NCBI GenBank assembly: GCA_029248665.1
Contig: JAQWIW010000021.1
Span: forward strand, 1-62,362
Reading direction: 5' to 3'
Length of the DNA: 62,362 bases
From: Opitutia bacterium
GTDB lineage: Bacteria; Verrucomicrobiota; Verrucomicrobiia; Opitutales; Coraliomargaritaceae
Position numbers and translations under genes: made by a program. The notes beneath the pieces were generated by a model. That model was not told where the DNA came from and did not search any database. It was given only the letters and a program-made list of their open reading frames with translations. Numbering within the stretch: the first letter of the stretch is position 1; each line of letters opens with the position of its first letter. Positions 1 through 62,362 of the stretch are shown here, piece by piece.

Positions 1-1715
1 ACTTGAATTAGATCATCAATAGCGTCTTCGGGGAGTTCGCAATTTTGAGAAGCGATGCAAACAACTTTTCCTTTTCGAGCTTTAATTTCTTTAATATTGG
101 CCATGCTCTTTTGGAACATTTCACCGTTGGTGGTTAAGAAAACAGTTGGGCATTCTTCGCTAATTAGGGCGATGGGGCCGTGCTTCATTTCGGCAGCTGG
201 ATAGCCTTCAGCGTGGATATAAGAAATTTCTTTAAGCTTGAGCGCTCCTTCGAGGGCGATGGGGAACATGAGCTGTCGGCCTAAGAATAAGCAGTCTTCG
301 TAGTGGGCGTATTTTTTCGCTACTTTTTGAATGGCTTCTTTTGATTCTAAGGTTTGTTCAACGAGTTTTGGCAAGCCTTTGAGTGCTTTGACGATATTGC
401 AGCCATCGGTATAACTTAAATTCCTTAAGCGTCCTAAATAAAGAGCGAGCATGGCACAAAGCATGACTTGAGAGGTGAAGGCTTTGGTTGAAGCGACTCC
501 GATTTCTGGGCCGGCGTGCTGATAGATACCGCCGTCACATTCTCGAGCAATACTAGATCCAACACTGTTATTGATCGATAAGGTTTTGTAGCCTTTGCGT
601 TTGGCTTCTTTGAGGGCTGAGAGTGAGTCAATGGTTTCGCCAGATTGACTGATGGCAATGACGAGAGAATTTTTATCGAGTGGGGCGTTGCGATAACGGA
701 ATTCGGATGCGTATTCGACTTCAACAGGAATTCGGGCGAAGCGTTCGATTAAGTACTCAGCGATCAAGCAAGCATGCCATGCAGTGCCACAGGCAATAAA
801 GATGATGCGATCAATTTGGCTGAGTTCTTGTGGCTGGATGTTCAATCCACCAAAGAAAGCGGTACTGCCGTCATCAGAAAAGCGTCCTCGCATACCATTT
901 TCTAGAGCAGTGGGTTGTTCGAAAATCTCTTTCTCCATGAAGTGTTGGAAGCTACCGAGTTCTGCGTCACTGGTATCCCAGTCGACTGTTTGAATCACGG
1001 CGTCTACGGATACTTTAGCAATCGTAGAGATGGAAAAATCATCTGCAGTTAAATGTGCGACTTCGTTGTCATTCAGATAGACAACATTTTGAGTGCAGTG
1101 GGTGAGTGCATTGACATCTGAAGCAATGAGGTGCTCGTTCTTTCCCACTCCGATGATGAGGGGTGAGCCACGGCGGGCACAGATCATTTCATCGGGATAA
1201 TCTTTTGAAATGACAGCTATACCAAAAGTGCCTTCTAGGTGCAGTAGGGCTTTGCGAACGGATTCTAGGAATTTATTAGCATCGGGGTTAGTCGCTTCTT
1301 TTTCAAAGTGGTAGGCGATTAAGTTGACGATGGCTTCGGAATCGGTATCTGATGCAAAGGTGTAATTTTTGGATTCGAGGAATTGCTTAATCTGTAGATA
1401 ATTTTCGATTACTCCGTTATGAACGAGAGCAAATTTTTCATCGCTACTGATGTGTGGGTGAGCGTTTTTCTCAGTGACATCTCCATGAGTTGCCCAGCGG
1501 GTATGGCAGATGCCAGTCTGTGCTTTAAGGATATTTTTAGGCAGGGATTCTTCGAGTGTTTTGACACGTCCAACTCGCTTGATGTATTCGAGTTTGTTTT
1601 TCTCAATAACGGATAAGCCAGAGGAGTCATAGCCTCTGTATTCTAATCGCTTTAGGCCTTCTATCAGTCGGGTTCCAATTTCTTTAGAGCCTACATATCC
1701 TACTATTCCGCACAT
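1..1715 (-). CDS. glmS: Glutamine--fructose-6-phosphate aminotransferase (isomerizing), 3' end cut by window edge
   Basis: Makes glucosamine-6-phosphate from fructose-6-phosphate and glutamine, the first step toward UDP-GlcNAc for peptidoglycan and LPS. Translation of the minus strand starts MCGIVGYVGS, which places the N-terminal nucleophile cysteine of the class II glutamine amidotransferase domain. It continues through RLEYRGYDSSG and THGDVTEKNAHPH. Two SIS sugar-isomerase domains follow, with EVEYASEFRYR and the sugar-phosphate loop AISQSGETIDSL. About 571 codons are present against a usual length near 610, so roughly the last 40 residues lie outside the window. It is divergent from glgC across a 73 bp spacer. 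That spacer is too short to hold a glmS ribozyme, so I see no sign of that control. Confidence 0.96.
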   Translation of the reverse strand, partial: MCGIVGYVGSKEIGTRLIEGLKRLEYRGYDSSGLSVIEKNKLEYIKRVGRVKTLEESLPKNILKAQTGICHTRWATHGDVTEKNAHPHISSDEKFALVHNGVIENYLQIKQFLESKNYTFASDTDSEAIVNLIAYHFEKEATNPDANKFLESVRKALLHLEGTFGIAVISKDYPDEMICARRGSPLIIGVGKNEHLIASDVNALTHCTQNVVYLNDNEVAHLTADDFSISTIAKVSVDAVIQTVDWDTSDAELGSFQHFMEKEIFEQPTALENGMRGRFSDDGSTAFFGGLNIQPQELSQIDRIIFIACGTAWHACLIAEYLIERFARIPVEVEYASEFRYRNAPLDKNSLVIAISQSGETIDSLSALKEAKRKGYKTLSINNSVGSSIARECDGGIYQHAGPEIGVASTKAFTSQVMLCAMLALYLGRLRNLSYTDGCNIVKALKGLPKLVEQTLESKEAIQKVAKKYAHYEDCLFLGRQLMFPIALEGALKLKEISYIHAEGYPAAEMKHGPIALISEECPTVFLTTNGEMFQKSMANIKEIKARKGKVVCIASQNCELPEDAIDDLIQ

Positions 1716-1752
1716 CTTGGGTATTTATTTATTTTCGTTAGGGTGAGTGTCA

Positions 1753-1782
1753 TTGACAATAGCTTCTTTTTAAGTCTCTATT
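1753..1782 (+). promoter_or_regulatory. Possible glgC promoter placing the transcription start at the GTG
   Basis: A perfect TTGACA (1753-1758) is followed after 18 bp by TCTATT (1777-1782), a 4/6 match to TATAAT. Normal -10 to start spacing would begin the transcript at about 1789, which is exactly the GTG start of glgC. This suggests a leaderless message, in keeping with the absence of a Shine-Dalgarno sequence there. It is a pattern match only. Confidence 0.3.
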
Positions 1783-1788
1783 TGCATT

Positions 1789-3084
1789 GTGAGCAAGCGT
1801 AAAGTCATTTGTATAATCATGGGAGGGGGTCGCGGCACTCGCTTAAATCCACTGACCCAAGTTCGTTGTAAACCAGCAGTTCCTTTGGCGGGAAAATATC
1901 GTTTGGTAGATATTCCGATCAGTAATTGTTTAAATGCTGGGTACAATCAAATATTTGTGCTCACTCAATTCAACACGGCTTCATTACATCGTCACATTCA
2001 AGAGTCGTATAAATTTGACCCGTTCGGCGGAGGCTTTGTGGATATTTTATCCGCAGAACAGACAGAAAAAAGCGATACTTGGTACCAAGGGACAGCCGAT
2101 GCGGTTCGGCAAAATATGCACCATTTTGGCGTCGAAGGAGAAGATGACCTTTGTATTATCTTATCGGGCGACCAGCTTTTTCGAATGAATTTAGGTAATT
2201 TCGTTAAAGAGCATATTGAGAACAATGCAGATGTCAGTATTGCGGCAAAGCCTCTACCTTTAGACCAAGCTGAGGGGCTGGGATTGATGCGTGTTAACGA
2301 AACACTTGCAATTAACGAATTTGTTGAAAAACCAACAGACCCTAAAGTGATTGCTGGCCTTGCTGTAGGTTCTGGAGTGAAGTCAAAAATGAAAAATCCT
2401 GACACGGAGGATTATTGCTTAGCTTCAATGGGTATTTATGTATTTAATGCGAGGGCACTTTCGGAAGCCTTGGATTCAAATATGAAAGATTTTGGAAAAG
2501 AAGTCATTCCGAGTCTTTTAGGTAAAAAGAAGTTACACAGCTATATTTTTGATGATTACTGGGAAGATATTGGAACGGTTAAAGCGTTCTTCGAATGCAA
2601 CCTTCAGTTAACGGAGATAAAACCACCGTTTAATTTTTATAACGAAGAAGAGAGAATTTATACACGGGCTCGATATCTTCCAGCTGTGAAGGTTAATGGA
2701 GCAAGCATACAAAATGCGGTGATTGCGGATGGTTCTATCATTAATAATGCTACGTTGAGTCGAGTAATGCTTGGCGTTCGTTCGGTAATATCTGAGGACT
2801 CTAAGCTTGAAAATGTGGTGATGATGGGTGCAGATGATTTTGAAAATGATGCTGGTTTTAAAGAAAATTTAGAATTGGGTCGCCCGAATATTGGGGTGGG
2901 TAAAAATTGTACGATCAAAAATGCCATTTTAGATAAAAATGTACGGATTGGGAACAATGTGGTATTGGATCCGACGGGCTTAGAGGATAATTTTGAATCT
3001 GGGGCGGACGTGGTTATTCGTGACGGCATTTTGATTGTGACCAAAGATGCTGTCTTATTAGATGACTTTCAGATGAAAGCGTAA
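1789..3084 (+). CDS. glgC: Glucose-1-phosphate adenylyltransferase (ADP-glucose pyrophosphorylase)
   Basis: Forms ADP-glucose from glucose-1-phosphate and ATP, the committed step of bacterial glycogen synthesis. The 431-residue protein starts with the nucleotidyltransferase signature MGGGRGTRLNPLT, with KPAVPLAGKYRLVDIPISN close behind. The sugar-phosphate region GIYVFNARAL and the catalytic-loop DDYWEDIGTV follow. The C-terminal third is a left-handed beta-helix (IQNAVIADGSIINNATL; IKNAILDKNVRIGNNV). Length is normal for the family. The GTG at 1789 is chosen because it sits just before the conserved N-terminus and no ATG lies upstream in frame close by. No other glycogen gene is next to it; it converges on lgt with 8 bp between the stops. 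Confidence 0.95.
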   Translation: MSKRKVICIIMGGGRGTRLNPLTQVRCKPAVPLAGKYRLVDIPISNCLNAGYNQIFVLTQFNTASLHRHIQESYKFDPFGGGFVDILSAEQTEKSDTWYQGTADAVRQNMHHFGVEGEDDLCIILSGDQLFRMNLGNFVKEHIENNADVSIAAKPLPLDQAEGLGLMRVNETLAINEFVEKPTDPKVIAGLAVGSGVKSKMKNPDTEDYCLASMGIYVFNARALSEALDSNMKDFGKEVIPSLLGKKKLHSYIFDDYWEDIGTVKAFFECNLQLTEIKPPFNFYNEEERIYTRARYLPAVKVNGASIQNAVIADGSIINNATLSRVMLGVRSVISEDSKLENVVMMGADDFENDAGFKENLELGRPNIGVGKNCTIKNAILDKNVRIGNNVVLDPTGLEDNFESGADVVIRDGILIVTKDAVLLDDFQMKA

Positions 3085-3092
3085 TTGGTTAT

Positions 3093-3938
3093 CTAGAATC
3101 TTTGGGGATAAGAATTTCTCTTTAGATAGATAATCAAGCCGATTCCTAAGATAAACAAAGAGTAGAACTGTCCTCGGCTGATCCCGACAATTAAAGATGC
3201 ATCGGGTGCTCGGAATACTTCATTGAATATCCTAAATGCACTATAGAGTATAAGGAATTCTCCGACGAGTTGCCCAGGGGAATACTTGGTGAACCAAAAT
3301 CGGTATTGTAAATAAATTAAAGGAATGAACCCTTCGCTAAAAGATGCGTATATTTGGGAGGGGTGTCTTGGTTGGATTCCGTAATAGCCCGTTAATTCAC
3401 TATAACTCATTGGGCTATTTGGAAAGAGTACAGCCCAGGGTGCGGTAGTTATTTTCCCCCATAGTTCCCCGTTGATAAAGTTGGCTAAACGTCCAAGCAT
3501 GATCCCGAGTGGTGCGATGCTTACAATGCAGTCACCTAGAGACCATGGATTGTAATTTCGTTGTTTAGCGAAAAGAAAATTTGCAAATAACACGCCAATA
3601 ATCCCTCCGTGACTGGCCATGCCTCCTTGATCAATACGGAAGAATAGAAGAGGATTTGCCATGAAATCACTCAAATCATAAAAAAGCATATAGCCTAGGC
3701 GACCTCCAATGAGAACTCCTAGAATAATGTAGGTCATGAAGTCAGATCGTTCTTTCGCATCTATGGGAAATTTTTGTTTTTTATCACTGTAATAGAGAAA
3801 TAACCAAGTGAATAAAAATCCGAGTAAATAGGAGAGTCCATAAAAACGAATGCCTTCTAATCCAAGAGGATTTTCTGGAAATTTCAGAAGAAAGGGACTC
3901 AAGTCATGTACCCAATAATCTACATTTTTTGCTAACAT
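3093..3938 (-). CDS. lgt: Prolipoprotein diacylglyceryl transferase
   Basis: Integral inner-membrane enzyme that moves diacylglycerol from phosphatidylglycerol to the lipobox cysteine of prolipoproteins, the first step in lipoprotein maturation. The 281-residue product has several hydrophobic helices. It carries the family motif around GRLANFINGELWGK, the conserved GGMASHGGIIGV segment and a C-terminal FRAPDASLIVGISRGQFYS. The ATG at 3938 gives normal length. Substrates are visible in this window: putative lipoproteins at 31.3 kb (LTSC) and 35.8 kb (FTAC), and possibly the DegP-like protease at 16.7 kb. Confidence 0.96.
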   Translation of the reverse strand: MLAKNVDYWVHDLSPFLLKFPENPLGLEGIRFYGLSYLLGFLFTWLFLYYSDKKQKFPIDAKERSDFMTYIILGVLIGGRLGYMLFYDLSDFMANPLLFFRIDQGGMASHGGIIGVLFANFLFAKQRNYNPWSLGDCIVSIAPLGIMLGRLANFINGELWGKITTAPWAVLFPNSPMSYSELTGYYGIQPRHPSQIYASFSEGFIPLIYLQYRFWFTKYSPGQLVGEFLILYSAFRIFNEVFRAPDASLIVGISRGQFYSLFILGIGLIIYLKRNSYPQRF

Positions 3939-4028
3939 AAGTTAATTTGAAATTTGTTTGGGCGATTATTTTTACTGTTATTGAAAATTTTTACTTTTAA
4001 AACAGATTATTAAAATTTATACAAGGAT

Positions 4029-4625
4029 ATGCAATTGGTTTTTCCTTCATCATTATTACTCTGTTTTATTTTTGGCAGTGTGTGTTTGAGTGGAAATTTG
4101 TCTGCACAAAATCAAGAAGCTCGCGCACTAGTTGCAGACCTTTCTCAAGATATTGCTTTGATGGATCGGCAGATCCGTGGTTTGAAGTTGGACATTGAAA
4201 TCTTAAAAGATAACCAAGCCGAGACGCTTAATAAATCATCTGTTCGTGCCTTAGAATTGAAACTCAATCAAATGAGTAATGATTTGAATATTTTAAAAAA
4301 AGCGGTATCTGCCCAGGAGAAGCGAATTAAGCAAGCGATTTTAAATGAAGTAGCAGAGCAAATGGATGCGTATGTATCCCAAATTAATAGTCAGATTGCT
4401 TTTACTGAGAGTCAGGTGAAGTCTGCGGATGTGAAGAAAGTTTTTTCGGATAGTTACCCTAAGTCTGGGGTGAGTTATGAAGTACAGTCTGGGGATACGT
4501 TAAGCCAAATAGCGGCACAATTTGGCTCGAAGGTTCAATACATTCAAGATGCAAACCAAATTAATGATCCAGCGAGAGATTTGCGTGTTGGCGATATTAT
4601 TTTTATACCATTAACTGAAGATTAA
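4029..4625 (+). CDS. Secreted coiled-coil protein with C-terminal LysM domain
   Basis: A 198-residue exported protein. Residues 1-26 form a signal peptide ending near LSA-QNQ. Residues about 30-135 are a heptad-rich coiled coil (ALELKLNQMSNDLNILKKA). The last 50 residues are a LysM peptidoglycan-binding module (YEVQSGDTLSQIAAQFG...ANQIND...LRVGDIIFIP). LysM proteins of this build usually anchor to, or sense, the cell wall. The exact role is unknown. An AAGGA lies directly before the ATG. The stop is 5 bp from the parB start, so the two are probably co-transcribed. Confidence 0.85.
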   Translation: MQLVFPSSLLLCFIFGSVCLSGNLSAQNQEARALVADLSQDIALMDRQIRGLKLDIEILKDNQAETLNKSSVRALELKLNQMSNDLNILKKAVSAQEKRIKQAILNEVAEQMDAYVSQINSQIAFTESQVKSADVKKVFSDSYPKSGVSYEVQSGDTLSQIAAQFGSKVQYIQDANQINDPARDLRVGDIIFIPLTED

Positions 4626-4630
4626 TTATT

Positions 4631-5653
4631 ATGGCACAATCAAAGAATAGACTAGGAAGAGGTTTAGGCGGATTAATTAGTGGAGGCGGAGTGGCTCAAG
4701 CTAAGAAGGTTCAAGAAACGGCTGCTCCCGCGAGTAAAGCAAAAGTGAAAACCACTCCAACTTCATCGAAATCAAACAAGCGAAAAAGTGCCAGTACTCC
4801 CCAAAGTCTAGATTCAGGTATAGTTTCAGGTTTAGGCTATCAAGAGATTGCACTCAGCAAAATTAAAGCTAATCCCTATCAACCAAGAAGGGAAATCGCT
4901 GAAAAACAAGTGGAAGAATTGGCTCGGAGTATACAGTCAGAAGGCTTGCTTCAGCCGATTGTTGTACGGTCGATAGCTAAGGGTTTTGAGCTAATTGCAG
5001 GGGAGCGTCGTCTTAGAGCTTTTAAGTTTTTAAAATCAAAAACAATTCCTTGTCGGGTGATTGAAGCGAGTGATGCTTCATCGGCTTCCTTGGCTTTGAT
5101 TGAAAATTTACAAAGAGAGAATCTGAATCCGATTGATGAAGCTTTAGGCTACGCAAGTTTGGTTAGGGATTTTGATTTAACTCAAGAAGCGGCTGCCGAT
5201 CGTGTAGGTAAAGGGAGAGCGACTGTAGCCAATGCACTGAGACTGCTTTCTTTGAGCGATGAAATCCAAGGATTTTTGAGCCGTCGTTTGATTTCCACCG
5301 GCCACGCAAAAGTTCTATTGGGGGTCAAGGATGGCACTCAGCAACATTTATTAGCACGACGAATTATTGAATCTAATTTGAGTGTTCGTGAAGCGGAGAA
5401 AATTGTTAAACGATTGAATGAAGGGCTTGAGCCATTCGATGGATCGGGAACAGGCAATGGTAATGCAGGCAAATCCGATGGTAATCGTGCAGAAAATACA
5501 GCAATAGCTGATTTAGAGAAGCGTATTGAAAAGCACTTTAATACCAATGTAAGCATCCAACACGGAAAGAAAAAAGGTAAATTAGTTATCGAATATTTCG
5601 GTAACGAAGATCTGGATAGGCTTTTGGAATTATTGGGTATCAATCAACGCTAA
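4631..5653 (+). CDS. parB: ParB/Spo0J chromosome-partitioning protein
   Basis: CTP-dependent DNA clamp that loads at parS sites and works with ParA and SMC in origin segregation. The 340-residue protein opens with the typical SKNRLGRGLGGLIS. After a Lys/Ser-rich linker comes the ParB nuclease-like/CTPase domain with NPYQPR and GERRLRAFKFL. The helix-turn-helix is LTQEAAADRVGKGRATVANA, followed by GHAKVLLG and a C-terminal dimerisation domain. ParA is usually encoded directly upstream. Here the upstream gene is a LysM protein and no parA lies in the window. I saw no canonical parS palindrome in the window. Confidence 0.95.
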   Translation: MAQSKNRLGRGLGGLISGGGVAQAKKVQETAAPASKAKVKTTPTSSKSNKRKSASTPQSLDSGIVSGLGYQEIALSKIKANPYQPRREIAEKQVEELARSIQSEGLLQPIVVRSIAKGFELIAGERRLRAFKFLKSKTIPCRVIEASDASSASLALIENLQRENLNPIDEALGYASLVRDFDLTQEAAADRVGKGRATVANALRLLSLSDEIQGFLSRRLISTGHAKVLLGVKDGTQQHLLARRIIESNLSVREAEKIVKRLNEGLEPFDGSGTGNGNAGKSDGNRAENTAIADLEKRIEKHFNTNVSIQHGKKKGKLVIEYFGNEDLDRLLELLGINQR

Positions 5654-5670
5654 TTTAAGGGGGACTCAAA

Positions 5671-6138
5671 ATGGGCAAGCATTATTGGTTAATGAAGTCG
5701 GAGCCGGATACGTTTTCGTTACAAGATTTAAAAGAGCGTCCTCAACAAAGGGAACCTTGGGACGGTGTGCGAAATTATCAGGCACGAAATTTTATGCGAG
5801 ATGGAATGTCTGTGGGTGACGGAATATTATTTTATCATTCAAATACTAAGCCTCCTGGAATCGTAGGTTTGGCTGAAGTTGTGAGTGAGGCTTATCCAGA
5901 CCCTACGGCATTTGATAAAAAGTCTAAATATTATGACGAAAAAAGTGACCCTAGTAATCCACGGTGGTTTTTAGTGGATGTTGCCTATAGGAAAGATTTC
6001 AAACACCAAGTCAGCCTTGAAGCAATGAAAGGCATGCCTGAATTAGCGGAGATGAAGGTTTTGCAAAAAGGAAATCGTCTATCGATTACACCTGTGAGTG
6101 AAAGTGAGTACAAGGCAATCTGTGCCGCCGGCTTATAA
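5671..6138 (+). CDS. EVE-domain protein (thymocyte nuclear protein 1-like)
   Basis: A 155-residue single-domain protein of the EVE/PUA-like fold, starting HYWLMKSEPDTFSLQDL with WDGVRNYQARNFMRDGM and ILFYHSNTKPPGIVGLAEV. EVE domains are thought to recognise modified bases in nucleic acid and are often single-copy housekeeping genes of unclear role. It begins 17 bp after parB with a good ribosome-binding sequence (AAGGGGGA), so it is probably in the same transcript. Length and motifs are those of an intact family member. Confidence 0.9.
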   Translation: MGKHYWLMKSEPDTFSLQDLKERPQQREPWDGVRNYQARNFMRDGMSVGDGILFYHSNTKPPGIVGLAEVVSEAYPDPTAFDKKSKYYDEKSDPSNPRWFLVDVAYRKDFKHQVSLEAMKGMPELAEMKVLQKGNRLSITPVSESEYKAICAAGL

Positions 6139-6149
6139 ATTAAGCCCGA

Positions 6150-6278
6150 TTAAGGTTGTAACGATTGATTCTGGATTTCGGTTTGTTGTTGGTTTTTGTA
6201 TAGCTTAAATATAGTCAGCGTGGATACGATGGCTAAGATAAGTAAAACGGCTCCTAAGAGTAATCCTTTTATGGTCAT
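6150..6278 (-). CDS. Small single-pass membrane protein (42 aa) downstream of nspC
   Basis: This 43-codon reading frame runs from an ATG at 6278 to a TAA at 6150. The protein has a short basic start (MTIKG), one transmembrane helix of about 20 residues (LLLGAVLLILAIVSTLTIF) and a polar tail rich in Gln (KNQQQTEIQNQSLQP). It starts 17 bp after the nspC stop on the same strand, so it is probably translated from the nspC message. The layout of charge, helix and soluble tail is typical of real small membrane proteins. I do not recognise a family. Confidence 0.55.
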   Translation of the reverse strand: MTIKGLLLGAVLLILAIVSTLTIFKLYKNQQQTEIQNQSLQP

Positions 6279-6295
6279 ATGCTTTGCTTGGTTAA

Positions 6296-7501
6296 TTAAG
6301 ATAAACGATCACGATAATCTTCATAAGTGAATGAACGAACAATTTTTAGCCCATTGCTTTCATCAAAAAGACATATGGCAGGAAGAGGCACTCCGTTAAA
6401 GGTTGAAGTCTTTACCATAGTATAATGCGACATATCTAAAAACTGAATTGTATCATTTATCTTTAAAGGTTTTGCAAAGGAGTAATCGCCGATGATATCT
6501 CCCGCCAAACAAGATAAGCCGCCAAGTTTGTAGGTATAGGCTTTTTCCTTTGCGGGATAGCCATCTAAGATATTCGGTCGATAGGGCATTTCGAGCACAT
6601 CGGGCATATGGCAGGTTGCGGATATATTGAGAATCGCACTTTGTGTATTTTCAGTTTCTAAAATATCTAAAACTTTTGCATTGAGTATGCCGGTATGCAA
6701 TGCGACGGCCTCGCCTGGTTCTAAGTAAATGGTAAGGTCGTACTTCTTTTGAAAATACTCAATGATTTTACAGAGGCGATTGATATCATAACCAGGGCGA
6801 GTGATATGGTGCCCACCTCCAAAATTCAGCCATTTGCAATTTTTGATAATATCCTTGAAATTGGCCTCAAAGGCCAGAGCTGTTTTTTCCAAAGCATCTG
6901 AGTCTTCTTCGCATAAAGTGTGGAAATGTAATCCAGAAATTGAGTTTAATGATGTATGGGGGTAGTCGTTTAAATTCTTATCTAAAGTGGAACGAATGGT
7001 TCCTAGCCTAGAGTCGGAGGTACATGGATCATATAAATCATGGTTTCCTGTTGAGACTTGTGGGTTGATTCTAAGTCCGAATTCAGGGCGATTTTGCCCT
7101 TCAGTTGCCGTAATGCCCATGGCAAGTTGTTGCATGGAATTAAAAATAATTGTGTGACTGAAAGAAGCTAAATTACTCACTTCTTGGGAAGTGAAAGCGG
7201 GAGAATAAACATGGATTTCTTTGCCAAAGTGTTCTTTTGCCAAGAGTGCTTCATTGGTTCCGCTAGAGCTTGTGCCATCTAAATAGGCTCTAAGGATTGA
7301 ATAAGTGCTAAAACAAGAATAGCCTTTTTGTGCGAGTAATATCTTAGCTCCTGTCCTAGTGCTAATGTCTTTGAGAATTTCTCCATTCGCTTTCAATAAA
7401 TCTGTATGTACGATAAATGCTGGATTTGGAGTATCCTGAAAAGGTATTTTTCTAAATTGCTTAATTCTTGCTTCCGGAATTTCTGGAGTAGGATTTTGCA
7501 T
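6296..7501 (-). CDS. nspC: Carboxynorspermidine decarboxylase
   Basis: PLP-dependent alanine-racemase-fold decarboxylase that converts carboxy(nor)spermidine to (nor)spermidine, the final step of the alternative polyamine route. Visible family features are the PLP lysine region ILLAQKGYSCFS, LHFHTLCE, the glycine loop WLNFGGGHHITRPGYD, and LEPGEAVALHTG. The active-site cysteine segment is SATCHMPDVLEMPYRP. The 401-residue length is normal. The partner carboxynorspermidine dehydrogenase is often adjacent in other genomes but is not in this window. It is divergent from rplY. Confidence 0.92.
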   Translation of the reverse strand: MQNPTPEIPEARIKQFRKIPFQDTPNPAFIVHTDLLKANGEILKDISTRTGAKILLAQKGYSCFSTYSILRAYLDGTSSSGTNEALLAKEHFGKEIHVYSPAFTSQEVSNLASFSHTIIFNSMQQLAMGITATEGQNRPEFGLRINPQVSTGNHDLYDPCTSDSRLGTIRSTLDKNLNDYPHTSLNSISGLHFHTLCEEDSDALEKTALAFEANFKDIIKNCKWLNFGGGHHITRPGYDINRLCKIIEYFQKKYDLTIYLEPGEAVALHTGILNAKVLDILETENTQSAILNISATCHMPDVLEMPYRPNILDGYPAKEKAYTYKLGGLSCLAGDIIGDYSFAKPLKINDTIQFLDMSHYTMVKTSTFNGVPLPAICLFDESNGLKIVRSFTYEDYRDRLS

Positions 7502-7520
7502 ATTTTAATTGAAGAAAAAA

Positions 7521-7550
7521 GTGACTGAGTCGTTTATAAAGACTTATAAT
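7521..7550 (+). promoter_or_regulatory. Probable promoter of the rplY operon
   Basis: GTGACT (7521-7526, one base from TTGACT) is separated by 18 bp from a perfect TATAAT (7545-7550). It faces rplY and would leave a leader of about 80 nt before the ATG at 7636. It lies in the nspC/rplY divergent spacer. The call is by consensus only. Confidence 0.4.
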
Positions 7551-7635
7551 AAATAAAAAGTTTAGTTTGCATTCAAGTTTCAAAACACTAAATGTCTTTA
7601 AGAATTAAACAGTTTAAATATAAATCTTACCTATT

Positions 7636-8304
7636 ATGCAAAAATACACTTTAAATGTGAAAACCCGAATTCCTTCGAATAAAGGAGCTTTGAAGCAACT
7701 TCGAAAAGGCGGGGAAATACCTGGAAATATTTACAGTAAGGGCAATGCAAAATCTATCTCAGTATCTACGATAGCTTTTAGAAACGTGAATAAAGAAATT
7801 GGTGGTGGAGCAGGTTTAATTGAGCTTAAGGACGAGAATGGTGACTTGGCTTTGACTCACGTTAAAGGCGTGCAAATACACCCAATCTCTCGCACTATTG
7901 AGCATATTGACTTTCATGAGGTGGCACGTGGAGAAACATTTGATTCCAAAATCCCAGTCGTATTAACTGGAGCAAGTGATTGCCTAGGAGTTAAGCACGA
8001 AGGTGGAATGCTGGATCACAAGACATTAGAGCTGGAGATTCGTTGCCGTCCTTCAAAATTACCAGAGAATATCACAGTGGATGTATCTGGCTTAAATGTA
8101 GGTGATTCCATTCATGTAGATGATTTAGAGGCAATCGAAGATGTTGAGTTCTTAAATACAGGAATTCAAGTAGTTGTTTCTTGCCAACCTCCAACAGTTG
8201 CTGTTGCAACTGATGATTCTGATGCAGCAGAAAGCTCAACAGAAGGTGAAGAAGCGAGTGAGGGAGATGAAGCTAAGAATGAAGAAGAAAGCTCTGAAGG
8301 TTAG
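7636..8304 (+). CDS. rplY: 50S ribosomal protein L25/general stress protein Ctc
   Basis: 5S-rRNA-binding ribosomal protein of the long Ctc type. The N-terminal L25 domain (VKTRIPSNKGALKQLRKGGEIPGNIY) runs to about residue 95, with PISRTIEHIDFHEV. The TL5 C-terminal beta domain includes GVKHEGGMLDHKTLELEIRC and PENITVDVSGLNVGDSIHV. The final 30 residues are an acidic Glu/Ser-rich tail. At 222 residues the length suits the Ctc group. It heads a cluster with pth, which is a very common pairing. The sequence just after its stop holds an 8 bp tandem duplication (AGTCCTTT twice, 8303-8318). Confidence 0.95.
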   Translation: MQKYTLNVKTRIPSNKGALKQLRKGGEIPGNIYSKGNAKSISVSTIAFRNVNKEIGGGAGLIELKDENGDLALTHVKGVQIHPISRTIEHIDFHEVARGETFDSKIPVVLTGASDCLGVKHEGGMLDHKTLELEIRCRPSKLPENITVDVSGLNVGDSIHVDDLEAIEDVEFLNTGIQVVVSCQPPTVAVATDDSDAAESSTEGEEASEGDEAKNEEESSEG

Positions 8305-8365
8305 TCCTTTAGTCCTTTAGTGCTTAAGTCTTATCCTCGACACGCTCTAATCTCAATTGCATAGT

Positions 8366-8968
8366 ATGGCTGTGAAAGTCATTGTTGGCCTCGGAAATCC
8401 AGGAGATGATTATAAAAATAGTCGTCACAATCTTGGCTTTGCCCTGGTCGATCGTCTGGCGAGGCATTTTTCGTTTAATTGGAAATTTGATAAGAAATTT
8501 AATGCAGAAATTGCAGAGGGTATCTATAAAAATCAGAAGCTCAGTTTGATTAAACCTCAAACATTTATGAATCTTAGCGGTCATTCCGTGCAAAAATTCA
8601 AAGAATATCATAAGCTCTCAAATGATGCCTTTCTTGTTGCTTACGATGACTACAACTTGAATTTAGGACAATCTAAGTTGAAAATCGGTGGTGCTGATGG
8701 GGGGCATAATGGTATTTCTAGTATAATTCTTCAAATTGGTGTAGATTTTCCTCGATTTCGTTTGGGAATTCATCCTAAATGTAACGTTTCCCTAAATTTG
8801 TCAGATTTTGTTTTAGGCCGTTTTGATCTTTCAGAACAGCAAATCTTAGATACAATGTTTACTCATTGGATCGAAGACGTAAGACTTATTCTCGGCGAGG
8901 GTATTGAAAAAGCAATGAATCAAACTAACAAACGTAATACAGTCGAACATGAAGAACACAGTGAATAG
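8366..8968 (+). CDS. pth: Peptidyl-tRNA hydrolase
   Basis: Releases peptides from prematurely dissociated peptidyl-tRNA. The protein begins MAVKVIVGLGNPGDDYKNSR with HNLGF, which carries the catalytic Asn and His. It continues with LIKPQTFMNLSGHSV, the catalytic Asp in VAYDDYNLNLG, and GGADGGHNGISSII. I start it at the ATG at 8366. A TTG nine bases upstream is also in frame but would add only MHS. The product is 200 residues, normal for the family. Its last 20 bases overlap rpsF, which suggests translational coupling. Confidence 0.95.
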   Translation: MAVKVIVGLGNPGDDYKNSRHNLGFALVDRLARHFSFNWKFDKKFNAEIAEGIYKNQKLSLIKPQTFMNLSGHSVQKFKEYHKLSNDAFLVAYDDYNLNLGQSKLKIGGADGGHNGISSIILQIGVDFPRFRLGIHPKCNVSLNLSDFVLGRFDLSEQQILDTMFTHWIEDVRLILGEGIEKAMNQTNKRNTVEHEEHSE

Positions 8969-9251
8969 AGAGTACAAAACTACATTTATCTTGGATTTGA
9001 GAGAAACAGAAGATGATGTCGCAAAAGTATCAGCGGATATAACCGAGATATTAAGTTCATTAGGTGCTTCAGTCAGTGAAAGCGAAGATCTTGGGATTAA
9101 AGAATTTGCAAGAGCCGCGGATCCAAATTTTAAACAAGCGCATTACTTAGAGGTTTACTTTTCTGGAAATGCATCTGTTCCTCAAGAGCTAAAAGAAAAA
9201 TTACATTTGGACAAGCGTGTGAATCGCATATTTGTCGAATCTAACGATTAA
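8949..9251 (+). CDS. rpsF: 30S ribosomal protein S6
   Basis: Small-subunit protein that pairs with S18 on the platform of the 30S subunit. The 100-residue product (YKTTFILDLRETEDDVAKVS, HYLEVYFSG, LHLDKRVNRIFVE) has the ferredoxin-like S6 fold and normal length. The start overlaps the end of pth. Its usual neighbour rpsR (S18) is not found between it and rplI, although ssb and rplI keep their usual places. Confidence 0.93.
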   Translation: MKNTVNREYKTTFILDLRETEDDVAKVSADITEILSSLGASVSESEDLGIKEFARAADPNFKQAHYLEVYFSGNASVPQELKEKLHLDKRVNRIFVESND

Positions 9252-9258
9252 TCAAACT

Positions 9259-9693
9259 ATGGCATCATTCAATAAAGTTATCTTAATCGGAAATTTAACC
9301 CGTGATCCTGAATTACGGGTGACTGGCTCAGGGCTGTCTATTTGTAAATTAGGCTTAGCGGTTAATCGTACCTATACGAGTAAAGATGGTGAGTCCAAAG
9401 ATGAAACAACCTATGTGGACGTTGATTCATTTGGGAAACAGGCTGAGATTTTAGGCAAATACATGCAAAAAGGTCGCCCTTTAATGATCGAAGGCCGACT
9501 TAAGTTAGACCAATGGGAATCTAATGATGGGCAAAAGCGTAGTAAATTAGGCGTAGTTTTAGAATCGTTTCAATTTATTGGTGGTCGTGATGATAATACA
9601 TCACGCAGTACAAGTACTTCGGATTCAAGTTCTCAAGATACTAGCAATAATACACAAGAAAAAGAATCTTTTGATGGAGATGTTCCATTTTAA
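9259..9693 (+). CDS. ssb: Single-stranded DNA-binding protein
   Basis: Coats single-stranded DNA in replication and repair. The start is MASFNKVILIGNLTRDPELR. The OB fold continues to YVDVDSFGKQAEILGKYMQKGRPLMIEGRLK. A Ser/Thr/Asn-rich linker leads to the acidic tip FDGDVPF, which docks partner proteins. I choose the ATG at 9259. A longer TTG start at 9232 would overlap rpsF and add residues outside the OB fold. The product is 144 residues, slightly short but complete. Confidence 0.95.
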   Translation: MASFNKVILIGNLTRDPELRVTGSGLSICKLGLAVNRTYTSKDGESKDETTYVDVDSFGKQAEILGKYMQKGRPLMIEGRLKLDQWESNDGQKRSKLGVVLESFQFIGGRDDNTSRSTSTSDSSSQDTSNNTQEKESFDGDVPF

Positions 9694-9723
9694 TCTATTA
9701 AGTAAAAATTTAAGGTAAAAATT

Positions 9724-10239
9724 ATGGCAAACAGTGATATATTATTATTAGAGGCAATTAATGGCCTAGGGTCTGAAGGAGATACAGTTTCAGTACGCGC
9801 AGGATATGCTCGTAACTTCTTATTTCCTCGTAAGCTAGCAATTCCAGTAAACCAAGGAAATCGTAAGCAAATTGAATCTTTGAGGATCGCTAAAGAAAAG
9901 CGTATCGCCGAAGAATTAGAAGCTTCAAAATCTTTAGCTGAGAAAATTGGGCAAATCAATATTTCCATCGCAGTGAAAACTGGAGACAACGGAAAAATGT
10001 TTGGATCAGTTACAAATACAGATATTTTAACTCGCCTAGAAGAAGAGGGCATTAAGCTTCAGAAAAAACAATTGAATGTGACTCAACCGATTAAAGATCT
10101 CGGTTCACATAAGATACAGGTGAAGTTGAATTCTGAAATCGAAGCGGCATTTAGTTTAGAAATTGTGTCTGAAAATCCAATCATTGTTGAAAGCGAAGTT
10201 GCTGATGCTACAGAGGATGATTCTCAGGACGATGCATAA
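9724..10239 (+). CDS. rplI: 50S ribosomal protein L9
   Basis: Large-subunit protein with an N-terminal RNA-binding domain (ILLLEAINGLGSEGDTVSV, RAGYARNFLFPRKLA), a long connecting helix and a C-terminal domain (VTNTDILTRLEEEGIKLQKK). The 171-residue length includes an acidic tail. It sits between ssb and dnaB as in many bacteria. Confidence 0.95.
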   Translation: MANSDILLLEAINGLGSEGDTVSVRAGYARNFLFPRKLAIPVNQGNRKQIESLRIAKEKRIAEELEASKSLAEKIGQINISIAVKTGDNGKMFGSVTNTDILTRLEEEGIKLQKKQLNVTQPIKDLGSHKIQVKLNSEIEAAFSLEIVSENPIIVESEVADATEDDSQDDA

Positions 10240-10267
10240 ATTTCACTGATCGAGTTTCCTCAGAAAG

Positions 10268-11689
10268 ATGTCCATTGAATCTAAATCTAACAATAGAGAT
10301 TCGAGATCGTTTTCAAATTCAAAATCTCAGCTGGATATCACTCGAGTTCAGCCTCATAGTTTAGAGGCTGAAGAAGGTCTTTTGGCGGCCTGTTTGATTG
10401 ACGGCGGTAGGGATGTTTTGACGGACTGCATTGAGCGTAAAATTACACCTCAATGTTTCATTAAGCCTACGCATGAAATCCTATTTAAGTCTCTATTAGA
10501 GCTATATCAAGAGGGTGATCCTATTGATGAAATCCTCCTTTTTGAATATTTAAAGAAGGCAGGCAAAGACGAAGAAGTCGGTGGTATTTCTGCGATCTAC
10601 GCGATTAAAGATCGCATACAAACTGCGGTTCATTCGCGATATTTTGCCAAGATTGTTCATGAAAAATATTTGCTTCGGAGAATGATTCGCACTTCTCGCG
10701 AAACAATTGATGCTTGTTATGAGCAACAAGAAGATATTGAAGTTTTTATTGAGAAAATTGAGCAATCAATTTTTGAAATCAGTCAAGATCGAGTCACCGA
10801 TGGAGCCAAAACGATTAAGCAAGCGGTGGAAAAGGCAGAGATCAATATACAGTCAATCTTAAGTAATAAGCAGGATCATGGAATCGATTCAGGGTTTAAA
10901 GATTTGGATGGCTTGACTTATGGCTTCCATGCTGGAGAAATGGTGGTTTTAGCGGCACGCCCTTCTGTAGGTAAAACCAGTTTGGCTATGAATTTTGCAG
11001 AAAATGCGATCTTGCCGATGGGAAGTCGCAAGCCAGTGGGCGTTTTGGTATTTAGTTTAGAAATGACTGCGACCCAATTGGCGACTCGATTAATGTGTGG
11101 TCGTGCTCGAGTTGATTTTAAGCGAATAAGAGACAAAGTTGCTTCTAAGCAGGATACAAGTGACCTTGTACAGGCTGCAGTAGAACTAAAAAAAGCACCT
11201 TTATTCATCGATGATGCCTCTAATTCTAGTATTTTAGATATTCGCGCTAAAGCACGCCGAATTCACTCCAAAGACCCACTTGGATTAATCATTATTGATT
11301 ACCTTCAGTTGATTCGAGGTACGGACGCACGGGTTCAACGTGAGCAACAAATTGCGGAAATTTCCCGTGGGGTTAAAGGCATGGCAAAGGAATTGGATAT
11401 TCCCGTGGTGGTATTAAGTCAGTTAAATCGTGATTCAGAACGGGAAAATCGTAGCCCAAGGCTTTCGGATTTAAGAGAATCTGGATCTATTGAGCAGGAT
11501 GCTGACGTAGTAATGATGTTGCATCGACCCAAAAAACGTGAAGATGAAGACGGTGACGGATCTAATTTTGGAGAGGTCGAGCATATTAAATTAATTTTAG
11601 CTAAGCAGAGAAATGGACCTGTTGGAGAGATTGACTTAGCTTTTGTCCGCCGTTACACACGTTATGAGAATTTTCATCAACAACATTAA
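10268..11689 (+). CDS. dnaB: Replicative DNA helicase DnaB
   Basis: Hexameric 5'-3' helicase that drives the fork and recruits DnaG primase. The 473-residue protein has a Ser/Asn-rich start, then the N-terminal helical domain ([20 protein letters not shown]). The RecA-like motor has Walker [12 protein letters not shown] and the Walker B region [14 protein letters not shown]. The sensor segments are [14 protein letters not shown] and [20 protein letters not shown]. It ends the rplY-to-dnaB cluster, and bamA follows after 9 bp. The primase partner lies at 33.9-35.7 kb. Confidence 0.96.
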
Positions 11690-11698
11690 TTTTATCGT

Positions 11699-14077
11699 AT
11701 GAAAACATTTAAATTTGCGTCATTAATTATTTTCTTTTTTTCAGTTTTAATTAACCACACTCTTTTCTCTCAAGAAAATATAGATGATACCTTTGAACTA
11801 GGGGCAGTCCATGTTGTTTACGAAAATTTTAAAACAGTCGATCGTGCGTTTGTTTTATCACATATTCGTTTGAATGAAGGAAGCTTGTATAATCGTCTTT
11901 TATCCGACCAGTCACTCCGTTCTTTATATAATACTAATTATTTTGAATTCGTAGATTTTAGAGTCGCTGACGTGAAAGGTGTGGCTGAATTAAGTATACA
12001 CTTAACAGCGAAATATAAATTGAAACAATTTGAGTTTTCCGGGAATAAAGAATTTTCATCTGAGCGCTTACTTGAGGAGGGCGAGATACAAGATGTCATT
12101 ATTTTAGATGAGTATCAAATAGACTCTGCTGCAGAAAAAATGACTGATTTGTATTTAGAAAAAGGATACAAGGACACGAATGTGAGTTTTGTTATTGATC
12201 GTGACCAAACAAAGGGAGAAGCCATTGTTTATTTTGAGGTCAAGGAATCAGAAAAGATTGCTTTAAAGTCTATCAATTTTACAGGAGTGACTGCTTTTAA
12301 GCCAAAGGTTTTGAATCGCGTGATTCAGACCAAGAACAAGGATATGTTTTCTTGGTTATCAGGTTCAGGGAAGTTTGATCAGTCACTTTTTGAAGATGAC
12401 CTAGATCAATTACGTTTGTTTTATCAAAATGCAGGTTTCTTAGATGTGGTAATCGATCCTGACCTAATTAGTTACGATTTTTCTAAATCTAAAAAAGGGA
12501 AGATTACTATTTCTATTGATGAAGGAGAGCAGTACTTCTTGGGCACAGTAGAAATTGAGGGCGCATCCATCTATACCAATCAAGAGCTCCTCGCTCTTTT
12601 AAGATTGAGTAAAAAAGAAGGTCTCGTTTATTCGCCTCAAGTAGTTGATTCATGGGCAGGTATAATAGAGGATTTTTATTCAGCACGAGGCTACCTAGAA
12701 ACAAGGATTTTTGCAGACAAGAAATCGAACTTAGAAAATCGCCAAATCGATGTTATATTTAAGATCAAAGAAAGTGAAAAATATTATCTCGAGAGTATTG
12801 CTATCGAAGGAAATACTAAGACCAAACAAAAGGTTATTATCCGTGAATTAGCCTTAAAGCCAGGTGATGTCTTTGATTATAGGCGTATGGAATCTAGTGA
12901 AAAGCGTTTAAAAAATACTGCTTTCTTTGACGAAGTTCGTCTAACACCTGAATCTACTAATATACCAGGTAGAAAAAATTTAAATGTTCTTGTTTCAGAA
13001 TCTAGAACGGGCTCGTTTAGTTTCGGTGCTGGTTTTGGATCTGTGAGAAGCACGCAATTTTTTCTTGAGATGAAACAGAGTAATTTCGATATCAAGGATT
13101 GGGAATCAGGCTTTCAAGGAGCCGGGCAAAAATTTAGAGCACGTATTTCTATTGGTAGCTTAAGTAGTCAGGCCTTGATCGGATTTGAAGAGCCTTGGTT
13201 ATTTGAGCAACGACTCACATTCGGGACCAACCTTTATGCGACTGAATCGGAATATAATAGTTCTGATTATAATGAAAAGCGGACTGGGCTTGAGCTATAT
13301 GTCCGTCGACGACTGTTTGAATTAGTCGAAGCAAAATTATCTTACAAATATGAGTTAGTGGATATCTTTGATGTCTTTCTTCCTGAAAACTCAAATCAGC
13401 CTGATAATATTGCCGATGTCTTCCAAGATGCCCTTGGTGAACAAACTGTATCAAAATTTGGCCTGACTTTATTGCGAGATAATCGCGACAGTTTCTTGTT
13501 TACGCGTACAGGTAATAGAACATCTGTTGATGCAGAATTAGCTGGATTAGGGGGCGATGTGAATTATTTTAAAATTGATTTTCGTACCGCTCAATTCATT
13601 CCAACGGTTGATTTATGGAAGCAAAGTTTATCTATTGTTGGACGCTTAGGAGCGATTATGCCTCTTAAAGATGATGAGAGTGCACCTTTTTATGATCGAT
13701 TTTTCCTCGGGGGACCTGAGACATTACGTGGCTACGATTATCGTGATGTAGGACCACGTGCTAAGGATGGGGAAATAAACGGAGCGGATAACTTTATTGA
13801 TGAAACAGCGGGTGGTCATACTTACGGATTGATTTCTACCGAATATTTATTTCATGTTTCCGATGGATTGGGCTTGGTTGCTTTTTATGATGGAGGATTT
13901 GTTAATGACAAAGAGAAAGATTTTAGTTTTGATGATTATGTCGACAATTATGGTTTTGGTGTTAGGCTTCTAATGATGGGATCACCTTTGAAATTGGATT
14001 ACGGTATTCCGTTAAATGCTCCTGACCATCTGTCAAAATCATCTCAGTTTCATTTTTCATTTGGCACACGCTATTAA
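11699..14077 (+). CDS. bamA: Outer-membrane protein assembly factor BamA
   Basis: Omp85 protein that folds beta-barrels into the outer membrane. A signal peptide (residues 1-24, ending near LFSQE) precedes five POTRA repeats (for example LKQFEFSGNKEFSSERL, LKSINFTGVTAFKPKVL, LESIAIEGNTKTKQKVI). A C-terminal barrel contains the conserved FFLGGPETLRGYDYRDVGP and ends in the aromatic signature FHFSFGTRY. At 792 residues it is full length. It is followed by skp and lpxD, the classical envelope order. Confidence 0.96.
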   Translation: MKTFKFASLIIFFFSVLINHTLFSQENIDDTFELGAVHVVYENFKTVDRAFVLSHIRLNEGSLYNRLLSDQSLRSLYNTNYFEFVDFRVADVKGVAELSIHLTAKYKLKQFEFSGNKEFSSERLLEEGEIQDVIILDEYQIDSAAEKMTDLYLEKGYKDTNVSFVIDRDQTKGEAIVYFEVKESEKIALKSINFTGVTAFKPKVLNRVIQTKNKDMFSWLSGSGKFDQSLFEDDLDQLRLFYQNAGFLDVVIDPDLISYDFSKSKKGKITISIDEGEQYFLGTVEIEGASIYTNQELLALLRLSKKEGLVYSPQVVDSWAGIIEDFYSARGYLETRIFADKKSNLENRQIDVIFKIKESEKYYLESIAIEGNTKTKQKVIIRELALKPGDVFDYRRMESSEKRLKNTAFFDEVRLTPESTNIPGRKNLNVLVSESRTGSFSFGAGFGSVRSTQFFLEMKQSNFDIKDWESGFQGAGQKFRARISIGSLSSQALIGFEEPWLFEQRLTFGTNLYATESEYNSSDYNEKRTGLELYVRRRLFELVEAKLSYKYELVDIFDVFLPENSNQPDNIADVFQDALGEQTVSKFGLTLLRDNRDSFLFTRTGNRTSVDAELAGLGGDVNYFKIDFRTAQFIPTVDLWKQSLSIVGRLGAIMPLKDDESAPFYDRFFLGGPETLRGYDYRDVGPRAKDGEINGADNFIDETAGGHTYGLISTEYLFHVSDGLGLVAFYDGGFVNDKEKDFSFDDYVDNYGFGVRLLMMGSPLKLDYGIPLNAPDHLSKSSQFHFSFGTRY

Positions 14078-14122
14078 ATCTATCAGTTTTCAATTATCTT
14101 ACTATTAAACAAAATTTATTAT

Positions 14123-14650
14123 ATGAATACATTACTTAAAAACTTACTTATTCTTACTTTTACAGTATTAACGATTAATGCTGGCTCTATTGCTACAGTA
14201 GATGAGCAGAAAGTTCTTTCTGAATATGTTGCCTTCAATCAAGCACGCGAAAAGGTGCTAGCTTCAGTCGCTCCCATTCAAGAAGAAATTCAAAAGATGC
14301 AGGAAGAAATTACTGGCATTATTGCAGAAGCTAGAGAAGCAGATGCAACTTCAAATAATCCAGCATTAGACGAAGATGCACGCGATGAAGCTCGTTCTAA
14401 GTTAGTTCAATATCAAACTACACTTCAAAATAAACAAGTGCAATTACAGCAGTTTTCTCAGCAAGCACAAGAGCTTGGGCAAAATGGACAGCAACAAGAG
14501 TTGATTCCTTTACAGCAAAAAGCCCAAGATGCAGTTAAGGAAATTGCAGAAAAAGAGGGTATAGATATTGTTTTATCCACTAATAGCGTTATTTTCGTGG
14601 AAGAGTCATTAGACATTTCAGATAAAGTTATTTCTGAATTAAATAAATAA
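14123..14650 (+). CDS. skp: OmpH/Skp-family periplasmic chaperone
   Basis: Chaperone that carries unfolded outer-membrane proteins to BamA. The 175-residue product has a signal peptide (MNTLLKNLLILTFTVLTINA), then SIATVDEQKVLSEYVAF and a long Gln/Glu-rich helical coiled coil. The conserved end is EIAEKEGIDIVLSTNSVIFVEESLDIS. It is shorter in conserved motifs than E. coli Skp, but its length, helix content and place between bamA and lpxD make the call firm. Confidence 0.88.
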   Translation: MNTLLKNLLILTFTVLTINAGSIATVDEQKVLSEYVAFNQAREKVLASVAPIQEEIQKMQEEITGIIAEAREADATSNNPALDEDARDEARSKLVQYQTTLQNKQVQLQQFSQQAQELGQNGQQQELIPLQQKAQDAVKEIAEKEGIDIVLSTNSVIFVEESLDISDKVISELNK

Positions 14651-14686
14651 TTTTCCACCTATAGCTAGATTTTCAAATTCTAAAAT

Positions 14687-15703
14687 ATGAAATATTCCTG
14701 TTCATTGGAATTTATTTTAGAAATTATCGAATCCGATGTAACGGTTAAGGGTGATTTTAATGGAAATATAGAGGGATTTGCTTCATTAGCTGATGCTACT
14801 GAAGCAGATCTTTCTTTTTTTTACTTAGAAAAGTATAAGCAAGATTTACTTAAAACAAAGGCATCGGTTGTCCTTGTCCCCAGTGATTCGAAATTTTTAC
14901 CTCAAAGCGGGCAAACATTTCTTTATGTAAAAAATCCTTCCTTTGATTTAGCAAAAATTTGCAGAGCCATTGAGATGGATCTAATCCCCGAACCAAAACC
15001 GGGGATCCATCCATCAGCCTATGTGCATCCATCGGCAAAGATTTCTCCCGATGCTTATATTGGTCCATTGTGCTGTATTGAAGAGGATGCTCAAATTGGT
15101 GCAGCTTCATTAGTGAGTCAAATTACCGTTGGGAGAGGAGCAAAAATAGGGAATGGTACAAAGATTTTTCCTCAAGTTATAATTGGTGCATATTGCGTAA
15201 TTGGAGAAAGAAATCGATTGCTTGAGGGTTCGGTGATTGGTTCAGACGGATTCGGTTACATTAAACTTGAGGGTAAACATGAAAGATTACCACAGATCGG
15301 TATTGTTGAAACTGCGAAAAACGTGGATATTGGTGCCAACACGACAATTGATCGTGGAAGAATTGGACGTACTTTTATTGGAGAAGGTACGAAAATCGAT
15401 AACCTGGTTCAAATTGCACATAATGTTCAGATCGGAAAACATTGTTTATTGGTAAGCCAATCTGGAATTGCTGGTAGCACGATCTTAAAAGATAATGTAA
15501 TTCTTGCGGGAAAATCTGGTGTTATTGGACATTTAACGATTGGCGAAAACTCAACAATAGGGACGATGTCAGTTGTCATCAATTCTCTAGAAAATGATAG
15601 TCATGTAATTGGGTTTCCCGCCTTGCCTAAAGCTACATTCTGGCGTTTGATTTCTTTAAAACGAAAATTGCCAGATCTATTTAAACGTTTTAAAGATCTT
15701 TAA
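14687..15703 (+). CDS. lpxD: UDP-3-O-(3-hydroxyacyl)glucosamine N-acyltransferase
   Basis: Third enzyme of lipid A synthesis; it adds the N-linked acyl chain from acyl-ACP. After an N-terminal uridine-binding domain ([15 protein letters not shown]) comes the left-handed beta-helix of hexapeptide repeats ([20 protein letters not shown]). The conserved GSDGFGYI and [21 protein letters not shown] are present, the latter holding the catalytic His. The 338-residue length is normal. It acts after LpxC, whose gene is 25 kb away here, fused to fabZ. Confidence 0.95.
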
Positions 15704-15742
15704 ACTTAATTATAACTCCATTATTCATACATCTCTTAACTA

Positions 15743-16690
15743 ATGAACAATTCTTTTAAAATATTTTGTGGTAATTCAAATCCAGTGCTGGCACAGGAAA
15801 TATGTGATTATTTGGGGGTGCCTTTAGGGGATGCTACCGTTAATAGTTTCCCAGATGGAGAGAGTTTTGTTCGTATTGAAGAAAATATACGTGGGATGGA
15901 TGTTTTTATCATCCAATCAACAAGTAATCCTGCGAATCAGAATTTAATGGAATTGTTTATCATGATTGATGCTGCGAAGCGTGCATCAGCCAGTCGTATT
16001 ACGGCCGTAATTCCTTTTTATGGCTACGCTAGGCAAGACCGCAAAGATCAGCCAAGAGTGCCTATTACATCAAAACTGGTCGCAAATTTACTTGTATCTG
16101 CTGGGGCATCTAGAGTTTTGACTGTTGATTTACATGCACAACAAATCCAAGGATTTTTTGATATACCAGTAGATCATTTATATGCTTCACCGGTCATGTT
16201 TGAGCATTTGAAAAATATCGATTGTGAAAACCTCACCTTGTTTTCTCCAGATGTGGGTGGCATGAAGATGGCATCAGCTTATGCAGACTTCTTAAAAGTA
16301 CCTTTAGGCTTTATTGCTAAACGTAGAACAGATGCTGAAACAGTAGAAGCGATATCACTTGTGGGTGATACAGAAGGGCGTGATATTTTAATCATTGATG
16401 ATATGACAGAAACAGCCGGTACTTTATGTGCGGCCGCTGAGTTGTTAAAAAAGAATGGAGCCCGAAAAGTTTTTGCAGCTGTCAGTCACGGAGTATTAAA
16501 TGATAAAGGTTATCAGCGATTAGCCGACGGTCATTTAGATGAATTGATCACTACAAATACGACACCCGTTTTACAACAAGAAGGAATTCCAATTACGGTC
16601 TTGAGTGTCTCTAAATTATTAGGTGAGGCCATAAACCGAATTCATAAAAACGAAAGTGTTACAGGATTATTTGAAATAAAAGGGTTTTAA
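15743..16690 (+). CDS. prs: Ribose-phosphate pyrophosphokinase
   Basis: Makes PRPP from ribose-5-phosphate and ATP for nucleotide, His and Trp synthesis. The 315-residue protein shows FCGNSNPVLAQEICDYLGVP and FPDGESFVRIEENIRG. The ATP-site loop is YGYARQDRKDQPRVPI. Metal/substrate segments are VDLHAQQIQGFFDIPVDHLY and FSPDVGGMKMA. The PRPP loop is DILIIDDMTETAGTL. It is intact and of standard length. It sits between lpxD and the DegP-like gene. Confidence 0.96.
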   Translation: MNNSFKIFCGNSNPVLAQEICDYLGVPLGDATVNSFPDGESFVRIEENIRGMDVFIIQSTSNPANQNLMELFIMIDAAKRASASRITAVIPFYGYARQDRKDQPRVPITSKLVANLLVSAGASRVLTVDLHAQQIQGFFDIPVDHLYASPVMFEHLKNIDCENLTLFSPDVGGMKMASAYADFLKVPLGFIAKRRTDAETVEAISLVGDTEGRDILIIDDMTETAGTLCAAAELLKKNGARKVFAAVSHGVLNDKGYQRLADGHLDELITTNTTPVLQQEGIPITVLSVSKLLGEAINRIHKNESVTGLFEIKGF

Positions 16691-16737
16691 TTTTATCTTA
16701 TTATCGTCTTAGATTTTTAATTTATTATAATAATATT

Positions 16738-18234
16738 ATGAACTTACTAATTCGAATCTTATGGATCGTTTTAACTCCTTTTGGGCTATATTTTTCTGCC
16801 TGTGCAGGAGACAATAATGAAAATAACAGTGATAGCATAGAAAAAGTTATCATAAAAGAATCGATTATTAATACAATCGATGCAGGAAATGGAATGACAT
16901 TTTCTTATGCTGACGTGCTGGAAAAAGCCACACCGTCAGTAGTCAGTGTTTATACATCAAAGTATGCGTCTGTTTATTCAAATCGCATGCCGAATGGCAT
17001 TCCTGATCTTTTTCGCCAATTTGGGATTCCTGTGCCTGAAATGTATAATGAACCTGAAATAAAAGAAGAGGAAAAAGAAGAGTTGAAGCCTTACGGAGCA
17101 GGCTCTGGGGTGATCATGACAGAGAATGGTTATATCATAACGAATCACCATGTAGTGCATGACCAAAGAGGTAAACCAGTGGATGAAATAAGGATTCGGC
17201 TTAATGATAAGCGCGAATATGTGGCTGAATTAATCGGCTCGGACCAAAAGACCGATATTGCCGTATTGAAAATCGAAGTGACTTCAGCAATCACTCCATT
17301 GAATGTAGCTAATAGTGATCAAATTCGAATGGGAGATGTTGTTTTTGCGATCGGAAACCCATTAGAGGTGGGTATAACGGCTACACAAGGAATTGTATCT
17401 GCGACGGGTCGTCATTCACTAGGCATTCTCGGTCAAGATGCTTATGAGGATTTTATTCAAACAGATGCCTCTATCAATTTAGGAAATTCAGGAGGAGCTT
17501 TAATTGATGCTTATGGCCGACTCATCGGCATTAATACTGCAATATTTTCAAGATCGGGTGGCAGTATTGGTATTGGTTTTGCCATTCCTGTAAATATAGC
17601 CTTAGATGTCATGAAAAAATTAGTTGAAGTCGGTGAAGTCCCTAGAGGACTTTTAGGCATTTATTCACAGAATGTGACTTTAGATATTGCTGAGGCTTTT
17701 GGCTTGGAATCGACGGAAGGTGCCTTAGTCGATCAAGTACAAAAAGATTCTCCCGCTGATCTAGCGGGGATTTCTCATGGTGATATTATTATCAAGATCG
17801 ATGATCAAAGCATAGAATCGTCTCAGGACTTACGCTTAAAGGTATCACAAATGAATCCTGGTGCCGAAGTGCTTGTTTTTCTGTATCGTGATGGAAATCT
17901 GCTCGAGATACCTGTAGTTTTGGGAGATATAGAGGATGGTTTTTCAGAACATAGTGAAGGAGTGATTCTAGAGGGGCTTACCTTAAAGTATCTAGATCAA
18001 GAAATTCGGGCAAAATTATCTATTCCAGAAAAGATTTCTGGCGTGCTTGTTGCAGATGTTTCACCCAAATCTCCTTTCGCTCGAAGTATACGACCGAATA
18101 CAATCATTATGGAGGTGAATGGAAAGTCTGTAACCGAGCCTAAAGATATAGGCGATTATATAGATGAAGAGAAAGCCAACCGCTTCTATGTCTGGTATAA
18201 CGGACGTATTAGCTATTTAGTACTTAGGTTTTAG
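16738..18234 (+). CDS. DegP/HtrA-like serine protease with two PDZ domains, possibly a lipoprotein
   Basis: Periplasmic quality-control protease of the S1C family. The catalytic triad is visible: His in GYIITNHHVVHD, Asp in KTDIAVLKI, Ser in GNSGGALIDAYGR. One PDZ domain (GALVDQVQKDSPADLAGISH) and a shorter, more divergent second PDZ-like segment (GVLVADVSPKSPFARS) follow. The N-terminus ends in YFSACAGD, an imperfect lipobox (Phe rather than Leu at -3), so it may be a lipoprotein rather than fully soluble. It is 498 residues long and placed directly after the outer-membrane assembly genes, which fits a role in clearing misfolded envelope proteins. Confidence 0.9.
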   Translation: MNLLIRILWIVLTPFGLYFSACAGDNNENNSDSIEKVIIKESIINTIDAGNGMTFSYADVLEKATPSVVSVYTSKYASVYSNRMPNGIPDLFRQFGIPVPEMYNEPEIKEEEKEELKPYGAGSGVIMTENGYIITNHHVVHDQRGKPVDEIRIRLNDKREYVAELIGSDQKTDIAVLKIEVTSAITPLNVANSDQIRMGDVVFAIGNPLEVGITATQGIVSATGRHSLGILGQDAYEDFIQTDASINLGNSGGALIDAYGRLIGINTAIFSRSGGSIGIGFAIPVNIALDVMKKLVEVGEVPRGLLGIYSQNVTLDIAEAFGLESTEGALVDQVQKDSPADLAGISHGDIIIKIDDQSIESSQDLRLKVSQMNPGAEVLVFLYRDGNLLEIPVVLGDIEDGFSEHSEGVILEGLTLKYLDQEIRAKLSIPEKISGVLVADVSPKSPFARSIRPNTIIMEVNGKSVTEPKDIGDYIDEEKANRFYVWYNGRISYLVLRF

Positions 18235-18235
18235 A

Positions 18236-19330
18236 TCAATCGACTGCACCTACTTTTTTCCAGAGGGTATTGATGATTTTTTCGTCAATACCTTCTTTGG
18301 TTTGTGCATTGCCTGAAGTTTCCATGAGCACAAAACGAATACCGCTTGCTCGATTCTTTTTATCTCTAGAGATGGCTTGATTGAGAGCTTTTATGCTTAG
18401 TGGCTTTTTCAATAAAATCGGCAATCCATTTCTTACAAGTAGCTGAGTTGTTTGCTCTGTATCAGTTTTGCTAAATGTGGGGTAGGTGATTTCTGAGAGC
18501 ATGCAGGCTAAATGAATTCCAACTGCTATAGCCTCACCATGAAGATAGTCACCATAGCCTGCTACATTTTCAATGGCATGACCGAACGTATGCCCGAGAT
18601 TAAGTAATGCACGTCCGTTAGCATTAGCTATTTCTTTTTCATCATTTGCTACAACTTCGGCTTTAATTTCACAACATCGACGTATAATTGAAGGTAGAGT
18701 AGGTTCGTCAAAATTCAGATTTTCTATACTTAGGAGTTTATTAAAAAAAGATTTGTCGGCAATTAAGCCATATTTGATAACTTCTGCGATTCCTGAAGCA
18801 AATTGGTTTTTCGGTAAGGTCTCGAGAAATCTTTGATTTATAAATACTGCCTGAGGTTGCCAAAAGGCACCCACTAAATTTTTGCCTTCCGGTAAATTGA
18901 TGCCTGTTTTCCCTCCTACGGAACTATCCACCATAGCCAGTAGGCTTGTTGGTATTTGGTAGAAATTAATTCCTCTTAAGTAAGAAGCGGCGACAAAACC
19001 AGCAAGGTCTCCGATCACACCACCGCCGAAGGCGAAAATCACCGCATCTCGATTTGCTGAATGAGAAGCTAAGAAAGAGAGAATCTTTTCATATTGTTCA
19101 ACAGATTTAGAAGGCTCACCTTCAGGGACAATATAAACATGCGTTTGAGGAATGCCTAGGCTTTCAATATAAGCTTGGTATAAACCATGTAATTTTGAAT
19201 CTGTAATTAAGAAACAAGCCTGGTTTACCTGATTTAAGTCATGGATGGTAGCTTTTAAAGTACTATCATCTTGATTAAAATAGATCGGATAAGATCTATC
19301 ATCTAGTTGAACGTTTAATGTATCAGTCAT
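18236..19330 (-). CDS. aroB: 3-dehydroquinate synthase
   Basis: Second step of the shikimate pathway (DAHP to 3-dehydroquinate; NAD and metal dependent). The 364-residue product has the NAD site AFGGGVIGDLAGFVAA, YLRGINFYQIPTSLLAMVDS and GKTGINLPEGKNLVG. The metal ligands are present in IAEVIKYGLI, LNLGHTFGHAIENVAGYGDY and LHGEAIAVG. Its ATG overlaps the ftsY stop as ATGA, so it is translationally coupled as the last gene of ribH-nusB-ftsY-aroB. Confidence 0.95.
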   Translation of the reverse strand: MTDTLNVQLDDRSYPIYFNQDDSTLKATIHDLNQVNQACFLITDSKLHGLYQAYIESLGIPQTHVYIVPEGEPSKSVEQYEKILSFLASHSANRDAVIFAFGGGVIGDLAGFVAASYLRGINFYQIPTSLLAMVDSSVGGKTGINLPEGKNLVGAFWQPQAVFINQRFLETLPKNQFASGIAEVIKYGLIADKSFFNKLLSIENLNFDEPTLPSIIRRCCEIKAEVVANDEKEIANANGRALLNLGHTFGHAIENVAGYGDYLHGEAIAVGIHLACMLSEITYPTFSKTDTEQTTQLLVRNGLPILLKKPLSIKALNQAISRDKKNRASGIRFVLMETSGNAQTKEGIDEKIINTLWKKVGAVD

Positions 19331-20220
19331 GATTCAAATTTTTCAAATAATGCTTTCGTATATTTTTCTATATTGAAAGGATAAAAATCATCTGGTTCTT
19401 CTCCTGTACCAATAAAATAAATAGGAATTTTGAGGGACTTGTAAATACCAACCAGTGAACCTCCTCTGCTGGTGCCATCTAATTTTGTTATTATTAATCC
19501 ATGGATGGGGATGACTTGGTTGAAGGCATAAGCTTGGTCAATTGAATTTGAGCCAAGGCTTCCATCGATGACTAACCAATTTTCAATAGAGATGGCTTCA
19601 TCTTGTTTTTTTAAAACACGATCTAGTTTTTCCAACTCATTCATTAAATTCTTTTTGGTATGTAAGCGTCCAGCCGTATCAATAATTAGGAGATCGTGAT
19701 TACGTTTTTTTGCCGCCAATAAGCTATCGTAAGCGACGGCGGCAGAGTCGGCTCCATGATGACTCGAAATCAGTTCAATATTCAATCGATCAGACCAAGA
19801 TTTTATCTGTTCATTTGCGGCTGCCCTAAAGGTATCGCAGGCACTGAGTAATACCGAGCCACCCTGTTTTTGTATGCTGTAAGCAAGCTTAGCGGCTGAG
19901 GTCGTTTTTCCTGCACCATTAACGCCAATGAGCATGATAACTTTGGGTGTGTGCTTAAAGGGTGGAATTAGTGCTCTTTCGGAGCCATCGAGCTGTTCAC
20001 ATATAATTTTCTTTGCAAGTTCAAGCGGTGCAGTGTTTTTATCCTTTGCCTGCTTCTTTAAATCAGCCTCAATCTCATTTATGATTTTCTGAACCGTCTC
20101 TGTCCCAAAATCAGCAGTATATAATAAGGATTCAAGTTCTTCAATGCTCTCTGCATCTAAAGTCTTAGACTTGAAAATGCTATTTAGATTATTGGCAAAT
20201 TTTTTAAAAACCCCTATCAT
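19327..20220 (-). CDS. ftsY: Signal recognition particle receptor FtsY
   Basis: SRP GTPase that receives Ffh-ribosome complexes at the membrane. The 297-residue protein has the short N domain (LDAESIEELESLLYTADFG) and the G domain. G-domain motifs are G1 GVNGAGKTTSAAKLA, ACDTFRAAANEQIKSW, G3 LLIIDTAGRLHTKKNLMNEL and TKLDGTSRGGSLVGIY. It lacks a long acidic N-terminal A domain, as in many non-enterobacterial FtsY. Its partner Ffh is encoded at 38.9-40.2 kb. Confidence 0.95.
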   Translation of the reverse strand: MIGVFKKFANNLNSIFKSKTLDAESIEELESLLYTADFGTETVQKIINEIEADLKKQAKDKNTAPLELAKKIICEQLDGSERALIPPFKHTPKVIMLIGVNGAGKTTSAAKLAYSIQKQGGSVLLSACDTFRAAANEQIKSWSDRLNIELISSHHGADSAAVAYDSLLAAKKRNHDLLIIDTAGRLHTKKNLMNELEKLDRVLKKQDEAISIENWLVIDGSLGSNSIDQAYAFNQVIPIHGLIITKLDGTSRGGSLVGIYKSLKIPIYFIGTGEEPDDFYPFNIEKYTKALFEKFES

Positions 20221-20226
20221 AAGGCA

Positions 20227-20685
20227 TCAATCATTAGCTTTCCTCAAGGGTCTTTGAATGCTGTTTTTAACTTGATCTAATATGCCATTGATAAAGCGCT
20301 TGGATTCTAAGTTGGAAAAAGTTTTCCCTAAGTCAATCGCCTCATTGATCGATACAATAGGGGGGATGTCATCGCGAAAAAGTAATTCATACATAGCGAG
20401 TCGCAAAACGGCTAAATCAACTTTGGCAATTCGGTCAAATGTCCAATTGTTGGCATATTTTGAAATTTCTTCATCAATGGCTGAGATATTTTCAATGGCT
20501 CCTAAAATAAGAGATTCACCAAATGCATAAAAGTCCCTGTTTTGTTCTTGGTCCGCAAAAAATGTACTTAGGCTATCCAGTAATTCTTCAGGTTTATTGG
20601 CTTCCCATTGATAAAGGAATTGAACCGTAGCCATACGATTGGCTCTTCTTGGATTGGGTTTTTTTATCGATTTTTCTTCGTCCAT
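20227..20685 (-). CDS. nusB: Transcription antitermination protein NusB
   Basis: RNA-binding antitermination factor that works with S10 (NusE) on rRNA operons. The 152-residue all-helical product shows ANRMATVQFLYQWEAN, DRIAKVDLAVLRLAMYELLF and the conserved PPIVSINEAIDLGKTFS and RFINGILDQV. It overlaps the end of ribH by 22 bp and lies 6 bp upstream of ftsY. The ribH-nusB pairing is one of the most conserved in bacteria. Confidence 0.94.
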   Translation of the reverse strand: MDEEKSIKKPNPRRANRMATVQFLYQWEANKPEELLDSLSTFFADQEQNRDFYAFGESLILGAIENISAIDEEISKYANNWTFDRIAKVDLAVLRLAMYELLFRDDIPPIVSINEAIDLGKTFSNLESKRFINGILDQVKNSIQRPLRKAND

Positions 20686-21143
20686 TTTTCTTTGAGTTGT
20701 GCCATTTCTATGGCGGCTAATGCAAATTCTTTACCTCTATTTATTTTTGAGCCGCAACGATCTTCGGCTTCTTCTTGTGAATTAGTTACGATAATTCCAT
20801 TGATGATCGGAATATCTTTTTCTAAAGAGGTTTGATTTATGGCTTGAGCACTTGAATAAGCAATCACCGAGTGGTGCTCAGTTGCTCCAGCAATGACGAC
20901 TCCCAAAATGATAATCGCATCTACAATATTATATTTTTCGATCAAACTGGCAGCATAAGGCAATTCAGCTGAGCCAGGGACACGTTCCAAGTGAATAGAC
21001 TCAATAGCAGACGCTTTTAATTCATTTACCGTATTTTCAATGAGTGCATCCACTAATGCTGTATTGTAACGAGCAGCAACAATAGCGATGGAAAAACCTT
21101 CGGTGGGCTTTGTAGAATTATAGACTGGAGGGTCGAGACTCAT
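20664..21143 (-). CDS. ribH: 6,7-dimethyl-8-ribityllumazine synthase
   Basis: Penultimate step of riboflavin synthesis. The 159-residue protein shows AIVAARYNTALVDALIENTV, VPGSAELPYAASLIE, and the loop VIAGATEHHSVIAYSSA with the catalytic His. The phosphate-site region is EDRCGSKINRGKEFA. It is the first gene of a minus-strand operon. No FMN riboswitch is visible in the 99 bp upstream. Confidence 0.95.
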   Translation of the reverse strand: MSLDPPVYNSTKPTEGFSIAIVAARYNTALVDALIENTVNELKASAIESIHLERVPGSAELPYAASLIEKYNIVDAIIILGVVIAGATEHHSVIAYSSAQAINQTSLEKDIPIINGIIVTNSQEEAEDRCGSKINRGKEFALAAIEMAQLKEKWTKKNR

Positions 21144-21221
21144 AATTTTATTTAGATATCAAGCCATTGATCTTGCAAGGCTGAAGCATTTTTTATTTTT
21201 TAAATTTGAATTCTGTGGTAA

Positions 21222-22352
<1,131 letters not shown>

Positions 22353-22361
22353 TCACTTAGA

Positions 22362-23501
22362 TTAGCGATTGAGCAGGGATAAAAACTCAGTATTCGTTTT
22401 TGTACTGCTGATGCGATCAATCATAGTTTCAGTGGCATCTTCAATCTTTTGTCCAGAGAGTGCACGTCTTAGGAATTGAGCACCTTCTAATTCTTTGCCT
22501 GAGAGTAAGAGCTCTTCTTTTCGAGTCCCTGAAGCATTCAAATTAATGGCTGGCCATAGTCTTAGTTCGGCTGCTTTTCGATCGAGTACAATTTCCATAT
22601 TACCCGTACCTTTGAATTCCTGAAAAATGAGGTCATCCATTTTACTTCCAGTTTCGACTAGGGCAGTGCCAATGATGGTTAAACTTGGTCCATCTTCACA
22701 ATTCCTTGCCGCTGAAAATAATTGTCGTGGCTTTTCTAAAGCCCGTGAATCAAGTCCACCTGTCATGGTGCGACCACCTTTGCCAGAGGCTGAGTTAAAC
22801 GCTCGAGACAGTCGTGTTATAGAATCCAACAAAAGAACGACATCTTTGCCTGATTCAACAAGTCGCTTGCAGCGCTCGATTGCAATTTCCGCAATGCGCA
22901 GATGATTTTCCAATTCTTCATCATTCGAGGAAGCATAAATTTCTGCATCCACGCTTCGTTTAAAATCAGTCACTTCTTCAGGTCGTTCATCAATGAGCAA
23001 AACAACTAAGTGGCATTCGGGATGATTTTCGATCAGCCCATGAGCAATATCATGCAGTAAAGTAGTCTTTCCTGTTCTTGGTGGGGCAACAATCAAACCG
23101 CGAGTGCCTTTACCGATTGGACAGAATAAATCGATTATACGTGTAGTTAAACGGCCGTCTTTGCTTTCTAGGCGTAAATGTTCATCCGGGGCAATCGTTG
23201 TCATTTGTTGAAAGCTGTATTGCCCTTTTCTTGAATCAAGGGCTTTTGAATCAATCGTATCAATGAATCGAACCTTTGGGTTTGAAAAACGCTCATTTTT
23301 TTGAGCCTTTCCTTCAATAAAGCTGCCTTTTTTTATTTTAAATCGCTTGATCAGTTCTCTTGGCACAAAAGGATCACAAGGCTGTGTCTTGCCATTACGA
23401 CTTGGGTCAAGTAATTGCCCAGTTTGGTTTTTTAAAATTTCCAAAACACCTGACACAGCTATTTGTTCTGTAGGATTTTCTTCTTCAGTGGATTCGCTCA
23501 T
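22362..23501 (-). CDS. rho: Transcription termination factor Rho
   Basis: Hexameric RNA helicase that ends transcription. An N-terminal RNA-binding OB domain (SGVLEILKNQTGQLLDPS, FVPRELIKRFKIKKGSFIEG) is followed by the RecA-like motor. Motor motifs are Walker A VAPPRTGKTTLLHDIA, LIDERPEEVTDFKRSV, the Q/R-loops LLDSITRLSRAFNSAS and TGGLDSRALEKP. At 379 residues it is compact, with no long N-terminal insertion and only a short acidic leader before the OB fold. It converges on tgt with 9 bp between stops. Confidence 0.96.
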   Translation of the reverse strand: MSESTEEENPTEQIAVSGVLEILKNQTGQLLDPSRNGKTQPCDPFVPRELIKRFKIKKGSFIEGKAQKNERFSNPKVRFIDTIDSKALDSRKGQYSFQQMTTIAPDEHLRLESKDGRLTTRIIDLFCPIGKGTRGLIVAPPRTGKTTLLHDIAHGLIENHPECHLVVLLIDERPEEVTDFKRSVDAEIYASSNDEELENHLRIAEIAIERCKRLVESGKDVVLLLDSITRLSRAFNSASGKGGRTMTGGLDSRALEKPRQLFSAARNCEDGPSLTIIGTALVETGSKMDDLIFQEFKGTGNMEIVLDRKAAELRLWPAINLNASGTRKEELLLSGKELEGAQFLRRALSGQKIEDATETMIDRISSTKTNTEFLSLLNR

Positions 23502-23666
23502 AAATAAAAGTAATGTATATAGGATATACCTTAGGACTAACTAATATGGTGTAGGAGCCTCAGATTTGTCTAATTACTTCTAAAAGTAATAGGAATGTGA
23601 GTAGTTGCACTAAATGTACACCATTGAGTAAATCTAATTAGATAGGCTCGCTTATTTATGTCAATT

Positions 23667-23684
23667 CAAGAAAAAGCTTTCTTG
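23667..23684 (-). terminator. Weak hairpin after the SRPBCC gene
   Basis: CAAGAAA and TTTCTTG form a 7 bp stem around a 4-base loop, 12 bp after the stop of the minus-strand SRPBCC gene. There is no convincing T-tract after it on that strand. It may be a weak terminator or just a chance hairpin. Confidence 0.25.
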
Positions 23685-23695
23685 ATGGTGGCAAG

Positions 23696-24160
23696 CTAAG
23701 ACTTTTCCAGAAGCTTCGGCGTGGTCTTTTCTCTGAAATCAAAGATTTTTTTTAATTGTTTTCTTACATAGACCCAATGTGCAATTTGGCCGAATATACC
23801 CATAGGGATAGAATATGTAATATGGTCGATAAATTCAACACCTCCTGGGCATTCATTGATCTCATGATAATGATACCACAATGTGTAAGGGCCGATCCTT
23901 TGATCATCGACAAAAGAGTGTTTATCTTTGATGTGCTTGAGTTCGCTGACCCAATTCTGCTCTCCAATAAATGGAATTTTTATTTTGTAGCGGATAATCT
24001 GCCCTTCAAACATAACATCAGGGAGGTCACTAAGTATATTGAAGGTCATATCAGGCGGAGTGATCTTATTGAGATTTGATGGAGAGCGCATGAAATTCCA
24101 AGCGGTGTCTAAATCTGTTTTGATAATTTGCTTTCGTCTGAATTCGTAAACTTTGGGCAT
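23696..24160 (-). CDS. SRPBCC-fold (START-like) ligand-binding protein
   Basis: A 154-residue protein of the SRPBCC/polyketide-cyclase superfamily, often labelled cell-division-inhibitor-like. It starts YEFRRKQIIKTDLDTAWNFM and has SNLNKITPPDMTF, a DHITYSIPMGIFGQIAHWVYV segment and a C-terminal helix. Such proteins hold a hydrophobic ligand in a deep cavity. It is divergent from a desaturase-DUF1295-CFA run. The same kinds of genes cluster in oxidative-stress lipid loci of proteobacteria, so a role with membrane lipids is likely but inferred. Confidence 0.75.
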   Translation of the reverse strand: MPKVYEFRRKQIIKTDLDTAWNFMRSPSNLNKITPPDMTFNILSDLPDVMFEGQIIRYKIKIPFIGEQNWVSELKHIKDKHSFVDDQRIGPYTLWYHYHEINECPGGVEFIDHITYSIPMGIFGQIAHWVYVRKQLKKIFDFREKTTPKLLEKS

Positions 24161-24259
24161 CTACACTCATCGAAACAAAAAATAATAACTTACTTATTAC
24201 TTTATAAATTACACTATTTGACTTTTGTTTTTGGATTTTTTGTGTATATATAAACATCT

Positions 24260-25168
24260 GTGAGTTGGATAAAAAAAATTCTTAAACATACACTAGAAGA
24301 GGAAGAAAATAGACTGTTACTAATCTCTTCGCCTTTAGTTTTTATGCACCTAGCCTGTATTGGTATTTTTTTTACAGGATTTAGTTGGATCGCTGTTTGG
24401 GCATTACTCATAACTTATTTTTTTAGAGTTTTTGCACTTACTGCAGGCTTTCATCGATATTTCTCACATCGTTCGTTTAAGACAAGTCGTGTTTTCCAGT
24501 TTATTTTAGCCTGGGCTGGCACATCATCTGCTCAAATGGGTCCTATGTGGTGGGCGGCACATCATCGTCACCATCACCAGCATTCCGATACCGAAGAAGA
24601 CGTCCATTCACCTGTAGTTAGAGATGTCTTTTGGGCGCATGTAGGCTGGGTTTTATGCCGTACCTATGGAGGGACTAATCAAGAAAAAGTAAAAGATTTA
24701 TATAAATTTCCAGAGCTTAGGTTTATTGATCGATGGCACGCTTTACCGGCAATTTCCCTAGGCTTGATTTTATTTTATATCGGTAACCGATTAAACTTTT
24801 ATTATCCAGATTTAGGGACAAGTGGCTGGCAGCTGGTCATGTGGGGATTTTTCTTAAGTACGGCCTTAGTTTACCATGTTACTTTTTGCGTAAATTCAGT
24901 CACGCATATCATTGGAAATAAACGTTTCAAAAACAAGGATGAGAGCCGCAACAATTGGTGGGTAGCCATGCTGACTTTTGGTGAAGGCTGGCATAATAAC
25001 CATCACCGTTACCCGCATTCAGCTCGACAAGGTATGTACTGGTGGGAATTTGATTTATCGTATTTAATCTTAAGAATTTTGGAAAAACTCGGATTGATAT
25101 GGGATCTCAAAGTGTATCCTAAAGCAATCTACGAAGAAGCATCGCGCTTAGAATTAGAAGGTAATTAA
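24260..25168 (+). CDS. Acyl-CoA/acyl-lipid desaturase (delta-9 type)
   Basis: Membrane di-iron enzyme that adds a double bond to fatty acyl chains. The three histidine boxes are complete: HRYFSH, HRHHHQHSD (HxxHH) and HNNHHRYPHS. Transmembrane helices flank them, and WGSWW-like aromatic segments (MWWAAHHR) are typical of stearoyl-CoA desaturases. The product has 302 residues and no fused cytochrome b5. GTG at 24260 is the most upstream start, since an in-frame TAA lies three codons before it. Its TAA is immediately followed by the start of the DUF1295 gene, so the two are coupled. Confidence 0.92.
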   Translation: MSWIKKILKHTLEEEENRLLLISSPLVFMHLACIGIFFTGFSWIAVWALLITYFFRVFALTAGFHRYFSHRSFKTSRVFQFILAWAGTSSAQMGPMWWAAHHRHHHQHSDTEEDVHSPVVRDVFWAHVGWVLCRTYGGTNQEKVKDLYKFPELRFIDRWHALPAISLGLILFYIGNRLNFYYPDLGTSGWQLVMWGFFLSTALVYHVTFCVNSVTHIIGNKRFKNKDESRNNWWVAMLTFGEGWHNNHHRYPHSARQGMYWWEFDLSYLILRILEKLGLIWDLKVYPKAIYEEASRLELEGN

Positions 25169-25939
25169 GTGCTAAGTTTAAATATATGGGTAGGGTACGT
25201 TCTCTATGCGGTATTGATGTACGGCTTGGCTCTGATTATTAAAAAGATGTCTTTAATGGATATTGTATGGTCTCTCGGCTTAGGCATTGGAGGCGTATTG
25301 ATTTTTCAAAAATCCGATTCTCATTCATTGAACGCGTGGTTGTCGCTTGGATTAATCTTTTTATGGTCAGTGCGTATGGGGGTGCATTTATTTGTGAATC
25401 GAATCCTGAGCGATAAAGAAGATTCTCGTTACCAAAGATTGATCGATCATTCGGGTAAAGCTTGGAAATTGGTGTTCCTTGCTTTTTTCCTTCTACAGAT
25501 TTTCTTTATTTTCATATTTTTATTTCCAATAAAAGCAGCAATCGACTCTAATGGTGGCAGTTTTGGTCTATTTAATATCTTAGGCTTTGTTATTGGCATT
25601 TTAGCTTTAGTGGGGGAAACGCTGTCGGATAATCAATTGAAGCGATTTAGTGCGAATATTCAAAATAAGGGTAAAGTCTGCAAAGAGGGATTTTGGCGAT
25701 ATTCTCGTCATCCCAATTATTTTTTTGAATGGCTTTTCTGGTTTAGCTTCGTTGGCTTAGCCTATGGAGGTGATAGCTTTTATTGGTCTTTAGTTGGCCC
25801 AATTGTAATGTATCTGTTTTTACGCTATATTACAGGAGTTCCATTTGCGGAATTATCTTCTCTAGAAAGTCGAGGCGATGCCTACAAGTTATACCAAAAA
25901 GAAACGAATGTTTTTTTTCTGTGGTTTCCGAAATTATAA
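25169..25939 (+). CDS. DUF1295 membrane protein (steroid 5-alpha-reductase-like)
   Basis: A 256-residue polytopic membrane protein with about six hydrophobic helices. The family motif near the end, FWRYSRHPNYFFEWLFWFSF, corresponds to the NADPH-binding region of the steroid-reductase/ICMT superfamily. DUF1295 proteins are often next to CFA-type methyltransferases, as here. A reductase role on unsaturated or modified acyl chains is suspected but unproven. The GTG start directly abuts the desaturase stop with no spacer, and the CFA-like gene starts 12 bp after it. Confidence 0.85.
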   Translation: MLSLNIWVGYVLYAVLMYGLALIIKKMSLMDIVWSLGLGIGGVLIFQKSDSHSLNAWLSLGLIFLWSVRMGVHLFVNRILSDKEDSRYQRLIDHSGKAWKLVFLAFFLLQIFFIFIFLFPIKAAIDSNGGSFGLFNILGFVIGILALVGETLSDNQLKRFSANIQNKGKVCKEGFWRYSRHPNYFFEWLFWFSFVGLAYGGDSFYWSLVGPIVMYLFLRYITGVPFAELSSLESRGDAYKLYQKETNVFFLWFPKL

Positions 25940-25951
25940 TATACTCAAATT

Positions 25952-27175
25952 ATGCCAAAAACATCTAATAATAATATGCCATCTAAAAAAGTTTGGCAGC
26001 TTCATTTATGGAAAAGAATTTGGCAGTCTATTTTAAGTACGATCACGATTGGTTATTTGAAAGTTACCCATTCCGATGGTTCGGTAAGCTTTTATGGAAA
26101 GCCTGCGGATTCCTATGCCGAGTTAATTATACATGATGCTTCTTTTTATTCTCGAGTGATATTTGGTGGTAGTGTTGGCTTAGGGGAGGCTTATGTTGAT
26201 CGTATTTGGTCCAGCTCTGATTTATCTAAATTACTAACATTATTAGGAGCGAATGTTCAAAAATTTGGGACTTTTCAAAAAGGGCTTTCATTAATCAGCC
26301 ATTGGTTTAACTGTGCTTATCATTTTCTCAGAAATAACAATAAGAAAAATAGTATTTCCAATATTCAAGCACACTATGATTTAAGTAATGATTTTTATAA
26401 AACATTCCTTGATTCAAGCATGAGTTATTCTTCTGCATATTTTGAAGAAAAGTTATTGAATTTAGAAGAAGCTCAATTGAATAAAATCCATCGGATTCTT
26501 GACCTTTCTGAGCTGAAGAAAGGCAGTCATATTTTAGAGATAGGTTCGGGTTGGGGTGCTTTAGCCTTTGAGGCGAAAGGAAGAGAATGCTTTGTGAAAA
26601 CAATCACTTTGTCTCAAGCACAATACGATTATGTAGAATCTGAGATGGCAGATCGAGGATCGGATAAATCTATAGAAATCTGCTTGCAAGATTATCGCGA
26701 CGAAACAGGTCTTTATGATAATGTGATTTCATGTGAAATGATCGAAGCTGTAGGTAAGGAGTACTTAGACTGCTACTTTAGGAAAATTAAAGAGGTACTT
26801 AAGAAAAACGGGATCGCAGTATTGCAAGCAATAACCATACGTGATTCCGATTACAAAGAATATTCAAGAAGCTGTGACTGGATTCAAAAACACATTTTCC
26901 CAGGCGGGCACTTACCTTCCTTGGGGATAATTAAAAAGCATATTAAACAAATTGAAGGAATTGAAATTAAAAATGTTTATTCTTTTGGAAAAGATTATGC
27001 TAAGACTTTAAATTGCTGGGATGAGAACTTTACAAAGTCCTTAAAGCAAGTTGAGGCATTAGGCTTCGATGAGAGTTTTCAGCGTAAGTGGCGCTATTAT
27101 TTTAGTTACTGCATCGCTGGTTTTTCCAACGAATTAATAGATGTTCAACACATCGTACTTCAGCGAAGTGATTGA
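25952..27175 (+). CDS. Cyclopropane-fatty-acid-synthase-like SAM methyltransferase
   Basis: Transfers a one-carbon unit from SAM to the double bond of phospholipid acyl chains. Residues about 50-110 hold the CFA N-terminal region (GGSVGLGEAYVDRIW). The methyltransferase core has HYDLSNDFYKTFLDSSMSYS, SAM motif I ILEIGSGWGALAFEA, CEMIEAVGKEYLDCYF and IFPGGHLPSL. The product has 407 residues. Two positions that help bind bicarbonate in E. coli Cfa differ: YSCAY is YSSAY, and the His of LLHTIG is Ala (LQAITI). Members of this subgroup occur with desaturase and DUF1295 genes, and the product may not be a plain cyclopropane ring. Confidence 0.88.
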   Translation: MPKTSNNNMPSKKVWQLHLWKRIWQSILSTITIGYLKVTHSDGSVSFYGKPADSYAELIIHDASFYSRVIFGGSVGLGEAYVDRIWSSSDLSKLLTLLGANVQKFGTFQKGLSLISHWFNCAYHFLRNNNKKNSISNIQAHYDLSNDFYKTFLDSSMSYSSAYFEEKLLNLEEAQLNKIHRILDLSELKKGSHILEIGSGWGALAFEAKGRECFVKTITLSQAQYDYVESEMADRGSDKSIEICLQDYRDETGLYDNVISCEMIEAVGKEYLDCYFRKIKEVLKKNGIAVLQAITIRDSDYKEYSRSCDWIQKHIFPGGHLPSLGIIKKHIKQIEGIEIKNVYSFGKDYAKTLNCWDENFTKSLKQVEALGFDESFQRKWRYYFSYCIAGFSNELIDVQHIVLQRSD

Positions 27176-27186
27176 TTAATCAATCA
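27169..27186. repeat. 18 bp perfect palindrome joining two convergent stop codons
   Basis: TGATTGATT/AATCAATCA is perfectly self-complementary. It contains the TGA of the CFA-like gene (27173-27175) and, directly next to it, the TAA of sufE (27176-27178 on the minus strand). There is no T-tract. It could fold as a hairpin in either transcript or be a protein site. Confidence 0.6.
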
Positions 27187-27604
27187 TCTCGCTCTTTTGG
27201 CAAGATTGGGCAAAGTGTTGGATGAATTCAACAATTTTGCTAAGACCATTTCTTCGATTGGGCGAAAGGTGTTGGCTTATTCCAACATCTCCTAGAAAGC
27301 TTGCATCGTTACAGATGATTTCTTCTGGAGGTTGATCACTATAAAAGTCGCAGAGTAGTCCAGCAATTCCATGAACAATCGCTGAGTCTGACTCAGATTG
27401 AAATGTGCACTTACCTGACTCAAATTTTGGAACTATCCATAATTGAGATAAGCAACCTTCAATCATAAATTGATCAATTTTAAACGAAGTCTCTAGTTTA
27501 GCTATTTTTTTACCATACTCGACTAGATAGGCTAAACGCTCATAGGCATCAGGTATGAGGCTTAGTTCTTCTATCAACGACTGTTGTTTTTCAGCTAAAA
27601 GCAT
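27176..27604 (-). CDS. sufE: SufE-family cysteine-desulfurase activator
   Basis: Accepts sulfur from SufS and passes it to the SufBCD scaffold for Fe-S cluster assembly. The 142-residue protein has the active-site cysteine in EGCLSQLWIV, followed by SESDSAIVHGIAGLLCDF and a C-terminal helix with LSPNRRNGLSKIVEFI. Length and motif order are those of SufE/YgdK. No other suf genes are adjacent. It meets the CFA-like gene end to end with no spacer. Confidence 0.93.
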   Translation of the reverse strand: MLLAEKQQSLIEELSLIPDAYERLAYLVEYGKKIAKLETSFKIDQFMIEGCLSQLWIVPKFESGKCTFQSESDSAIVHGIAGLLCDFYSDQPPEEIICNDASFLGDVGISQHLSPNRRNGLSKIVEFIQHFAQSCQKSEMID

Positions 27605-27667
27605 ATCTTAAACTTATGTGAAGTTTGTAATTATTCAATTAAGAAGGTATTTTTTTGAATAAAGTAT

Positions 27668-29008
27668 TTACTCAAATACAGTGAGTTCACTGGCTTTTAT
27701 CTTTCGAGACCATAGCTCGAGACCAGCTAAACTAAATACTTGAATATCGAGAAATCGATTATCTTCATCGCCTTTAATCTCAAGTATTGTATACTGTTTT
27801 TCAAAAGTATTGGTACCTGGAATCCGGTAAAAGTTTAATTCTTTATCTTCAGAAATAGGCATAGCAGTGCTTGGACCAACAGTAAGGTCGAAAAAATTAT
27901 AATGAGTTGAATGTACCATTCGGGTGAGTTCTCCTTTGTAAGATCCGCCACTTATAAAAAATAAACCTGGGATTTTATAAATCTTCAGTAAGTCTATTAG
28001 TTCTTCCTTTTCATTATTAGCAAAGGAAAGATTTTTTTCTGTTTTAGATGGGTTGAGTACAGGGGCACCTGAAACAATTATTTTGAATTTTGCAGTACTT
28101 ACAAGTAGAGCATTTTTCAGCCATTCAATTTGTTCTTTTCCAAGAATTGTAGATTCCTCATAAACTGAGGTATTCGTATTTCTTTGTGATTGTACATCGA
28201 GAAAAAAGAATTCTGCATCAGATATTTTATGAGTGTAGCAAAAGGCATCTTGATGTTCTACAGATCTAGTTTTGGGCCAAAATTTAGAGAACGCTTTTTG
28301 GGCAGAGTGCTTTAATGGCATTTCTTTACCAGAGTTGGCTATTCCATAATCATTATAGCTCCATATGCCCAAATTTGGAATTTGGGCAATGAGTTCTTTG
28401 GGTTGAATCAATGAGCGTGCAAAAGAGTAGCGTTTAAAATACCCGCTTAGGGAATCTACATCACTTTTTCTAAGATGGGCTGTATTGCCTGCCCATAATA
28501 CTAAATTTGGCTGAGCTTCGTATACTTTTTCAAATATACTATAGCCATCGCCTAGCCTTCTGTAAGGTGGCTCAAATCCTTGTTCGACTCCATAATGCGT
28601 TCCCAAAATGGCAATCTTTACATTGGGTGCGGGTTCTTTCTCATAGTAATAATTTAAACTATTAAAAGTGTATTCTTTCGAACTCATTGAACCATCGATT
28701 TCAATGGCATAGGTATAGCTTTTGTTCGGCTCAATTTTGCTTAAGACAAAATTGGCTACGCATGCATTCGCTTCATCTGTTTTAATCGATGGTGTAATGA
28801 ATATTTTATCGGCACTTTCGGTTTCAAAATAATGAATAGCAACTAGGGAAGGGCTTTCAGTTTGTATCCAAATTTGAGCTTCTCTATAGGTTAAATCGGA
28901 TAGCATCGGCCCATTCAGTAAAGGCGTCGCAATAAGTTTAGAAAGAGATAGAGGCAAAAGCAGAAAGCTTGTAATAAATGAAATAAATAGTAATGATTTT
29001 CGATTCAT
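27668..29008 (-). CDS. PhoD-like metallophosphatase homologue with lost metal-binding motifs (likely pseudoenzyme)
   Basis: A 446-residue exported protein with a signal peptide (LLFISFITSFLLLPLSLSKL). The fibronectin-like N-terminal region (GPMLSDLTYREAQIWIQT) and the overall order match alkaline phosphatase D relatives, including ILGKEQIEWLKNALL and FDLTVGPSTAMP. Motifs that hold the metals in active members are changed. A GDNVYLREAD-type motif reads GNTAHLRKSD, a WDDHD motif reads WSYND, and SGDRHHTEL reads SGGSYKGEL. It probably does not hydrolyse phosphate esters and may bind a ligand instead. The frame is intact, so it is not a decaying gene. Confidence 0.8.
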   Translation of the reverse strand: MNRKSLLFISFITSFLLLPLSLSKLIATPLLNGPMLSDLTYREAQIWIQTESPSLVAIHYFETESADKIFITPSIKTDEANACVANFVLSKIEPNKSYTYAIEIDGSMSSKEYTFNSLNYYYEKEPAPNVKIAILGTHYGVEQGFEPPYRRLGDGYSIFEKVYEAQPNLVLWAGNTAHLRKSDVDSLSGYFKRYSFARSLIQPKELIAQIPNLGIWSYNDYGIANSGKEMPLKHSAQKAFSKFWPKTRSVEHQDAFCYTHKISDAEFFFLDVQSQRNTNTSVYEESTILGKEQIEWLKNALLVSTAKFKIIVSGAPVLNPSKTEKNLSFANNEKEELIDLLKIYKIPGLFFISGGSYKGELTRMVHSTHYNFFDLTVGPSTAMPISEDKELNFYRIPGTNTFEKQYTILEIKGDEDNRFLDIQVFSLAGLELWSRKIKASELTVFE

Positions 29009-29049
29009 AGCAACAGATCAATTAGTTGTGTGATGCGAAGATATGGAAA

Positions 29050-29739
29050 TTAATCCGGATCTTTATCGCTTCTTCTTTGAGACTCATGACGACAATCATT
29101 CATGACCCTAATCCACAGCTCCCTTAGGTCAAATATTCGAATACGTAATTCTTGAGTAAATGCTTTGAGGAATTCTTTATCGTCATGTGATAAATCGTTG
29201 AGTAACTTCAATGATTGATTCAATTCAGCTAAACTATTTTTTAAATGGCATATCGCTAAGCCATAATCGCCAAGGTCTAGTGCTTGTATCGCAAGCAATA
29301 CATTGAACTCTCCTATATGAAGAGTTTGTGCAAAATCCCAACATAGTTTTGGTGAAATTGATGGATTATTATTCTTGAGGAAATGGCTCCAGCTTTGATT
29401 AAGGTATTTATATAAAGCCTTTGTAACAATGAACACAGGATGCTTGTGCAGGGTATAAGGGAGATTTGAAGCATCGTTTATATTCGTATCTTCATCCGTG
29501 TCCTCAAAAATTGTACCTTCTTCAATTAAAGAAATATCTTCACCGTCCCAGCCCATTAAAGAAGCAGCTTCATCTAGGTGATTAGATTTATCTTTTATAC
29601 TATTATAAATAGATAAAAACCGGACGGAGTCTTTTTCAGTGATGCGAAGATAGTTACGCCACTGTGCCTCGTTCCAATTAGATTCATTAGAAAAATGATC
29701 CCAATTACTTTCCTCTGAATCAAAATTATAATCAGTCAT
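29050..29739 (-). CDS. Hypothetical acidic cytoplasmic protein
   Basis: A 229-residue protein with no signal peptide or membrane helix. The first 110 residues are Asp/Glu/Asn/Trp-rich (NFDSEESNWDHFSNESNWNE; FEDTDEDTNINDAS). The rest is predicted helical (FNVLLAIQALDLGDYGLAIC, LAELNQSLKLLNDLSHDDKE), reminiscent of a TPR-like helical hairpin. I do not recognise a family. It is the upstream neighbour of the PhoD-like gene on the same strand, 41 bp away, and is divergent from acylphosphatase. Confidence 0.7.
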   Translation of the reverse strand: MTDYNFDSEESNWDHFSNESNWNEAQWRNYLRITEKDSVRFLSIYNSIKDKSNHLDEAASLMGWDGEDISLIEEGTIFEDTDEDTNINDASNLPYTLHKHPVFIVTKALYKYLNQSWSHFLKNNNPSISPKLCWDFAQTLHIGEFNVLLAIQALDLGDYGLAICHLKNSLAELNQSLKLLNDLSHDDKEFLKAFTQELRIRIFDLRELWIRVMNDCRHESQRRSDKDPD

Positions 29740-29849
29740 GAAGATATCATCTCTATCTAAATATAAGCTTCTAATTCCTTGTTAATCAACATCAATTTTT
29801 TGATTTAGTGATTTATTTTACCACTTTTAATGTTTAACTTTTAGATTAT

Positions 29850-30131
29850 ATGGTAACCCAATTATATTTTATTAAGAGTTATTTTTCTGGTCATGTTCAA
29901 GGTGTGGGATTCCGTTATCAAGTTATCTCTATTGCGAAAGGTTTTGAGCTTACTGGCTATGTGAAAAATTTAAATGATGGTCGTGTAGAACTTTTAGCAG
30001 AAGGGGAAGAAGCTGAAGTGACTAGTTTTTTTGAAGTAATTGAATCGGAACTTGATGTCTTTATAAAAAATGTTGAAAAAGAAACAGGGACGGGGACTCG
30101 TCTTTATTCAAAGTTTTCAATCCTTGGTTAA
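29850..30131 (+). CDS. acyP: Acylphosphatase
   Basis: Small enzyme that hydrolyses acyl phosphates. The 93-residue product has both family signatures: SGHVQGVGFRYQV, with the catalytic Arg, and GYVKNLNDGRVELLAEG, with the catalytic Asn. It has the normal ferredoxin-like length. It lies 56 bp before the inositol-monophosphatase-like gene on the same strand. Confidence 0.93.
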   Translation: MVTQLYFIKSYFSGHVQGVGFRYQVISIAKGFELTGYVKNLNDGRVELLAEGEEAEVTSFFEVIESELDVFIKNVEKETGTGTRLYSKFSILG

Positions 30132-30187
30132 GTTCTAAAGACTAGAGCTATATTAAATTTTAAAAGAAATAAGATAATTTAAGCCAA

Positions 30188-31018
30188 ATGAAGAAAAAAC
30201 TATTAAGTCGCCAAGCGAAACTTAAATTAGAAACGGAAATTCGTCATCGGGCTAATGCAGGTAGGGTGGCAATTAAAAGTCAGATTTCATTTTTTCGGCG
30301 ACATTTTGGGCAAGTTACTAGTGATTGGAAAGCAGATGCATCTCGAGTGACTTTTGCCGATATTGCAATTTCGGAAAATTTGTTTTCTAGCTTAAATAAA
30401 GATTTTACTAAAGACGATTTTTGTAGTGAAGAAATGAGTTCTGATGATTCTCCAATCCATTTAGAGGGGGATTTCTCTTGGGTTTTGGATCCCATTGATG
30501 GAACCAATAATTTTGCTTTAGGGTTTCCTTTATGCGGCATTTCTTTGGCTTTACTTCATGAAGGATTCCCAGTTTATGGTTTTGTCTATGATTTTAGTGT
30601 AAATGCCCTATTTGAGGGAGGGGCTGGCTTCGGACTTTTGAGAGATCAGCAAAAATATACCTCACTAAGAAGCGATAGAGAGTCACGCCAAATGATAGGG
30701 GTGCAGTTTCCAATTGAGCAAAGCCTATTTCAAAAGTTGATACCTATTTTTAGCGATTTTAAGATAAGAGCCTTAGGTAGTAGTACTTTACTCGGTTCTT
30801 TTGTCGCCCAAGGATATTTAGCTGGGGCACTGGATGTCAGAGCGAAAGTTTGGGATATAGCGGCTACTTATGCTTTTGCTGAAGCAGTCGGTAATCAGTT
30901 TCATTTCTTGAATGAATCACCTTTCCCATTGAGAGAGTTTCATCCATCTATGCCTCAATGCCCTTATTTTACAGGGAGCAAAGCATTTTGTGCAAAAATT
31001 CAATCGCTTTTGTCCTAA
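30188..31018 (+). CDS. Inositol-monophosphatase-family phosphatase
   Basis: Mg-dependent, Li-sensitive-type sugar phosphatase of 276 residues. Metal sites are visible: the EE pair in DDFCSEEMSSD, WVLDPIDGTNNFALGFP, and WDIAATYAFAEAVG near the C-terminus. Substrate could be inositol-1-phosphate, histidinol phosphate, PAP or fructose-1,6-bisphosphate; the sequence does not decide. It converges on tatA with the stops adjacent. Confidence 0.88.
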   Translation: MKKKLLSRQAKLKLETEIRHRANAGRVAIKSQISFFRRHFGQVTSDWKADASRVTFADIAISENLFSSLNKDFTKDDFCSEEMSSDDSPIHLEGDFSWVLDPIDGTNNFALGFPLCGISLALLHEGFPVYGFVYDFSVNALFEGGAGFGLLRDQQKYTSLRSDRESRQMIGVQFPIEQSLFQKLIPIFSDFKIRALGSSTLLGSFVAQGYLAGALDVRAKVWDIAATYAFAEAVGNQFHFLNESPFPLREFHPSMPQCPYFTGSKAFCAKIQSLLS

Positions 31019-31306
31019 TTAAGCGTTTGGTGACTCGTCTTTGTTGTCATCAATTGAACAAGCATCTGAAACTGTCTTGTTTTCGGAAGCTGGTTTATCT
31101 TCTTTAATATTTTCTGAGTCTAAGGCAGAGCGAACTTCTTCTTCAACCTCTGAGGTTGCTTTTTTAAATCGCCTAAGGGATTTTCCTAGAGATTCAGATA
31201 ATTCTGGTAGGCGTTTAGCACCAAAAAATAAGAGAATTACAGCAAAGATCAGAATGAGTTCCCAACCGCTTAGATTTGAAAGGAATGCTGAGTGTAAATA
31301 AGACAT
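31019..31306 (-). CDS. tatA: Twin-arginine translocase subunit TatA/TatB family
   Basis: A 95-residue protein with one N-terminal transmembrane helix (GWELILIFAVILLFFG), the FGAKRLPELSESLGKSLRRF amphipathic helix and an acidic tail. TatA forms the export pore for folded proteins with RR signals. The amidase at 60.0-60.8 kb has such a signal (SRRNFAKK). No tatC is adjacent. The Phe-Gly after the helix favours TatA over TatB. Confidence 0.92.
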   Translation of the reverse strand: MSYLHSAFLSNLSGWELILIFAVILLFFGAKRLPELSESLGKSLRRFKKATSEVEEEVRSALDSENIKEDKPASENKTVSDACSIDDNKDESPNA

Positions 31307-31332
31307 GATTGAAATTTATAAGAAGAAAAAGA

Positions 31333-31743
31333 TTAGTCAATAGTTGCCTCGGTGTAGTTAAGGTCTAATTCAGCAACTCTTTCATCAGAAACTAGAGAGA
31401 TTGAGTCGCTTATTTTAGGCAAGCCTTCGAGAATATCTGCTATAAATACTGATTCATAAGAAGTGTCGTAAAGCTTTAATACAGAGCTTTCTATACCATT
31501 AATTCGAGAATTTGTTAAATAATAGCCTTTTAATAATGGTTTGTCGCTTCGAATGGTGGCGATTCTTTGCTGTGAATCAATATGCACAATAGAGGCGAAT
31601 TCTATCATTTTATATTTTTCTAAAGTAGAAATTTCACTCTCTTCGGGTGTGGAGGTATCTTTCAGGTTAATAGAATTTGAGCTTATACAAGATGTTAGCG
31701 AGAGAACTGCAATTAAGCTAATATATAATTGGGTAAAATTCAT
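31333..31743 (-). CDS. Small putative lipoprotein
   Basis: A 136-residue protein starting with a lipoprotein signal, ISLIAVLSLTSC. The mature part is a short predicted beta-rich domain (EFASIVHIDSQQRIATIRSD, LKGYYLTNSRINGIESSVLK). I do not recognise it. It is 4 bp downstream of rpoD and 26 bp upstream of tatA, so it is likely on the rpoD transcript. Confidence 0.75.
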   Translation of the reverse strand: MNFTQLYISLIAVLSLTSCISSNSINLKDTSTPEESEISTLEKYKMIEFASIVHIDSQQRIATIRSDKPLLKGYYLTNSRINGIESSVLKLYDTSYESVFIADILEGLPKISDSISLVSDERVAELDLNYTEATID

Positions 31744-31747
31744 TGAA

Positions 31748-33865
31748 TTATTTTTTAGGGTTATCGCGTGTTATGCTATCCATTCCAGGTTTGTCTAAAT
31801 TTATGTCTCCTTCAAAAAATCCGTGCAATTGTCGGATACGAGTTGGATGTCTCATTTTTCGCAAAGCTTTAGCTTCAATTTGTCTAATACGTTCACGTGT
31901 CACTTTAAATTGCTTACCGACTTCTTCCAGTGTTCTAGAATAACCATCAATCAGCCCAAATCTTAATGAAAGTACTCGCCTTTCTCGTTCTGTTAAGCTG
32001 TCTAAAACATCAGTAATTTTTTCTCTCAATAGGCTGTAAGCAGTAATGTCATAAGGGTTTTCCGCACCTTTATCCTCAATAAAGTCACCGAAATTAGTGT
32101 CATCTGAATCACCTACAGGGCTTTGTAATGAAATAGGTTGCTGAGCCATTTTCATAATAGATTGAACACGGTCAATGGGTAAGTGCATTTCTTCTGCAAC
32201 TTCCTCTGCAGTTGGTTCATGTCCCAATTCTTGTAAAAGTTGTTTCTGCACCTGCATAACTTTGTTCAAGGTTTCAATCATGTGAACTGGGATTCGAATA
32301 GTTCTTGCTTGGTCGGCAATGGAACGAGTGATCGCTTGTCGAATCCACCATGTTGCATAAGTTGAAAATTTATAGCCTCTACGATATTCGAATTTTTCTA
32401 CCGCTTTCATTAATCCCATATTGCCTTCTTGAATAAGGTCGAGGAAGGAGAGTCCTCTGTTGGTATATTTTTTAGCGATTGAAATTACTAAACGAAGGTT
32501 GGCTTCAACCATTTCAGTTTTAGCTTTATGGGCTTCTCTCAATCCTTGGCGTACTTCACTGATTATTTTTGCCAGCATCTCTGGATCAATTTTAAATTCA
32601 TCCCTCAATTGCAACAGTCGTTTTTTTGCTGCTTTTGTGTCTACTTTCTTTTTGCGTCGAGTAGAGATTTTTTTTACTAAAGATAAATCATCTACTATAT
32701 CGTTTATTTCTCGGTAGACTGGAAGTAGGTTATTGATGAAGTCTTCAAATACCTTTAATTTCAAGCAGTATTTCTTGAGGATACTTGAAAGCTCTACTTC
32801 ATATTTTTTCATACGAGTTTCAGCTCGTTTCTTATTGGATGGATTGGTGCTTGTCTTTATGGAATCCCATGCAGAGTAAATTTTAATCCCGAGCTTCTGT
32901 GCTTCTTCTAGGAATTTAGGAAGACCAAGAAAATAGGCTTCTCGGCTATCAATTTTCTTATCTAAGATTACACGATCAAAACGCTCTTCACGGTTGATCA
33001 GTTTCTGAATGATATTGTTTTGAAATTCTAAAGTCAGTGCAGTGGAGAATAGGGAATTTTGTGTTTTTAATTCTGCTTTCTCAATACGTTTAGAGATGGC
33101 AACTTCTTCTTCACGAGTCAAAAGAGGGACTTGTCCCATTTGCTTTAGGTACATTCTTACGGGATCATCCAAAATGTCATTTTGGGACGTGCGTACTTCT
33201 TTTTCTTCGGTTTCCTCTTGTCGTGCTTTAAAGGCTTCGACTTCGGTATCATTTAAGATATCGATTTCTAAATTCTGTAGAATTGAAATTACGTTTTCAA
33301 TATCTTCAGGATTATTAATGCTATTCGGTAAAGATTTGTTGATGTCTTTATAAGTAAGAAATCCTTGCTCTTTTGATTGGCGAATAAGTTCACGAATACG
33401 GGCATTTAATTTATCTTGAGATTTTGCGGATAATTTACGTTTTGTTTTCGGCTTGGCTGCTTTTCCCGCAGTTTCTGCTTTGACCGTTTTTTCTTTGGCT
33501 GATTTTTTGGCCGCTACTTTCTTAGTCGCTTTTTTGACTACGGTCTTTGCTGCCTTCTTAGTCGCTGTTTTTTTGGCTGCTGTCTTCTTGACCACTTTCT
33601 TCGCTGTCTTTTTGACTACTGATTTTTTGACTACTGATTTTTTGGCCACTTTCTTTGCGGGCTTTTTAGCCGTTGTCTTTTTTGCCACTTTCTTCGTGGA
33701 TTTTTTAGCCGCTACTTTCTTAGTCGCTTTTTTGACTACTGTCTTTTTGACAGCTTTCTTTGCTGGAGCTTTTTTAGCACTTACCTTTTTAGTAGGAGCT
33801 TTCTTTGTGGGAGCTTTTTTAGCCGCAGCTTTTTTTGCGACTTTCTTGGATTGTTTTTGTGCCAT
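31748..33865 (-). CDS. rpoD: Primary sigma factor RpoD (sigma-70) with a histone-H1-like Lys/Ala-rich N-terminal tail
   Basis: The housekeeping sigma factor. Sigma regions are complete: region 1.1 ([20 protein letters not shown]), 1.2 ([20 protein letters not shown]), 2 ([37 protein letters not shown]), 3 ([20 protein letters not shown]) and 4 ([20 protein letters not shown] and a C-terminal QLHGFF). Preceding region 1.1 are about 140 residues made almost only of K, A, V, T, S and P in repeats such as KKVAKK and AAKKAPTKK, like eukaryotic H1 or bacterial HU tails. The total is 705 residues, longer than usual. It lies 13 bp after dnaG, as in the macromolecular-synthesis operon, but rpsU is absent. 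Confidence 0.96.
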
Positions 33866-33878
33866 AATATAAAGGAAT

Positions 33879-35732
33879 TTACTGTATCGCTAAATTCTGA
33901 GTTTCAATCAATTCTTGATTAATCTGTTTAACTTTTTTCATCAATTCAATGAATTTCACATCATTTGAGTCAGTTTGTTGAATTTTTTGAGTTAATAGGG
34001 TTTTCTTTTGGTTAAGTGTATATTTTTTAAGGGTTCTTAGGCATTCATTGATAAGTTTGATGGGGTCATCGATATGAAGCTCTTTAGTGTGAATGTCGGC
34101 TAATAGTTGCCGTTCTTCATTTGTTTCAATAAGTGTCTCTGTGTCAATAGTATCAATGTTTGTTGTTTCATAAAACTCAGCGAGCAATTTAGATAAAAAT
34201 TTACCGGTTAGGCTCATCTTATGTATAGAATCAGAATCAATGGTATAAGCAATTTGTTTTCCATATTCAGGAAAGTTTAGAGCGAGATACAAAAGCTCCC
34301 AATGAGTTTGTGTCATGGGAGATTTCTCAACTGTTTTAGCAGGGGTTTCGACCAAGGCCACTGCATTGTTTTTTTGATAACTTGTTTGCCTTGCCTTGAG
34401 CTTTTTAAATTCAGAGAAATCTTTAATCAAACTTTGCATGCTTATTTGGGCATTTTTGCTAACTTCTTGCAGATAATCTTCTTGTGCAATTTCTGATTTT
34501 AAATGATTGAGCAATTCAAAGATATGTTTGGAGGCTTTTATTTTTTCTTGAGTGGAAGCGGCTGATCCTTTGGGAAGTAAGGTTTCTAGTAATAGTTGGA
34601 TAGGGCCAAAGGCATGAGTCCGCAATTGCTCAAGTGCTTCGATACCTTTGGTGCACAGTAAATCATCTGGATCACTTTTTTCAGGAAGCGTTAAATAGCT
34701 AAATTCGAGTCCCACTTTAAAGGTTAAAGGTAAAGTACGCAAAGCAGCTTTCTTTCCTGCTGAATCTCCATCAAGCAAGCATTCGATTTTTGAAGGCTCA
34801 TAGCGTCTTAGCAAAAGCAATTGTTCTTCGGTGATAGCGGTACCTTGTGGGGCAATGGCCGTATTCAGTCCAAGCGACCAACAACGAATGGCATCAAGTT
34901 GTCCTTCCACCAGTATGAAATAAGGTGTTGTTTTTAAATATTTCCGTGCATGCTCCATGCCGAATAATATTTTGCTTTTGTGAAAGAGTAGAGTTTCTGG
35001 AGAATTAACGTATTTGGCTTTTTGTGAAGGGTCGTCATCTGGAGTCTGCTCAAGTTGTCTCGCTGTGAAGGCGATCACTCTGGCGTTGATGTCTCTTATT
35101 GGAATCATCAATCGTCCACGAAATCGAGGCTTCAATTGATCGATTTGTCTCGCTCTTTCATTAGTGAAAAAGAGTCCAGATGCTTTCAAAGCTTCAATTG
35201 AAAATTGTTTCTTTTCGAGAGCTAGGCTAAGGGCTTTAGGGTTAGTTGGGGCGTATCCGATATTATATTCTTTCGCAACATCGAGAGAAAACCGTCTTTG
35301 ATTTTGCCAATATAAACGAACAGGTTCAGCTTCTTTACTTTGCATGAAATATTTATGGAACCATTCAGTAGCAAAGGAATGAATTTCTAGAGCTTGCTTA
35401 CGAAGTGAGAGCTCTTTGGGGCTTTGATTTCCCTTGTCGTATTGAATGGGAATGTTGAACTTTTGTGACAAGAATTCAACCGCTTCGTAGAATTCAAGGT
35501 TTTCAACCTTCATAATGAAGGAGTAACAGTCGCCACCTTCTCCAGTACTGAAGCATTTAAAAAATCCTTTATCGGGATGTACGTAAAAAGAGGGCGTTTT
35601 TTCCTGAGTAAATGGGCTTAATCCACTCCATGATCGTCCTGATTGCTTTAGTTGCACATAAGGCATTACCACATCAACTAGATTCAGTTGTGCTTTTAAA
35701 GTTTCAATGGATTGCTTAGAGATCGATGGCAC
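33879..35732 (-). CDS. dnaG: DNA primase with degenerate zinc-ribbon ligands
   Basis: Makes RNA primers at the fork. The N-terminal domain aligns with the primase zinc ribbon ([31 protein letters not shown]), but three of four zinc ligands are missing. The usual C, H, C, C positions read S, T, C, T. The TOPRIM core is intact: [60 protein letters not shown] and [16 protein letters not shown]. The 617-residue length is normal and includes the C-terminal helicase-binding region. It is downstream of a TPR lipoprotein and upstream of rpoD. Confidence 0.95.
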
Positions 35733-35767
35733 TTTAAAGTATGTGCAAAGGGGGAATGATTTTAAAA

Positions 35768-37279
35768 TTAAGGTAGTCTTGAAATGGCTGCTTCGGCTTC
35801 AGGACGCTGAGGGTGATTGGGCGCAAGTGTAATAAATTTCGTATAGTAATCTTTTGCTTTGAATCGGTAACGACTATTGCGATCGTAGGCTCTAGCTAAT
35901 GAAAGGGCGATTTCTGGGCTGTTGGTAAACTGCTTAGAAGCACTCAATAGCTCGGATAAAAAGCGAATTTCGGATTTTGTTTTCTTCGCAATATTTAGAT
36001 AATTGATGGTGTAAGCAATGTTACTCGGCTGATAGCGAATAGCGTCGAGGGCGGCCGATTCTGCACTGTTGTATTCTTCATTGGCAAAATAAACTTGTGC
36101 AATGCGATCCCAAATCTCATGACGTTGCGGGCTATCATCGAGAACTTCTCGATACAAGGCAGCCGCAGTATCCAGATCATTACTTAAGACAGAACGGTTC
36201 GCTTCTGCAATTAAGGCTTCAATTTCTTGAGAAGTCAGTTTGATTTGGCTAAGTGTAGCCATGGTAGTCTGGTCAAAGGCTTCGTCTAATTCGGCTGTAT
36301 CGAAATTGCTTAAATAAGGGTCGGCAGGCTCAATTTCAATGTCTGGATTAAATTCAGTAGGTGAAGCATTTATGGCTTCAGCTTTCTCAAGAAACGGTTT
36401 GGCCACTTGGTTGGCATAGGCTTCTAGGTCTTCTATATTTTGAATAGATCCCGCTTTATCCGAAGTTGTTGGATTCTTTGACTGAAATAAACTCGCTTGT
36501 TTTTTTGCTTCAAGTTTTTCTGCGACAATTTTTGGTAAGTCAGCAAATGAAGTAGAGGCTAGTGCATCAGGAAACTGCTTTTCAATCCGCTCAATTTGTT
36601 TCATGAGGGCCGACCAATCCTTTTTCTGTAGTTCAATAGTAATTAATTTAAGTTGTGCAGGGAGTGCTTCAATTGAATCAGAATTTGCTGAGATGGATAA
36701 CCAAGCTTGAGCTTCTTTTGTTTGTTTGAGTTCAAGATAATATTCACCTATTTTTAAAGCGGCTTCAGGTGAAGTTGATTTAGAGGCTTTTTTCGTGCCT
36801 AAGTACTCAAAATAGGCGTTTAAGGCAGCTTCGGTGTTTCCTTGATTTTCAAATAGAGCGGATGCTTGTTGCCATTCTTCTTTGTTCAAAGAAGCGGGGG
36901 ATGTTTGGGCAACTTCCAATAAAATATCAGTGATATCCATATTTGCCGCTTTTAAACTCTTTAAGTATAGATCTAAGGTGTTGGCGTTTTCGGGCTCGAG
37001 TTCGTAAGCATTGAGCAATATAACGGTTGCGGTGAATGGGTCCATACTTTCTAGGTACGATTGGGCGAGTAATTGAAGAATATCAATATCTTGCCCGTAT
37101 GTATCCATCTGTGTTTCCAATAGATTAATCGCCGCTTGAGGATTTCCTTTTTCGAGAAATTCTGTAGTTTCTCCTATTAATGTCTTTTTGCTGATGTCAG
37201 TGGGCTGGCAGGCAGTGAAGAAAGAAAGTATAATTGAAAAATATAATACTGTAAAAAATTGAATTATTTGTTTAAGCAT
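35768..37279 (-). CDS. TPR-repeat lipoprotein
   Basis: A 503-residue exported protein with a lipoprotein signal (FSIILSFFTAC). Tandem tetratricopeptide-like helical hairpins include GNPQAAINLLETQMDTYGQD, IDILQLLAQSYLESMDPFTA and LDTAAALYREVLDDSPQRHE. An acidic low-complexity stretch occupies the middle (NPDIEIEPADPYL). It is probably a scaffold for envelope protein complexes. Its end is 35 bp before dnaG on the same strand. Confidence 0.85.
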   Translation of the reverse strand: MLKQIIQFFTVLYFSIILSFFTACQPTDISKKTLIGETTEFLEKGNPQAAINLLETQMDTYGQDIDILQLLAQSYLESMDPFTATVILLNAYELEPENANTLDLYLKSLKAANMDITDILLEVAQTSPASLNKEEWQQASALFENQGNTEAALNAYFEYLGTKKASKSTSPEAALKIGEYYLELKQTKEAQAWLSISANSDSIEALPAQLKLITIELQKKDWSALMKQIERIEKQFPDALASTSFADLPKIVAEKLEAKKQASLFQSKNPTTSDKAGSIQNIEDLEAYANQVAKPFLEKAEAINASPTEFNPDIEIEPADPYLSNFDTAELDEAFDQTTMATLSQIKLTSQEIEALIAEANRSVLSNDLDTAAALYREVLDDSPQRHEIWDRIAQVYFANEEYNSAESAALDAIRYQPSNIAYTINYLNIAKKTKSEIRFLSELLSASKQFTNSPEIALSLARAYDRNSRYRFKAKDYYTKFITLAPNHPQRPEAEAAISRLP

Positions 37280-37297
37280 AGAATATATAGCGAAAGG

Positions 37298-38398
37298 ATG
37301 ATAATATATTGGGAAAATTTATTGAAAGCAATACTGCGTCGAAGTTTATACCGAATCCGCAGTAGACCAATTTTTAGTGCAAAGTACCTTTCATTATTTT
37401 TGTTAGTTTTTTTAGAGTCAATGCTTCTTATCGCAGAGGAAGAAAAAAAATCGATTGTTTGGGAATTTGCATTGGATAATTTTGAGGGAGCTTACTCTGA
37501 AGCGGTGGGTGAATTACTCCTTGAATACGAAAAAAGTAGCGGAATAGACTTAGTTCCAGGAAGTAAGAAAAAAGTTGCCTTAAAGGTTAATACCAGAGCT
37601 GGTGAGGGCTTATCTACGCCTTTAAATTTGGTTCGTGCGACGATTGAGTCATTAGAGTCTAGAGGGTTTGATCGGCAATCTATTTTGATTATCGATTTCT
37701 CAAGTTTTGATTTAAAGGCTTCAGGGTTCTATCAAGAAGTAAAAGAGGGTGCTTTTTATTTTGAAGGCTGTTCTGTCCTGGCACTCAATTCATTTAAGTA
37801 TTTTGAGTCAGACTGGTTTTACGATAGTCCAATTCCACCTTTATTGAAGGATCGACCTTACAATAAGGACTCAAACTCTGTGTCCTCTAATAGTATCGCT
37901 CCCATATTTAGGCAGAGTTTTTTGCCCACATCTTTACTTTTTGAAGTAGATTTTTGGATCAATTTAGCCGTGGGGCTTGATGATCCCGTTTTAGGCGTGG
38001 ATGGAGTTTTAGCGAATGCTTCTTTGTGGAATGTAAGCAATCATCGTCGCTTCCTAGCGAATGAATCAACAGCTGCAGTTGCAGTGGCTGAGATATTAGG
38101 AATACCTGAATTGAATCAGCACCTTAAGTTACATTTTGTCGCTTTAGAGAAATTTCAATTTATCGGAGGACCTAACTACAATTCTCTCTATTCAAGAACC
38201 GAGCCCGTGCTTTGGATGTCCTTAGATCCAGTGGCCTTGGATCGCTTGTTGGTGGATTTGATAAATCGAGAGCGAAGAGAAAATGGTTTTCAGGAGCTTG
38301 CTATCCCCAATTTGCAGCTTTCCTATGCTTCGAAAATTGGCCTCGGGGAAGACTCGATTGATGCGATTACTCTCAAAAATATCAATGATGCAAAATAA
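37298..38398 (+). CDS. DUF362-like exported or membrane-anchored protein
   Basis: A protein of about 366 residues with an N-terminal hydrophobic stretch (AKYLSLFLLVFLESMLL) after an Arg-rich segment. The body resembles the DUF362 family: KVALKVNTRAGEGLSTPLNL then VRATIESLESRGFDRQSILI early, and LWMSLDPVALDRLLVDLINR near the end. No 4Fe-4S cysteines are visible, unlike some DUF362 proteins. I choose the ATG at 37298. A TTG at 37259 would overlap the first codons of the divergent lipoprotein gene. Function unknown. Confidence 0.7.
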   Translation: MIIYWENLLKAILRRSLYRIRSRPIFSAKYLSLFLLVFLESMLLIAEEEKKSIVWEFALDNFEGAYSEAVGELLLEYEKSSGIDLVPGSKKKVALKVNTRAGEGLSTPLNLVRATIESLESRGFDRQSILIIDFSSFDLKASGFYQEVKEGAFYFEGCSVLALNSFKYFESDWFYDSPIPPLLKDRPYNKDSNSVSSNSIAPIFRQSFLPTSLLFEVDFWINLAVGLDDPVLGVDGVLANASLWNVSNHRRFLANESTAAVAVAEILGIPELNQHLKLHFVALEKFQFIGGPNYNSLYSRTEPVLWMSLDPVALDRLLVDLINRERRENGFQELAIPNLQLSYASKIGLGEDSIDAITLKNINDAK

Positions 38399-38480
38399 TT
38401 TTCTGCAAAAGATACAAGCAATCATGCTTTATTCTAATATTCCTCTTGAAATTTTTGCCTCAAAGGTTTCTTTCTAAGGT

Positions 38481-38855
38481 ATGGAATTGAGCGATTACTA
38501 TCCAATTTTAGTACAAGTATCCTTAGCGTTTAGCATGGGCATCATTATTTTGGTGGCTTCTCATATTTTTGGTCAGCGAAGTCAATCGACTGAAATTAAG
38601 AATTCGCCCTATGAATGTGGAATGCTTGCAGAGGGTAGTGGCCAGGCTCAGTTTGCGGTTAAGTTTTATGTTACGGCTATGCTCTTCATCCTTTTCGATT
38701 TAGAAGTCGTTTTTTTAGTGCCCTGGGTATTGGTCTTTCGTGACTTTATGGTCGCAAATATAAGTATTTTAGCACCGATGTTATTTTTCATTTTCGTACT
38801 GACCTTTGGTTTAGTCTACGAATTGAAAAAAGGCGCTCTAGAGTGGGAAAAGTAA
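38481..38855 (+). CDS. nuoA: NADH-quinone oxidoreductase subunit A
   Basis: Small membrane subunit of complex I. The 124-residue protein has three helices and the diagnostic NSPYECGMLAEGSGQAQFAV and FYVTAMLFILFDLEVVFLVP. Complex I genes normally form a single operon starting with nuoA. Here the next gene is ffh on the other strand, so this copy stands alone and the other subunits must be elsewhere. Confidence 0.94.
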   Translation: MELSDYYPILVQVSLAFSMGIIILVASHIFGQRSQSTEIKNSPYECGMLAEGSGQAQFAVKFYVTAMLFILFDLEVVFLVPWVLVFRDFMVANISILAPMLFFIFVLTFGLVYELKKGALEWEK

Positions 38856-38887
38856 TTAGTTTAGATTGAGATATATCTTTATAATTC

Positions 38888-40216
38888 TCAGCCACCCATT
38901 TTATTTTTCATTTCATTGAGCATTCGTTTCCCTTTGCTCCCTTTCATCATTCGCATCATTTTTTGCATTTGAGAAAACTGTTTCAGTAGGGCGTTGACGT
39001 CACGAACTTTTGTTCCTGATCCATTGGCAATTCGAGTTAGGCGGCTGCCTCTTAAAAGTCTAGGTGTGGTCCGTTCTTTGGCTGTCATTGATAGTATAAT
39101 GGCCTCAGTATGGGACATTTTCTTTTCCTCTTTGTCGCCAATTTCTACACTGCTCATGCCTGGCATCATTGAGGCGATGGAGCCAAGGGAACCCATCTTT
39201 TTGACCTGCTGCATTTGTTTGAGAAAATCATCGAGATTAAATTCATTTTTCTCCATGCGTTTTGCCAATCGTTCGGCTTCATTTTGGTCAATCGTTTCTT
39301 GTGCTTTTTCAACAAGAGAAACGACATCACCCATGCCCAAGATTCTTGAGGCAATACGATCAGGATGAAAATATTCAAAGGCATCGGATTTTTCTCCTGT
39401 TCCCATGAATTTTATGGGGATACCCGTAATCGCTTTCATCGATAGAGCGGCACCACCTCGAGCATCACCGTCTAATTTAGTGAGTACAATGCCTGTGCAT
39501 GAAACAGCTTCGTGGAAGGTTTGAGCAATGTTGACTGCTTCTTGTCCTAGGGCGGCATCGGCAACGAGTAAGATTTCGTCGGGCATGATGCTGTCTTTTA
39601 AACATTTGATTTCAGAGACAAGATCGGTGTCAATTTGTAAACGACCTGCTGTATCAAAAATAAAGCAGTTAGCCCCTTGAGCTTTCGTCTCGGCCATTCC
39701 TTTTTTCGCGATCTTGGAAACATCTTTTTCTGAACGATCTGAGTAAAATAAAGTATCCTCACTATCGGCTAAGGTTTGTAACTGATCAATAGCAGCGGGC
39801 CGATAAATGTCACAGGCAATCAAAGCAGGTGTGTAATTGTCTTTCTTTTTAAGAAGGCGGGCTAATTTTCCAGAAGTCGTTGTCTTACCAGAACCATGTA
39901 GACCGATCATCATTATTTTCAGAGGTCGCTTATTTTCTAAACTAGAGGATTCGGCCCCTAATAATTCAACGAGTGCATCATTGATAATCTTAATAACTTG
40001 TTCTCTGGCCCCTACAGTCTGAGTAATTGTCTGCCCGACACACTTGGCTTCAACATCCTGAATAAATTGTTTAGCTACCTTAAAATGTACGTCAGCTGAG
40101 AGTAAGGCCTGCCGAACTTCTTTTAAGGCATCCGAGATATTAGACTCGGTTAATTTTTTCTCACCTTTAAGGTTTTGTAAGGCTTGACCTATTTTTTGTG
40201 TTAAGTTTTCGAGCAT
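38888..40216 (-). CDS. ffh: Signal recognition particle protein Ffh
   Basis: SRP54 GTPase that binds signal sequences and 4.5S RNA. It has the N domain, G1 [15 protein letters not shown] and [13 protein letters not shown]. Other G-domain motifs are [32 protein letters not shown] and [20 protein letters not shown]. The Met-rich M domain ends with [19 protein letters not shown]. The length of 442 residues is normal. It converges on nuoA and is divergent from lpxC-fabZ. Confidence 0.96.
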
Positions 40217-40359
40217 GGTTTATGGATCGTATTCTAAGAGTTAGTCATATAGATTTCTTGGGTCAACGCCAGAAAAGAGATGCTTTACAATTGATTTAAT
40301 CACGTACATCGTTTCTGAACTATTCTTATAAATACATAGTCCTATTTTTCCTATATCAT

Positions 40360-41703
40360 ATGAAACAAAGAACCCTTTCACGCGAAGTTTCTATAAAAGG
40401 TAAGGCACTTCACACAGGTGAAGAAGTCAATCTGACTATAAAGCCTGCTCCTGAAAATCATGGGATCGTTTTCAAGCGATTAGACCTTTATGGAAAACCG
40501 GTAATCAAGCCATTGATTGATTTTGTGGAGGATTTAGTCCGAAGCACAACAATTGCAGATGGACACACTAAAGTACACACAGTCGAGCACGTTTTGAGTG
40601 CTTTGAGTGGTTGCTCGGTGGATAATGTTTTGATCGAGATGGATGCCAGTGAGCCACCGATTATGGATGGCTCGGCAAAGCATTTTGTTAATTTAATCCA
40701 AAAAGGAGAACCTGTTGACCAAGAAGCAGATAGGGAATTCTATGCATTGGATAAGCCGATTTCTGTGACCAAAGGAAATAGTTCGATTATTGCCTTACCG
40801 CATGATGGTTTTAAAATCACCTGTACGTCATCGGATGATCGAGGTGTTCATACCCAACATTTGAGCATCGATATCGATATCGAATCTTACATCACCCATA
40901 TTTCGGCGGCTCGTACCTTTACCGTTTACGAAGATATTGAGGAATTAATCAAGCTTGGGAAAATAAAGGGCGGTACTCTAGATAGTGCGATTGTCATTAA
41001 GGGCGATAAGATTTTAACTAAGGAACCACTCCGTTATAAAGATGAGTTTGTTCGTCATAAGATTTTAGATATCATTGGTGATATTGTTTTGTTAGGCATG
41101 CCAATAAAAGCGCATATTATTGCAGTACGCCCTGGCCATGCTCTCAATGCACAACTGACTCAAAAAATTCGTGAAGCTCAGTTGGAAAGCATAAAAGCTA
41201 AGAAAAAACCAAAAGGAGTTTTACAAAAAGAAGTGGTAACAGGCGAAGTTTTAACGCCGACTGAGACTGCTTTAGATATCAGAGCGGTGATGGATATCCT
41301 GCCTCATCGTTACCCTTTTTTAATGGTCGATCGAGTGATTGAGGTTATTAATGAGAATGAATTAATTGCGATTAAGAATCTCTCAATGAATGAACCTTTC
41401 TTCCAAGGGCATTATCCGGGAATGCCCGTAATGCCAGGGGTGCTTCAAGTTGAAGCGATGGCACAAGCTGTTGGAATATTACTTTTGAAATTATGCCCAA
41501 TTGATGAATCCAAAGTCGCATTATTTATGAGTGCGAACAATGTAAAATTTAGACAGGCCGTTGTCCCAGGAGACACCTTAGAGATTCGTGCAAAAATCAT
41601 TAAAATAAAGGCAAAGAAACTCGCACAGGCAGAATGTAAATGCTTTGTTTCTGGAAAGCCTGTATCACAGGCAGAGCTTATGTTTTCCATTGTTGATGCC
41701 TAA
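40360..41703 (+). CDS. lpxC-fabZ: LpxC-FabZ fusion: UDP-3-O-acyl-GlcNAc deacetylase and 3-hydroxyacyl-ACP dehydratase
   Basis: Two enzymes in one chain. Residues 1-290 are LpxC, the committed lipid A step, with its zinc sites in [12 protein letters not shown] and [12 protein letters not shown] and the later PGH of [12 protein letters not shown]. Residues about 300-447 are FabZ, with [17 protein letters not shown] and the catalytic [20 protein letters not shown]. The short linker [13 protein letters not shown] separates them. The fusion is known from Bacteroidota and related groups and ties lipid A to fatty acid synthesis. lpxA follows after 20 bp. Confidence 0.96.
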
Positions 41704-41723
41704 CAAGGCATAAAGAGAAGGTT

Positions 41724-42500
41724 ATGGAAACAAATATTCACCCAACAGCAATCATCGAGAGCGGTGCCGAATTAGACGAAGGCGTTAAAATCGGGGCCTT
41801 TGCCTATATTGGAGCTCATGTGCGAATCGCATCAGGTACCGAGGTCATGCACCATGCCACAGTGGATGGAAATACAAGCTTAGGAAAAGATAATGAAGTC
41901 CACCCCTATGCCTACATAGGAGGAAAAACCCACGATTTAAAATATAAAGACGGTATTCATAGCTTAAAGATTGGTAGCCATAATGTCTTTCGTGAATACG
42001 CCACGGTTCATTGTGCCACAGCTGAAGATTTGCTGACTGAAGTGGGCGACCACAATGTCATCTTGGCCTACAGCCATATAGCCCATGAATGCAAAGTGGG
42101 AAATCATTTAGTGATGAGCAGTCATTCCGCACTCGGCGGTCATGTCGAGGTAGCTGATCATGTGAATGTCGGTTGGGGCGTAGGGATACATCAATTCTGT
42201 CGCTTAGGCGATCACAGTATGGCTGCAGCTACGGCCACCGTTCTTCAAGATATCCCGCCTTTTTTCACCGCATCAGGTAACCCAGCTGAAGTCCGTGGAG
42301 TCAATAAAGTCGGACTTCAAAGAGCTGGATTTTCTGAAGAGGCCATCAGCGGAGTGCGTAAAGCCTACAAACAACTTTATAAAAAGGGACTCAATCGCTC
42401 ACAGGCTATCGAAAGCATTATCGAGTCAGAGCTCTCTCAAATCAAAGAGGTGCAAGAATTAGTGACCTTCATTGAAGCCAGCGATCGCGGTATCGCATAA
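41724..42500 (+). CDS. lpxA: Acyl-ACP--UDP-N-acetylglucosamine O-acyltransferase
   Basis: First enzyme of lipid A synthesis. The 258-residue protein is a left-handed beta-helix ([20 protein letters not shown]). The catalytic His lies in [16 protein letters not shown], with [15 protein letters not shown] and [17 protein letters not shown]-terminal helical domain includes [20 protein letters not shown]. It has a GAGAAGG ribosome-binding sequence and lies 20 bp after lpxC-fabZ. Confidence 0.95.
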
Positions 42501-42515
42501 AGTAAATTAAACAAA

Positions 42516-42543
42516 AAAAACGACTGCAAATGCAGTCGTTTGA
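42516..42543. terminator. Bidirectional intrinsic terminator between lpxA and pnp
   Basis: AAACGACTGC (42518-42527) pairs with GCAGTCGTTT (42532-42541) across a 4-base loop, giving a 10 bp stem. An A-run lies on the left and T's on the right. It lies 20 bp past the lpxA stop and 25 bp past the pnp stop on the other strand, so it can serve both convergent genes. Confidence 0.85.
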
Positions 42544-42566
42544 AAGAGTTTGAACTAGATTAAGAA

Positions 42567-44729
42567 CTAAGCTTCGTCTTCGGAATCAGATGCTTCAACA
42601 TCATCATTCGCTTCCTCACTTTGCTCTAATGCAGCTTTACGAGAAAGCTTCACTTTACCTTTATCCAGGCCGATACATTTTACGACCATCTCATCACCTA
42701 ATTTGCAAATATCTTCGGTTTTATTCACGCGGAAATCTGCAAGTTCTGAAATGTGGACGAGTCCTTCTTTACCTGGTAAGCATTCGACAAAAGCACCGAA
42801 GTCCTTAATGCCTCTAACAATACCACGGTAAGTTTTACCAATTTGAATTTCAGCTGTGCAAAGATCAACTTCTTGAATCGCACGATCCATCGCTGTTTTA
42901 CTTGTCGCAAAAACAAGTACTTTACCGCTGTTATCTTCATTGATGTCGATTTGTGCACCAGAGATTTCTGTGATACGGCGGATGTTTTTACCACCCGGGC
43001 CAATCAAAGCACCGATCTTATCTGGATCAATTTGTAAGCTATGAATACGAGGTGCGTGCTCTCTCAGTTCAGATCTTGGAGCACTCAAATGCTCAGACAT
43101 GATACCGAGGATTTTATTACGTGCCTCTTTATTTTGCTTTAAGGATTCAAGTGCAATATCAAATGGTAAACCTGGAATCTTGAGGTCAAGTTGGAATCCT
43201 GTGATACCTTCGACTGTTCCAGCGATCTTCAAGTCCATGTCACCAAAGTGGTCTTCAGCTCCAAGGATATCGGTCAAAACAACGTGTTTAACAATTTTAC
43301 CAGAATCATCTTTTTCAGTAACAAGACCACATGAGATACCTGCACAAGGATTAGAAACAGGAACCCCTGCATCCATCAATGCGATAGAACCACCACAGAT
43401 ACTTGCCATTGAAGTTGAACCATTAGAGCTCATCACTTCAGAAACAAGACGAATCGCGTAAGGGAATTCATCTTCTGGTGGAAGTGTTGGTAATAAAGAT
43501 CTTTCTGCTAAAGCACCGTGACCAATTTCACGACGTCCAGTAAATCCAAAGCGTCCTGCTTCACCTACTGAGAAAGGAGGGAAGTTGTAATGCAGGATGA
43601 AGGATTTGCTCGTAGCACCGCCAGTTAAGCCGTCAATATCTTGAACATCTTTACTGGTTCCCAGTGTAGCGATAACAAGTGCTTGGGTTTCACCACGATT
43701 GAAAACCGCTGATCCGTGTACTCTTGGTACGAGTCCGCTATCTGCAGAGATGGGTCTCAAATCTTGAGCACCACGTCCGTCAACACGTTTTCCAGTGTCT
43801 AAGATATTCTTACGATAGAGCTTCTCTTGTAATTCATCAAATGCGCGAGCTACGTCATTGCTGTCTACATTGCCTTCACCGAATTTTGCATCCAATGATT
43901 CTTTTGTTTCATCAATGATCTTTTCAATCGCGATCTTTCTTTCTGTATAACTGTCAAAAGCCAATGCTTCGATGATTTTGTCTTTCGCTTGTTCTTCACA
44001 AAAGTCAGTCACTTCCTTTGGTGTGATCACCAATGGGAATTCTTTTTTCGCTTTACCAGCGATCTTAGCGAGTTCTTTTTGTGCAGCGATCAATGGCTGG
44101 ATAGATTTTTGTGCAAATTCTAAAGCCTCATAGAAACGCTCATCAGAAATAAATTCTGCAGAACCTTCGATCATTAGCATTTCGTTTTCAGTACCGACAT
44201 AAATTAAGTCTAGTTCTGAATCGAGCATTTCATCATTTGTTGGGTTAACGATGAATTCGTTGTCAATTTGTCCGATACGAACACAACCAACAGGGCCATT
44301 CCAAGGGACATCTGAAATCATCAATGCAGCAGATGCAGCATTCACCATCAAAATATCAGGTTCATTAACTCCGTCTGTCGATAAAAGGATACCAATCACC
44401 TGGACTTCATTCATGAAGCCTTTCGGAAAGAGGGGTCTAAGTGGACGGTCACAGAGACGAGAGGTAAGGATTTCTTTTTCTGAAGGTTTTCCTTCTCGTT
44501 TGAAATAACCGCCTGGGAATTTTCCTGCTGCGGAAAATTTTTCTTTGTAATCTACGGTTAATGGGAAGAAATCTTGTCCTGGTCTAAGAGCGGAAGCGGC
44601 AGTAGCCGATACGAATAGACTGGTATCGCCTGAGCGAATAGTTACGGCACCACTGGCTAAACCTGCAAGTGTACCGGTTGAGATTTCTATATCTAAGTTG
44701 TCAACAATGACATTGTGTTTTTGTTTCAT
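42567..44729 (-). CDS. pnp: Polyribonucleotide nucleotidyltransferase
   Basis: Phosphorolytic 3'-5' exoribonuclease. Two RNase PH domains ([63 protein letters not shown]) flank the helical linker. The KH domain ([20 protein letters not shown]) and the S1 domain ([20 protein letters not shown]) follow. The product has 720 residues and is full length. It is downstream of rpsO, as is usual. The start region is duplicated: see the 6-codon leader just upstream. Confidence 0.97.
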
Positions 44730-44743
44730 ATTTCTTGTTTCAT
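44726..44743 (-). other. Five-residue minileader overlapping the pnp start (ATGA)
   Basis: A 14 bp tandem duplication (44721-44734 and 44735-44748, one base different) repeats the pnp start region. The upstream copy opens ATG AAA CAA GAA ATA TGA, encoding MKQEI. Its stop overlaps the true pnp ATG as ATGA. This could place ribosomes on the pnp start by termination-reinitiation, or it could be a neutral slippage product. Confidence 0.35.
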
Positions 44744-44810
44744 ATTTGCGACCTAGTGGGGGTAGGACCCGTTTCTCAAATGAGCTAAGTCAGTTTACTT
44801 TATTAATAAA

Positions 44811-44847
44811 TAAAAAAGCCGGATCTAATGTTTAAAAAGATCCGGCT
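44811..44847 (-). terminator. Intrinsic terminator of rpsO
   Basis: On the minus strand, AGCCGGATCT and AGATCCGGCT form a 10 bp GC-rich stem with an 11-base loop, followed by TTTTTTA. It starts 12 bp after the rpsO stop and lies upstream of pnp. It would end or attenuate rpsO transcription before pnp. Confidence 0.85.
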
Positions 44848-44858
44848 GGTAAAGTGTT

Positions 44859-45131
44859 CTATCGACGCAAATTCAGCTTTTCTAATATATTAGTATAGCG
44901 AGTGAATGCAGTGCGTTTTAGATAATCGAGTAGTTTTCTACGTCTTGAAGTAAGGGCAATAAGACCTCTGCGAGAGTGAAAATCTTTTCTGTGCTCACGT
45001 AAGTGCTCAGTAAGATGTTTGATACGAGCACTTAGAAGTGCGATCTGAACTTCGGACGAGCCAGTGTCTGATTCGTTAGTTCCGAATTCTTTGATGATGG
45101 ATGCTTTATCGACGATTGTATTTTCTGACAT
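44859..45131 (-). CDS. rpsO: 30S ribosomal protein S15
   Basis: Primary 16S-binding protein of the 30S platform. The 90-residue product shows [60 protein letters not shown] and [20 protein letters not shown]. Length is normal. The 200 bp upstream (45132-45331) holds no gene. It contains a 10 bp palindrome, TTAGCGCTAA at 45278-45287. Autoregulatory S15 leaders exist in other bacteria, but I could not identify one here. Confidence 0.96.
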
Positions 45132-45331
45132 ATTTTTATTTTGATTGCACGACTGTGGACTTCGAGTGTTCGAAATCGTTGGGCAGCGAATGCCACACCA
45201 ACCGCTAAACCTGTGATTTATATCTTGTATATCTCATTAGGCAGTCGAGAAGTTGACCCTATATGAAAGGATGAACTTTAGCGCTAAGCGTCATAAAATG
45301 AATTTCTTTACCTCTTCTGCAAGTAAAAAAA

Positions 45332-46675
45332 TCAGTTTTCTAATGCTTTTAATTGCCAGTTAGCACAAAGGAATTCTGGAGATTTTTTTGTGGCTCTTTC
45401 TAAGGTAGCTTTGAGTAATAGTTTTTCTGTTAGAAAATCATTTTTCGCTCTGGCCACTTGTGCCATAAAAAAAGTCAAACTAGCACTCGTAGTATTCGCT
45501 AAGATATAGTCAGCAGAATTTCTCTCATGTAGGTAGTTTTCAAATAAGACCCAATCCAAGGATTGTGGCTTAGTTAAACTGTCTATTGGCTCGTCTTCCT
45601 GGAGAAGAAGAGAGATATAATGTGCATTGATATGGCTGGTATCCGCCTCTAGTTGAAAATAACGAGCCAGCGCTTGCTTCGAAAATTGTATATCATTAAC
45701 GGTGAAGGCTAATTGAGCCGAGAGAAGTAAAAAACCAGTATCTTTTTGTAAATAGGAAAAGGTGCTTTGGAAAGCAGTATTGGCACCGTCAAGCTCACCC
45801 ATTTCGAAATTAATTAAGCCAAGAATGTAATTCAGTTCGATTAGATCGGGCGCTAGGGCAATCGCTGCCTTAATATCCCTTAAGCCAGCTTTATAATTTT
45901 GAGTTAAACGGTAGGCATTGGCCCGTAAAGCAAGAGTGGATGCTTGTTTAGGATCAAGAGTGAGTGATTTGCTAAACGACTTGATTGCCAGATAGTTCAA
46001 CTTTTTATTTAAATAGGCCCGGCCAAGAATCGCTCCGACTCGTGCATCTTCTTTAAGTAAAGATTCAGGATATGAATTAATAAAAGCGATCGTAGTTTGA
46101 GCATCAGCAAGCAAGGCATGGAATTGAGATAACTGAATAATTTCTTCAAGTGATTCAGGAGTGAAATTATTGTTTAAAGCTTTCTCATAAGCATCGGCTG
46201 CTTGATCTATTTGCTTAAGTCTTTTAAAGCATATTGCTTGATAGAAATAGAGGTGACCTTGAATAAATTGAGTATTTGAAGGCCGTTCTTTGGCAGCCTG
46301 CTCAAAAGCTCTCCGAGCTGACCCCAAGCGATTATTAGCAAGGGCAATGCGTCCAGAAAAGTAATAAGCTAAATCACTTAAGAAGGGAATCTCCTGCATA
46401 TCCTTGATTAGAGTTTCTAGTTTATACCAGTCAGCTGTATTGCAATAAATTGAAGCTAACAAAACCAAAGCCTGCGGGTTGGTTTGCAAGTCTAAGCTTT
46501 CAAGTATTGCGATCGAAGTATCGATTGAACCTTCTATAAAGTGTGCTTTGGCTTCTTCAATCGCATTTGAATTCGTGGCATTTAATGAAAGCGAGAACAG
46601 TATTCCCAGACTCATCAAGGCCAAAAGCTTAAGCTTTTGTACTCGCAAAAATGAATGAAAAAACAAAAAGGACAT
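45332..46675 (-). CDS. Secreted TPR-repeat protein
   Basis: A 447-residue protein with an N-terminal signal (KLLALMSLGILFSLSLNA), then many TPR-like hairpins (LVLLASIYCNTADWYKLETL, IDQAADAYEKALNNNFTPES, LAIKSFSKSLTLDPKQASTL, LGLINFEMGELDGANTAFQS). Likely a periplasmic scaffold. No enzymatic motif is visible. It is divergent from a small zinc-finger-like gene and downstream of nothing obvious on its strand. Confidence 0.85.
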   Translation of the reverse strand: MSFLFFHSFLRVQKLKLLALMSLGILFSLSLNATNSNAIEEAKAHFIEGSIDTSIAILESLDLQTNPQALVLLASIYCNTADWYKLETLIKDMQEIPFLSDLAYYFSGRIALANNRLGSARRAFEQAAKERPSNTQFIQGHLYFYQAICFKRLKQIDQAADAYEKALNNNFTPESLEEIIQLSQFHALLADAQTTIAFINSYPESLLKEDARVGAILGRAYLNKKLNYLAIKSFSKSLTLDPKQASTLALRANAYRLTQNYKAGLRDIKAAIALAPDLIELNYILGLINFEMGELDGANTAFQSTFSYLQKDTGFLLLSAQLAFTVNDIQFSKQALARYFQLEADTSHINAHYISLLLQEDEPIDSLTKPQSLDWVLFENYLHERNSADYILANTTSASLTFFMAQVARAKNDFLTEKLLLKATLERATKKSPEFLCANWQLKALEN

Positions 46676-46729
46676 AAAAAAGTATCTATTTATTGGAAAA
46701 ATTAAAAAAACTATCTAGCGTATGGAATT

Positions 46730-46978
46730 ATGGGACAACAAAAATTTTCTTTAGCCGATGCAATCTACGGTTTTTTAGGGCACATCTTTCCTAGTTGCAG
46801 AGATGCACTGAACCTAGTGGAAAAGGGGCAAAAAACACCCTTGAAATGGCACGAAAAATTTGCCCTTAAGTATAACTCACCCTTGTGCATACACTGTAAT
46901 TGCAATCGTGAGAAATTCGACAAAGAGTACGAAAAGTTGAAAGTGATCGAATCTGAAAGAGAAAAGAAGCAAGCTTAA
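46730..46978 (+). CDS. Small zf-HC2-like (anti-sigma-type) zinc-finger protein
   Basis: An 82-residue protein with the spacing Cys ([15 protein letters not shown]), then [14 protein letters not shown] and a CxxCxC (LCIHCNC). It resembles stand-alone zf-HC2 proteins (Cys, a PLS..E..ALR..L segment, then CxxC). The C-terminal 20 residues are a charged helix ([16 protein letters not shown]). No membrane segment or sigma-factor gene is nearby, so an anti-sigma role is only a family-based guess. Its stop overlaps the gspE-like stop. Confidence 0.6.
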
Positions 46979-48690
46979 GACGAAACTTCTTCGTCCGTTT
47001 CTATTTCTGCGTAACGCATAACTTCTTCAATGGTGGTTAAGCCATTTTTCACATGATTCCAACCACTTTCGGTTAGAGATCGCATACCTTGTTCGATAGC
47101 CGTTTGGCGAATCGCTCGAGCGGATGCCTTTTGAACGATCTGTTCGTGGATTTCCTCACTCACCGATAAACATTCAAAAATACCAATTCGTCCCTTGAAT
47201 CCAATATTTCGACAATTATCACAACCAGTCGCTTTGTAAATAGGGGTGTTTAAATTCTCTTCGGTCACCGGAATATTCATCAGTCTGAGGCAGTTTTCCA
47301 AATAGCCCGCTTCATAATTGGCGGGTTGGGCACATTCAGGGCAGAGCTGACGGACTAATCGTTGAGCGACTATCAATTCCACTGATGAAGCAATCAAGAA
47401 AGGTTCGATGTCCATATCGATCAAACGAGTTAAGGCTCCAGGGGCATCGTTCGTGTGCAAGGTACTCAATACCAAGTGACCGGTCAAAGAAGCTCGAATG
47501 CCAATATCTGCAGTTTCCCGATCTCGAATTTCCCCCACCATAATCACATCAGGGTCTTGTCGTAATACTGAACGAAGTGATTGGGCAAAAGTAAGTCCAA
47601 TTTCTGGATGCACCTGAGTTTGGTTAATACCCGGCACCTCATATTCGACGGGATCTTCCACCGTGATGATTCTGCGTTCAGGTCGATTAATCAGACGAAT
47701 AAAAGCAGTCAGGGAAGTAGACTTACCTGAACCGGTCGGCCCCGTAACCAAAATAATCCCGTGCGGTGAGCTTAGCACCTTTTCCAAGATACGCTCCTCG
47801 TGATTGGACAAGCCCAATTCCTTCATGGTTAAAGGTTTCGATTTTTGATTGAGCAAACGAAGACTGATACTCTCACCGTACATAGTCGGAAAAGTGGAGA
47901 TACGAATGTCTAATTCTGATTCACCTGAAGAAAAAGTAATACGACCATCTTGAGGACGACGCTTCTCCGAAATATTGAGTTTTGCCATGATCTTGAGACG
48001 AGAAATAATTGCGTCTTGGAATCGGATCAAATTATCCGGCACACGAATGGAGATTAATTCACCATCAATGCGATAACGAATCTGGAGCGAATCCCGCAAA
48101 GGCTCAAAATGAATATCGGTCGCACGGTCGTTCACCGCTTTGAAAATCACCTCGTTCACAAAACGAATAATCGCCGCATCCGCATCTTCCACAGCATCCT
48201 CTTCTGAGACATCTTCTATTAAGCTCGATTCGTCTAAGCTGTCTGCCCCCACACCGAAGTGCTGAGTGATGGTATCTTGTATTTTTTCTGGATCACCCAG
48301 ATACCACTTAGGCTTTTTGCCACAACTAGCAAATATCCAACGATCCATTTGAGTGTCTGGCGGCCACAAAGTGACTAAAGCAATGGTGTCCTCATCTCCA
48401 TCTGCATCCCCATTCTCATCCTCATTTTTATTCTTATGAGAACTGTCCTCAATTGGCACACAGTGGTACTCATGAATCAGTTTCACAGGAAGGTGCAGCG
48501 AAGGATTGTCAATCAAGCTAAAGGAATCGAGCAAAGGAATCTTAATTGCTTCAGCCATTTCCTTTAAGGCATCCTTAGTCGGTAAATTTTTCAACAAAGC
48601 GATGTGTTCCATTTTGGCATCACGAGGCAAGAGATCGATCTTATAAATCTCCTCAGAATCAATGTCGGAATAGAGTGCCTCTAAATTCAT
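46975..48690 (-). CDS. GspE/PilB-family secretion ATPase
   Basis: Hexameric ATPase powering type II secretion or type IV pilus assembly. The 571-residue protein has an N1 domain ([20 protein letters not shown]), an unusual Asp/Glu-rich insertion ([14 protein letters not shown]), and the N2 domain ([20 protein letters not shown]). Walker A is [15 protein letters not shown]. The Asp and His boxes are [18 protein letters not shown] and [21 protein letters not shown] tetracysteine zinc site is complete (CPEC...CDNC). No other secretion genes are adjacent, so which machine it serves is open. Confidence 0.93.
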
Positions 48691-48739
48691 TCGCTTAGTT
48701 TTAAATTCAATACAGATTAAATAGGGTATTCAGTTTAGA

Positions 48740-49768
48740 TCAAGTGTTTGTAGATATTCCTAGATATTCCATTAGCCATCGTCGATGTGGACCTGATAAC
48801 AGGATGGAATTTATTTCGCTAAAATCAATCCAATTCAATGCACCCTTTCCGTCTATAGATAGCCCCTCAGTATCCACACGGAAGAGATGCTCCTCAATCG
48901 ATTGATTGGAAATCGCACGCCGCCGAACCGACACCGCTTCCACCTGCTTTGAATCCTCAGTAAGCTTTAAGCATTCAAGACTTGGAATTTCAAAATGCCC
49001 CTTTAAGCGTTTCGCTTCAGAGTCGATCTTATGCAGTAAAATTTTCTTTTGATCAACGGCCAGTCCTCGATACAGGCGCACCTTCTCTCGCTTCGCTCTC
49101 TGTATCTTTGGCAACTCAGACACCGAGCCATCAGCAAAGCCACGGCAGAACTTTTGAAGCGGGCAGAGTGTACACTTCGGATTCCCCTTAGTACAGACAG
49201 TCGCCCCAATTTCCATCATCGCTTGATTCGCATCCCCAGGAGACGCTTGGTCGAGTAATTCATTCGCTAGGTCTTTGAAAAAATCCACCGCCTTGCCGTT
49301 ATTCGAAAAAGACGTCTGTTCATTCGTTAAACGAGCCAAGACCCGCACCACATTCCCATCGACCACCGCCGCAGGCACCCCTTGGGCAATCGAAGCAATC
49401 GCCGCTCCTGTATAATCGCCAATACCCGGTAAAGCCTTCCAAGCCTCCACCGTATCAGGTACAACCTCCGAGTCACGCATCCACTGAGCCACCTTATGCA
49501 GATTCCTCGCTCGATTATAATAACCCAAGCCCTCCCAATGCTTCAAAACCACTTCACTATCCGCATCCGCCAAAGTTGTAAAATCAGGAAAGCGTTCCAT
49601 CCAACGCTCAAAATAAGGCAGAGCTGTTTTGATTTGAGTTTGTTGCAACATAAACTCTGAAACCACAGTCCGATAGAGACTCGGTTCAGTTCGCCAAGGC
49701 AGACTTCGTTGGTTGTGTCTGTACCAATCTAAGAGGGCCAAACGAAAATCTGTTATCTTATTAATCAA
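48740..49768 (-). CDS. mutY: A/G-specific adenine glycosylase
   Basis: Removes adenine opposite 8-oxoguanine. The 342-residue product has the catalytic Glu region VSEFMLQQTQ, the HhH-Asp segment LPGIGDYTGAAIASIAQ with VDGNVVRVL, and a 4Fe-4S cluster motif C-x6-C-x2-C-x5-C (CTKGNPKCTLCPLQKFC). The C-terminal NUDIX-like domain (RLKGHFEIPSLECL) recognises 8-oxoG. The base composition looks richer in GC than the flanks. The C-terminal coding sequence holds a 10 bp tandem duplication (TAGATATTCC). Confidence 0.95.
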   Translation of the reverse strand: MINKITDFRLALLDWYRHNQRSLPWRTEPSLYRTVVSEFMLQQTQIKTALPYFERWMERFPDFTTLADADSEVVLKHWEGLGYYNRARNLHKVAQWMRDSEVVPDTVEAWKALPGIGDYTGAAIASIAQGVPAAVVDGNVVRVLARLTNEQTSFSNNGKAVDFFKDLANELLDQASPGDANQAMMEIGATVCTKGNPKCTLCPLQKFCRGFADGSVSELPKIQRAKREKVRLYRGLAVDQKKILLHKIDSEAKRLKGHFEIPSLECLKLTEDSKQVEAVSVRRRAISNQSIEEHLFRVDTEGLSIDGKGALNWIDFSEINSILLSGPHRRWLMEYLGISTNT

Positions 49769-49857
49769 AAGAGGTGCTTATTTACTTATTTTAAAGGATA
49801 GATTTTTCTAAGGTTCATATGACTTAGAGATTGCCTATAGAATGATAAATTTAAAAG

Positions 49858-50832
49858 ATGGCAAACATGGATGATAAAGAAAAAAAGCGTTCGATGTATA
49901 CACTTGAATTGACGCCCGAGCAGATGGATAAACTGCAAGACTTAATCGAAAGCGGGCAACTCGGACAATGGGATCACTATAGCATCAACTATGCACTCTT
50001 CGCCTATAAAGGAGAGAAGCTCAATGTGGTCGGCTACAAAAGCGGCAAGCTCGTCATCTCTGGAAAACGTACCGAAGAATTTGTACAAATGACCATCGAA
50101 CCCGAAATCACCGGTGAAGTGCGACTCGGCTATGATGAAGTCAATCACCCCGAGTGGTTTGAGCTCCACGCCGGTTCCGATGAAAGTGGCAAAGGCGATG
50201 TCTTCGGCCCCCTCATCGTCGCCTGTGTGATCGCCGACGGCGACATGGTGCGTGAATGGCTCAAAGCAGGCATCGCTGACAGTAAAAAAATCACCGATAG
50301 CAAAATTTTAAAACTTGATAAACTCATTCGAGAGACCAAAGGCGTAGTCGTGAAAACTGTCTTCGCTCGTATGCTGAAATATAATCAGCTCTACGGAAAA
50401 TTTGGAAACAACTTAAACAAGCTATTAGCCTGGTATCATGGACGAGCTCTCAACGAAGCCTTGAAAGTGCGTCCCGCACCTTGGGGCATCCTCGACCAAT
50501 TTTCCAAGCAACCGCTGGTCGATCCCTATGTGAAAAAAGAGCATCCTAAATTTAATCTCATTTCCCGAACCAAAGCCGAGTCCGATCCCGTGGTCGCTGC
50601 CGCATCCATTGTCGCACGTGCCACCTACGTTCGTGAAATGAAAGCTCTATCCATTCAGGCAGAAATGGAACTCTCCAAAGGAGCGAGCAAAGAAGTACTC
50701 AAACAAGCCACCCAAATCTTTGAAAACGAAGGAGTCGAAGGACTCGAAGAAACCGCCAAAATGCACTTCAAAACCGTTTACGAAGCCCAAGGCCTCAAGC
50801 CTCCCGAAAAGGCTAAGTTTATGAAGCGATAG
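49858..50832 (+). CDS. rnhC: Ribonuclease HIII
   Basis: Cleaves RNA in RNA-DNA hybrids. The N-terminal TBP-like substrate-binding domain (residues about 10-90; MYTLELTPEQMDKLQDLIES) precedes the catalytic domain. That domain has HAGSDESGKGDVFGPLIVAC, KAGIADSKKITDSKI and the later KAESDPVVAAASIVARATYV. The 324-residue length is normal. Two adjacent upstream ATGs exist; I use the first (MANMDDKEKKRS). It converges on the PIN-domain gene with 4 bp between. Confidence 0.94.
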   Translation: MANMDDKEKKRSMYTLELTPEQMDKLQDLIESGQLGQWDHYSINYALFAYKGEKLNVVGYKSGKLVISGKRTEEFVQMTIEPEITGEVRLGYDEVNHPEWFELHAGSDESGKGDVFGPLIVACVIADGDMVREWLKAGIADSKKITDSKILKLDKLIRETKGVVVKTVFARMLKYNQLYGKFGNNLNKLLAWYHGRALNEALKVRPAPWGILDQFSKQPLVDPYVKKEHPKFNLISRTKAESDPVVAAASIVARATYVREMKALSIQAEMELSKGASKEVLKQATQIFENEGVEGLEETAKMHFKTVYEAQGLKPPEKAKFMKR

Positions 50833-50836
50833 GGGG

Positions 50837-52777
50837 CTAATTTGACCAAAGTTTGATAAAATTCTTTTCGAAAAAAGAATTCGATTTTTCAATATAATCA
50901 TTATTATCTTTGTATACTTGAGAATATGGAGAATTTTCAATTTTCTTCTTAAATATAAATTTAACCAAATTTTTGTGCCATTTAAATATCTTATTAAAAA
51001 AATAATCTAAAATCAGACATAGAAGTATTATTATTACACTTAAATTGTTTTTTGTACTCCAATAAAGTAAAATGGTAGGTGCCAAACAAAAGAAGATATC
51101 TATGAATCTCACTAATATTTTGCTGCAATTTAGATGTTTTGGGAATAATTTTTCAGCATTCATTAGTGCAGTTGAATATTTTCGTGAATCTAGTTCGTGC
51201 TTTTTTTGAATATTTTCAACTTTTTTAGGAATGCTTTGTATCGTTGATTTGTGATTATATTTTTGGGGGTCTTTAGCTTTTTCATTAACTTGATCTTTGA
51301 GTATATCCTTAATAACTTCGGGATTCTCAGTGTATTTTTCTGCTTCACGGACTACTTGGAAAATTTCTCGCCCACGTGAAAGGCTTTCAGAAATGTTTTT
51401 TCTTTTTAGATAAATTTTGAAAGTTTTATAATCTTCTTTTTCGTGCTCTGTAGATAGTGAATTATGACACAAGAAAAGTTGGGTTGGAGTAAAGGTTTCA
51501 ATCATTGTTTCTTTATCATAGTTTAAATTTTTCAATAGCGTATTCAATGTTAAATCTCTTGTTAAATAAAAGGATTTAATATTGGAATAGTTGTAATTAT
51601 TATTTCCTCTTAGTTTTCTAACTAAAGTTATATTTTTAGCATCTACCTTTGCAGCCCGCTCAATTGAATTAATTGACTTTGTGTTATTGTTATTATTTTT
51701 TTTATGAGAAACTATTTGATCTTCTAGTTCTAAAAAATCTTTGGAATTTTCGTCCGCGCTAACATCTCCATTATAAGGCGTAATATTTAAGCTTTGCCGT
51801 AGATTCCTCATTTCATTTTTTAGCTTTTTGATGAAATTCTTTAATGGATCAGCCCCGCTTAAATGATCATGCATTTTGCAGTATAACTTTAGAAATCCAT
51901 GGTCTAAATATGGAGTCTCTTTCTGTTGATTCTTTATAATATCGAAGTTTTTAATATTTTGTAAATCTTGTGCAAATGCATCTACTCTTCTGTTAAACTC
52001 TCTTTCAGTATCTAAAGTGTATTGGAATTTAATCCCTTGATAGCATGCTTTAGAAATTGTGTGCGATATGGAGTCTTTTATTTTGTTTCCTCCAATTCCA
52101 AGTAGCATTAGTATTGCATTAGTATCCAAAAGGTATGTCTTCCCTTTGAAAATATCTTTTGTAATTTCACTTACTCCTCGACCAGATGTTAATATTGCGA
52201 ACTCTGTTGCTTTAACAAATAAATCCATAATCGAATTTATTGAATCGGAATCACATTGATCTAAAAATTGATTATATATATTAAATAAATTACTTTGTTT
52301 GAGCGTTTGACTTTGCTTCAAAACATCGGAGAAACGTTCATGCTTACTTAAGGAAGAAATATTTTCAAAGATTGTTTGTTCTAATAAATCCTTAATTTTG
52401 ATTGAGTAATTAGTTGGATGGTTGTTTTTTTTGAGGAAGTTATTAATCTGTGTATCGATTGGGTTTTCGGAAAGTTTATGTTTAATTTCTTTAATTTTTT
52501 CTTCTTTTAATTCTATTTTTAAAGGCTCTGTATTATGATGTAACACATAACTGGAATTCTTTTGGATAATTTGCTCTAGCTCTTCAATATTTATGTTTAA
52601 TTTAAATTTATCTAATATATGTTTTTTAGAATCAGCTACAGAAACAGGTTTATTTTCATTATCGTAAATGAATTCGAAAATTATTGAATTTAGAACAGCC
52701 TTATAAGTTTTTTCATCGCTATCTGATAAAAAACAAATTCTGCGATAAAAATTAATATCTTTACTTGAATTAGTCAT
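50837..52777 (-). CDS. Large PIN-domain (putative ribonuclease) protein with C-terminal membrane segments
   Basis: A 646-residue protein whose DNA is far more AT-rich than its neighbours, with many Lys, Asn, Ile and AAT/ATT codons. Residues 1-200 are helical. At about residue 215 a PIN domain begins: GKTYLLDTNAILMLLGIGG (first Asp), TLDTEREFNRRV (Glu), VDAKNITLVRKLRG (Asp) and YLTRDLTLNTLLKN (last Asp). All four acidic positions of PIN nucleases are therefore present. The C-terminus has two hydrophobic helices (IDIFFCLAPTILLYW; VIIILLCLILDYFF) then a basic tail. No antitoxin-like partner is adjacent except a possible hydrophobic micro-ORF upstream. It is probably acquired; a role in RNA-based defence is a guess. 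Confidence 0.65.
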   Translation of the reverse strand: MTNSSKDINFYRRICFLSDSDEKTYKAVLNSIIFEFIYDNENKPVSVADSKKHILDKFKLNINIEELEQIIQKNSSYVLHHNTEPLKIELKEEKIKEIKHKLSENPIDTQINNFLKKNNHPTNYSIKIKDLLEQTIFENISSLSKHERFSDVLKQSQTLKQSNLFNIYNQFLDQCDSDSINSIMDLFVKATEFAILTSGRGVSEITKDIFKGKTYLLDTNAILMLLGIGGNKIKDSISHTISKACYQGIKFQYTLDTEREFNRRVDAFAQDLQNIKNFDIIKNQQKETPYLDHGFLKLYCKMHDHLSGADPLKNFIKKLKNEMRNLRQSLNITPYNGDVSADENSKDFLELEDQIVSHKKNNNNNTKSINSIERAAKVDAKNITLVRKLRGNNNYNYSNIKSFYLTRDLTLNTLLKNLNYDKETMIETFTPTQLFLCHNSLSTEHEKEDYKTFKIYLKRKNISESLSRGREIFQVVREAEKYTENPEVIKDILKDQVNEKAKDPQKYNHKSTIQSIPKKVENIQKKHELDSRKYSTALMNAEKLFPKHLNCSKILVRFIDIFFCLAPTILLYWSTKNNLSVIIILLCLILDYFFNKIFKWHKNLVKFIFKKKIENSPYSQVYKDNNDYIEKSNSFFEKNFIKLWSN

Positions 52778-52778
52778 C

Positions 52779-52847
52779 TTATGTTAGAGATGTACCACCC
52801 CCAAATATTCCAATTAGTATTCCTAGAAACACTAGTGCAATAAGCAA
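52779..52847 (-). CDS. Possible hydrophobic micro-ORF (22 aa) coupled to the PIN gene
   Basis: A frame starting at TTG (52847) encodes a nearly wholly hydrophobic peptide (LIALVFLGILIGIFGGG and a short TSLT end). It stops with TAA one base before the ATG of the PIN gene (TAA-G-ATG), an arrangement that allows reinitiation. The peptide looks like one transmembrane helix. It has a non-ATG start and no visible ribosome-binding site, so it may be chance. Confidence 0.22.
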   Translation of the reverse strand: MLIALVFLGILIGIFGGGTSLT

Positions 52848-52878
52848 AAAAGGGGGCGGTATTTATCTGCAAGGGATC

Positions 52879-52892
52879 GGCCCTAGAGGGCC
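52879..52892 (-). other. GC-rich hairpin immediately after the first subtilase gene
   Basis: GGCCCT and AGGGCC form a compact stem directly after the stop codon of the subtilase at 52893. No T-tract follows on the minus strand. It may slow transcription into the PIN gene but is not a classical terminator. Confidence 0.3.
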
Positions 52893-55124
52893 TTACTCAC
52901 TGACTTCTAGGCGATAGAAGGTTTGGCTTTGCTGGGCGGGGATGTAGTCGCTGATGGTGCTTTTGATTGGGGCGCCATCACCGTTGTAGGTGGCTTGGGT
53001 TTGCCATGGGTTTCCGAGTGAATCGGTGCTTTGAATTTGGTATTGGTAACCTGGGTAGGTTTTAAAATCAAACTCTAGGGTGGTGTCGGTAATTAGAAGG
53101 TTGTCGAGGAGGAGTTGACTTTTAAAATTTGGGGTGTCGAAAGGGAGCATGGGGTTAGTCTTACTGAGAAATTCTTCTTGGTTGGTGTAGCCGTCGTTAT
53201 CGTTGTCTTGGGCGTTTGTATGAACTAAGGTATTGAAGTGCTCTATTTCCCACCAGTCGGGTAGGTTATCTTCATCGGTGTCGACAATTTTGCGTAGGTT
53301 GACGACGCCTCCGGTGGCGACTTTATCATTGAGGCTACTTAGGGGGGCTACGTTATTGAGAACACGCTCACGTCTCTCGATCATGGTTTCATTGGGGAAG
53401 TTGTGTGCAGCGAAGGCTACGGCGGCGGTGACTATGGGACTGGCCATAGAGGTACCGGATAGGTATGCGTAGTTGCTATTGGGGTCAGGGTTTTCGGATA
53501 TGGTGTAGGCTCTGAGAGTAGCGTTTAATGGGAGTGCTTGGATCAAGTTGTTTCCATCGACTTGGCTGATGCTAAAGGATGAGATGGGGATCCATGGGCC
53601 ATTTGCAGTGCCACTTATGCCCCAATTTCTAAGTCCGTTTGGCTCTTCTGGGACGTTGTTGTAGATGATGGTGGCGATGGCGCCTGCATTCATCGCGTTT
53701 AAGATTTTGTCAGAAAAGTTGAGGGTGCCTCGTTCGATGAGTGCGATCTCTCCGTTTACTTCAGCAGGGAAGTCTCCAGGATTTCCGATTCCGCAGTCAA
53801 CGACTAGTCCGGAAAGCGAGTCGCCTGAGATGTTTGTAGCTCCACCGATCCATTGATTGGTGAGTGTCGTGCCATCGCTTAGAGTGATATCTTGAATTTC
53901 TTTAAGATAATCTTCTATGCTGGCGGTGGAGTAGATGAAATCTCCGGGTGCTGCGATATCGACTTCGGTGAGTCCGTAATTGGAAGAGGATGCGAGTTGT
54001 TGATAGCGATTGGTTGAGGCGACGCTGATTATGTTGGGAAGGTTGTAACTGTTGGGATAAGAGACTTCTAGGATTCCATTTTCATTGAGGTCTTCACCTT
54101 GATCAATTCGCCCATTTTCGTTAAGGTCTTTTTCCAAATCAAGGTTCCAGCTTTCATTGCCGGAAGCGGTACAAAAAAGAATATCGTTGAAGGATAAATT
54201 CTCAATGAATTCATATTCAAAGGGGCTAAAAACATTCCCCCCATAGGAGGCGTTTACGGCTACGATATTATAGCCTCTAATTTTGAGTTCTACGAGATAG
54301 TGTATGGCTTGAAGAACGGCGGCGAAGCTGATGTCCCTGCCTCCTGAAGAACAGGCTAGAGCAATAAATTTTACATGGGGAAAGGCACCAGAAACACCGA
54401 TTTGATTATTGTTTTCAGCGGCAGAGATGCCAGCAACATGGCTACCATGATCATCATTTCCAGTGACATCGGGGCTTTGATTAACGAAATCGAATCCGTG
54501 GATATCATCGATGTAGCCGTTTCTGTCATCATCCCTGCCATTATTGGGGATCTCTTCTTCGTTAACCCATAGTTGATTAACCAGATCTGGGTGATTTGTC
54601 GCAAATTTTGAATCTATGACGCCAATGATGATAGGGTTTTCGGGTGAGCTGGGTCGTGATAAGGCGAGGGCTTCTAAGAAATCGATATCGGCTCCACTTC
54701 CAGAATTTGAGTTTTTGAGTGCCCATTGTCTGTCGAAATCAATGTCATTGGGTAAGTCGCTTCGTTCCAGTGATATGTCATAGACTTGCTTGATGTAGTT
54801 GGGCTCTACGTATTCAACATTTGGGTCGTTTTTGAGTTCTTCTAAGAGTTGGTCGATGTTTTCACCTTCGATTAATACGAGGTCATTGCGTTTAGGATAA
54901 ATGGGTGTGTATTTGTAGGCGGGAGCGTCATCGGATGCGGTGGCATCGGTGACGGGTGATGAATTCTCGGATAAAGGGGAAAATTTTGGATCTTTATATT
55001 TAACAATAATTTGATTGGGGACTTGATCGACTTCGTTAGCGTTTAAAAAAATGGTCGGCTTGAGTAGTGTAGCTAAGCTTATGATGACATAGAAGAAAAT
55101 GTGTATGAGAGATCTGGGTGTCAT
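52893..55124 (-). CDS. Secreted S8 family serine peptidase with PA insert (subtilase A)
   Basis: A 743-residue exported subtilase. A signal peptide (residues 1-29, ending FLNA) precedes a pro-region (PNQIIVKYKDPKFSPL, LKNDPNVEYVEPNYIKQVYD). The S8 domain has Asp (IIIGVIDSKF), His (DDHGSHVAGISAA), the oxyanion region TASGNES and Ser (SGTSMASPIV). A PA domain is inserted before the Ser (VNGEIALIERGTLNFSDKIL). Two short Asp/Asn-rich repeats (DLNENGRID, DLNENGILE) sit between His and Ser. The end carries DEDNLPDWWEIEHFN, DNDNDGYTNQEEF and a C-terminal PGYQYQI...FYRLEVSE domain. It is paralogous to the subtilase at 55.6 kb. Confidence 0.93.
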   Translation of the reverse strand: MTPRSLIHIFFYVIISLATLLKPTIFLNANEVDQVPNQIIVKYKDPKFSPLSENSSPVTDATASDDAPAYKYTPIYPKRNDLVLIEGENIDQLLEELKNDPNVEYVEPNYIKQVYDISLERSDLPNDIDFDRQWALKNSNSGSGADIDFLEALALSRPSSPENPIIIGVIDSKFATNHPDLVNQLWVNEEEIPNNGRDDDRNGYIDDIHGFDFVNQSPDVTGNDDHGSHVAGISAAENNNQIGVSGAFPHVKFIALACSSGGRDISFAAVLQAIHYLVELKIRGYNIVAVNASYGGNVFSPFEYEFIENLSFNDILFCTASGNESWNLDLEKDLNENGRIDQGEDLNENGILEVSYPNSYNLPNIISVASTNRYQQLASSSNYGLTEVDIAAPGDFIYSTASIEDYLKEIQDITLSDGTTLTNQWIGGATNISGDSLSGLVVDCGIGNPGDFPAEVNGEIALIERGTLNFSDKILNAMNAGAIATIIYNNVPEEPNGLRNWGISGTANGPWIPISSFSISQVDGNNLIQALPLNATLRAYTISENPDPNSNYAYLSGTSMASPIVTAAVAFAAHNFPNETMIERRERVLNNVAPLSSLNDKVATGGVVNLRKIVDTDEDNLPDWWEIEHFNTLVHTNAQDNDNDGYTNQEEFLSKTNPMLPFDTPNFKSQLLLDNLLITDTTLEFDFKTYPGYQYQIQSTDSLGNPWQTQATYNGDGAPIKSTISDYIPAQQSQTFYRLEVSE

Positions 55125-55363
55125 CTTGAATTTCTTTTAAAGGTTAGGCAAAAAAATAGAGATAGGTTTGTTTATGCTAGAGATATGGATAGAAGCAATG
55201 GCAGTCATTTAAAAATGCAGTCATTTAAAAATCGAAAAAGTTTATATGGAATGGTGACTTTAGTTAATAGTTAATAGAGATCTTGTCGTTAATATAGTGG
55301 AAAAATTTGATATATACAAAACGATGCGAAAGATTATGGAATTTAAAATAGATTTAAAATAGA
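55125..55363. repeat. Gene-free spacer with several short tandem duplications
   Basis: No gene seen. It contains GCAGTCATTTAAAAAT twice in a row (55201-55216, 55217-55232), AGTTAATA twice near 55260, and ATTTAAAATAG twice (55341-55351, 55352-55362). All are perfect head-to-tail copies. Confidence 0.75.
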
Positions 55364-55564
55364 TTATAAATTGTACCTAGAGGCTTTTAAAAAGGCCGAT
55401 ATACCATTGAGGATATTAAGAGTTTCTCGAGCTTGGATAGAATTCAACTTTGTTTTGTTTTGTATTGGATAGAGGATTTCCCCTGAAGAAATATTCCCTT
55501 TTTTACTTTTTGTAAGAAAGTTACAATCCGAGTTACAATCCGTTGAGGGTGAAATTTTATTCAC
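55364..55564 (-). pseudogene. Remnant of a duplicated methyltransferase gene (3' end)
   Basis: A 66-codon frame whose translation matches the C-terminus of the methyltransferase at 58.7 kb. Shared blocks are GNISSGEIL versus GNISSGEML and ETLNILNG versus ETLNIPNG. At DNA level 23 bases starting ATTTCCCCTGAAG are identical (55476-55498 and 58793-58815). The rest of the methyltransferase is missing. A 12 bp tandem duplication (AGTTACAATCCG twice, 55519-55542) lies inside it. It begins with GTG inside the stop region of the upstream subtilase. Probably not a functional protein. Confidence 0.7.
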
Positions 55565-58169
55565 TCATTGAGACACGGTAGAAGCCTTTTTTAAGGCTGG
55601 GGACAGCCGTGGAATACTCAATCTGAACTTGAGTTGCTGTGCCGTCTCCTATGTGCGTGAAAGCATTTTGCCAATTTTGATCTAATGCATCACTTTGTTC
55701 TATTTCGTATTTGTATCCGGGGTAAGCGATATAATTAAATCTAATGGTATTGGATTGGCTTATGTTCATGTCCTGTATCGTAAAGTGTTCTTTAAATGTG
55801 GGTTTTTGGCTCGCTAACATGGGGTGGGTTTCAGCGAGAAATTCTTCTTGGTTGGTGTAGCCGTCGCTGTCGCTGTCTTGATTTGCTGTGCTTGCGAGTG
55901 AATTAAAGTGTTCAGTTTCCCACCAGTCGGGGAGTTGGTCGCCATCAGTATCAACGATTTTCTCTAGATTAATCATGCCTCCAGTAGCAATTTTGTCGCT
56001 GAGGTTGGGTATGAAGGCGACGTTGTTGAGGACACGATCCCGTCGTTGGGCCATAGTATCATGGGGAAAATTATAAGCGGCAAAGGCAACGGCACCTGCG
56101 ACGATGGGCGATGCCATCGATGTCCCTGATTGATGTTTATATAAATGTAGATATTTGTTTATATTTTGAGAGGGGTCTAGGTTGATTGTGATACTGGGAT
56201 CGGATTGAATCAGTGAGAGGAGGGTAGCTCCATCTGCTTGGCTAAGACTTAGGGCGGGAATGTTGTTTCCACTGGGGTTGAGTTTTGTCCACGAACGAAG
56301 GTTTTCTTCATTTTCGGCTTCGTTATTGTAGATGACAACGGCTACAGCATCGGCATAGGTGGCTCGCATTATTTTGAGGGTGAAGTTATGAGTACCTCTT
56401 CGGATTAGGGCAATTTGCCCAGCAACTGATTCGGGGAAGTCATCGCTATCGCCAATCCCACAATCAATTATGCGTGCAGTAATTCCTTGAGCGTGAATAG
56501 GGGCGGTGTTTTCGATAAATTGAGCACTGAAGCTATTTCCGTTACTTAAGCCGATATTGGTTTCTTCAAAGCTGAAGGGAATGGTTGAATAAACATGGTC
56601 ACCTGGGGCAAGGATATCGACTTCACTTTTTCCATAATTGGAAAAGCTCGCTAGGGTCTCATTATAGCTCGAAGCTCCTACGCTTATGATGTTGGGTAGG
56701 TCATAGCCATTAGGGTACGAGAGATTGAGGAGGCCATCACCGTTTACATCTTCGTTGATCTTATCAAAGTAGCCATCTTGATCAATGTCTTCAATTCCTC
56801 GATCAAAGTGTCCGTCGCCGTCAAAATCTTCTTCGGGTTGATCAAAAACACCGTTGTTATTACTGTCTTCATCAATGATATCAAAGTGTCCATCGCCATC
56901 GAGGTCCTCGGTTAAATCGAGTAATCCATCATTATCAATATCTTCACCTGGGTCTAATAATCCATTAAAATTAAAGTCTTCTCCAGTGTCTAAAAATAGG
57001 TCGCCATCTAAGTCGCTTTCTTGATCTAAGTCCCAGCCGTCATTGCCTGCTGCGGTACAGAATAGGATGCCTGTATTTGAAAGTGATTGTATGCCCTCAT
57101 AGCTAATTTGATTAAAGTGTTCACTGCCGTAAGAAGCATTGGCGACAACGATATTCTCTCCTCGATTTTTTATATGTAGGAGATATTGTATGGCTCGATA
57201 AGTACTAAGCGTACTGAGGTAACCATCATCAGTGAGACAAGCGAGTGCTATGAATTTCGCCTTGGGCATTACGCCACTGATACCGAGGGTGTTTCCGTTT
57301 TCTGCTACACTAATTCCTGCGACATGGCTTCCGTGGCTATCGTTGCCCTTTAGGTTGCCATTATTGTTTTCGAAATCAAACCCGTGGATATCATCGATAT
57401 AACCGTTTTCATCATCATCAATTCCATTATTGGGAATTTCTTGGCTATTCACCCATAGCTGATTGATCAAGTCAGGGTGGTCGGTATCAAATTTTGTATC
57501 AATTACGCCGATGATGATAGGATCGGCTTCGCTCCCTGTTTGTGAATTATCATTGTTTAAGCGAGATTTTCTAGAAAGTGCCCATCCTTCAAGAAAATGA
57601 ATATCACTACCGCTGTCATCAAGTTGATTCTCTAAACTCCATTGTAATTGAAAGTCAGGGTCGTTCGGCAGGTCGGCTCTACTTATAGATACGTTGTAGG
57701 GTCGCATCAAATCATTGGTCACTGCGTAGGCAACGGTTGGATCTTTCCTAAATAAAGCAAGTAATGCTTCGGTGGTATCCCCTTCGACAACAGCAAAGGA
57801 TTCGGTATTTTTGGCTCTTGAATGTGCTTTAGGTAAGAGACTCTGCATCGTCAATATTCGGTTATTGATTGCGATGGTTTGCATGTTGTAAGTGTGACCA
57901 GGCAACGCTTCAGTTGTTGTGCCTTTGTTTTGACTGGATGATTCTTCTTCGTGGTTACTGGTTTGGCTTATGAAATGATCATTCGGAAAATTTAAGGGGG
58001 AGAAGCTCGGATCTTTGTATTTAACAATAATTTGATTAGGGGCATATTTGGGTGCTTCTGCCTTTTCTGCTTTTAGTGTCTGTATCTCGATATGAGCAAA
58101 AATGATTAGGAAAGCTAAACCTAAGCTTATACGAGGAGAGAAGGGTGCCCGTACCTTTCGTGACTTCAA
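55557..58169 (-). CDS. Secreted S8 family serine peptidase with expanded Asp-rich repeats (subtilase B)
   Basis: Paralogue of subtilase A with the same order: pro-region (PNQIIVKYKDPSFSPL), Asp (IIIGVIDTKFDTDHPDL), His (NDSHGSHVAGISVA), CTAAGNDG, PA domain (VAGQIALIRRGTHNFTLKIM), Ser (SGTSMASPIV), DGDQLPDWWETEHFN, DSDSDGYTNQEEF and a C-terminal FYRVSMSE. Between His and Ser are eight tandem DxDxDG-type repeats of about 13 residues. I place the start at TTG 58169, which gives a clean signal peptide (MKSRKVRAP then ISLGLAFLIIFAHIEI). A TTG at 58319 would add 50 residues, including a 15 bp in-frame duplication (FAYRE twice). Confidence 0.9.
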   Translation of the reverse strand: MKSRKVRAPFSPRISLGLAFLIIFAHIEIQTLKAEKAEAPKYAPNQIIVKYKDPSFSPLNFPNDHFISQTSNHEEESSSQNKGTTTEALPGHTYNMQTIAINNRILTMQSLLPKAHSRAKNTESFAVVEGDTTEALLALFRKDPTVAYAVTNDLMRPYNVSISRADLPNDPDFQLQWSLENQLDDSGSDIHFLEGWALSRKSRLNNDNSQTGSEADPIIIGVIDTKFDTDHPDLINQLWVNSQEIPNNGIDDDENGYIDDIHGFDFENNNGNLKGNDSHGSHVAGISVAENGNTLGISGVMPKAKFIALACLTDDGYLSTLSTYRAIQYLLHIKNRGENIVVANASYGSEHFNQISYEGIQSLSNTGILFCTAAGNDGWDLDQESDLDGDLFLDTGEDFNFNGLLDPGEDIDNDGLLDLTEDLDGDGHFDIIDEDSNNNGVFDQPEEDFDGDGHFDRGIEDIDQDGYFDKINEDVNGDGLLNLSYPNGYDLPNIISVGASSYNETLASFSNYGKSEVDILAPGDHVYSTIPFSFEETNIGLSNGNSFSAQFIENTAPIHAQGITARIIDCGIGDSDDFPESVAGQIALIRRGTHNFTLKIMRATYADAVAVVIYNNEAENEENLRSWTKLNPSGNNIPALSLSQADGATLLSLIQSDPSITINLDPSQNINKYLHLYKHQSGTSMASPIVAGAVAFAAYNFPHDTMAQRRDRVLNNVAFIPNLSDKIATGGMINLEKIVDTDGDQLPDWWETEHFNSLASTANQDSDSDGYTNQEEFLAETHPMLASQKPTFKEHFTIQDMNISQSNTIRFNYIAYPGYKYEIEQSDALDQNWQNAFTHIGDGTATQVQIEYSTAVPSLKKGFYRVSMSE

Positions 58170-58319
58170 GGACTGTAAGGGCCGTGGTTGATTCTGTGTT
58201 TCGCTATAGCTATTTTGAAGCGTCGTTTTACGAATTTTGGGAGCCTCACGATAGGCAAACTCACGATAGGCGAACTGAGTGCCGAGGGCACGAAATAGAA
58301 AAAAGAATATATATAACAA

Positions 58320-58653
58320 AATTTCAGGGGGTCATCCATTGAAGGATTTGATAATTTAGTCCAATATCTGGTCTAGCCTGTATGGAATTAGGCTAGGGAG
58401 ACTGGATTAGACCTAATCTGAAACAAAAGGCACAATAAGGCTTTTAGGCTTTAAGGCTTTTGTTTATATTTTTTAACTATTTTTAATTAAATGTTCTATT
58501 AACTGCTAACTACTAACGGTTAAAATTTAATGTCTATTTAACTGCATTATAACTGCATTATAACTGCATTAATATTTACATAAACCTCAATAGGTTCCAA
58601 TGAGGATTAAGAGATAATGAGGATTAAGTGATAATGGATCCTGTAGAGGTACA
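58320..58653. repeat. Gene-free spacer with three tandem repeat arrays and hairpins
   Basis: No gene seen in 334 bp. It has three back-to-back arrays: AGGCTTTT three times (58438-58461, one base different in the middle copy), TAACTGCATTA three times and perfect (58539-58571), and a 17 bp unit beginning TGAGGATTAAG twice (58601-58634, one mismatch). Two hairpins also occur: CTAGCCT/AGGCTAG (58373-58396) and GATTAG/CTAATC near 58405-58418. Confidence 0.75.
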
Positions 58654-59577
58654 TTATCTATTTTCTAAGCAAGCCCAAGTTCCATTGGGGATGTTTAGTG
58701 TTTCATTATGATTCTTACTCTTATTCTTACTGTTACTAATTGATTGTTTATTGATTACTTTCGATTCAAACGTGTCTATGCTGGATAGGAGCATTTCCCC
58801 TGAAGAAATATTCCCATTTTTTCCCATTTTATTGAGTAAATTACTCAGAACCGTTGGAGTGAATCCTGGAGTGTGTGAGGTGAGATAAACGAATGAAAAA
58901 TCATCGCTGAGTACACGTTTTACATTATCTAGAGTTTCCAACATGGCATGTTCAATTTTGTAAAGTTCGCCACTTTTTCCTCGTCCAAAGGATGGGGGAT
59001 CAAGAAGGATACCGTCATAGCGTACGCCTCTTCGAATTTCTCTTTGTAAAAATTTATTCACATCATCGACAATCCAGCGGATCGGGTGGTCGCTGAGTCC
59101 GTTAAGTTCGGCGTTGTCTCTGGCCCATTGTACCATGCCTTTTGAGGCATCTACATGGCAACAATGAGCACCAGCATGAGCTGCCGCCATAGTAGCCCCA
59201 CCCGAATAGGCAAATAAATTGAGGAATTTGAGTGGCTGTTTCTGCTTGGCATGGGCGACTTTAATCTGGGATTGTATGGATTCCCACAGTTGAATGGTTT
59301 CGGGGAAGATACCAATATGGCCGAAGTCGGTTGTGGATAGTTTCATTTTAACCGAGTTAATCTGAATGGTCCAATTTTGGGGTAAATGATCTCTTCCTTG
59401 CCAGTTTAACCCTTTTTTTCGATTGAATGAAGCATCCGCGTTGTCCCACAAATTCATCTTGTCTTTAGACTTCGACCAGATCGCTTGAAAGCAGGGGCGT
59501 ATTAATGTGTAATCGCCAAAGCGTTCTAATTTTTCTCCGGCACCGCTGTCCAGCAAAGTGTATTCCATTTTTCCCAT
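58654..59577 (-). CDS. Class I SAM-dependent methyltransferase (RlmI/RlmK-like rRNA methyltransferase)
   Basis: A 307-residue methyltransferase. A small N-terminal domain ([19 protein letters not shown]) precedes the Rossmann core with motif [41 protein letters not shown] and the catalytic [19 protein letters not shown]. This pattern is typical of 23S rRNA cytosine-C5 or related methyltransferases; the base is not known. The last 40 residues (a Ser/Asn/Lys-rich stretch ending [16 protein letters not shown]) are not part of the usual fold and contain repeat-like coding sequence. A fragment of this gene lies at 55.4 kb. Confidence 0.88.
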
Positions 59578-59724
59578 ATCCTTAGTGATAGCTGATTTAT
59601 TTAGATAAAAAAAGAAGAATGTGATTGACCGAAGTTTATTATTATTTAAATTAATAACTAGAAAAAGTAATACTTATAATATACTTTTAAATTAGAAACA
59701 TTACGAGTCGGATAGGATCGTATT

Positions 59725-59835
59725 TTGTTTTTAGCAGGATTTTTTATTAAGATAATTTTTCATTACTATTTTATAATTTTTTATATCTACGATTACATTT
59801 TAGCTGTCTTGCTAATAAGAAATAACGTGTCCTAA
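59725..59835 (+). CDS. Possible hydrophobic micro-ORF (36 aa) before a terminator
   Basis: TTG at 59725 to TAA at 59835 encodes a strongly hydrophobic, aromatic peptide (FLAGFFIKIIFHYYFIIF then YIYDYILAVLLIRNN). Its stop is 4 bp before the stem of a strong plus-strand terminator. The size and hydrophobicity resemble type I toxins or other small membrane peptides. Non-ATG start and AT-rich context make chance quite possible. Confidence 0.2.
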   Translation: MFLAGFFIKIIFHYYFIIFYIYDYILAVLLIRNNVS

Positions 59836-59839
59836 TAAT

Positions 59840-59878
59840 CGACCGTCCTAAACATTGTTTAGGGCGGTCGTATTTTTT
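59840..59878 (+). terminator. Strong intrinsic terminator with no known upstream gene
   Basis: CGACCGTCCTAAA (59840-59852) pairs with TTTAGGGCGGTCG (59858-59870) across a 5-base loop with one G-T pair, followed by TATTTTTTAT. The T-run is on the plus strand only. No annotated plus-strand gene precedes it, which implies a short transcript from about 59.6-59.84 kb. Confidence 0.8.
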
Positions 59879-60033
59879 ATAAAAATGGGACGTTTATTTG
59901 AAAATAAAAAAGTAAAATTTAAAAAGCTAGGTTCACTTCTATCCTGGCATCTTGATACTTTTTTGCTTTGGCATTAATTTGAATACCTTCAATTGAACTT
60001 AAGTTTCGTCTTACCTAGCTTAGTTCAATGATA

Positions 60034-60768
60034 CTATATAGAATATTTCTTGTGATAGGATTTCAGGGGAAAGTTTTTGCCCGGGCAGAGATTTTTTTCA
60101 ATGTCTTTATGCCCAGCAAATTTCACGCGTTTTTTAAGTACGGAGCCTTGTAGCCAATCGATCAAAGCGGTGAGCGATTTCAATTGTCTAGCCGTGGGTT
60201 TAGTTTTTTCAAAGTTACCGACTAAGCAGATGCCGATACCGACTTCGTTGATGTAATTGTTTTTAACGTGTCCGCCATGGAGTTGTTCTTTCCAGCGAGA
60301 GCCCATTTCAATTTGCCCGTCCTTAGTGTCCGTTCCGTTGCCGATGACAAAGTGGTAAGCAAGCCCATTTTGCATACCTCTTTTTCGATGTGAGACATCA
60401 AACATGGACGCATTACCTCGGTTGGTGGCACTGTGATGTACCACAATGATCTTCCATTTTTTACGGTCGACTTTGATTTTCTTATTTTGGTAAACGAGGT
60501 GACGGGTGGGGTTGCGATAGGAATAATATTCTGGGTCGGGTAATTGTATCTTTTGTCCGACTTTGATAAGGTCCGATTTTAGTTGGTTCAGGCGTTTAAT
60601 TTTGGAAATGGTGGTGCCATTACGTTGAGCAATCCGTGACAAGGTATCGCCTGACTTAACAACATAGGTGACAGAAGCGGAAAGGCTTTGCGGTGTTAGC
60701 GTCAAAAAGGGTACGGCTAAACTGGAAAGGAATATTTTTTTAGCAAAGTTTCGTCTAGAGAATTCCAT
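60034..60768 (-). CDS. Tat-exported LysM N-acetylmuramoyl-L-alanine amidase (PGRP/amidase_2 fold)
   Basis: Peptidoglycan hydrolase of 244 residues. The N-terminus carries a twin-arginine signal (SRRNFAKKIFLSSLAVPF). A LysM domain follows (YVVKSGDTLSRIAQRNGTTI, QLKSDLIKVGQKIQLP). The amidase domain shows its zinc site: VVHHSATNRG, the later HGGH region and GHKDIEKNLCPGKNF. The conserved NEVGIGICLVGNFEK is also present. It would be cut between muramic acid and L-Ala. Export folded through Tat fits the tatA in this window. Confidence 0.92.
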   Translation of the reverse strand: MEFSRRNFAKKIFLSSLAVPFLTLTPQSLSASVTYVVKSGDTLSRIAQRNGTTISKIKRLNQLKSDLIKVGQKIQLPDPEYYSYRNPTRHLVYQNKKIKVDRKKWKIIVVHHSATNRGNASMFDVSHRKRGMQNGLAYHFVIGNGTDTKDGQIEMGSRWKEQLHGGHVKNNYINEVGIGICLVGNFEKTKPTARQLKSLTALIDWLQGSVLKKRVKFAGHKDIEKNLCPGKNFPLKSYHKKYSI

Positions 60769-60852
60769 GGGGCGAATTTGTCACAGGATTAAAAAATGTA
60801 AAGCATTGCTCGCTTTCACCAAAAAATAGTTTTTATATGGAAGATTAATACT

Positions 60853-62362
60853 ATGAGCCAAAAGCAAAAATATGTTCTGGGTGAGCCTGTGCCGAATAAT
60901 CCACATGCTGTGGTTTCCAATGTGCCTACTTTGTCGGATGTCTGTGCTTATGAAGAAAAATTAGACTGTGTCGTTTCAGCTATGCAACAAGGGTATCCAC
61001 GCTTTGTGCAGCATGCTTGGGTCAATCAATTAATTGAGTCGGTTGTCGAAAGCCTTGCACTTGAGGTATCTTATGCGGTCTTACTACAGAAAAATCAACG
61101 GATACAATCCTTTATCAGTAGTTTGGATAAAAGTATTCAGTGCATATCGTTAAGCGAAAATGATATGGGTGTGCCTATGGACTTAGTCTTTATAGATGCC
61201 GGTGAAAAGGATAAGCTTTCTGTGATCAATGCATTGAAATTATTTATTCAGCATACGGGATGTTTGATCAGTTCTCGAATGGCAGAAAAGGCTTTAAATC
61301 ATTTAGGAAAATTGCAGTCCGATATGCATGAGATCGATCAATCTGTCATTGGTCATGTAAAAAATGAGGCTCAAGAATGGATAAGGGATTTAAGCTCGGT
61401 GGAATCCAAGGAGGCAGTGACGCTGACTTCTTCGGGAATGAATGCTTTTTATAGTGCTTTTAAAGCCTTGCAGTCAGTACAACGAGCTAAAGGGCGAAGT
61501 GAATGGTTGCAGTTGGGTTGGGTGTATGTGGATTCAAGCAATATTTTGCAAAAATATTTGAGTCCTGAAGAAAGCCTTTCTGTGCATTATGATATTTTAA
61601 ACACGGAAGCAATTGTGGCAAAAATTGAAGCGATGGGTGATGCTTTGTCCGTGGTAGTTTTGGAGTTTCCGACCAACCCATTCTGCGAACTGGCTGATTT
61701 AAAACGGATTTCTGAAGCGGTTTGGGCTCAGGGCGGTCTAGTTCTTGTCGATCCCTCAATCCTTTCTATCTATAATGTCAATTGCACACCTTATGCCGAT
61801 GTGATGGTCTGTAGTTTGACGAAGTACGCGGGACACACTGGTGATGTGATGGCAGGTGCGATTGTTCTCAATGAAGCTTCGAGGCTTTTCTCAGAATTAA
61901 AGGATGGAATTCAAGCTAATGCGATTCCTCTTTACGAGGCAGATCTCATGGCTTTGTGGGAATCGATGCGAGAGGCTCAGTCTTCCGTTGAATCCATCAA
62001 TCAAAACACGTGCACAGTGCTCGAATTTTTTAAGCGTCATCCAAAAGTGAAGAAAGTTTTTTCTGTTTCGGAAAATCAGCAACACCGCTCGTATTTAAAA
62101 CAGGAGCATACCGGTGGCTCAATTGTCAGTATTGAATTGGAGGGTTCGATGGAAGCGTTTTACGACCATTTGCAATTAGTAAAAGGTCCCAGTTTTGGCA
62201 CAGACTTCACCATCGTCTGTCCGTATTTTTATTTAGCCCATTACGATCTCGTGCTAGATACCCAGCCCAATAATTTGCTAGATCGCTTAGGAATAGATCG
62301 CAATTTGATTCGAATCTCAGTCGGTTGTGAGCCGATTGAGGAATTGCTCGGTGCTTTTGCTT
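60853..62362 (+). CDS. Cystathionine gamma-synthase-like PLP enzyme with long N-terminal extension, 3' end cut
   Basis: Cys/Met-metabolism PLP enzyme, probably joining O-acylhomoserine with cysteine or sulfide. The start at ATG 60853 (MSQKQKYVLGEP) gives 503 codons to the window edge. PLP-fold motifs are LTSSGMNAFYSAFKAL, VVVLEFPTNPFCELADL, LVLVDPSILSIYN and the PLP lysine in VCSLTKYAGHTGDVMAGAIV. The lysine lies near residue 325 against about 200 in standard enzymes. Roughly 125 extra N-terminal residues precede the core, as in fungal cystathionine gamma-synthases. The C-terminal end lies beyond the window. Confidence 0.88.
   Translation, partial: MSQKQKYVLGEPVPNNPHAVVSNVPTLSDVCAYEEKLDCVVSAMQQGYPRFVQHAWVNQLIESVVESLALEVSYAVLLQKNQRIQSFISSLDKSIQCISLSENDMGVPMDLVFIDAGEKDKLSVINALKLFIQHTGCLISSRMAEKALNHLGKLQSDMHEIDQSVIGHVKNEAQEWIRDLSSVESKEAVTLTSSGMNAFYSAFKALQSVQRAKGRSEWLQLGWVYVDSSNILQKYLSPEESLSVHYDILNTEAIVAKIEAMGDALSVVVLEFPTNPFCELADLKRISEAVWAQGGLVLVDPSILSIYNVNCTPYADVMVCSLTKYAGHTGDVMAGAIVLNEASRLFSELKDGIQANAIPLYEADLMALWESMREAQSSVESINQNTCTVLEFFKRHPKVKKVFSVSENQQHRSYLKQEHTGGSIVSIELEGSMEAFYDHLQLVKGPSFGTDFTIVCPYFYLAHYDLVLDTQPNNLLDRLGIDRNLIRISVGCEPIEELLGAFA

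Follow-up and report, generated by a model that had tools for sequence, protein, structure and literature searches.

DnaG is the enzyme that starts every DNA strand, and the dnaG gene in the 62,362-nucleotide stretch of DNA from a marine Opitutales bacterium analyzed here (the window) raises the question of what becomes of such an enzyme when the zinc site of its N-terminal ribbon is dismantled. Translated from a GTG start, the ORF (617 aa) reads [33 protein letters not shown], and at the positions of the four canonical ligands, C/H/C/C, it has S39/T42/C60/T63. Three of the four are thus replaced, as the initial annotation had read directly from the ORF, and the ligand set of a CHC2 zinc finger is absent. 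The most probable answer, to which we give a probability of about 0.78, is that an Opitutales bacterium here carries its ordinary replicative DnaG, in which the former zinc ribbon at the N-terminus now does without metal.

Judged by its sequence and predicted structure, the protein qualifies as a DnaG primase on all criteria checked except the zinc ligands. Its N-terminus is recovered by the Pfam profile Zn_ribbon_DnaG (PF01807) with 106.4 bits against a cut-off of 24.9, and this homology is further attested by fold matches to 1d0q and 2au3. The same profile was matched just once in the 1.42 Mb, 97.8% complete genome, leaving this as the single detected DnaG. The core comprises DNAG_N (PF08275, 105 bits) and a TOPRIM domain (Toprim_2, PF13155, 55.7 bits), whose acidic residues (the E of VEGQLD and the DxD of LDGDSAG) belong to the invariant columns of an alignment with 40 relatives, in agreement with the earlier view that this core is intact. 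The C-terminal helicase-binding domain is detected by DnaB_bind (PF10410) at 21.6 bits, just above the cut-off of 20.6 and covering the first part of the domain, and its predicted structure matches the folds of 5z51 (Z 11.7), 2r6c and 9eco. The positions of these and other features are collected in Table 1. As a separate observation on the neighboring gene, the first 140 residues of RpoD form a long Lys/Ala-rich, histone H1-like tail preceding sigma region 1.1; it gives a weak HC2 match below the Pfam cut-off and looks unusual for a main sigma factor.

Table 1. Coordinates of the features discussed, in window positions
Feature	Position	Strand	Basis or remark
dnaG, DNA primase	33879..35732	(-)	617 aa; sole PF01807 match in the genome
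N-terminal ribbon domain (residues 1-101)	35430..35732	(-)	predicted fold that of 1d0q chain A
Ser39, replaces ligand Cys 1	35616..35618	(-)	S in 108/108 zinc-less; C in 104/104 canonical Verrucomicrobiota
Thr42, replaces ligand His	35607..35609	(-)	never H in zinc-less; H in 104/104 canonical
Tyr50	35583..35585	(-)	Y/F in 99/108 zinc-less; also in some canonical primases
Cys60, single retained ligand	35553..35555	(-)	Asp in 4/108 zinc-less
Ser62, replaces Gly of CFGCG	35547..35549	(-)	S in 108/108 zinc-less; G in canonical (A in two)
Thr63, replaces last ligand Cys	35544..35546	(-)	T/S in 108/108 zinc-less; C in 104/104 canonical
Cys69 of GGDC, suggested alternative ligand	35526..35528	(-)	C in 27/101; not conserved
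RNA polymerase domain with TOPRIM core (residues 112-430)	34443..35399	(-)	Pfam, alignment, fold match
C-terminal helicase-binding domain (from about residue 471)	33882..34322	(-)	weak in sequence; fold that of DnaG C-terminal domains
rpoD, directly downstream of dnaG	31748..33865	(-)	Pfam
tgt, queuine tRNA-ribosyltransferase	21243..22352	(+)	CxCxxC-H zinc site reduced to ADNYTC...H

The replaced ligands are not a peculiarity of one genome. The DnaG of MED-G32 (89% identical) has the same four residues at the ligand positions, and every DnaG read in family f1, to which the present genome belongs, is S/T/C/T or S/T/C/S. Across the order, all 101 aligned zinc-less proteins combine S39 with a non-histidine residue at position 42 and S/T63; they come from 27 GTDB families (f1, f3-f6, f62-f83) and one basal genus, g31 (L312, L313), of family f2. 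A search for the CPFH codon pattern over 214 Opitutales genomes gave 19 matches, all in f2, the named Opitutaceae and the same canonical clade, such that the C/H/C/C state was found within the order only in Opitutaceae other than g31. The other families read elsewhere in the phylum likewise have canonical ligands, except for f8 and f12, which are zinc-less and form a single clade with 100/100 support adjoining canonical families in the rpoB-rpoC tree. The same ligand change occurs separately in f8/f12, so that the phylum holds a minimum of one parallel to the Opitutales case. A phylum-wide search with a DNA pattern for the Ser codon, which also matches the TGC/TGT codons of Cys, gave nearly all canonical CPFH among the matches listed outside the class; canonical controls beyond the phylum consisted of some loci of other phyla and two Bacteroidales. 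The zinc-less DnaG is a variant form of a known enzyme that is stable through most of an order, being fixed across the Opitutales apart from most Opitutaceae, and a search of the open-licence PMC literature brought up no previous description of a zinc-less DnaG encoded on a chromosome.

How often the site was lost within the Opitutales was approached through species trees built from rpoB-rpoC (60 genomes, 2612 columns) and from rpoB-rpoC combined with the DnaG core. The careful rpoB-rpoC tree places the Opitutaceae near the base of the order; f2 groups with f79 in the best tree without firm support (78/39 and 89/71), while the zinc-less g31, which the genome collection files in f2, joins the crown Opitutaceae at 100/100 in both the rpoB-rpoC and the combined trees. 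On the best tree, the distribution inside the order takes a single loss plus a regain, or else three losses. Counting all changes, parsimony needs three with a regain and four with losses only, and a reversible model gains a small 1.67 log units over a loss-only one. A tree uniting all zinc-less Opitutales, with one loss in the order, is not rejected by the AU test (p 0.45), and the DnaG core tree alone does not place the Opitutaceae (AU p 0.51). Outside the ligands, the flanks of the crown Opitutaceae ribbon are closest to those of g31; hence nothing suggests that the crown Opitutaceae acquired the domain from elsewhere. That the Opitutales ancestor was zinc-less and that positions 39, 42, 62 and 63 later reverted to C, H, G and C in crown Opitutaceae is a tentative proposal that we consider rather doubtful. 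A stronger form of it, drawn from a quick-search rpoB-rpoC tree that nested the Opitutaceae deep among the zinc-less families, was abandoned when that tree proved, in its own AU test, to be 58.6 log units worse than another.

As to why the site was given up, other proteins of the lineage offer a pointer. RpoC was read from the rpoB-rpoC loci fetched for the species tree (L235-L294, the present genome's copy being L281). Its second zinc site (C814/C888/C895/C898 by the numbering of E. coli) is missing from all 48 Opitutales with coverage and is found in f7-f13, f16 and f25; the first site is intact in most, being gone in f64 (L254, L260) and one f63 genome (L258). The CxCxxC motif of the queuine tRNA-ribosyltransferase (TGT) is lost in 15/15 Opitutales and also in f7 and f11. 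The Cys4 finger of the NAD-dependent ligase LigA is lost in f1, including this genome (L385), f3, f5 and f63, and kept in f2, f62, f64, f68, f75 and f79; further LigA loci without it, from f1, f3, f4, f5 and f63, are L379, L383, L374, L389, L380, L393 and L388, and one f4 genome (G157) has one copy with the finger and one without. No earlier report of zinc loss in Opitutales RpoC or LigA was found in the open-licence PMC literature. Among ribosomal proteins, S14 was found near rpoBC only in five Opitutales, each time in the zinc-free (C-) form, and L33, L36 and L32 were not found in the sequence stretches near rpoBC. The S14 result agrees with a 2009 survey of 660 genomes, whose Table 2 gives the Verrucomicrobiae only C- forms of L32, L36, L31, S14, L33, S18, L28 and S4 (PMC3087516).

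Because RpoC site 2, TGT and, in this genome, LigA lack their zinc cysteines and the Verrucomicrobiae are known for zinc-free ribosomal proteins, the likeliest cause of the primase change would be a lineage-wide retreat from structural zinc, of which DnaG would be one case, as far as a partial survey of zinc sites suggests. This does not amount to a general purge of metal sites, since those of LpxC, the PilB Cys4 and the MutY Fe-S cluster are still present in the window. The window's LpxC, incidentally, is fused to a FabA/FabZ-like dehydratase domain (40360-41703(+)), and its zinc ligands are there.

The best-surviving alternative is that the change was specific to the primase, for example through altered start-site choice or the avoidance of oxidative inactivation, with the losses in RpoC, TGT and LigA being coincidental. 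It draws on f8/f12, which lost the DnaG site and kept the other three that were checked, so that loss of the DnaG site does not depend on the wider trend, and on the fact that the DnaG state splits crown Opitutaceae from the rest of the order, whereas the RpoC and TGT losses are common to both. Against it, three further nucleic-acid enzymes and the ribosomal proteins changing alike in one lineage argue for a shared cause, and we consider coincidence the less probable explanation, at perhaps one chance in four.

A second alternative leaves the ribbon with a metal, held through substitute ligands such as C60 with C69, Ser/Thr side chains, D68 or a partner subunit. The evidence comes from a single alignment in which 101 zinc-less Opitutales proteins and seven from f8/f12 were set against 104 canonical Verrucomicrobiota DnaGs. 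C60 is retained in 104 of the 108 zinc-less proteins and E/D/S/T residues lie nearby, yet C60 has become Asp in f5 and one f68 genome with the rest of the site unchanged. Position 42 varies, being mainly T/S/N/K/Q/A in the zinc-less proteins, and no fixed Cys or His other than C60 was seen near the site in the 108 aligned sequences. The initial annotation had proposed the Cys of GGDC as an alternative ligand; this candidate was rejected as the position varies, being C in 27, A in 20, V in 17, I in 17 and L in 14 of the 101 Opitutales proteins and V in all seven from f8/f12. On the alignment, a metal bound in the same geometry is thus unlikely, and we regard substitute ligation of any kind as improbable. 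The change itself has an all-or-none character: Ser62 co-varies fully with ligand loss within the phylum, and no protein with three of the four ligands was found among the 108 zinc-less and 104 canonical sequences. Codon 39 is AGY in nearly all zinc-less genes, one base from TGY. Tyr or Phe at position 50 occurs in canonical primases too, and this position alone is hence not diagnostic. Divergent DnaG-like N domains in a few genomes, recorded at L318 (G382) and L320 (G293), read SPFREDRSPSF and SPFREDKKPSF and are also without the first ligands; these are possibly mobile-element primases.

Could the N-terminal domain instead be a decaying relic no longer used in priming? Catalysis itself can do without it, in that T7 primase lacking its N-terminal domain still makes dinucleotides (review, PMC6163395). 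The conservation pattern is the converse of decay: from one zinc-less family to another, pairwise identity averages 0.69 for the loop, 0.44 for the polymerase domain and 0.27 for the C-terminal domain, against 0.63/0.46/0.27 for the canonical families of the class, from which it follows that the ribbon is constrained as strongly as one with zinc ligands. No other part of the protein is as well conserved. S39 and S62 are, moreover, invariant in 108 sequences, and no truncation of the N domain occurs among 40 aligned proteins, making the relic explanation very improbable. The predicted structure points the same way. The AlphaFold model (mean pLDDT 87.5), which was built without Met1 such that model residue n is protein residue n+1, has the ribbon strands in place; its ribbon superimposes on 1d0q chain A with Z 15.8 and an rmsd of 2.2 over 101 residues, and by Foldseek at 1.2 A over 92 columns with 43% identity. 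On whether the N domain would fold without metal, which the initial annotation had wished to see predicted, the model keeps the ribbon fold and is silent on metal-free stability, resting as it does on homologues that would yield a ribbon even if the fold needed zinc for its stability. Lastly, a sequencing or assembly error, or a phage primase taken for the host gene, can be set aside as having a negligible chance: C/H/C/C relatives do exist, among most of the Opitutaceae and in the remainder of the phylum, but this is a single-copy gene beside rpoD and the same residues recur in independent assemblies of many families.

These considerations return us to the metal-free ribbon. Where the two zinc knuckles C-P-F-H and C-F-G-C used to be, the protein now has GLSPF-T and KCF-S-T, and we propose that the loops would be closed by Ser/Thr hydrogen bonds and by packing around the conserved strands. 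The ribbon, probably devoid of metal, would still offer template DNA to the polymerase domain, just as it does in DnaG proteins elsewhere, and the likeliest reason for its emergence would be that nucleic-acid enzymes throughout the lineage have been giving up structural zinc. The suggestion first made for this locus, that the lineage primes with a zinc-free ribbon, thus emerges as the best-supported one, the state being fixed and all-or-none and the domain conserved and predicted to fold as a ribbon; the absence of the metal, the retained role in template handling and the cause are the parts that we infer.

Several known systems help place this enzyme. The canonical DnaGs of Aquifex (2AU3), Bacillus stearothermophilus (zinc-binding domain, 1D0Q) and E. 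coli share with it the domain order of ribbon, TOPRIM polymerase and helicase-binding domain, and the predicted ribbon fold is like that of 1D0Q; it differs from them in the replacement of three of the four zinc ligands and of the Gly of CFGCG. The C- ribosomal proteins are alike in that Cys ligands are replaced while the protein keeps its place, but some of those have C+/C- paralogues and a record of gene transfer (PMC3087516), whereas the primase is single-copy and its flanks look native. Mitochondrial Twinkle, a T7 gp4-like protein, belongs to primase-helicase relatives that also have changed primase motifs; in animal Twinkle primase function has been lost (PMC3610141), unlike in the Opitutales DnaG with its intact catalytic core.

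A conserved, apparently metal-free ribbon across an order, together with close relatives that have the zinc form, provides a ready-made comparison of the role of zinc in primase—one that could tell whether zinc serves as a structural pin or takes part in DNA recognition. Taken with the losses in RpoC, TGT and LigA, it points to a lineage whose information machinery contains unusually little structural zinc, extending beyond the ribosomal proteins for which this was known.
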